A stretch of DNA of 23,654 nucleotides from a virus. Positions 1 to 23,654 of this stretch are shown here, piece after piece. The notes below the pieces were generated by a model. The model was not told the origin of the DNA. It ran no database searches and saw only the letters and a program-made list of their open reading frames with translations. Every line of letters begins with the position of its first letter. The first letter of the stretch is position 1. Where the stretch lies: IMG/VR virus record IMGVR_UViG_3300042539_002075, positions 1 through 23,654 of that record; one strand, written 5' to 3'. The position numbers and the translations under genes are program-made.

Positions 1-905
1 TTTAAATTAGGATTATCTTCAATAATTGTATTGATTATAAACTCTTTTCTTTCTTTGTCGGGTCTATTTAATATCCATGGAAAAACACATTCAATTGAAC
101 CTGCAACTATTATTCCTCCCGCAATTGCACTTGGTACTTGGTTTATAACCGATTTACCAACTTTTTTAGGTTCTTGTTGTAATAATTCTAAAGCCTTATT
201 AAATTCTAATTTTTTTGAGTTTACCCAATTTTTTATTTTATTATTAGGTATTAATTCTATCTTACCTAATAGATTTTTTAAAGTTTCAATTCCGTTTGTT
301 ATCCAAGTTTTAAAAGACCCTTTAGGTCCGAACAAACTTTTTATCATTTCCCAAGCGCCTTTTGCGGTTTTACCTAATAATTTTAATAAACCTCCCGTCA
401 AAATAAAAGCAATATCTTCGACAGAATTTTTAAACCCAACATTAGTACTAAAATGATATATAAACCAATTTTCTTCTGAATCAAATGGTTTGTCTTCCCA
501 TTTATTAATCATTATTGATAAATCATTTATTAATATTGCAATATCCAAAGCCGCTATTGCGATAGGAGCACCTATTTCCGCACCAAGTATTGAAATTACT
601 ACTTGAGCAACCATCCCTCCTGTTGTAAATAAAAGTTCTCTTATTTTTAACAAAGCGTCTGAAACATCTTTAGCGGTTATTGGGATTTCGTCTGATTCTC
701 CAAAACCTCCACCTCTACGTCTACCTTTATAGTTTGGGTCAGCATATTGTGATACCCCACCTGATGAGGGAGTTGAAACTGAAGTTAAAGGTTGTTCAAA
801 AATAAAATTATAATTTTCGTTCAAAGTCTTTGAACTATCATAGTTCATAAATAATAATATTTTATTTAGTTCTTTGTTACTTTGAATATTTTTTTTATAT
901 ATCAT
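1..905 (-). CDS. Partial tagged protein with hydrophobic helices, runs off left edge
   Basis: The reading frame is open from an ATG at 905 to the left edge, giving 301 residues without a stop; the C-terminus is outside the window. A second possible start is at 848 (MNYDSSKTLNENYNF). Residues 1-35 carry the Asn/Lys-rich leader with 'TLNE' seen in variant form on other proteins here. A Gly/Arg-rich linker (about 60-70) follows, then long hydrophobic or amphipathic stretches at about 92-128 (Gly/Ala/Ile-rich), 163-180 and 258-280, which could be membrane helices. I do not recognise the family. A virion-internal or membrane-active protein is possible, but that is inference. An ATATTTATT element lies 5 nt upstream of the ATG. 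Confidence 0.8.
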   Translation of the reverse strand, partial: MIYKKNIQSNKELNKILLFMNYDSSKTLNENYNFIFEQPLTSVSTPSSGGVSQYADPNYKGRRRGGGFGESDEIPITAKDVSDALLKIRELLFTTGGMVAQVVISILGAEIGAPIAIAALDIAILINDLSIMINKWEDKPFDSEENWFIYHFSTNVGFKNSVEDIAFILTGGLLKLLGKTAKGAWEMIKSLFGPKGSFKTWITNGIETLKNLLGKIELIPNNKIKNWVNSKKLEFNKALELLQQEPKKVGKSVINQVPSAIAGGIIVAGSIECVFPWILNRPDKERKEFIINTIIEDNPNL

Positions 906-910
906 ATTTT

Positions 911-919
911 AATAAATAT
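911..919 (-). promoter_or_regulatory. ATATTTATT element upstream of the 905 gene
   Basis: On the minus strand this reads ATATTTATT, preceded by G, and ends 5 nt before the ATG at 905. It lies between that ATG and the stop of the preceding gene (926-928). Confidence 0.4.
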
Positions 920-925
920 CTAAGT

Positions 926-1174
926 CTACAATAAAGTATTAGCCTTTCCTCTTGTTAAACCTGTTGTCCAAGTTTTAACTTCGGGATTATAAGTAGGTCC
1001 GAATTTTCTACCACTTGACCATTTTGTAACGGTAGGATATTCGGGTTTATCACCACCTCCACCAGATGACGCTCCGCCACCTTCAGCTCCACCTTGTTCT
1101 CCAATTTCATTTTTATTTTCTGAAATTGTGTATTCTTTCATTAATGAAATTATGTAATCAATATCTTTTTTCAT
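926..1174 (-). CDS. Small Gly-rich protein with W-x-S/T-G repeats
   Basis: This 82-aa protein has an N-terminal helix (MKKDIDYIISLMKEY) ending in 'TISE', then a Gly/Ser-rich linker (about 27-42) and a C-terminal half with two similar units, 'TKWSSGRKFGPTYNP' and 'KTWTTGLTRGKANTLL'. Its ATG overlaps the stop of the upstream gene by one base (TAATG), so the two are probably translationally coupled. It ends with TAG. I have seen comparable 'W-x-SG...TRGK' tails in environmental phage proteins, but I know no function. The low-complexity linker and repeated aromatic/Gly motif suggest a structural or virion role, as inference only. Confidence 0.7.
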   Translation of the reverse strand: MKKDIDYIISLMKEYTISENKNEIGEQGGAEGGGASSGGGGDKPEYPTVTKWSSGRKFGPTYNPEVKTWTTGLTRGKANTLL

Positions 1175-1497
1175 TAAAAAAGTTCTGCGGTTGGTAGTTT
1201 ATCAGGATAAATTAAATAATATTCATTTAAAAATGATATTATTTCTATTTCATCCACTTCTAATTCATCATCTTCTTCAAATAATTCTTCACTATCAGAT
1301 TCATATTCTTCACCAAACAAACGATTATAACTTTCAGATGATTTGTTTAGAAAATCATATCCAAATGTCTCGGTTTCTGATATTTCAATTTGACCTGTTC
1401 TTATCTCATCATCAGAGTCTGATGATAGTCTGAATGTAACCTCTAATATTTCGGAACTTTCATTTACGTAAAATGAAACTAAATCTTTGATTTGCAT
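1174..1497 (-). CDS. Acidic protein of unknown function
   Basis: A 107-aa very acidic protein. The segment from about residue 60 to 85 is nearly all Glu/Asp (EEYESDSEELFEEDDELEVD). The first 30 residues look like a beta-rich fold (VSFYVNESSEILEVTFRL) and include 'YVNE'. It is immediately upstream of, and overlaps by one base, the 926-1174 gene, and is followed 46 nt upstream by the zinc-finger protein gene. No family recognised. The acidity would fit a chaperone or DNA-mimic-like partner, but nothing in the sequence proves that. The plus-strand ORF at 1191-1433 is its antisense shadow. Confidence 0.65.
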   Translation of the reverse strand: MQIKDLVSFYVNESSEILEVTFRLSSDSDDEIRTGQIEISETETFGYDFLNKSSESYNRLFGEEYESDSEELFEEDDELEVDEIEIISFLNEYYLIYPDKLPTAELF

Positions 1498-1543
1498 TTT
1501 ATAATTTTTTATTATAACAAGTATCTTGCAATTATAGAAAAGT

Positions 1544-2131
1544 TTAAAACTTTTTAAATCTTTTAAACATATCTAATGTTTTATTTACACTTTCTTTCAA
1601 TGGTTCCTTTTTTTCTTCATCAATATCTGAATACATAATAAAATCTTCATCGTCTTTTGATATAAATCCTTCTTCACCTGTACCGTCACACCACTCACAT
1701 TCTTCACCTGTCATGTCATCATGACCTAAACCACCACAATGAGAACACATTTCAGATTCTTCTTCTTTTCCAAAAGTTCCGTGTTCCAAATCATCACCAC
1801 CATCACCAATCATATCAAGTTGTTCATCCATTTCTTCAGATTCAATATTAACTTCAGGTTCAAATTTAGCTCCTGACATAACATCTTCATCAAATAAACC
1901 AGTCGATTTACCATCGAATCTCATTTCATTGATATTCATGTTTTTGTATTGAGTAACTTCTCCTTTATTATTAATTGTGATTCCACCCTTATCATTTGCA
2001 AAATCCTGAACATATAAAGGTTGTGGTACATTTTGACCATATTGGGTTACATAACCATCATATATTTTTTTATGTTGGTCAAGAATATTTTCTTTTTCTT
2101 CTTTGGTCATTTTTGTAAAATATGCGTTCAT
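1544..2131 (-). CDS. Acidic phage protein with a DnaJ-like zinc-binding motif
   Basis: A 195-aa protein. The N-terminal part (1-70: helix 'MTKEEKENILDQHKKIYDGY', then 'PLYVQDFANDKGGI', then 'NNKGEVTQYKNMNINE') resembles a conserved family I recall from uncultured marine phages with no assigned function. Residues 85-125 are acidic. Residues 129-152 contain two CxxCxGxG-type units, CSHCGGLG and CEWCDGTG (C129, C132, C145, C148), the zinc-binding arrangement of the DnaJ cysteine-rich domain, but only one pair of repeats and no J domain. The C-terminus is basic and helical (DMFKRFKKF). Zinc binding is well supported by the motif; a chaperone or adaptor role is inference. An ATATTTATT element lies 16 nt upstream. 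Confidence 0.8.
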   Translation of the reverse strand: MNAYFTKMTKEEKENILDQHKKIYDGYVTQYGQNVPQPLYVQDFANDKGGITINNKGEVTQYKNMNINEMRFDGKSTGLFDEDVMSGAKFEPEVNIESEEMDEQLDMIGDGGDDLEHGTFGKEEESEMCSHCGGLGHDDMTGEECEWCDGTGEEGFISKDDEDFIMYSDIDEEKKEPLKESVNKTLDMFKRFKKF

Positions 2132-2147
2132 ATTGATTTGTTTTAAT

Positions 2148-2156
2148 AATAAATAT
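2148..2156 (-). promoter_or_regulatory. ATATTTATT element upstream of the zinc-finger gene
   Basis: Reads C-ATATTTATT-A on the minus strand, 16 nt before the ATG at 2131, within the divergent gap shared with the rightward gene at 2193. Confidence 0.4.
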
Positions 2157-2157
2157 G

Positions 2158-2189
2158 TTGATAATGACTATTATTTTCTATATGATTTA
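2158..2189 (+). promoter_or_regulatory. Host-type promoter candidate for the 2193 gene
   Basis: TTG (2158-2160), a 20-nt spacer, then TATGATTTA (2181-2189), similar to the Bacteroidota TTG/TAnnTTTG promoter but with three rather than two bases between TA and TTT. The start codon follows 3 nt downstream. Confidence 0.3.
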
Positions 2190-2192
2190 TAT

Positions 2193-2483
2193 ATGACAGT
2201 AGATTTAGATAGTTACGCAGAAGGTGCAATTCTTTTGGATGGGTTTGAAGAAGCAATTATAGGTATTGCTCAAGAATTTGGTAATGGAAGAAGAATTGTG
2301 TATTCAAGACATAAAATTATTCAAATACTTTGTGAAAAACATCTTATGACAGAAGGTGAGGCTGAAGAATATTTTGACTTTAATGTGTTAGGACTTCACG
2401 CAGGTGAACAAAACGCAATTTTTATGGAGTTAGAATTAAAACCTGAGAAAGTAAAAAACGGTTGGAAATATATCTTAGAATAA
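2193..2483 (+). CDS. Conserved phage protein of unknown function
   Basis: A 96-aa protein (MTVDLDSYAEGAILLDGFEEAIIGIAQ...). The pattern, a 'DGFEEAIIGIA' start, a middle 'YSRHKIIQIL...MTEGEAEEYFDFNVLG' helix pair and a 'GEQNAIFME' end, matches a common phage family I recall with no known function. The start at 2193 is preferred to an earlier non-ATG start because it begins at the conserved domain and sits just after a promoter-like box. It faces the gene at 2475-3098 and the two overlap tail to tail by 9 bases. Confidence 0.8.
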   Translation: MTVDLDSYAEGAILLDGFEEAIIGIAQEFGNGRRIVYSRHKIIQILCEKHLMTEGEAEEYFDFNVLGLHAGEQNAIFMELELKPEKVKNGWKYILE

Positions 2484-3098
2484 TGCCGTATAAACACTAA
2501 CTATTTTTGGAGCATATCTTTGTAAACCTCGATTAATATTTTCAAGATTAACTTCTTTATTTTGTTTTTCTAAAGTTTTGATAACACCTGCAATCATTAC
2601 TTGTTGTGCCTCATCTGCATGGTCTAAAACTTTTTCAAATTCATCTTCAGATGGAATATCTCTATATTCGAATTCATTTTCAATTCTTTCTCTACCCATA
2701 TAGAGATATGGTCCTGCACCAAACATGTTAACAATCGATGAATCTCTAATCATTTTTAGATAATTGTGTAAAAACTTCATATTGAAATTCATGAATATTT
2801 CGTGTTGATTGAATAGCTCTTGATTGTTTTCTATAATAGTTTTTTTACTAACAACAAAACTTTCTTTATTTAATTTTTTACCACCATCATCTAATTTCCA
2901 AGCATCAACATCTGATAACAAACTTAGTTTACTACCGTCTTCCCATTTAACACCGTATTGTTTAACACCAAAAACTTTTTCAACACGAGTAACAACACCT
3001 TTTGTACCTGGCATCATGTTAGTGTATTTATCTTCCATGTGAAGTAACACAACTTTGTCTCCAACATTTAATTCAGGATTTATTCTTTTACTACTCAT
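2475..3098 (-). CDS. DUF4314-like/KOW-like domain protein
   Basis: A 207-aa protein. Residues about 8-70 (VGDKVVLLHMEDKYTNMMPG, then 'GTKGVVTRV', then 'QYGVKWEDGSKLSLL') have the layout of the DUF4314 small beta-barrel family: 'GDxVxLxHM', 'PGTxGxV', 'VxWDxGSxLxLL'. This SH3/KOW-type barrel occurs in many phage and bacterial proteins. The remainder (about 80-207) is helical, with a conserved-looking 'MFGAGPYLYMGRERI' segment and a C-terminal helix. The molecular role is unknown. An ATATTTATT element is 17 nt upstream of the ATG. Confidence 0.75.
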   Translation of the reverse strand: MSSKRINPELNVGDKVVLLHMEDKYTNMMPGTKGVVTRVEKVFGVKQYGVKWEDGSKLSLLSDVDAWKLDDGGKKLNKESFVVSKKTIIENNQELFNQHEIFMNFNMKFLHNYLKMIRDSSIVNMFGAGPYLYMGRERIENEFEYRDIPSEDEFEKVLDHADEAQQVMIAGVIKTLEKQNKEVNLENINRGLQRYAPKIVSVYTALF

Positions 3099-3115
3099 TG
3101 AATTTTATAATATAT

Positions 3116-3124
3116 AATAAATAT
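3116..3124 (-). promoter_or_regulatory. ATATTTATT element upstream of the DUF4314-like gene
   Basis: Reads T-ATATTTATT-A on the minus strand and ends 17 nt before the ATG at 3098. A looser version (GTATTTATAT, 3131-3140, plus strand) precedes the divergent gene at 3144, so the 45-nt gap may fire both ways. Confidence 0.4.
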
Positions 3125-3143
3125 ATTGAAGTATTTATATTGT

Positions 3144-3767
3144 ATGAAAATTGCAGTAACTGAACATCAAAAAAAATTTATCATTACAGAATCAATTAGT
3201 GAAGAGTTCAACTCTATCATAGAACGTGGATATAATTTCACAAAAGAAATCTTAGAAAAATCCGCAGAACAAATTGGTATTAACATACAATTTGCCATAA
3301 CATGGGGAGCGAGTATTGGTGGTATGGTAGGCCCTTTAAATGATTTTATCAAAAATACAGAATCAGAAATGTCTGATATTGAAATCAGTTTATTATTAAC
3401 AGGAATAATTGCAAGTTACTATGTTGACAATAAAGAGTATGTAAAAAAAATCTTAAATAAAATTAAAGAAAAAGGTTTATCTGATGTTTTTTTAAGAGTA
3501 TTCAAAAAAAGTCAAGAACTTAAAAACGCATTTTTTGATTTCATAGAATCTTTAAATATAACTCTTCATAAAGTAACAAACATAATGAGTTATACTTTTA
3601 TTATCCCAATTATACCAATGTTATATGACATGGCAACAAGTTCTAATTTAGATGGTGAACAAATTTCAGAAATCGCTAAACGTTTAGTGTCTTTCGGGGT
3701 ATTAACAGTTTCAGGTATTTTAGTTAAAGAGTTAATTAATAAAATTATCAAAAGATTTAATTCTTAG
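3144..3767 (+). CDS. Tagged membrane protein of unknown function
   Basis: A 207-aa protein. The ATG at 3144 is chosen over an upstream TTG because it puts the leader MKIAVTEHQKKFIITESISE at the N-terminus, matching the leaders of the genes at 7004 and 8113-9168. After the leader are amphipathic helices and about four hydrophobic segments: 'FAITWGASIGGMVGPL' (about 49-65), 'ISLLLTGIIASYYV' (about 80-93), 'YTFIIPIIPMLYDM' (about 150-163) and 'FGVLTVSGILVKELI' (about 184-198). It may insert into membranes; the family is unknown. It overlaps the convergent gene 3757-4176 by 11 bases. Confidence 0.75.
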   Translation: MKIAVTEHQKKFIITESISEEFNSIIERGYNFTKEILEKSAEQIGINIQFAITWGASIGGMVGPLNDFIKNTESEMSDIEISLLLTGIIASYYVDNKEYVKKILNKIKEKGLSDVFLRVFKKSQELKNAFFDFIESLNITLHKVTNIMSYTFIIPIIPMLYDMATSSNLDGEQISEIAKRLVSFGVLTVSGILVKELINKIIKRFNS

Positions 3768-4176
3768 ATAAATTTAAAGGTTCAATATTATCACTAAATT
3801 TTATTTCCCCTATTGTAATTGCTGGACGAGAACCCTCAAAATAGGATAAGACATTTGAAATATAATTTTTAATACTATTTTCAAAATAGTATAAATTTTT
3901 TTTGAAATGTTCTTTCCAATTATATTCATCTAATTTTGTTTGGACAAATCCAAAAATTAATTTGCTTATATCGTTATTCAACCCTGTAATCAAAATATCT
4001 ACCACAATATAGTCAGTCCATTCTCCCACAGAAATCATTTTTTTATAACCCTTTATTTGAAATTTAAAATCAACGTCACCGTTTTTTTCAACGTCATAAA
4101 GTAAACCTCCATTGTAATTAAAAGTTTTGTCTGAAATTAGTTTATTAATTCTATCTATATGTTTTTGAGATAACAT
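3757..4176 (-). CDS. Unknown 139-aa protein
   Basis: A soluble alpha/beta protein with no recognised family. An N-terminal helix (QKHIDRINKLISD) is followed by beta-like segments (GGLLYDVEKNGDVDFKFQI, 'WTDYIVVDILITG'), then a long helical region and a short C-terminal strand. Its start overlaps the stop of the upstream gene (4176-4757) by one base (TAATG), so the two genes and the one before them form a leftward operon from 5324. Similar beta-rich segments ('VGEWTDYIVVDILI') occur in phage proteins I recall only as hypothetical. Confidence 0.7.
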   Translation of the reverse strand: MLSQKHIDRINKLISDKTFNYNGGLLYDVEKNGDVDFKFQIKGYKKMISVGEWTDYIVVDILITGLNNDISKLIFGFVQTKLDEYNWKEHFKKNLYYFENSIKNYISNVLSYFEGSRPAITIGEIKFSDNIEPLNLSKN

Positions 4177-4757
4177 TATACAAATTTTACTTTAATTTTT
4201 AAATCACCAACTCCCTTAATCAATCTATGATAAACACCTTTAGGTATTAAAATTTCATGATTTTCACTTAGTTTTTGTGGTAATTCATTATCTAACTGAA
4301 CCATCCAATTTGTTTTATGTGTTGGTTTTATCAGTCTATCTTCATTATCGGTGTGCCATTTTAGTTCTGAATCCTCCACAGTCTCCAAAAAAGTTCTTAT
4401 TTTGATTGTTTCAGAGATTTCATCTTGAGCATAAGGTAAATCTCTATCAATACTTCTTTTATTAAAGAGAAAATAATTTCCACTAAGATTAATCCCACAT
4501 AAATCTAACGCGGTTTTAAATTCTTCATAAACCGCTTGTGGAAAGGACACAGGATTAAAATCATCATCTTCTATCGAATGTTCCAATTCTTGCGGGTCAC
4601 TATCAATGTAGAATTTTATCCTTCCAAGATTGTTTTTTGTTATATCATGAACAGTTATTTTAATATCATGGTCAATAGAATATTCATCGATGATATTTCG
4701 GTTACCAACTTGTTCAAAGTATTTGTTTAAAAAATTAATTAACGATTGTTTTTTCAT
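4176..4757 (-). CDS. Cupin-like protein with WHxDxED...YHR motif
   Basis: A 193-aa protein whose C-terminal 65 residues contain 'ELKWHTDNEDR' (H135, D137, E139), 'TNWMVQLDNELP', 'EILIPKGVYHRLIKG' (H177) and 'GDLKIKVKF'. This is the arrangement of a cupin-type double-stranded beta-helix: a first metal-binding cluster, a Gly/Pro turn and a second histidine. The HxD...H spacing would also be compatible with an Fe(II)/2-oxoglutarate oxygenase-like fold. The N-terminal 120 residues are not recognised. Substrate unknown. The stop abuts the next gene's start by one-base overlap, and its own ATG directly follows the stop of 4758-5324 with no gap. Confidence 0.7.
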   Translation of the reverse strand: MKKQSLINFLNKYFEQVGNRNIIDEYSIDHDIKITVHDITKNNLGRIKFYIDSDPQELEHSIEDDDFNPVSFPQAVYEEFKTALDLCGINLSGNYFLFNKRSIDRDLPYAQDEISETIKIRTFLETVEDSELKWHTDNEDRLIKPTHKTNWMVQLDNELPQKLSENHEILIPKGVYHRLIKGVGDLKIKVKFV

Positions 4758-5324
4758 TTACCATGTTTTCGAACTTTTTAAACCTAATTTTTTGGCGTAT
4801 CTACCAACTGAGCAACTCCAATATCCTGCAGTTGTTCTATCCTTTTTTTGGTCGCATTTATGACGAGCCCTGAATGATTTTGCCGCCCCTTTATTAGCAT
4901 TTCTAACTCTTAAATTAGGGTCGCCAAAAGTTACTTTTTTTATTGTTCCTTTAGGTGTTTTAACGTAAACTGCAAACTTTTTAGGTCCACCAGGTGTTCT
5001 AAATGGACTATTTAATTTAACATTCTTACCACGATGTTTGGCTTCACTTATGATTTCCCATAAATCTTCCTCATATATTGGGGCGTCTAACCATACTTCT
5101 TCACCATTTTCCAAAAGTACTTTCTTACCTAAGTCTGATTCAACTATCCACTCATCATCATCATTTAATCTGATTAAGTCTTCATCATATAATTCTCTAA
5201 CTTCATTAATCAAATCAAAATACTTTTCAGAATAAATTCTAAATATGTTTTCATTTAAAGTAATATTATTTTCTAAGTGATATCTTAAGTTTTCTGAAAT
5301 TCTTACATTCTTAACTAATTCCAT
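4758..5324 (-). CDS. DUF5872-like phage protein
   Basis: A 188-aa protein. The C-terminal domain (about 112-188) has the hallmarks of the DUF5872 family known from cyanophages and other marine phages: 'GGPKKFAVYVKTPKG', 'KVTFGDPNLRVRNA', 'AAKSFRARHKCD', 'TAGYWSCSVGRYAKKLG'. C158 and C171 with H156 could bind metal. The N-terminus (MELVKNVRISENLRYHLENN, then 'TLNENIF') carries the [IL]-x-E motif. The ATG at 5324 is preferred to one at 5348 because an ATATTTATT element lies 12 nt upstream of it. The longer form would overlap the upstream endonuclease gene. It is first in a leftward operon with the cupin-like gene. Function is unknown; a virion role is inference. Confidence 0.8.
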   Translation of the reverse strand: MELVKNVRISENLRYHLENNITLNENIFRIYSEKYFDLINEVRELYDEDLIRLNDDDEWIVESDLGKKVLLENGEEVWLDAPIYEEDLWEIISEAKHRGKNVKLNSPFRTPGGPKKFAVYVKTPKGTIKKVTFGDPNLRVRNANKGAAKSFRARHKCDQKKDRTTAGYWSCSVGRYAKKLGLKSSKTW

Positions 5325-5334
5325 TTTGTTTTTA

Positions 5335-6240
5335 TTAATAAATATCATTATTCGGTTTAATTTTATGTTTCCATTTGTTAGTAAGATTAACTAATCCATT
5401 ATCAATCAATAGTAATAATTCCTTTTTATTAATATTTTTAATATTTGTAACTTTGAATTTATATCCGTTTTCTAAACAAAATTTTTCAGCGTAAAGAAAT
5501 TTACTTTGATTTAAAAGTGTTTTTTGTAATTTTTTCGGTTTCAATTCAACAATGTATTTGTTTTCAATTATAAAATCGGGGAAATAATTCCTATTAACAC
5601 CATTGAATTCATATTCTATTTTATACTTTTCTTTTTCACCCGTTTCCCAAACTAAATTAAATCTTTCAATAACATTAATCATATAACTTAACTCAAGTAA
5701 ACTTCTGAAAAACCAATTTTTATACCGCCCACAGATTCCATTACCTGAATTTTTAGGTGAAGGTCTACCAAACATCTTATTTTTTTCCCCTGAATTTAAA
5801 AATGATTGTTTTAATTTTAATTCTTCCATTTTTTCATCGGCAATTTTTTTTCCATATTTTTTGAACCAAACATCATATACCGTTTTTCCGTACATCGGAT
5901 TTTTTTTTCCTTTGGTCAAATCTGAAATTTTTTTTCTAAATTTTTCAGTCTTATATGATGAATAATTTCTATTTTCAATAATTTTACGTTTAGTTTCCTC
6001 AGTATGTTTTTTTCCATAAAAAGGATTTAAACTCCCTGTTTTACCCCACATAGGATTATTTTTACCTTTAAACCTTTCTGATAATTTTTCTTTATAACCT
6101 TCGGGTCTATTTTTTTTAGTACTACAACTTTTACAATCCCTATTATTATTTTGTGCAGCATTTAAATTATATTTGTTAGAATACTTTATAATCCTTTCAC
6201 AAGTTGGACATTTCCTTTCTAATTTTGTTTCTACATTCAT
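5335..6240 (-). CDS. NUMOD3 / PD-(D/E)xK homing endonuclease
   Basis: A 301-aa free-standing homing endonuclease candidate. Residues 11-39 hold a C-x2-C...C-x2-C zinc finger (C11, C14, C36, C39). NUMOD3-type DNA-binding repeats follow at about 57-80 ('GKNNPMWGKTGSLNPFYGKKH'-like), 108-121 ('GKKNPMYGKTV') and weakly at 151-162. The C-terminal part (about 170-265) looks like a PD-(D/E)xK nuclease: E183, 'YFPDFIIENKYIVELKPKK' giving P221-D222...E232-x-K234. This type cleaves DNA to copy itself into endonuclease-free alleles. It is divergent from the interrupted kinase gene at 6306 (65 nt apart), whose insert could mark its target. Its stop and last codons overlap the promoter-like element of the downstream gene. 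Confidence 0.85.
   Translation of the reverse strand: MNVETKLERKCPTCERIIKYSNKYNLNAAQNNNRDCKSCSTKKNRPEGYKEKLSERFKGKNNPMWGKTGSLNPFYGKKHTEETKRKIIENRNYSSYKTEKFRKKISDLTKGKKNPMYGKTVYDVWFKKYGKKIADEKMEELKLKQSFLNSGEKNKMFGRPSPKNSGNGICGRYKNWFFRSLLELSYMINVIERFNLVWETGEKEKYKIEYEFNGVNRNYFPDFIIENKYIVELKPKKLQKTLLNQSKFLYAEKFCLENGYKFKVTNIKNINKKELLLLIDNGLVNLTNKWKHKIKPNNDIY
5337..5345 (-). promoter_or_regulatory. ATATTTATT element inside the 3' end of the endonuclease gene
   Basis: Reads G-ATATTTATT-A on the minus strand. The bases encode the last residues and stop of the endonuclease (Asp-Ile-Tyr-stop). The element ends 12 nt before the ATG at 5324 and supports that start. Confidence 0.4.
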
Positions 6241-6305
6241 TTTTTTTATTTATATTTGTTTGATAATTCAGGTAAACCCCTGATTATATATAAATATAAT
6301 TAATT

Positions 6306-6758
6306 ATGAAAAAATTTGAAAATTCGAAGCCCTTTGACAAGGTTTTATACCTTGTTAGAGGGCTTCCTTGACCAGGAAGTGGTAAATCAACATTTGCCGA
6401 GAAATTAGTCGGTGATGACTTCTTGGTATGTGAGGCAGATAAGTATTTTATCGATAAAGAAACGGGTGATTATAACTTCGATGTTACCAAACTGAAGGAT
6501 GCTCACAAGTATTGTCAGGACTTGGTTGAAACTTACATGAAAGATAGTTTGATAAATGACCAATTCTATAGAGAAATTGCCGTTTCAAATACATTCACCC
6601 AAGAATGGGAAATGAAACCTTATTTTGAATTGGCAAAAAATTATGGTTATATGGTTTTTTGTGTTATTGTTGAAAATCGTCATGGTGGTAAAAACCTTCA
6701 TGGAGTTCCTGATGATAAATTACAAATTATGAAAGAAAGATTTGAGGTAAAATTATGA
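6306..6758 (+). CDS. P-loop (polynucleotide kinase-like) protein with in-frame UGA in the Walker A motif
   Basis: The frame starts with MKKFENSKPFDKVLYLVRGLP, meets TGA at 6369-6371, and continues in the same frame as PGSGKSTFAEKL to the stop at 6758. Leaving out six bases (CCT TGA, or an equivalent window) gives RGLPGSGKST, a canonical Walker A loop. The rest ('EADKYF', 'DAHKYCQDLVETYM', 'VSNTFTQEWEMKPYFELA', 'NRHGGKNLHGVPDDKLQIMKERF') follows the pattern of T4 Pnk-like 5'-kinase domains, with an acidic residue after the first helix and a basic lid. UGA is a real stop elsewhere here (6758, 14782-14784, 16272). CCU and CCA, both Pro, flank the UGA, and it sits in a hairpin loop. Translational bypass is the favoured reading; readthrough, a pseudogene or a sequence error remain possible. 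Overlaps the next gene by ATGA. Confidence 0.75.
6326..6366 (+). other. 17-bp hairpin within the kinase coding sequence
   Basis: Arms 6326-6342 (GAAGCCCTTTGACAAGG) and 6350-6366 (CCTTGTTAGAGGGCTTC) pair over 17 positions with two G-U wobbles, leaving a 7-nt loop. A stem this long inside codons 7-21 of a gene is unusual. Its 3' arm shares bases 6363-6366 with the next hairpin, so the two cannot form fully at once. Confidence 0.75.
6363..6379 (+). other. Stop-codon hairpin (candidate bypass element)
   Basis: CTTCCT (6363-6368) pairs perfectly with AGGAAG (6374-6379). The 5-nt loop is TGACC, which begins with the in-frame UGA of the kinase gene. The Pro codon CCT (6366-6368) closes the 5' arm and the Pro codon CCA (6372-6374) starts at the end of the loop. 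Removing the six extra bases leaves the palindrome CTTCC-A-GGAAG. Confidence 0.7.
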
Positions 6759-6949
6759 AAGGATTAATTTCAATACTATTAATAGTTCTTAGAATTGGTG
6801 TATTCGTTAAAGTTATATACCTCCTTTATATGACCAAACGATTCCCATTTGATTATCCCATCAATGATTTAATTTGGTGGATTTGTTATTTGTGTTTTGA
6901 TATTTGGTTACAATTTATGTTACCAAATGAAAACGAAAAAGAAGAATAA
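6755..6949 (+). CDS. Small membrane protein
   Basis: A 64-aa protein with two hydrophobic helices, 'GLISILLIVLRIGVFVKVIYLLY' (about 3-25) and 'LIWWICYLCFDIWLQFML' (about 39-56), and a charged tail (NENEKEE). The ATG overlaps the kinase stop (ATGA), so its translation is probably coupled to readthrough of the upstream frame. No family recognised. A role in the membrane is all that can be said. Confidence 0.65.
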   Translation: MKGLISILLIVLRIGVFVKVIYLLYMTKRFPFDYPINDLIWWICYLCFDIWLQFMLPNENEKEE

Positions 6950-6978
6950 TTTACTCTTGAATTATTACCAATTATCAA

Positions 6979-6987
6979 ATATTTATT
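6979..6987 (+). promoter_or_regulatory. ATATTTATT element upstream of the 7004 gene
   Basis: A-ATATTTATT-A, ending 16 nt before the ATG at 7004, in a 54-nt gap. Confidence 0.4.
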
Positions 6988-7003
6988 ACAAAAAGAGATT
7001 ATC

Positions 7004-7507
7004 ATGAAAAAAATTGTAATAAACGAAAAAGATATAAAAAAATCAATCAGAAGACATTTATTAGAAAATGAAGGTGGAGAAACTAAGGAAGTTAAACAGA
7101 GATGTTTAACTAACAATGTTATTCCATTAGATGAGATTGTTGGAAAAGCAAAAGATTATAAAAGTTACACTTCTGACATGTATGTTAGAGATGGAGGTGT
7201 GTCAGGAATGGTTGATGCCTTAGACGTTCTAAAAACTTTACGTTTACATCCAAATATTAAAGATGGTGGTGAAAATATTGCATATAATCTTATGAATCAC
7301 CTGAACACATTCAGAAATAAAAATTATTTTGATGAAACTAATGGTGGATGTTTAAAAGCCATGGATAAAGTTATTGAACTTTATAAAGAAAATGAACATG
7401 GTGAAGAATTAGTTAGGGACATTGAAAAAGTACTTGCACATCAAGACCCAACTCCAAGAACTAAAGAATATCTAAAAAGATGTATGAATTTAATTAAAGA
7501 AAAATAA
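7004..7507 (+). CDS. Tagged protein of unknown function
   Basis: A 167-aa helical protein. The leader MKKIVINEKDIKKSIRRHLL, continuing 'ENEGGE', matches the pattern MKxIxxxExxxxKKxI...E shared with the genes at 3144 and 8113-9168. The body is predicted mostly alpha-helical, with 'VDALDVLKTLRLHPNIKDGG', a Cys at 'NGGCLKAMDKVIELY' and a C-terminal helix 'TKEYLKRCMNLIKEK'. No enzyme motif is visible. It is followed by a structured intergenic region with a terminator. The leader suggests targeting or processing, possibly into the capsid, as inference. Confidence 0.8.
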   Translation: MKKIVINEKDIKKSIRRHLLENEGGETKEVKQRCLTNNVIPLDEIVGKAKDYKSYTSDMYVRDGGVSGMVDALDVLKTLRLHPNIKDGGENIAYNLMNHLNTFRNKNYFDETNGGCLKAMDKVIELYKENEHGEELVRDIEKVLAHQDPTPRTKEYLKRCMNLIKEK

Positions 7508-7551
7508 TCCTCTTAACTGAGGACTTTTAGGACCGTTATCGTTACGATAAC
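7508..7551 (+). other. Two tandem hairpins in the 3' region (possible structured RNA)
   Basis: TCCTC/GAGGA (7508-7512, 7519-7523; 6-nt loop) begins right after the 7507 stop codon. GTTATCG-TTA-CGATAAC follows (7535-7551). With the terminator at 7554-7587 this makes three successive hairpins in 80 nt, more than a simple terminator needs. It could be a 3'-UTR element or a small RNA. I do not recognise a known RNA family. Confidence 0.5.
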
Positions 7552-7553
7552 TC

Positions 7554-7587
7554 AAAAAGGGGAAGTTCGCTACTATCCCCTTTTTTT
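7554..7587 (+). terminator. Rho-independent terminator
   Basis: AAAAAGGGG (7554-7562) pairs with CCCCTTTTT (7577-7585) around a 14-nt loop, followed by more T. It ends the transcript of the 7004-7507 gene. Confidence 0.75.
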
Positions 7588-7629
7588 ATGCGAAATTTGT
7601 AAAATATAATACTTCAGTGAAAAAAGTAA

Positions 7630-7638
7630 ATATTTATT
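7630..7638 (+). promoter_or_regulatory. ATATTTATT element upstream of the 7657 gene
   Basis: A-ATATTTATT-T, ending 18 nt before the ATG at 7657, downstream of the terminator, so it would start a new transcription unit for the basic protein and holin candidate. Confidence 0.4.
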
Positions 7639-7656
7639 TAAAAATAAATTAGATAA

Positions 7657-7791
7657 ATGGCAAAACTAAAAACATCTAAAGACACAAAAACCCAAAAAGT
7701 AACATTTGGTGTTAAACGAACAGGTAAGTCTAAAAAAAGTTACGGACCTAAAACCGAAAGACCTAAAAAATACAGAGGCCAAGGCCGATAA
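7657..7791 (+). CDS. Short lysine-rich basic protein
   Basis: A 44-aa protein, MAKLKTSKDTKTQKVTFGVK then 'RTGKSKKSYGPKTERPKKYRGQGR', ending TAA at 7791. About one third of residues are Lys or Arg. A C-terminal 'KxYRGQGR' after a 'FGxRKxGKxKKSY' core is a pattern I recall from other Bacteroidota phages. It may bind nucleic acid or be a small virion protein; neither is shown by the sequence. It lies in a different frame from the longer ORF that covers it and stops 22 nt before the holin candidate's ATG. Confidence 0.7.
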   Translation: MAKLKTSKDTKTQKVTFGVKRTGKSKKSYGPKTERPKKYRGQGR

Positions 7792-7813
7792 ATCAAAAAA
7801 AAACAAATTAGAA

Positions 7814-8080
7814 ATGAAAAAAACAATTTCTTGGATTAGTGGATTATTCAAAGATGAAAAAGGTAATCCATCTTCAAAAAGATTTGTAGGTATTATGTGT
7901 GCACTTTCTTTATGTGTCACTATGTATCACAACCAATTCACAACCGCGGATGTGGCGCCTGCTCAATATTTGGTTGATGCTGTGGCACTTTTAGCTTTTG
8001 GATGTTTGGGTCTGTCTTCTGTAGACAAATTCACTCAGACAAAAAAACAAATAAGTGAAGCGACAAAAAATGAAGATTAA
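7814..8080 (+). CDS. Holin-like membrane protein
   Basis: An 88-aa protein starting MKKTISWISGLFKDEKGNPS. The ATG at 7814 is chosen because the longer ORF from 7706 would overlap the basic 44-aa gene and add a sequence without character. After an N-terminal amphipathic segment and 'DEKGNPSSKRFVG' come two hydrophobic helices, 'VGIMCALSLCVTMYH' (about 24-38) and 'YLVDAVALLAFGCLGLSSV' (about 53-71), and a charged tail. Two helices, small size, charged ends and the 'GNPSSKR' motif match holin-like proteins of Bacteroidota phages. Pore formation in the host inner membrane would be the role. A terminator follows directly. Confidence 0.65.
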   Translation: MKKTISWISGLFKDEKGNPSSKRFVGIMCALSLCVTMYHNQFTTADVAPAQYLVDAVALLAFGCLGLSSVDKFTQTKKQISEATKNED

Positions 8081-8082
8081 TT

Positions 8083-8109
8083 AAAAACCCCTCAAAAGAG
8101 GGGTTTTTT
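8083..8109. terminator. Bidirectional rho-independent terminator
   Basis: AAAAACCCCTC (8083-8093), AAAA loop, GAGGGGTTTTTT (8098-8109). It has a T-run on both strands and sits between the convergent holin candidate and the metalloprotease gene, which ends at 8113, so it can serve both. Confidence 0.85.
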
Positions 8110-8112
8110 ATT

Positions 8113-9168
8113 TTAAACTTCAGGATTTAATGAGTATAATCTTCTAAAATTTCTTAGAAGTTTGTCACCGGATTTTCGAATTCTTGGTTCTAATTTCTTC
8201 ATCAAACTCAATATTTCTTTTGATGATGTAATTTTTTTATTTGGTTCTAAACCTTCAGACTTAGATATTGATAAATAATCTCTCATAAACCATTTGTATA
8301 AATTTACAAGAATATAAATAACTTTATCAGGACTTCTTTCTTCAATTTTTGATACCAACATGTCAAAAAATGAATCCGCATCAAAAGATTCCATTTCTTT
8401 TGATATTTTATAATAATTTTCTTGTTGTAATTCCTCGAATGTCATCCTCAATCTTTTACTATACATTTCTTGACTCATTGCATTTATTTCAAAAGGTTCT
8501 GAGTAGTACAAATATGTTAAAAATCGATTCCATATTTGGAATATTTCTTTTGGTATATTGTAGTTTTTACCTCCCGAATAAGTTAAACGGGGGTCGATAG
8601 ATGTCCCCTCAAGACCTCGTTTGTAAAATTCTAAAACATGATTCATTTCATGAAAAATGGTGTCTCTAACATCAAATAATAATTCTTTTTCAAAATTATC
8701 GTTATAATTTTCGGTAATATAAACTTGAAAATCTATATTAGATACTAAAGTTTTATTAACTTCTGGATTGTCCAATATGTACTTAGGAATTAATAAACTT
8801 GGTCTTTTTAAATAAGAACTTCCGGTTTTTTTCTCCTCGACTTGATATGCCCCCCCTCCTGAACCAAACACCAAATCCTTTTTTTTATTTGATGATTTGT
8901 ATAATTCAATTTTTAAATTTATAACCTCAATAGGTAATTCTAAAAAATCATCAATATCATTTTGCCAAATAGTTTTTATGTCATCAAGACCAATTACTAA
9001 ATGTTCAATTTTTTTATCATTCTTTTTTTCCGTGTTTTTTACAAAATCCAAAACAACACCTTGAATTTTTCTAAATATTAAATTTGTATACGCAATTGCA
9101 GGTCTAGAAACACCTAAATCTTCATTTAAAATTTTTTTTAATTGGTCTTCTTTGAGAATAATTTTCAT
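8113..9168 (-). CDS. Tagged HExxH metalloprotease candidate
   Basis: A 351-aa protein with 'DTIFHEMNHVLEFYKRG': H173-E174-x-x-H177, the zincin zinc-binding helix. About 47 residues later 'EPFEINAMSQEM' (E224 or E227) could supply the third, gluzincin-type ligand. The N-terminal leader MKIILKEDQLKKILNEDLG is the clearest example of the tag shared with other genes in the window. The rest shows a beta-rich part before the active site (LLIPKYILDN...FQVYITENYND) and a helical C-terminal half. Peptide hydrolysis is inferred from the motif; the substrate is unknown. With the tag, it could be carried in the virion. An ATATTTATT element lies 5 nt upstream. Confidence 0.75.
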   Translation of the reverse strand: MKIILKEDQLKKILNEDLGVSRPAIAYTNLIFRKIQGVVLDFVKNTEKKNDKKIEHLVIGLDDIKTIWQNDIDDFLELPIEVINLKIELYKSSNKKKDLVFGSGGGAYQVEEKKTGSSYLKRPSLLIPKYILDNPEVNKTLVSNIDFQVYITENYNDNFEKELLFDVRDTIFHEMNHVLEFYKRGLEGTSIDPRLTYSGGKNYNIPKEIFQIWNRFLTYLYYSEPFEINAMSQEMYSKRLRMTFEELQQENYYKISKEMESFDADSFFDMLVSKIEERSPDKVIYILVNLYKWFMRDYLSISKSEGLEPNKKITSSKEILSLMKKLEPRIRKSGDKLLRNFRRLYSLNPEV

Positions 9169-9173
9169 ATAAC

Positions 9174-9182
9174 AATAAATAT
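9174..9182 (-). promoter_or_regulatory. ATATTTATT element upstream of the metalloprotease gene
   Basis: Reads T-ATATTTATT-G on the minus strand and ends 5 nt before the ATG at 9168. Confidence 0.4.
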
Positions 9183-9189
9183 AAACTTT

Positions 9190-9222
9190 TTTGTAAGTAA
9201 GTCTTTATTTTATTAAACTTTG
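9190..9222 (+). promoter_or_regulatory. Host-type promoter for the synthetase-like gene
   Basis: TTTG (9190-9193), a 20-nt spacer, then TAAACTTTG (9214-9222). This matches the Bacteroidota TTTG/TAnnTTTG promoter except for one extra base in the -7 box. Transcription would start near 9229, about 100 nt before the synthetase-like ATG. Confidence 0.45.
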
Positions 9223-9224
9223 TT

Positions 9225-9233
9225 ATATTTATT
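9225..9233 (+). promoter_or_regulatory. ATATTTATT element in the synthetase-like leader
   Basis: T-ATATTTATT-T, 8 nt before the mini-ORF at 9242, immediately downstream of the host-type -7 box, so the two promoter types would overlap here. Confidence 0.3.
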
Positions 9234-9241
9234 TCTCAAAT

Positions 9242-9271
9242 ATGAATTTCAAACTTAAAAACATAAAGTAA
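9242..9271 (+). CDS. Possible 9-codon leader peptide
   Basis: ATG to TAA encoding MNFKLKNIK. It lies between a promoter candidate and a hairpin terminator, upstream of the synthetase-like gene, the layout of an attenuator leader. Two of nine residues are Asn and three are Lys, but such codons are common in AT-rich DNA, so chance is a real alternative. Confidence 0.25.
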   Translation: MNFKLKNIK

Positions 9272-9276
9272 ATAAG

Positions 9277-9300
9277 TCCTCCTTCGGGAGGATTTTTTTT
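9277..9300 (+). terminator. UUCG-loop terminator, possible attenuator
   Basis: TCCTCC-TTCG-GGAGGA followed by eight T (9293-9300). It is a compact and strong rho-independent terminator located 29 nt before the synthetase-like ATG and after the mini-ORF. No other coding gene upstream on this strand would need it, so it would terminate transcripts from the 9190-9222 promoter unless readthrough occurs. Confidence 0.8.
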
Positions 9301-9329
9301 GCCTATAAACTAAAAAAAAACAAAAAAAA

Positions 9330-10157
9330 ATGAAACAAACAAAAATCTACAATGAATTAGTACAAAAATTAAGGTATTTTTTCTTGATGAAAGGATTCAT
9401 CGAAGTACCAACACAATCAAGACTCTCAATTTTGGCGGCATGTGAAAATCCACATTCTGTTAAAACATTTGAGTATAGTGGTAAAATTTGGCCATTACCA
9501 CAAACAGGACAAATGTGGTTAGAATATGAATTATTAAAGAATCCTGAATGGTCAGGCGTGTTTTGTGTTTCAACTTCGTACAGGGAAGAAAAAAATCCAA
9601 TACCAGGTCGTCATGAATTAATTTTCCCTATGTTTGAATTTGAATCCAAAGGAGGTATCAGTGAATTACAAAAATTAGAAAAAGAATTGTTACTTTTCTT
9701 AGGTTTTGGAACCCCAAAATACGTAACTTATGAAGGTATGTGTGCGGAATATGAAACTCAAATTTTAGAAAATGAACATGAAACAAAAATGTGGCACGAG
9801 ATAGGTGATGTAATTTCACTCGAACATTTTCCGTTGAGGACAAATCCATTTTGGAACATGAAACATGGAACTAACAATGTATTTAACAAAATTGACGTTA
9901 TTCTTTTTGGTCAAGAAACAATTGGAAGTGCCGAAAGAAGTTGTGATGTTGGAAAAATGAGAGAAATGTTTTATACCATTGAGAATGGTAAATACTGTGA
10001 TAAATTGTTCGAACTTTTTGGAAAAGAAAGAGTTGAAAAAGAGTTAGAAGAATTCTTATCTTTAACTTTTTTTCAAAGATTCGGTGGTGGAATCGGTTTA
10101 ACTCGATTAGCAAGAGCATATGAAATGAATATGATGGATTTGGAAGTCACAAAATAA
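9330..10157 (+). CDS. Class II aminoacyl-tRNA synthetase-like core (Asp/Asn/Lys type)
   Basis: A 275-aa protein made only of a class II synthetase catalytic core. Motif 2 is 'STSYREEKNPIPGRHELIFPMFEFE' (R85, E86/E87, R94-H95, F102-E103-F104), motif 3 is 'GGGIGLTRLARAY' (Arg about 259), and 'ETIGSAERS' precedes it. These fit class IIb enzymes (AspRS/AsnRS/LysRS). Free synthetases of this class are much longer because of an N-terminal OB-fold anticodon-binding domain, which is absent here. Relatives of the same shape include the archaeal asparagine synthetase related to AsnRS, AsnA, and the LysRS paralogue EpmA, so the product may make an amino acid or modify a protein rather than charge tRNA. 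It has its own promoter and leader. Confidence 0.8.
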   Translation: MKQTKIYNELVQKLRYFFLMKGFIEVPTQSRLSILAACENPHSVKTFEYSGKIWPLPQTGQMWLEYELLKNPEWSGVFCVSTSYREEKNPIPGRHELIFPMFEFESKGGISELQKLEKELLLFLGFGTPKYVTYEGMCAEYETQILENEHETKMWHEIGDVISLEHFPLRTNPFWNMKHGTNNVFNKIDVILFGQETIGSAERSCDVGKMREMFYTIENGKYCDKLFELFGKERVEKELEEFLSLTFFQRFGGGIGLTRLARAYEMNMMDLEVTK

Positions 10158-10170
10158 ATTTGTAACTTTA
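10139..10170 (+). promoter_or_regulatory. Host-type promoter for the 10175 gene
   Basis: TTTG (10139-10142), a 20-nt spacer, TAACTTTA (10163-10170), 4 nt before the GTG at 10175. The TTTG lies inside the 3' end of the synthetase-like gene. Confidence 0.45.
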
Positions 10171-10174
10171 TATC

Positions 10175-10348
10175 GTGGATAAAAAAAATATATCAGTCCA
10201 TACGAAATGGGAAGTCGTTTATGAAGACGACTTTACCATTTCTACATGGAAATATAACAGTAAAGTAAGTCGAATTAATCCAGTTGAGGTGTTAATAACA
10301 TATAAAACTGAACCACCTGAAACTAAAAAAAGAAAGAAAAAAAGTTAA
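10175..10348 (+). CDS. Small basic-tailed protein, GTG start
   Basis: A 57-aa reading frame: (M)DKKNISVHTKWEVVYEDDFT..., with a beta-rich middle ('WEVVYEDDFTISTWKYN', 'NPVEVLITYKTE') and a Lys/Arg tail (PETKKRKKKS). It has no ATG. The GTG at 10175 lies just after a good host-type promoter, which would give a nearly leaderless mRNA. The TAA at 10346-10348 overlaps the end of the convergent coiled-coil gene by 4 bases. The amino acid pattern (aromatic strands, charged tail) is more protein-like than chance translation. No family recognised. Confidence 0.55.
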   Translation: MDKKNISVHTKWEVVYEDDFTISTWKYNSKVSRINPVEVLITYKTEPPETKKRKKKS

Positions 10349-11022
10349 TCTTTTTTTTCTGACGCGTATTTAACACCCATTATTGTACCAACAATACTAA
10401 AAGCGTTAGTTAGTAAAATACCAAACATATTACTCCAAGTTGAACCGATAATTTGAGTGTCTTTGTTGTAAAAGATTGCGGTCATATATAAAATCGTAGT
10501 CACTATACCAACACCAACAATTACAAATAACGCCATTCTTACAATTGTATTAATCAATTGAAACTGAGTTCTTTTTTGTAAAACATCAAGGTCATTTTCG
10601 GCGTTTTTCTTAGCATTTTCAGCATCAATTCGAGCAATTTCTGACTTGGCCATTTCCTCTTTAAGTTCCTGACCCATTCGTTCATTATCTTCTTTCCATG
10701 CTATGAGTTCCCTGTTCTGAAGTTCAATTTGATTTTTAGATTCCTCAACATTTTTAAGAGTTGTCTGTAATTCGGACATAATTTTTGCATTTTCCAAATT
10801 AAGGTCGGATAATTCTTTATTTTGTAATTGAACTTGTTTAGTAATTTCTAAACGTTTTTTTCTATTATCTTTATCTTTCTCAGAACAAGTTTTTAAATAT
10901 TTTTCAAACTCAACATCACCCTCAGCATCAAATAATTTAACAATATTACCTTCTAAAGCAATGCTTTTAGAATTTAATAATTCAATTAATTCGTTTTTAG
11001 TTTCTTTGTTGAGTTTAACCAT
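10345..11022 (-). CDS. Coiled-coil protein with two C-terminal membrane helices
   Basis: A 225-aa protein, last gene of the signalling operon. Residues about 50-150 form a long heptad-rich coiled coil (KQVQLQNKELSDLNLENAKI, 'NQIELQNRELIAWKEDNERM', 'AENAKKNAENDLDVLQKR'). Two membrane helices follow, about 157-183 and 195-217, and a short charged end (YASEKKD). It has no enzymatic motif. Its ATG overlaps the response regulator stop by one base, so the two are coupled. The repeated 'LQN(K/R)EL' units recall coiled coils linking signalling domains. It could be the membrane-bound partner or output of the receiver, as inference from operon position only. Confidence 0.75.
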   Translation of the reverse strand: MVKLNKETKNELIELLNSKSIALEGNIVKLFDAEGDVEFEKYLKTCSEKDKDNRKKRLEITKQVQLQNKELSDLNLENAKIMSELQTTLKNVEESKNQIELQNRELIAWKEDNERMGQELKEEMAKSEIARIDAENAKKNAENDLDVLQKRTQFQLINTIVRMALFVIVGVGIVTTILYMTAIFYNKDTQIIGSTWSNMFGILLTNAFSIVGTIMGVKYASEKKD

Positions 11023-11453
11023 TACTTATACACTTTAAATGGTGCGGTTCTATTTTTATAACCTTCGTAATCTTTTCTAAACTCTTCTAAACGAGGTTCA
11101 ATGTCGTCAGATTTTATTATCCAAAATTGAGCTCCCGCTTGTACTGCCTTAGCTTGTTCTTCCGATTCGTTACTCGAAGATATAATACCTATAACTACGT
11201 TATTACCATACTCAAAATTAACCTTACGGATAAGTTCAATACCATCAAAGGATGAACCTATAATATTAAGGTCAACGAATACACATTCAGGTTTACCATT
11301 TGAGTTTTTTTGCCAATCGGCGAATAATTTAGCGGCCTCATCAGAACTATTTAAACTTTTTAATGACAATGTAATGTCTAATAAGGAACAACTATCCTCA
11401 AAAACCAAATGGAATAAATCCTCATCATCAACTAATAAAATTGAATCAATCAT
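11022..11453 (-). CDS. Stand-alone response regulator receiver (CheY-like)
   Basis: A 143-aa single receiver domain. The acidic pocket is D9-D10-E11 ('LLVDDED'), the phosphoacceptor is D61 ('CVFVDLN'), the switch Ser is S92 or S93 ('GIISSS') and the conserved Lys is K114 ('FWIIKSD'). No DNA-binding or other output domain follows, so the signal must pass by protein contact. It lies 13 nt downstream of the histidine kinase and overlaps the coiled-coil gene, which makes the kinase its likely phosphodonor. All catalytic residues are kept, so it should be phosphorylatable. Confidence 0.9.
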   Translation of the reverse strand: MIDSILLVDDEDLFHLVFEDSCSLLDITLSLKSLNSSDEAAKLFADWQKNSNGKPECVFVDLNIIGSSFDGIELIRKVNFEYGNNVVIGIISSSNESEEQAKAVQAGAQFWIIKSDDIEPRLEEFRKDYEGYKNRTAPFKVYK

Positions 11454-11466
11454 TTTTTTCTTTTTT

Positions 11467-13398
11467 TTATTTTATTTTTATTTTCATTTTAGTTCCAACT
11501 TCATTTTTTTCACAGGTAATTATAAACCCGTGTTCTTCTAAAATTGCCACACAAATATTTAAACCTAACCCTGTACCAGATTCTTTTTGCCCTTCTTTTC
11601 TTGTATATGGTTTAGATAGATAATTAAAATCTTCTTGGGATATCCCTCTACCATTATCTTGTATTAAAATTGAGCCGTCCTCATAACTTATCTTAACAAA
11701 CTTTGTTTCAGAGTCGTTATACTTTAAACCATTTCTTATTAGGTTATCAACTGCCGTACAAAATAACGCCTCATTAATTTCGATTGTTGGTAAATTATCT
11801 TCTAACACCACTTGACTTATATAAGCGGTTGATGATAAATAATCAATAAGGATGTTTTTTACATTACATTCAGATTTGTTTAATACAACATCTTTCTTTA
11901 CAAGATTGGTAAACTCGTAAACACCTTTATAAACTTTTTGTGAATGTTTAAGTCCTTCCTTAATCATTTTAAGGGGTGATTCAATCTTTAATGATTCAAT
12001 ATCTTCAGGTTTCAATCTACGTTCTAATGAACTAAGTCCTCTTGGCATATAAGTATTAATACCTGAGTGCATATCATGTCTTAATATTTTGGCAGCGTGT
12101 TCTAAGTAAGTATTTTTCTTTTCAATCTCTTTTTTTTGTTCATAAGATTCGGTGATATCCGTAGCTATTTTCATAACACGATAAATCTTACCATCCATAC
12201 CAACGATAGGATTGTAAGTTGCTTGCAAATGTACTAAAGACCCATCTTTTTTAATTCTAACAATTTCACCAGAAAACAATACACCTTCATTTAATTTTTT
12301 CCAAAAAAGAGAATACTCGTCACTTTTTGCATATTCATCGCCTATAAAAATTCTATGGTGTTTTCCAATTACTTCATCTTGTGAATAATAACCCATAGTG
12401 TTTAAAAACAAGTCATTGGCAAAAATAATATTTCCTTCTAAATCAAACTCAATAACCGCATTAGATTTATTTATCGCATTCATTCTATTACGGATTTCCA
12501 CTTCCTTTTTCTTAATCTCCGTTACATCTTGTCTAATTGATGAAAATCCTTCTAACTTACCATTTTTATTAAATTTTGCTTTAATGTATGTATCAACGTA
12601 ATATAATTCTCCGGATTTTGATTTATTGGTAACAACATCATTCCATATCTCACCTTTCATTACTGTCTGATACATTTCACCCCAATAACCATCAGGTTGT
12701 AACCCTGAGTTAACAATATTATGGTCTTTACCCATTACTTCATCCAAAGACCATCCAGATACATCCTCAAATTTTTTATTAACGTATGTAATTTTACCAT
12801 TTTTATCTGTGACCGAAACAATTGCTGCACTATTTAAAAAATTTTCAGTTTCTTTATTTATCCTCAATAAATCATTCCCTTCTTTAATTGAATATGCAAA
12901 ACTATAAATAGATGATAATAATTGTGCAAAATCAATCTCAACATCATCCCATTCTCTAAATGTTAATGACTCAATACAAATCACCCCAATAGTTTCTCCA
13001 CGATAAATAACAGGGACATCTAACATTGATTTTACCCCAAGAGGTTTTAAATAATTTTCGGTAAAACAAGAAGTCGCTTGGTGTGTTTCGGCATCATTGG
13101 CAATGATAATTGGGTTTGATAATAACTCTAAAAAATAAGGTTGGAAATCTTTTTTATGTAGTGTTATATTCTGATACCAAGTATTTTCAGATTTAACATA
13201 TAATTGTTCACATATTATTTCAGATTTATCTTCATTATATAACCATATTGAACATCTATCAGCATCTATAGAATCTGTAACTTTTTTAGTTAGTACTTTA
13301 GCTCCTTCTGTAGTATTACCTTCATAAAATAAAGGATTATGTGATTGGAATATTAAAGTTTCATTTAATTTTTTAATATAATTAGAATGTTTTGACAT
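11467..13398 (-). CDS. Soluble GAF-PAS-PAS sensor histidine kinase
   Basis: A 643-aa protein. GAF domain about 25-172 ('DRCSIWLYNED', 'GVKSMLDVPVIYRGETIGVI', 'REWDDVEIDFAQLL'); PAS1 about 183-297 ('FEDVSGWSLDEVMGKDHNIV', ending 'SIRQDVTEIKK'); PAS2 about 305-418 (ending 'MKIATDITESYEQ'); coiled linker; phosphoacceptor region 'AAKILRHDMHSGINTYMPRG' with H441 likely; HATPase domain about 535-643 with the N box (D551, N552, N556, N561), G1 DNGRGI (581-586) and G2 GTGLGL (608-613). No transmembrane segment or signal peptide is seen, so it should sense a cytoplasmic cue. The sequence is complete with all ATP-binding boxes, unlike a decaying captured gene. Phage-borne histidine kinases are uncommon. 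It heads the leftward operon and has an ATATTTATT element 3 nt upstream. Confidence 0.92.
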   Translation of the reverse strand: MSKHSNYIKKLNETLIFQSHNPLFYEGNTTEGAKVLTKKVTDSIDADRCSIWLYNEDKSEIICEQLYVKSENTWYQNITLHKKDFQPYFLELLSNPIIIANDAETHQATSCFTENYLKPLGVKSMLDVPVIYRGETIGVICIESLTFREWDDVEIDFAQLLSSIYSFAYSIKEGNDLLRINKETENFLNSAAIVSVTDKNGKITYVNKKFEDVSGWSLDEVMGKDHNIVNSGLQPDGYWGEMYQTVMKGEIWNDVVTNKSKSGELYYVDTYIKAKFNKNGKLEGFSSIRQDVTEIKKKEVEIRNRMNAINKSNAVIEFDLEGNIIFANDLFLNTMGYYSQDEVIGKHHRIFIGDEYAKSDEYSLFWKKLNEGVLFSGEIVRIKKDGSLVHLQATYNPIVGMDGKIYRVMKIATDITESYEQKKEIEKKNTYLEHAAKILRHDMHSGINTYMPRGLSSLERRLKPEDIESLKIESPLKMIKEGLKHSQKVYKGVYEFTNLVKKDVVLNKSECNVKNILIDYLSSTAYISQVVLEDNLPTIEINEALFCTAVDNLIRNGLKYNDSETKFVKISYEDGSILIQDNGRGISQEDFNYLSKPYTRKEGQKESGTGLGLNICVAILEEHGFIITCEKNEVGTKMKIKIK

Positions 13399-13401
13399 GT
13401 C

Positions 13402-13410
13402 AATAAATAT
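13402..13410 (-). promoter_or_regulatory. ATATTTATT element upstream of the histidine kinase
   Basis: Reads C-ATATTTATT-G on the minus strand and ends 3 nt before the ATG at 13398. If this is a promoter, the mRNA would have almost no leader. Confidence 0.45.
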
Positions 13411-13445
13411 GTTAAAATTTCATTAACTATTTATTTTATTTTAAG

Positions 13446-13454
13446 ATATTTATT
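13446..13454 (+). promoter_or_regulatory. ATATTTATT element upstream of the endolysin
   Basis: G-ATATTTATT-G, 15 nt before the ATG at 13470. It is divergent from the histidine kinase element with 35 nt between them, so signalling operon and endolysin may be switched on together. Confidence 0.45.
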
Positions 13455-13469
13455 GTAAATTAAAACTTT

Positions 13470-14072
13470 ATGATAAACATAGAAAAACTAAAAGGTCACG
13501 TACCTGACGCGGTATACAATCAAATCCAGGATACTGCAACAAAATTTAACATTACTAATGATTTGAGATTAGCTCACTTCTTAGCACAATGTTCACATGA
13601 ATCGGGTAACTTTAAAGCCGTCTCTGAAAACCTAAACTATTCTTCAGACGGATTAAAAAAAATATTTCCGAAATATTTCCCCGGAACACTTTCTGAGTCT
13701 TACGCAAGAAACCCTGAAAAAATCGCTGCTAGAGTTTATGGTGGTAGAATGGGAAATGGTGATGAAACTACTAAAGAGGGTTTCAAATTCCGTGGCAGAG
13801 GTTACATCCAATTAACCGGAAAAAACAACTATACAAACTTTACAAAATTTATAGGTGAGGACTGTGTATCTAATCCTGATTTAGTCGCAACAAAATATCC
13901 ATTAGCATCTGCGGCGTTCTTTTTCAATAATAATAATCTTTGGTCTATTTGTGATAAGGGAGCGACTGACGCAGTGGTAACTGAAGTTACAAAAAGAGTT
14001 AATGGTGGAAAAATTGGTTTGGTCGATAGAATCAAACATTTTAAACACTTTCATGAATTATTATCTAAATAA
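13470..14072 (+). CDS. GH19-family endolysin (chitinase-like lysozyme)
   Basis: A 200-aa single-domain glycoside hydrolase family 19 protein, the chitinase-like class used by phages as muramidase. Key motifs: 'LAHFLAQCSHESGNF' with catalytic E44, 'SENLNYSSDGLKKIFPKYF' with the second acidic residue E53, 'IAARVYGGRMGNGDET', 'FRGRGYIQLTGKNNY' and 'VTKRVNGGKIGLVDR'. No signal peptide or extra cell-wall-binding domain is present, so it needs a holin to reach the peptidoglycan. The length is normal for phage GH19 lysozymes. It is followed directly by a terminator, so it is a one-gene unit. Confidence 0.92.
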   Translation: MINIEKLKGHVPDAVYNQIQDTATKFNITNDLRLAHFLAQCSHESGNFKAVSENLNYSSDGLKKIFPKYFPGTLSESYARNPEKIAARVYGGRMGNGDETTKEGFKFRGRGYIQLTGKNNYTNFTKFIGEDCVSNPDLVATKYPLASAAFFFNNNNLWSICDKGATDAVVTEVTKRVNGGKIGLVDRIKHFKHFHELLSK

Positions 14073-14100
14073 AAAAATCCCTCTTAATTGAGGGATTTTT
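14073..14100. terminator. Bidirectional rho-independent terminator
   Basis: AAAAATCCCTC (14073-14083), TTAATT loop, GAGGGATTTTT (14090-14100). It lies between the endolysin stop (14072) and the end of the leftward phosphatase (14105), with T-runs on both strands. Confidence 0.85.
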
Positions 14101-14104
14101 AATT

Positions 14105-14785
14105 TTAAATAAACTCTAATTCATTTGTCTTAGGATTCCATTCCACAGTTAAAGGTTTATTTTCATATTGATAATTTTCACCTAATACTGCAGCATTTAT
14201 GAAATGAGTATTACCATCAAAATAATAACCGTATCCACTGTGTATGTGACCGCAAACATGAATTTTGGGTTTAATTTCTTTTATTCTATTAATTAATAAT
14301 TCACAACCAAGAGGTTTTTGAGTTCCAAGTACTTTATCAACGTAACCCCAAGCAGGACCGTGTGTAACAAGAATATCGGTATCTGTTGGGATTAAATCCC
14401 ATTTTTCTTTTAGTTCTTGTCCGTTTCGAGGTAGATTAAACGCCCACTGAAAAAACTCAGGTTGCCAAGGACTTCCCCATACTTTGATTTTATCTTCTCC
14501 TACACTATGTAAATTATCTTGTAGATATACAATATTTTCATATAACTTCAAAAGTTCAGTGGTTTCATTTTGGTTTTTTTGAAAACCCCAATCGTGATTT
14601 CCCGCAATAAATACTTTGGTATCGTAGTTATCCAACTTATTATACCATTTACAGAATTCGGTAATTTCATGTTTATAACCCATTGAAGATATGTCTCCCG
14701 CATGTAATAACAAGTCTCCACCAAATAAATCTTTTGTTATCTGATTATGTTTGTTATGTGTGTCAGATATAAATGTAATTCTCAT
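14105..14785 (-). CDS. Calcineurin-like metallophosphoesterase
   Basis: A 226-aa protein with the full set of metallophosphatase motifs: 'FISDTHNKH' (D8, H10), 'LLLHAGDISSMG' (GD), 'FIAGNHDWGF' (GNHD), 'LVTHGPAWGY' (H) and 'VCGHIHSGYGYY' (GHxH). It would hydrolyse phosphomonoesters or diesters with two metal ions; the true substrate cannot be read from the sequence. The ATG at 14785 is chosen over 14842 because the domain begins there and the 28-aa upstream ORF ends with TGA overlapping it (ATGA). A host-type promoter overlaps the upstream ORF. Confidence 0.88.
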   Translation of the reverse strand: MRITFISDTHNKHNQITKDLFGGDLLLHAGDISSMGYKHEITEFCKWYNKLDNYDTKVFIAGNHDWGFQKNQNETTELLKLYENIVYLQDNLHSVGEDKIKVWGSPWQPEFFQWAFNLPRNGQELKEKWDLIPTDTDILVTHGPAWGYVDKVLGTQKPLGCELLINRIKEIKPKIHVCGHIHSGYGYYFDGNTHFINAAVLGENYQYENKPLTVEWNPKTNELEFI

Positions 14786-14868
14786 GATAATATCAAAGAT
14801 AATGAAATTATCAAAATAAACCAAATTGTTATTACTAACCACGCATATTTGTCTAAAAATTTTTTCAT
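14782..14868 (-). CDS. 28-aa single-helix membrane peptide
   Basis: ATG (14868) to TGA (14782-14784) encoding MKKFLDKYAWLVITIWFILI then 'ISLSLILS'. Three Lys near the N-terminus followed by one strongly hydrophobic helix is a typical small membrane protein. The TGA overlaps the phosphatase ATG, so translation is probably coupled. The promoter-like boxes inside it could alternatively mean the stretch is mainly regulatory. Confidence 0.5.
   Translation of the reverse strand: MKKFLDKYAWLVITIWFILIISLSLILS
14794..14825 (-). promoter_or_regulatory. Host-type promoter for the phosphatase
   Basis: On the minus strand TTTG (14825-14822), exactly 20 nt, then TATCTTTG (14801-14794), a perfect match to the Bacteroidota TTTG/TAnnTTTG consensus. 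The phosphatase ATG is 8 nt downstream. Confidence 0.5.
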
Positions 14869-14882
14869 AATTTTATTTTTTT

Positions 14883-15446
14883 TTAATCCCACCAGTTTCC
14901 TATATATTGTTCCATTAATCTAAAAAGTATCCTTTTTGCCTTTTTGTGATTTTCCATTGACATCAAAAATCCAATTCTTGATTTAGATTCGTTAGGATTT
15001 TCACTTAAAATTTTCTTGTAAAGTCTAGGATACTTTGAAAAATATTCATCAAATCTCTCACTTAATTCTGTTGTTTTTAACATTTTATGTCCTGGAACAT
15101 CACAATCAACAAATTCATGTTTAGTTTCGTGATAATCTATATATTCTGTACCATAGTACTCTTCTTTAACTCTCTCCATTAACCTAACACAAGTCATCAT
15201 TATTTCAGCATCACGTTTAGCACGAGTGTGTCTATCTTGGTCTCCAATATACTTAGCTTGGAAAGTAATCTTCTTCATCATTAACTCCCAAATAAAGTGG
15301 TCATCCCAATCTCTATCTTTCCATATAACAGGAAACCAACGAATGAGATTCTTAACCCCATTTACAAAATCTTTGTGGTAATATCTTCCTTCAAATTTCC
15401 ACCAAAGTCTAATATTTTCTAAAAAACCAACTTTTTTATTTTCCAT
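14883..15446 (-). CDS. Conserved phage protein with DRDWD motif
   Basis: A 187-aa protein rich in Trp and charged residues. Recognisable pattern: 'RWFPVIWKDRDWDDHFIWEL', 'FQAKYIGDQDRHTRAKRDAE', and a C-terminal 'KKAKRILFRLMEQYIGNWWD'. I recall proteins with a 'FPVIWKDRDWD' block in many environmental phages, all of unknown function. The charged and aromatic helices suggest a DNA- or nucleotide-related fold, but no catalytic motif can be named. It starts at ATG 15446 and is followed by the 28-aa gene 15 nt downstream. Confidence 0.75.
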   Translation of the reverse strand: MENKKVGFLENIRLWWKFEGRYYHKDFVNGVKNLIRWFPVIWKDRDWDDHFIWELMMKKITFQAKYIGDQDRHTRAKRDAEIMMTCVRLMERVKEEYYGTEYIDYHETKHEFVDCDVPGHKMLKTTELSERFDEYFSKYPRLYKKILSENPNESKSRIGFLMSMENHKKAKRILFRLMEQYIGNWWD

Positions 15447-15488
15447 AATACAAAGATATTAAATTATTTTTAAATAAAAAAATTATTC

Positions 15489-15701
15489 CTATTGACTATT
15501 CAAATTCAATTTTTTTTGAGATACGTGTTTTTTGAAGTTCCAATTTAATGTTAATGTTTTTTCTTCAGACAAATCATCAATCCATTTGTATATAAAGTTA
15601 CTGAACAACTTTTCAGAAGTTTTAATTTGGTCAAGATTAGTACAAGAATTCAAAACCGATACGACCCACTCGTACTCATGTTGTAATTTAATTATTTCCA
15701 T
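15489..15701 (-). CDS. Small phage protein of unknown function
   Basis: A 70-aa helical protein, MEIIKLQHEYEWVVSVLNSC then 'TNLDQIKTSEKLFSNFIYKW'. The pattern 'L..EYEWV..VL.SC....QI..SEKLF.NF...W' is familiar from short phage proteins without assigned function. It begins 2 nt after the stop of the 15704-15943 gene, which suggests co-transcription. C20 is the only Cys. Confidence 0.7.
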   Translation of the reverse strand: MEIIKLQHEYEWVVSVLNSCTNLDQIKTSEKLFSNFIYKWIDDLSEEKTLTLNWNFKKHVSQKKLNLNSQ

Positions 15702-15703
15702 TT

Positions 15704-15943
15704 CTATAAATTTTTATTGTTTCCAAATTTACTAAAATTTTTTGATATAGATTCAAAATCTGATAGTAAACTGTTTAAATCAGGTAACATAGGGTTAGAT
15801 GATGAAACATTCTCTTTCATGTTTTTCATATTTATTATTAAAGAAAATAATTCTTTTCCGTATTTTTTCCACCATAGTACCGTTAAGGTAGAAATGGTGA
15901 TTAATACTAAAACTAAAATTGTTAAAATAACGTTTAAATACAT
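15704..15943 (-). CDS. Single-pass membrane protein
   Basis: A 79-aa protein. The ATG at 15943 puts the hydrophobic helix at the very N-terminus (MYLNVILTILVLVLITISTL, residues 1-24), followed by 'WWKKYGKELF' and a polar, Ser/Asn-rich tail with amphipathic character (LPDLNSLLSDFESISKNFSK). The longer ORF from 15985 would add a Lys/Asn-rich stretch before the helix and is less likely. The helix may act as signal anchor with the tail on either side. Function unknown. Confidence 0.65.
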   Translation of the reverse strand: MYLNVILTILVLVLITISTLTVLWWKKYGKELFSLIINMKNMKENVSSSNPMLPDLNSLLSDFESISKNFSKFGNNKNL

Positions 15944-15999
15944 GTTTTTTTTTAGAATGTTATGGTTTTTTTTCAATAAAATCAACTACTTTTAATTAA

Positions 16000-16272
16000 A
16001 TGAAAAAATGTTTATTTGTCTTACTAAACAAAATCTTTTTAAAAGATTTGGAGGCCTTATATGGTGAAGGTAGTGTAGTTGAAGTAAACTATATTAAATA
16101 TTGTACCACTAATCAGAAAATATCGGTTGATTGTAAAGTACTAATTACAAACATTGAATTGTTTGAAGAAGTTGGTTTAAGTGGTCTTAATTACTTAATA
16201 GAAGAGTCATGGAAATATACAGGTTACCCATCAGATAACCTTGCAATTGTATCGAGTTACGACTTAAAATGA
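16000..16272 (+). CDS. Unknown 90-aa protein
   Basis: MKKCLFVLLNKIFLKDLEAL then 'YGEGSVVEVNYIKYCTTNQK'. Alternating hydrophobic pattern suggests a small alpha/beta fold, with a helix 'GLSGLNYLIEESWKYTGY' and a final strand 'NLAIVSSYDLK'. It ends in TGA, one of the direct signs that UGA is a stop codon in this genome. Its last 9 bases overlap the convergent 59-aa gene. A weak TACTTTTA box lies just before the ATG. No family recognised. Confidence 0.65.
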   Translation: MKKCLFVLLNKIFLKDLEALYGEGSVVEVNYIKYCTTNQKISVDCKVLITNIELFEEVGLSGLNYLIEESWKYTGYPSDNLAIVSSYDLK

Positions 16273-16443
16273 TTTTATTTTGCCATTTTGAATCATGTCA
16301 TGGTAAATAAACTGAGCGATTTCGTTGTGAGATTTTTTTATGTCCTTTTTTTGTATAGTTTCTACTATGTCACAAAACTCATGAAACATCCCTAATCTGT
16401 GAATTTCATGAAAAATTTCTTCTAAAATTTCTTCGTTTGTCAT
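16264..16443 (-). CDS. Small helical protein, 59 aa
   Basis: ATG at 16443 to TAA at 16264, encoding MTNEEILEEIFHEIHRLGMF then 'HEFCDIVETIQKKDIKKSHN' and 'EIAQFIYHDMIQNGKIKSF'. It looks like two or three amphipathic helices with several His residues (H12, H15, H21, H39, H48), so metal binding is possible. The amino acid pattern is consistent with a real gene. It is tail-to-tail with the 16000-16272 gene. No family recognised. Confidence 0.6.
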   Translation of the reverse strand: MTNEEILEEIFHEIHRLGMFHEFCDIVETIQKKDIKKSHNEIAQFIYHDMIQNGKIKSF

Positions 16444-16564
16444 TTCTATAAAATTAATGATTTCTTAATATAAGTATTTTACAGTTGTAATAATATTTCA
16501 AATATATAAAAAAATATTTGATTATTCGATAAGTTTAATCTATCATTTTAAAAATATTTTAAAA

Positions 16565-16990
16565 ATGGAAAAAATTAAAAATGGAGACAAAGTAACAGTT
16601 CATTATACTGGTAAACTTGAAGACGGAACTATCTTTGATTCGTCTCGAAATGAAGGTCGTGAACCATTAACCGAAACTGTTGGAACAGGTCGTTTAATTA
16701 AAGGATTTGAAATGGGTCTTATAGATATGACCATTGGTGAATCAAAAACAGTTGAAATTGAATCTGACCAAGCGTATGGTTCAATAAATGAACAATTAAT
16801 TACTGAGATTCCAAAAAACCAAGTTCCTGAAGGAGTTAAAGCCGGTGAAAATTTACAAGGTATGGGTCCTCAAGGTCCTATCAACGTTAGAGTTGTAGAA
16901 ATTAAAGACGAAACTGTTGTAATTGACGCTAATCATCCTTTAGCAGGAAAAAAATTATTCTTCGATATCGAAGTAGTATCTGTAAACTAA
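16565..16990 (+). CDS. FKBP-type peptidyl-prolyl isomerase (SlyD/FkpB-like)
   Basis: A 141-aa protein that would isomerise peptidyl-prolyl bonds and help protein folding in the cytoplasm. The FKBP core is plain: 'NGDKVTVHYTGKLEDGTIFD', 'ETVGTGRLIKGFEMGLIDMT', 'GESKTVEIESDQAYG', then the SlyD-like insert-in-flap ('IPKNQVPEGVKAGENLQGMG') and the diagnostic 'VVIDANHPLAGKKLFFDIEV'. The length matches bacterial FKBP with IF domain, without the His-rich tail of E. coli SlyD. No signal peptide. It may be a folding aid for abundant virion proteins (inference). Only A/T-rich sequence precedes it, with a weak TTTG-N20-TATCATTT arrangement at 16517-16548. Confidence 0.92.
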   Translation: MEKIKNGDKVTVHYTGKLEDGTIFDSSRNEGREPLTETVGTGRLIKGFEMGLIDMTIGESKTVEIESDQAYGSINEQLITEIPKNQVPEGVKAGENLQGMGPQGPINVRVVEIKDETVVIDANHPLAGKKLFFDIEVVSVN

Positions 16991-17010
16991 TTACAAATTT
17001 AATTCAAAGG

Positions 17011-17041
17011 TTGGTAAATTGTAAAAAATTTACTACCTTTG
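17011..17041 (+). promoter_or_regulatory. Host-type promoter for the uvrC-like gene
   Basis: TTG (17011-17013), 20-nt spacer, TACCTTTG (17034-17041), a perfect TAnnTTTG box. Only 4 nt separate it from the ATG at 17046, so the mRNA would be nearly leaderless. Confidence 0.55.
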
Positions 17042-17045
17042 TCTT

Positions 17046-18323
17046 ATGGTTCTTCAAGAAAAACTTTCCCTAATACCCAAATCCTCGGGTTGTTATCTTT
17101 TCAAAGATGAGAAAAACCAAATAATTTATGTTGGTAAATCTAAATATTTACCCAACAGAGTCATGTCTTATTTCAGGGAAAACCATGATGATGAAAAAGT
17201 AAAAGTACTACGTGAAAAAATACGTGACGTTGATTTTGTAACAACTATTAATGAAAGTGAAGCTCTTTTACTTGAAGATGACTTAATTAAGTTATATCGT
17301 CCAAAATTCAATATTAAAGGTAAAGATGATAGAAGTCGTAGATGGTACATTGGTTTGACGGGTGGTGATTTTCCAAAATTAGAAGTATTTCCAAAACTTG
17401 AAGAAGGTATTGAAGTTTTGGGTGAATTTACAAACAGTAACACTTGTTATGAGGTTTATGAAACTATTCACAATGTGATTAGTCTTAGAACTTGTTCTTA
17501 CAACTTGAGTAAATCAAATATTGAAACACAAAAATTCAGACCTTGTTTAGACTTTCACATTGGAAAATGTGACGCTCCTTGTTCAGGTGATATTGACAAG
17601 TTTGTTTATCATGAAAATGTTAAAATGGTTCGTGAACTATTTGAATTCAAATTTGATAATATCGAATCCAAACTAAAAAAAATACTTAATGAGTATTCTA
17701 AAAGATTAGAGTTTGAGAAATGTGAAAAATTCAAACACAAACTCGAATATTTTGTTGACCTAAAAAAACTTTTAGAACCTTTGAGAGTAAAACATGTTAT
17801 CGAACTTTCTAAAAACTTAAAGACTAAACTTGGTTTAAAAAACACACCGTTAATTGTTGAGGCATTTGACAATTCTCACCACGCTGGTGACTGTCAAGTG
17901 TCTTGTTCTGTAAGATATGTTAATGGTTTACCTGAAAAAAATTCATACAGAAAATTCAATATTAAAACTGTAGAAGGTCCTGACGATTACGCATCTTTTG
18001 ATGAGGTACTCAACAGACGTTTAAAAAGACTTATGAAAGAAAAAGGTGTTCTACCATCCATGATTCTTATTGATGGTGGTAAAGGTCAACTAAACGTTGC
18101 AATCAAAGTACTTCAAGAACTTGATTTGTTTGACAAAATTGACTTAATATCAATATCAAAAAATGACAACCACAAGTCAGATACCATACATTTGACTAAT
18201 GGTCAGTCCATAAAAATGGAACATGAAGAAAGTTTTTTTCAACTTGCAAGAATTCAAGATGAAGTACATAGATTTACTATTAATTTTCACAGAAAAAAAC
18301 GTAATAAAAAGTTGATTAGTTAA
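17046..18323 (+). CDS. uvrC: UvrC-like nuclease lacking the C-terminal HhH domain
   Basis: A 425-aa relative of UvrC, the nucleotide-excision repair nuclease that cuts both sides of a lesion. N-terminal GIY-YIG domain ('GCYLFKDEKNQIIYVGKS', R38, 'NESEALLLEDDLIK'), cysteine cluster ('RTCSYN', 'RPCLDFHIGKCDAPC'), a middle UVR-like helical part, and the RNase H-like domain with D275 ('AFDNSHHAGD'), DDY (313-315), 'LIDGGKGQL' (D343) and 'DEVHRFTINFHRKKR'. Both nuclease centres look intact. Cellular UvrC (about 600 aa) continues with a helix-hairpin-helix domain needed for the 5' cut; here the gene stops just after 'HRKKRNKKLIS'. Short UvrC forms are known in some phages. It has its own host-type promoter. 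Confidence 0.9.
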   Translation: MVLQEKLSLIPKSSGCYLFKDEKNQIIYVGKSKYLPNRVMSYFRENHDDEKVKVLREKIRDVDFVTTINESEALLLEDDLIKLYRPKFNIKGKDDRSRRWYIGLTGGDFPKLEVFPKLEEGIEVLGEFTNSNTCYEVYETIHNVISLRTCSYNLSKSNIETQKFRPCLDFHIGKCDAPCSGDIDKFVYHENVKMVRELFEFKFDNIESKLKKILNEYSKRLEFEKCEKFKHKLEYFVDLKKLLEPLRVKHVIELSKNLKTKLGLKNTPLIVEAFDNSHHAGDCQVSCSVRYVNGLPEKNSYRKFNIKTVEGPDDYASFDEVLNRRLKRLMKEKGVLPSMILIDGGKGQLNVAIKVLQELDLFDKIDLISISKNDNHKSDTIHLTNGQSIKMEHEESFFQLARIQDEVHRFTINFHRKKRNKKLIS

Positions 18324-18353
18324 TTAATTTTACCAATTATTTATAAAAAAAAC

Positions 18354-18692
18354 ATGAAATTTAACTTAGAAAAAACCAAAGAAACCCTTAAAAAAATAAT
18401 CAAGGGTCTAACAATTTACTCAATAATAATCGCGTCTTGCGTGGCCTCTTTTTTCATAGGTTATTATTATAAAAAAATTAACTCCGAAAAAAATGAAATT
18501 AGTATTGAAGTTAAGAAAATAAAGAAATCACAAGTAAGATTGGCAATCGATGAGAATAACAATTTGATGATTATAGATGCCAAATCAGGAGATTATACCG
18601 TTTATCAAGATTCAGTTGGTAAAATGATTTTTAAGTTATATGCAAAAACAGTTTGGATTGAAAACACAACACCTAATGAACCCGCAAAATAA
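18354..18692 (+). CDS. Single-pass membrane protein
   Basis: A 112-aa protein with a basic N-terminus (MKFNLEKTKETLKKIIKGLT), one membrane helix (about 20-42, 'IYSIIIASCVASFFIGYYYK') and a polar, beta-rich outer part ('VRLAIDENNNLMIIDAKSGD', 'YTVYQDSVGKMIFKLYAKTV'). It overlaps the start of the lytic transglycosylase by 17 bases, which suggests the two are co-translated and act together at the membrane. A TTATTTATA element, a loose form of ATATTTAT, lies about 9 nt upstream. No family recognised. Confidence 0.7.
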   Translation: MKFNLEKTKETLKKIIKGLTIYSIIIASCVASFFIGYYYKKINSEKNEISIEVKKIKKSQVRLAIDENNNLMIIDAKSGDYTVYQDSVGKMIFKLYAKTVWIENTTPNEPAK

Positions 18693-19242
18693 TGTAACAA
18701 TAAAAGAACTTTTAATTCTTTTATCAATTTGTATTCTTACAACAATTTTGAGTTGTTCTTATATGAAATATAATAATGAGAAAAGTCAAAATATTGTTGT
18801 TTTGAATGATGGAAGTGTTGGATTAATCAATCCTCCAAATAGTTTGGAAATGTATGAATTGTTAGAAGAATATTCTAAAAAATACGAAATCCCAAGATAC
18901 ATCATTTACAACATAGCATATCTTGAAACAAGATATCAAGGACCTTTTCATTGGAACTACCGACCTCATCAAACATCTTTTGCCGGTGCGGTAGGTCCAA
19001 TGCAAATAATGCCATCTACGGCAAACATGATAAAACAAAAAAAGATTTCGGTTAAAAACTTAAAGAATAATATAGAATTGAATATTGAAATAAGTACTAA
19101 ATTGTTAAATAAACTTTATAGAAAATATGGTAATTGGAAAATTGTTTGTGGATGTTATAACACAGGTAGACCGATTGTTAATGATTACGCTAAGTTTTGT
19201 GTTGAAAATAAAGATTATAGAAAGAATTGGATTAAATTTTAA
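18676..19242 (+). CDS. Membrane-anchored SLT-type lytic transglycosylase
   Basis: A 188-aa protein. The ATG at 18676 is chosen because the upstream part of the longer ORF is out of character. An N-terminal helix (about 11-26) ends in 'ILSC' (C27), a plausible lipobox, so the enzyme may be a lipoprotein. The SLT (goose-lysozyme-like) domain follows: 'IPRYIIYNIAYLETRYQGP' with catalytic E84, 'SFAGAVGPMQIMPSTAN' (GxxGPMQIxPxTA) and 'WKIVCGCYNTG'. It would cleave the MurNAc-GlcNAc bond of peptidoglycan. With a lipid anchor it fits entry or cell-wall remodelling, whereas the GH19 enzyme fits release (inference). Confidence 0.85.
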   Translation: MNPQNNVTIKELLILLSICILTTILSCSYMKYNNEKSQNIVVLNDGSVGLINPPNSLEMYELLEEYSKKYEIPRYIIYNIAYLETRYQGPFHWNYRPHQTSFAGAVGPMQIMPSTANMIKQKKISVKNLKNNIELNIEISTKLLNKLYRKYGNWKIVCGCYNTGRPIVNDYAKFCVENKDYRKNWIKF

Positions 19243-19625
19243 TCATACATGTTCTCTTCCAAATCAGGAAACTTTTTTTCAAAGATTTTGATTAATTTAC
19301 CTGACTCAGCATTTGCCATATCCTCATTAAATCCACCAATATCAGGACCCATTTCAGTTTTCATGATGGTTCTTTGATACTCGTGAACCCATTCATGAGC
19401 AATTGTTCTGAGAATATCTCTATTAATTCTCTTTTTAATTAAAACTTTGATAACATTATCACCACTTCTACTACCAGTTGTCATATGACCGATTCGTTCG
19501 TTCAAAAACATGATGGTCACATCTTCTTTCAAAGGATATTGTTTTTGTAAAAATTTAAAGAAGTTTTCATACAAGTTTGGATTATCTTGTATAATCGAAC
19601 CCTTATCAACTATAGTCAATTTCAT
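19239..19625 (-). CDS. Small HExxH zinc protease-like protein
   Basis: A 128-aa protein with 'ILRTIAHEWVHEYQRTIMKT': H77-E78-x-x-H81, the zincin helix, then 'GFNEDMANAESGKLIKIFEK', where E101 or E107 could be the third ligand. The N-terminus (MKLTIVDKGSIIQDNPNLYE) lacks the tag of the other zincin. Small single-domain zincins of this form are found in phages and plasmids with unknown substrates. It ends 4 bases inside the convergent transglycosylase gene. Its promoter-like element lies in the 3' end of the upstream gene. Confidence 0.75.
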   Translation of the reverse strand: MKLTIVDKGSIIQDNPNLYENFFKFLQKQYPLKEDVTIMFLNERIGHMTTGSRSGDNVIKVLIKKRINRDILRTIAHEWVHEYQRTIMKTEMGPDIGGFNEDMANAESGKLIKIFEKKFPDLEENMYD

Positions 19626-19628
19626 TAA

Positions 19629-19946
19629 CTATAAATATGGGGTAGTTTCAATATTGGGAGGTGTTTTAGGTTCTTTTAATTTTTGTAATAAACTAGTCTG
19701 ACTTCTAACGTGAAATTCTAATTCTTTGATTATTTTTTCTTTTAACTCCTCATCGGTAATCAACTTACCTCCATTACTTTTCAATCCAAAAAACCATTCA
19801 CCTTCAGTATCAGAATTTATTGAGTAATCTATACTCACGGTTGGTGATTCATTTTCAATTGTTTCACCGTTATGGTGTATCCACGCATCTATACATATTG
19901 TTCCACCGTCTCTTAAAGTATCAAATTTCTTGATAATAATCGCCAT
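19629..19946 (-). CDS. Unknown 105-aa protein
   Basis: MAIIIKKFDTLRDGGTICID then 'AWIHHNGETIENESPTVSID'. Alternating strand pattern in the first 60 residues ('TICIDAWIHHNG', 'VSIDYSIN', 'EWFFGLKSNGGK') suggests a beta-sandwich or barrel, followed by a helix (DEELKEKIIKELEFHVRSQT) and a Pro-rich end (KEPKTPPNIETTPYL). The final codons (Pro-Tyr-Leu-stop) form the promoter-like element of the next gene. No family recognised. Confidence 0.65.
   Translation of the reverse strand: MAIIIKKFDTLRDGGTICIDAWIHHNGETIENESPTVSIDYSINSDTEGEWFFGLKSNGGKLITDEELKEKIIKELEFHVRSQTSLLQKLKEPKTPPNIETTPYL
19630..19638 (-). promoter_or_regulatory. ATATTTATA element upstream of the small zincin
   Basis: Reads C-ATATTTATA-G on the minus strand, 4 nt before the ATG at 19625, and overlaps the last codons of the 19629-19946 gene. 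Confidence 0.35.
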
Positions 19947-19947
19947 T

Positions 19948-20208
19948 TTAGTTATATTTTGGTTTCTTCAAAATACCTTCTTCTATCATAGAATTAGCTT
20001 GTCTTCCAAACCATCCTTGAAGATTCCAAGCCATTCCTGTATCAACAAGATGTTGCCAAGCAGCTATGATTCTTTCTTCATTTTCTTCCTCAATGAAACC
20101 TTCACAGATTCCAACGGCCTCATAATCAGAAAATACATGTTCTTTTGAAGTTTTATGGGTTATTTCTTCACCCCAAAATTGTTGTCTTTCGTAATCGTTG
20201 TTTGACAT
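19948..20208 (-). CDS. Conserved phage protein with LQGWFGR motif
   Basis: An 86-aa protein. Its core ('[20 protein letters not shown]', '[20 protein letters not shown]', '[15 protein letters not shown]') is a well-conserved pattern in many phages: a two-helix unit ending in 'AWxLQGWFGRxAxxLIExG'. I know no function for this family. It is 1 nt upstream of the 19629-19946 gene and 4 nt downstream of 20213-20548, so it belongs to the leftward operon. Confidence 0.8.
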
Positions 20209-20212
20209 ATTT

Positions 20213-20548
20213 TTAATTTAAAAAAGTTTCTAAAACATAATATGATAATTTATATCCTGTAAACGCGCCTATAGCTGATGGTACAGGAAACACTATCATT
20301 TGTCCCAAATCTGTTACATATTTGGGACGATTCACTATTTTACCCATGTAAGAATAATAAACGAGATATCCTGCCAAAACAGCTAAATCTGTTCTTGTTG
20401 CAATAAACACAACTAAAATAGCACCTAAGAATCCAAATATAAAGTTATCTCTAACACCTTCCCAAATCTCTTTTGGAGTTGCGTCTTTATATTCTTTTAT
20501 AATTTTTTTATATTTTGTAGTTCCCCTTGACATTAAAATTTCCCCCAT
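20213..20548 (-). CDS. Membrane protein of unknown function
   Basis: A 111-aa protein, with ATG at 20548 (MGEILMSRG) or at 20533 ([10 protein letters not shown], 106 aa). Three hydrophobic segments follow a basic N-terminus: '[16 protein letters not shown]', '[15 protein letters not shown]' and '[23 protein letters not shown]'. The '[20 protein letters not shown]' segment has several conserved-looking Pro and Gly. It could be a small holin or immunity-type membrane protein, but nothing in the sequence decides. It is in the leftward cluster of small genes. Confidence 0.65.
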
Positions 20549-20612
20549 CCTGAATGCAACATCATCTTCATTTGTGCATCCCCAATTTTTTTCAAATATA
20601 TGAATATTTTTT

Positions 20613-20864
20613 TTATTTTTTTAATATTACTTTCTTTAAAGAATCTATTTTTAAATTAAGATGTTCTTTTTCCATATAGAAAACTCTACATTGGTCTCTC
20701 AAGTATTCTTTTTCATCTTTTATTGTTACGTACTCGTAATGTAAATTTTCGTATTTCTTTTTCAAAGCCTCATGCTCTTTGTATTTTAAATCGAATAATT
20801 CTTTGTACTTAGGTGTACAACTATTAAGTCCTAAGAACAGGATGAGGTAGTAAATCTTTTTCAT
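20613..20864 (-). CDS. Coiled-coil lipoprotein (possible outer-membrane spanin)
   Basis: An 83-aa protein. The ATG at 20864 gives a clean lipoprotein signal: MKKIYYLILFLGLNSCTPK, with lipobox 'LNSC' and C16 as the likely lipidated residue. The mature part is almost entirely coiled coil ('ELFDLKYKEHEALKKKYENL', 'IKDEKEYLRDQCRVFYMEKE', 'HLNLKIDSLKKVILKK'). Short coiled-coil lipoproteins of this size can serve as o-spanins in lysis of Gram-negative hosts, which would complete the lysis set, but no separate inner-membrane spanin is paired with it here. A TATAAATAT element lies 5 nt upstream. Confidence 0.7.
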   Translation of the reverse strand: MKKIYYLILFLGLNSCTPKYKELFDLKYKEHEALKKKYENLHYEYVTIKDEKEYLRDQCRVFYMEKEHLNLKIDSLKKVILKK

Positions 20865-20869
20865 AATTT

Positions 20870-20878
20870 TATAAATAT
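20870..20878 (-). promoter_or_regulatory. ATATTTATA element upstream of the lipoprotein gene
   Basis: Reads G-ATATTTATA-A on the minus strand, 5 nt before the ATG at 20864. It immediately follows the stop of the 20879-21115 gene. Confidence 0.35.
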
Positions 20879-21115
20879 CTAAACTTCTATACAAATTAAA
20901 ATTCCAGCACCTCCATTCGATATTTTATATCCCGAAGTTCGATTATCCATAATCCAACCATAGCCTTTGAATCTGAAAATAATTACTTCTTTTTGTTCAA
21001 ACCAACCATGGATTGCATTAGTTGCATAATCGATGTGCAAATTTTTTATTAACTGTTGTTTCCATGGAGCTCTGAACTCCTCTATTAATTCATCAGGTAA
21101 TATTTGTATAAACAT
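20879..21115 (-). CDS. Unknown 78-aa protein
   Basis: MFIQILPDELIEEFRAPWKQ then 'QLIKNLHIDYATNAIHGWFE'. An amphipathic helix is followed by beta strands ('EVIIFRFKGYGWIMDN', 'GYKISNGGAGILICIEV'). No family recognised. It starts right after the end of 21117-21317 (1-nt gap) and ends 14 nt before the lipoprotein ATG. It is probably transcribed with both. Confidence 0.6.
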   Translation of the reverse strand: MFIQILPDELIEEFRAPWKQQLIKNLHIDYATNAIHGWFEQKEVIIFRFKGYGWIMDNRTSGYKISNGGAGILICIEV

Positions 21116-21116
21116 A

Positions 21117-21317
21117 TTAATTTTGGCCGATACTATTCAAATAATCTAAATAATTTCTTTGTGTTGTTAAATGAGATAAATTCTCATGAACTAACTTTAT
21201 GTACTCTTGAGTACTCATTCTTCTTTTTTTATACTGAGATGTCAAAATTTCGATTGACTTTACAGATTCTTGTATTTTGGCCACGTTTACCGACCCTGCT
21301 TGTTTACTATTTTCCAT
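21117..21317 (-). CDS. Small helical protein
   Basis: A 66-aa protein, MENSKQAGSVNVAKIQESVK then 'SIEILTSQYKKRRMSTQEYI', ending 'LDYLNSIGQN'. It appears all helical, with a basic middle (QYKKRRM) that could contact nucleic acid. No family recognised. The overlapping plus-strand ORF (21104-21319) is antisense and hydrophobic without features, so the leftward frame is preferred on operon context. Confidence 0.6.
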   Translation of the reverse strand: MENSKQAGSVNVAKIQESVKSIEILTSQYKKRRMSTQEYIKLVHENLSHLTTQRNYLDYLNSIGQN

Positions 21318-21329
21318 AATTTATATTAT

Positions 21330-21497
21330 TTAATTGTTGGGTTTAGTTTGTCTTACCTCTTCTTCATCAATAAGTTGATTAAGTTCTTTTGTGACCCATT
21401 CTAAATTTTCTTGTGATGTAGGTATTTTTTTTAATTCTTCCAACAGGTTATTTTTATTTTGTTCAGCATCTTCTCTTGTCCATTTTTTGTTTTCCAT
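21330..21497 (-). CDS. Small helical protein, 55 aa
   Basis: ATG at 21497 to TAA at 21330, encoding MENKKWTREDAEQNKNNLLE then 'ELKKIPTSQENLEWVTKELN' and 'QLIDEEEVRQTKPNN'. Two amphipathic helices with a central Pro. It is in the same orientation as its neighbours, 12 nt from each, and is preferred to the overlapping ORF at 21431-21613, which has a Lys/Ile-rich composition without pattern. No family recognised. Confidence 0.6.
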   Translation of the reverse strand: MENKKWTREDAEQNKNNLLEELKKIPTSQENLEWVTKELNQLIDEEEVRQTKPNN

Positions 21498-21509
21498 AAC
21501 TTAATTTTT

Positions 21510-21752
21510 TTAATCTTCATATATTGGCATAAATGTATCTGGATTATATCCTTTGATTTTTCTATGTTTATTATCTTCCAAGTATTTATCTTGTTCAAGT
21601 TTTTCTTTATCAAACTTTTCTCTGATTTTTAATAACCCATCTTTTAATTCTTGGGGTATATCCGGATTGTTTAGAAAAAATTCATCAGTTTTTCTAAACT
21701 CTTCAGATATTTTTTTAATTTTTTCTATTAGTTCTTCTGGTGTTTGTTTCAT
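21510..21752 (-). CDS. Small charged helical protein
   Basis: An 80-aa protein, MKQTPEELIEKIKKISEEFR then 'KTDEFFLNNPDIPQELKDGL' and 'LKIREKFDKEKLEQDKYLED'. Strong helical heptad pattern, ending in 'KIKGYNPDTFMPIYED'. First gene of the leftward cluster of small genes. No catalytic motif. The reading frame on the other strand is an antisense shadow. Function unknown. Confidence 0.65.
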   Translation of the reverse strand: MKQTPEELIEKIKKISEEFRKTDEFFLNNPDIPQELKDGLLKIREKFDKEKLEQDKYLEDNKHRKIKGYNPDTFMPIYED

Positions 21753-21794
21753 AACTTAATTTAATATTTATATCTGTAATTGTCAAATTTTTTA

Positions 21795-21831
21795 TTTTTA
21801 CTTTTAACTCTCCACCTTATAAAAGTAAAAA
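21795..21831. repeat. Perfect 12-bp A/T inverted repeat
   Basis: TTTTTACTTTTA (21795-21806) and TAAAAGTAAAAA (21820-21831) are exact reverse complements around a 13-nt loop. It lies between the end of thyA (21852) and the start of the small-gene cluster (21752). It may act as a weak terminator or an mRNA-end structure, but no T-run follows on the minus strand. Confidence 0.6.
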
Positions 21832-21851
21832 GTTAAATGGTTTCCCTAAAT

Positions 21852-22766
21852 TTAATTAGAAAGTGGCATTTTTATGGATGGATGTGATTGATAATTTTCT
21901 AAAACAATATCATCCAAAGTATATTCTGAAATATCATTAACATCTCTATCGGATAATTTTACTGTTGGTAACGGATATGGTTCTCTTGTTCTTTTGTTAG
22001 AATGTAATATCTCTAAAACTCTATTATCATTGATATTCCACCAATCTTTATCCCCATACAATGAACGAGCGTATTTAACTTTTTCATCGTGATTCATTTC
22101 TCTACCAATCTGTTCCTTTGCTTGTTCAATATGATTTGAATATAAATGTACATCACCTCCATTATAAATCAGTTCGTTAGGAACCATATTAACTTGTTTA
22201 GCAATCATCATCAATAATAATCCGTATGAGGCCAAATTGAATCCAAGACCAAGTCCAACATCGGTACTTCTCATATTAAACATTAATGAGATTGCCCTGG
22301 TTGGAATATTATATTTGATATAATCTTCTTCTGATATTGCAGTCATTTTGCTTTTCTGCGCTGCACATAAATCATATCTCTCATCTTCACTCAGCTCTCT
22401 TGTGTAAACTTGAAATCCATAATGACAAGGTGGAAGAATCATTTCCGACAACTGTCCAACGTTCCAGCTATTCACTATTAAACGTCTTGAGTCTGGATTT
22501 GTTTTAAGGTCGTTGATTAGGTTTGCGATTTGGTCTACATTTGATTCTACACCATTGTTAATATAATACGCCTTATCTTTTTCTCTATCAGACCATTGAT
22601 ATCCGTTACTTTTATAAACCGTCCAATCTCTCCATTGCTTCCCATAAATCGGACCTAAATCACCCCACTTTTTAGCGAACTCATCATCTGTTTTTATTTT
22701 GTTGATGAATTCTTCTTGTGTGAGTGGTCTACCACTTTCGTGTAAATCGTTTTTATTTGCTTTCAT
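21852..22766 (-). CDS. thyA: Thymidylate synthase, C-terminal piece of a split gene
   Basis: 304 residues carrying the catalytic part of ThyA, which methylates dUMP to dTMP using methylene-tetrahydrofolate. Seen: 'WGDLGPIYGKQWRDW', 'NPDSRRLIVNSWNV' (R94/R95, phosphate binding), 'LPPCHYGFQVY' with nucleophile C114, 'RSTDVGLGLGFNLASYGLLL' and 'GGDVHLYSNHIEQ'. The first 13 or so residues (MKANKNDLHESGRPLTQEEF) are not a normal ThyA N-terminus. The N-terminal block with 'LLWFLRGDT' is in a separate frame at 23520-23654. The homing endonuclease gene separates the two and overlaps this ATG by 14 bases. Activity would require the two pieces to assemble. Confidence 0.93.
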   Translation of the reverse strand: MKANKNDLHESGRPLTQEEFINKIKTDDEFAKKWGDLGPIYGKQWRDWTVYKSNGYQWSDREKDKAYYINNGVESNVDQIANLINDLKTNPDSRRLIVNSWNVGQLSEMILPPCHYGFQVYTRELSEDERYDLCAAQKSKMTAISEEDYIKYNIPTRAISLMFNMRSTDVGLGLGFNLASYGLLLMMIAKQVNMVPNELIYNGGDVHLYSNHIEQAKEQIGREMNHDEKVKYARSLYGDKDWWNINDNRVLEILHSNKRTREPYPLPTVKLSDRDVNDISEYTLDDIVLENYQSHPSIKMPLSN

Positions 22767-23481
22767 TTTCTATATTTTTATATTTCCATTTATAGCCTAA
22801 TGCCGTTTCACCTTTTCCTTTACAACAATTAGTTATTGTACTAGCACTATATTTTTTAACGTTAAGGTATTTAACCGCATCTGTAGCTGATTTGTGTTCC
22901 ATTATAAAATTCCCATCCAAATCAAATTGTAAAACAGGTTTTTTATTTTTTTCATGCGTATCATTTAAAAATTTAGAATAATCTGTTTTTCTATTTTTTA
23001 TAGATTTTTTCCACGATTCCCAATCAGTATTTTCTTTAGCCTTTCTCGCCCTATCTTTAAAGTCAACCTTACTAATCCTTTCTCTTAAAATTTTCTTTCT
23101 CTCTTCTTCTGTTACTTCATTTAACCACATATTCAAATGTTTACTTCTACTTGGATTGTGAAAAACAGGATTTGAAAAATCTATAAATTTACTTGTGTTT
23201 CCACCATCCCCTGTTTCTTCCCTTAAATTTGCCCATTCTTTTGATTCAACTACATTGTATAAATTACTTAATTCTATACCTTTTTTAATTAATTTATCAA
23301 CATCGTTTGTTTCAAAAACAATTTCAGTTTTAATATCATCGATAGTCAAACTATGTTTTTTAATATGCCGTTTCCAAATTTTACCACTACCTAAATAAGT
23401 AATCGGATTTTTTGTTGTTTTACCAAGATACTTTAATCCCAAAGGGCTTGTCTTAATATACAAATAATATTTTGTTTCCAT
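22753..23481 (-). CDS. GIY-YIG / NUMOD1 homing endonuclease within thyA
   Basis: A 242-aa free-standing homing endonuclease. The GIY-YIG-type nuclease is at the N-terminus ('YYLYIKTSPLGLKYLGKTTK', then 'YLGSGKIWKRHIKKH'), followed by a charged linker with 'EWANLREETGDGGNTS', common in SegE-like phage enzymes. The C-terminus (about 182-238: 'PVLQFDLDGNFIMEHKSATD', 'AVKYLNVKKYSASTITNCCK', 'ALGYKWKYK') is a NUMOD1 DNA-binding module. Such enzymes cut an uninterrupted allele so that repair copies the gene in. Here it lies inside thyA, between the two coding pieces, with only about 38 nt from the thyA-N stop. A CATATTTATA element precedes it by 12 nt. Confidence 0.92.
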   Translation of the reverse strand: METKYYLYIKTSPLGLKYLGKTTKNPITYLGSGKIWKRHIKKHSLTIDDIKTEIVFETNDVDKLIKKGIELSNLYNVVESKEWANLREETGDGGNTSKFIDFSNPVFHNPSRSKHLNMWLNEVTEEERKKILRERISKVDFKDRARKAKENTDWESWKKSIKNRKTDYSKFLNDTHEKNKKPVLQFDLDGNFIMEHKSATDAVKYLNVKKYSASTITNCCKGKGETALGYKWKYKNIENESK

Positions 23482-23493
23482 ATTCTCTTTTAA

Positions 23494-23502
23494 TATAAAT
23501 AT
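23494..23502 (-). promoter_or_regulatory. ATATTTATA element upstream of the thyA endonuclease
   Basis: Reads C-ATATTTATA-T on the minus strand, 12 nt before the ATG at 23481. It would let the endonuclease and thyA-C be transcribed separately from thyA-N. Confidence 0.35.
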
Positions 23503-23519
23503 GGTGATGGGTATAAAAA

Positions 23520-23654
23520 TTACTTATTTTCCTCATCTTTTTTTAATTTTTCACATTCTTTGAGGTACGCTTGGTACGCGTCTCCTGTCCAGATATTACA
23601 ATCGTTTTCCAAGAGATACTCTATTGATGTATCCCCTCTTAAGAACCACAACAA
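23520..23654 (-). CDS. thyA: Thymidylate synthase, N-terminal piece (partial)
   Basis: The minus strand from the right edge is open for 44 residues to TAA (23520-23522): 'LLWFLRGDTSIEYLLENDCN', 'IWTGDAYQAYLKECEKLKKD', 'EENK'. The 'LLWFLRGDT.I.YL..N...IW' block is the conserved ThyA segment that precedes 'DLGPIYGKQWR', which is found in the other piece. Its start is outside the window. The Lys/Glu-rich end is probably the natural variable loop where the endonuclease landed, and the stop is where the interruption begins. Confidence 0.9.
   Translation of the reverse strand: MLWFLRGDTSIEYLLENDCNIWTGDAYQAYLKECEKLKKDEENK

Follow-up and report, generated by a model that had tools for sequence, protein, structure and literature searches.

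A histidine kinase (HK), a single-domain receiver (RR) and a coiled-coil membrane protein (CC) form a three-gene system that is widespread among large phages known without cultivation and has no counterpart in the collection of isolate phages searched. The relay genes usually lie beside a lysin gene, which suggests that the viruses carrying this trio assess conditions and on that basis decide when the host cell bursts. On balance, we think it probable that a phage-specific three-component phosphorelay acts through CC to set or gate the timing of host lysis. The trio was analysed in a 23.7-kb IMG/VR fragment of 23,654 nt (IMGVR_UViG_3300042539_002075; the whole stretch is called the window here), where the tight succession of genes described in the original prediction is found on the minus strand, with ORFs for all three proteins, an HK-RR gap of 13 nt and a 1-nt overlap of the RR stop and the CC start in TAATG. 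The GH19 endolysin gene diverges from the trio, again as described (Table 1).

Operon structure and catalytic residues

Table 1. Features of the trio locus in the window (strand "." for the intergenic region).
Feature	Position	Strand	Details
Histidine kinase (HK)	11467..13398	-	643 aa; ORF + Pfam, TM prediction, residue check
Single-domain receiver (RR)	11022..11453	-	143 aa; Response_reg 4.6e-8
Coiled-coil membrane protein (CC)	10345..11022	-	225 aa; AF2 model, alignment, TM prediction; no Pfam match
Divergent intergenic region	13399..13469	.	TTTTAA[C/G]ATATTTATTG once per direction
GH19 endolysin	13470..14072	+	PF00182 1.2e-9; phrog_181 endolysin 4.7e-62

The GAF-PAS-PAS layout expected for the 643-aa HK was recovered by Pfam, which gives a GAF domain (residues 35-163), two PAS domains (about 189-290 and 314-417) and HATPase_c (546-642), with H441 located in the DHp. 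Residues H441, N552, N556, D581, G583, G585, G610 and G612 are invariant across 104 HKs and HATPase_c is present in all 25 of the HKs checked; the Pfam HisKA model found no match in HK, and the family profile aligns across the DHp and CA with HK853 structures. HK thus carries a putative phosphoacceptor His in the DHp together with recognisable N, G1 and G2 boxes, the signature of HisKA-type kinases. The full set of active residues attributed to RR is likewise present, comprising the acidic D9/D10, the phosphoacceptor D61, S92 and K114, all invariant in 90 relatives, and the acidic pair, Asp, Ser/Thr switch and Lys make up a complete receiver-domain signature. A role for RR as a transcription factor was rejected, as a protein of 143 aa is too short to accommodate an output domain and Pfam detected none; with neither a DNA-binding nor an enzymatic output, RR would therefore act by binding.

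All parts of HK that are N-terminal to the conserved kinase core (about 430-643) vary, and the sensor halves of the relatives contain GAF and PAS domains, up to four TMs or exported coiled coils, giving proteins of about 365-743 aa. The view that the kinase is cytoplasmic is right for the window copy, in which no TM is predicted, and does not extend to the relatives; TMs before the kinase core are absent in only about 12 of 104 HKs, so the soluble window HK is a minority form. Two kinases precede a single RR in several loci, and in 18 loci a gene beside or between the kinases encodes an exported coiled coil of about 205 aa. L216, L236 and L237 form a lineage in which an amidase endolysin is followed by HK, RR, a membrane protein, a microbial rhodopsin and CC, on a single strand throughout and no more than about 10 nt apart.

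The divergent region holds exact copies of TTTTAA[C/G]ATATTTATTG on both strands, one ending 3 nt short of the HK start and the other 14 nt short of the start of the endolysin, so the promoter-like element shared by the two directions is real. Its TATTTAT core is found 10-29 nt upstream of 315 of the 1,701 genes in trio loci, far above its frequency at other positions, and the element is a general promoter motif of this phage group. The pattern TANNTTTG of host-type promoters occurred at chance level. Since TATTTAT is common to many genes, the element says nothing specific on lysis and the shared promoter was rejected as evidence for a lysis link, a part of the earlier suggestion that did not stand.

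Distribution and integrity of the trio

IMG/VR scans returned at least 581 relatives of RR, at least 592 of HK and 247 of CC. From the fetched loci we worked with 106 distinct RR and CC pairs, to which a more distant set, found starting from a 43%-identical CC, was added. A search for the same three genes in other phages had been proposed, and the trio recurs in more than 100 distinct viral loci. The carriers are large, often T4-like viral contigs of up to 322 kb, with a T4-type gp23 capsid gene above the cut-off in 15 of the 22 larger contigs; from the style of the exported proteins we suspect Bacteroidota as the host group. The isolate-phage records gave no match to RR, no match to CC and no full-length match to HK, so the statement that phages rarely carry a whole phosphorelay holds for the isolate-phage collection and fails for this viral group, in which the system is widespread. 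Kinship with kinases of isolate phages (e.g., MW462191 'ParS') was rejected, as these matches are incomplete, stay under 40% identity and lie in contexts unrelated to that of the trio.

No CC was found on plasmids, and the GTDB genomes, scanned with two exact peptide patterns that bacterial relatives lacking them would escape, gave a single CC match, on a contig in a MAG. This contig, which carries PhoH-like, terminase-like and portal-like genes (names assigned by reading the sequence), is by its gene content a phage contig, and CC occurs in only that MAG among 245 genomes of its phylum. The possibility raised beforehand, that the trio is an unrelated bacterial chromosomal locus and the window a chimera, was rejected on these grounds and because the trio is found in many viral contigs.

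The trio behaves as one unit, in agreement with the original prediction: in 212 loci with RR and CC, and with contig ends excepted, RR never occurs without CC and HK never without RR. HK and RR are adjacent, co-directional and co-inherited in the phage genomes, and in 98 of 106 pairs the RR and CC genes share 1 or 4 nt. In the large contigs RR and CC are each single-copy and there is hardly any HATPase_c gene above the cut-off beyond the one or two kinases of the trio (G003 has one extra). Synonymous differences are near saturation in all genes compared (pS about 0.7), whereas median amino-acid identities run from 58% in CC through 64% in HK and 69% in the endolysin to 85% in RR. The trio is thus under selection, with RR the most constrained protein of those compared. 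Other neighbours of the trio include genes for Hsp70, a metallophosphoesterase and a tRNA-ligase-like protein, the last with a median identity of 75% (only 20 copies). Two fragmentary records, G022 (177 kb) and G023 (74 kb), have an intact CC but neither HK nor RR, and in both an unrelated 427-aa gene lies directly upstream of CC in place of HK-RR; CC therefore probably has a function of its own.

The coiled-coil membrane protein

The description of CC as a coiled coil with two membrane helices is supported by two predicted TM segments in the window copy (about 160-178 and 199-217). The protein consists of an N-terminal cap, a cytoplasmic coiled coil of about 110 residues and a C-terminal two-TM hairpin, and an AF2 model (mean pLDDT 85.7) gives a short N-terminal helix, a helix spanning 37-184 that enters the membrane and then a second TM helix, with helix packing that is not reliable because pTM is 0.32. 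Two TMs are predicted in 86 of 103 CCs and three in the other 17, and the flanking charges suggest an N-in/C-in topology. Conservation in the alignment peaks in TM2 (GILLTN.FSI.GTI.G.KY) and in a cytoplasmic patch (E24-N26 and R54-L71). Between two fixed anchors the coiled coil measures 88, 81, 74, 60, 53 or 46 residues, and in all 99 sequences measured the length differences are multiples of 7 only. A mere tether should tolerate any length, so that change by whole heptads fits a register-locked rod that transmits a change.

CC had no match in Pfam, the PDB or the named PHROG families, and the fold search returned nothing beyond one uncharacterised viral homologue. This homologue, A0A6J5PRT3 from an uncultured Caudovirales phage, has 59% identity and the same predicted fold over the whole length of CC, and is a member of the CC family already in databases, without a recorded function. 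Comparison with holin families gave no above-threshold similarity (Phage_holin_9 reached 0.014 in 2 of 38 members, below the cut-off), and assignment of CC to a known holin, SLATT or other named family was rejected, the matches being sub-threshold, scattered and mostly to coiled coils.

Linkage to lysis genes

The link between the operon and lysis, hinted at in the original prediction, holds across lineages. A lysin gene lies within five genes of the trio in 70 of the 89 loci with adequate context and none does so in the remaining 19; a lysin is found at gene distance -1 in 35 of 87 loci and at +1 in 22 of 106, and almost never at 6-15 genes. The lysin types near the trio are GH19, M15_3 peptidase, Amidase_2, GH24, and PG-binding and C201-type proteins, the latter two counted as lysins for their similarity to annotated endolysins. 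Parsimony on a quick CC tree requires at least 23 changes of arrangement (the no-lysin state counted) and 9 changes of lysin family. Same-strand operons are found in either order: 20 loci have the lysin gene directly after CC, with gaps mostly of 10-23 nt (two apparent overlaps among these junctions are probably start-codon miscalls), a lysin precedes HK on the same strand in three loci with gaps of 9-12 nt, and in 16 loci the lysin is divergent, as in the window. GH19 lies within 7 kb of RR in 13 of the 17 contigs with both, compared with an average of 1.56 contigs expected under random placement and never more than 8 in 100,000 trials, a result which is no true P value because the contigs are related. 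GH19 is 18-58 kb from RR in G005, G006, G016 and G017, and the orphan CC of G022 is far from GH19.

A lysozyme gene precedes HK in L231-L233, and in L232 and L233, which belong to distant lineages, the order is lysozyme, HK, RR, CC and a second lysin-like gene. In L228-L230 a small membrane protein and a lipoprotein-like gene lie directly before HK; read by eye, this pair may be holin-like and spanin-like, which Pfam does not confirm. The lysin link is absent in the relatives of L219, whose neighbours are structural genes and an outer-membrane-type protein. Canonical holins coexist with the trio in L141, L142, L210 and L217, and Phage_holin_4_1 adjoins it in L142, L210 and L217, so that CC is not simply the holin there and a role as partner is favoured in these loci; loci with a lysin directly after CC would also fit a holin role for CC.

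Proposed mechanism and alternative explanations

Our preferred reading is that HK would sense a cytoplasmic signal in the window copy (a GAF/PAS ligand or redox), the HKs of most relatives would read membrane or periplasmic signals, and the kinase would autophosphorylate at H441 and pass the phosphate to D61 of RR. The receiver would then act by binding, with CC as its most likely partner (the RR and CC genes are translationally coupled), and CC would relay the receiver state to the membrane as a register-locked cytoplasmic coiled coil joined to a two-helix hairpin. There CC might be a phosphorylation-controlled hole-former (holin-like) or the partner of a holin (antiholin-like), gating the membrane so that the endolysin would reach the wall, and the relay may either trigger or delay lysis. 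We infer that CC is the effector, a role made more plausible by the lineages that keep CC without HK or RR. The more specific version, that lysis is run by a phosphorelay in which swappable kinases feed a near-invariant receiver and a new coiled-coil membrane protein that controls the lesion, is put forward tentatively, as we rate it a little short of an even chance.

It is rather unlikely that the trio is a hitch-hiker with an unrelated late function (e.g., host metabolism or stress control) in a lysis region that tolerates accessory genes. The 19 loci without a nearby lysin speak for such an arrangement, as does the presence of Hsp70, metallophosphoesterase and tRNA-ligase-like genes among the neighbours, but a lysin is by far the commonest neighbour, the adjacency survives many rearrangements and lysin replacements, and the proximity of GH19 and RR is enriched in whole contigs. 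An explanation that we regard as unlikely is that the trio responds to a second adsorption, or to envelope stress, by altering the membrane (exclusion, ion balance), its position among lysis genes reflecting a shared late-expression block and lysis being changed only indirectly, as in lysis inhibition. The membrane or exported sensors of most relatives, the exported coiled-coil protein beside the kinases and the membrane hairpin at the end of CC all agree with this; however, it leaves unexplained the same-strand operons with unrelated lysin families in both orders.

Rewiring of the host, in which the phage HK or RR taps host two-component pathways as phosphate donor, sink or decoy and CC anchors RR at the membrane, seems very unlikely. 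The intact catalytic residues of HK and RR would make cross-talk possible, and a host-mediated response has been proposed for phage phiCDHM1, which has an AgrC-like kinase without a regulator (PMC3901668), but RR always accompanies HK and no gene compared is better conserved, which points to a cognate pair within the system itself, and the retention of CC without HK-RR is left unexplained.

Were lysis under the control of a phosphorelay with swappable sensors, lysis time would be a computed decision and not a holin clock. If the lysis reading is right, these phages sense the host or the environment and set burst time with signalling machinery dedicated to that task, the swapped sensor domains could reveal which signals are read, and the receiver-CC pair would be a new way of controlling a membrane lesion. 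Since the trio occurs in large phages that are uncultured, and the isolate collection searched has none, it has so far been beyond experimental reach; the three genes plus the endolysin are small enough for rebuilding in a laboratory host.

Comparison with known systems

In canonical two-component systems, single-domain receivers of the CheY type act by protein binding. The trio resembles these in its receiver without an output domain and its seemingly intact kinase core and receiver chemistry, and differs in being phage-encoded, in having a new coiled-coil membrane protein as partner in the same operon, in its linkage to lysis genes and in a receiver that is almost frozen while the sensors are swapped. 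HK and the receiver are therefore of known kinds, whereas the CC family, the phage-specific three-gene unit and a lysis-linked phosphorelay were not found described in the literature covered. No phage two-component lysis control or lysis-controlling phosphorelay was found in that literature, which largely excludes subscription papers and preprints, and the only related item in a review of jumbo phages is a divergent receiver domain unconnected with kinases (PMC7824862).

The nearest precedents are the AgrC of phiCDHM1 and T4 lysis inhibition. The Clostridioides phage phiCDHM1 carries agr genes acquired from its host, including the kinase without a response regulator (PMC3901668); both it and the trio place a phage-encoded histidine kinase in a signalling cassette, but that of phiCDHM1 is not tied to lysis genes. 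T4 lysis inhibition is an environmental control exerted by direct periplasmic binding of the holin T and the antiholin RI, with no phosphorelay (PMC11413866), and thus shares with the role proposed for the trio an environmental control of lysis time at the inner membrane; CC showed no sequence relationship with either T or RI. Class II holins have two TM helices and cytoplasmic ends; for CC two TM helices are predicted in most copies and the charges suggest that both ends are probably cytoplasmic. The genes of both lie next to endolysins, but CC is two to three times longer, has a large cytoplasmic coiled coil and has no above-threshold family match.

Genes within and beside the operon in related loci

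In one phage lineage (L216, L236 and L237 among the fetched viral loci carrying relatives of the trio), a microbial rhodopsin gene sits within the operon, between the receiver and coiled-coil genes. The L216 protein matches Bac_rhodopsin (3.8e-12), its PDB matches being proteorhodopsin and the viral rhodopsin OLPVRII, and it is possible that it provides a light input. The kinase-receiver junction is interrupted in several loci by the ORF of neighbour cluster c105, whose N-terminus (MAYVYxHIRxDxNExFYIGIGSD) was judged by eye to be GIY-YIG-like, suggesting that it is probably a homing endonuclease within the operon. A YceI-like gene separates kinase and receiver in L234 and L235 (PF04264 match, 2e-44, in the latter).

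An exported coiled-coil protein is encoded in L189 and 18 related loci, where its gene adjoins two tandem kinases or falls between them; it has no Pfam match and is possibly a periplasmic partner of the exported-sensor kinase. A full-length Hsp70/DnaK (HSP70 match, 2e-260) is also encoded beside the trio on the L189 phage contig, and the DnaK cluster is present in 27 of the 106 loci with distinct receiver and coiled-coil pairs. Immediately downstream of the L228 coiled-coil gene lies an ankyrin-repeat protein gene, with a weak nucleotide cyclase domain match (8e-4) below the cut-off.

Other features of the window

The tRNA ligase-like gene is a frequent neighbour of the trio. Its product has counterparts, at 44-56% identity, in the Prochlorococcus phages P-SSM2, P-SSM5 and P-SSM7 and in huge phages; in some of the Prochlorococcus phage records the counterpart overlaps an annotated tRNA-Asn. 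The stem-loop immediately after the endolysin gene is terminator-like in both directions and lies between that gene and the convergent metallophosphoesterase gene. Two nucleases are encoded elsewhere, one of which, judged by its predicted domains, is of an unusual homing-endonuclease architecture (NUMOD3 with TnsA-like nuclease).

Features of the window and of related viral loci
Feature	Location	Strand	Size	Remarks
NUMOD3 repeats fused to TnsA-like nuclease domain	window 5335-6240	-		
tRNA ligase-like protein	window 9330-10157	+	275 aa	class II tRNA-synthetase-like; phrog_29758
Endolysin	window 13470-14072	+		
Stem-loop	window 14073-14100			
UvrC-like phage nuclease	window 17046-18323	+	425 aa	GIY-YIG and UvrC RNase H-like domains
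YceI-like gene	L234:8025-8552			
YceI-like gene	L235:8030-8554			
c105 ORF	L203:8848-9570; L041:3144-3866; L043:3324-4046		240 aa	between kinase and receiver
Exported coiled-coil protein	L189:7605-8237		~205 aa	
Hsp70/DnaK	L189:4078-5949			
Microbial rhodopsin	L216:7547-8125		192 aa	
Ankyrin-repeat protein	L228:9620-11221		533 aa
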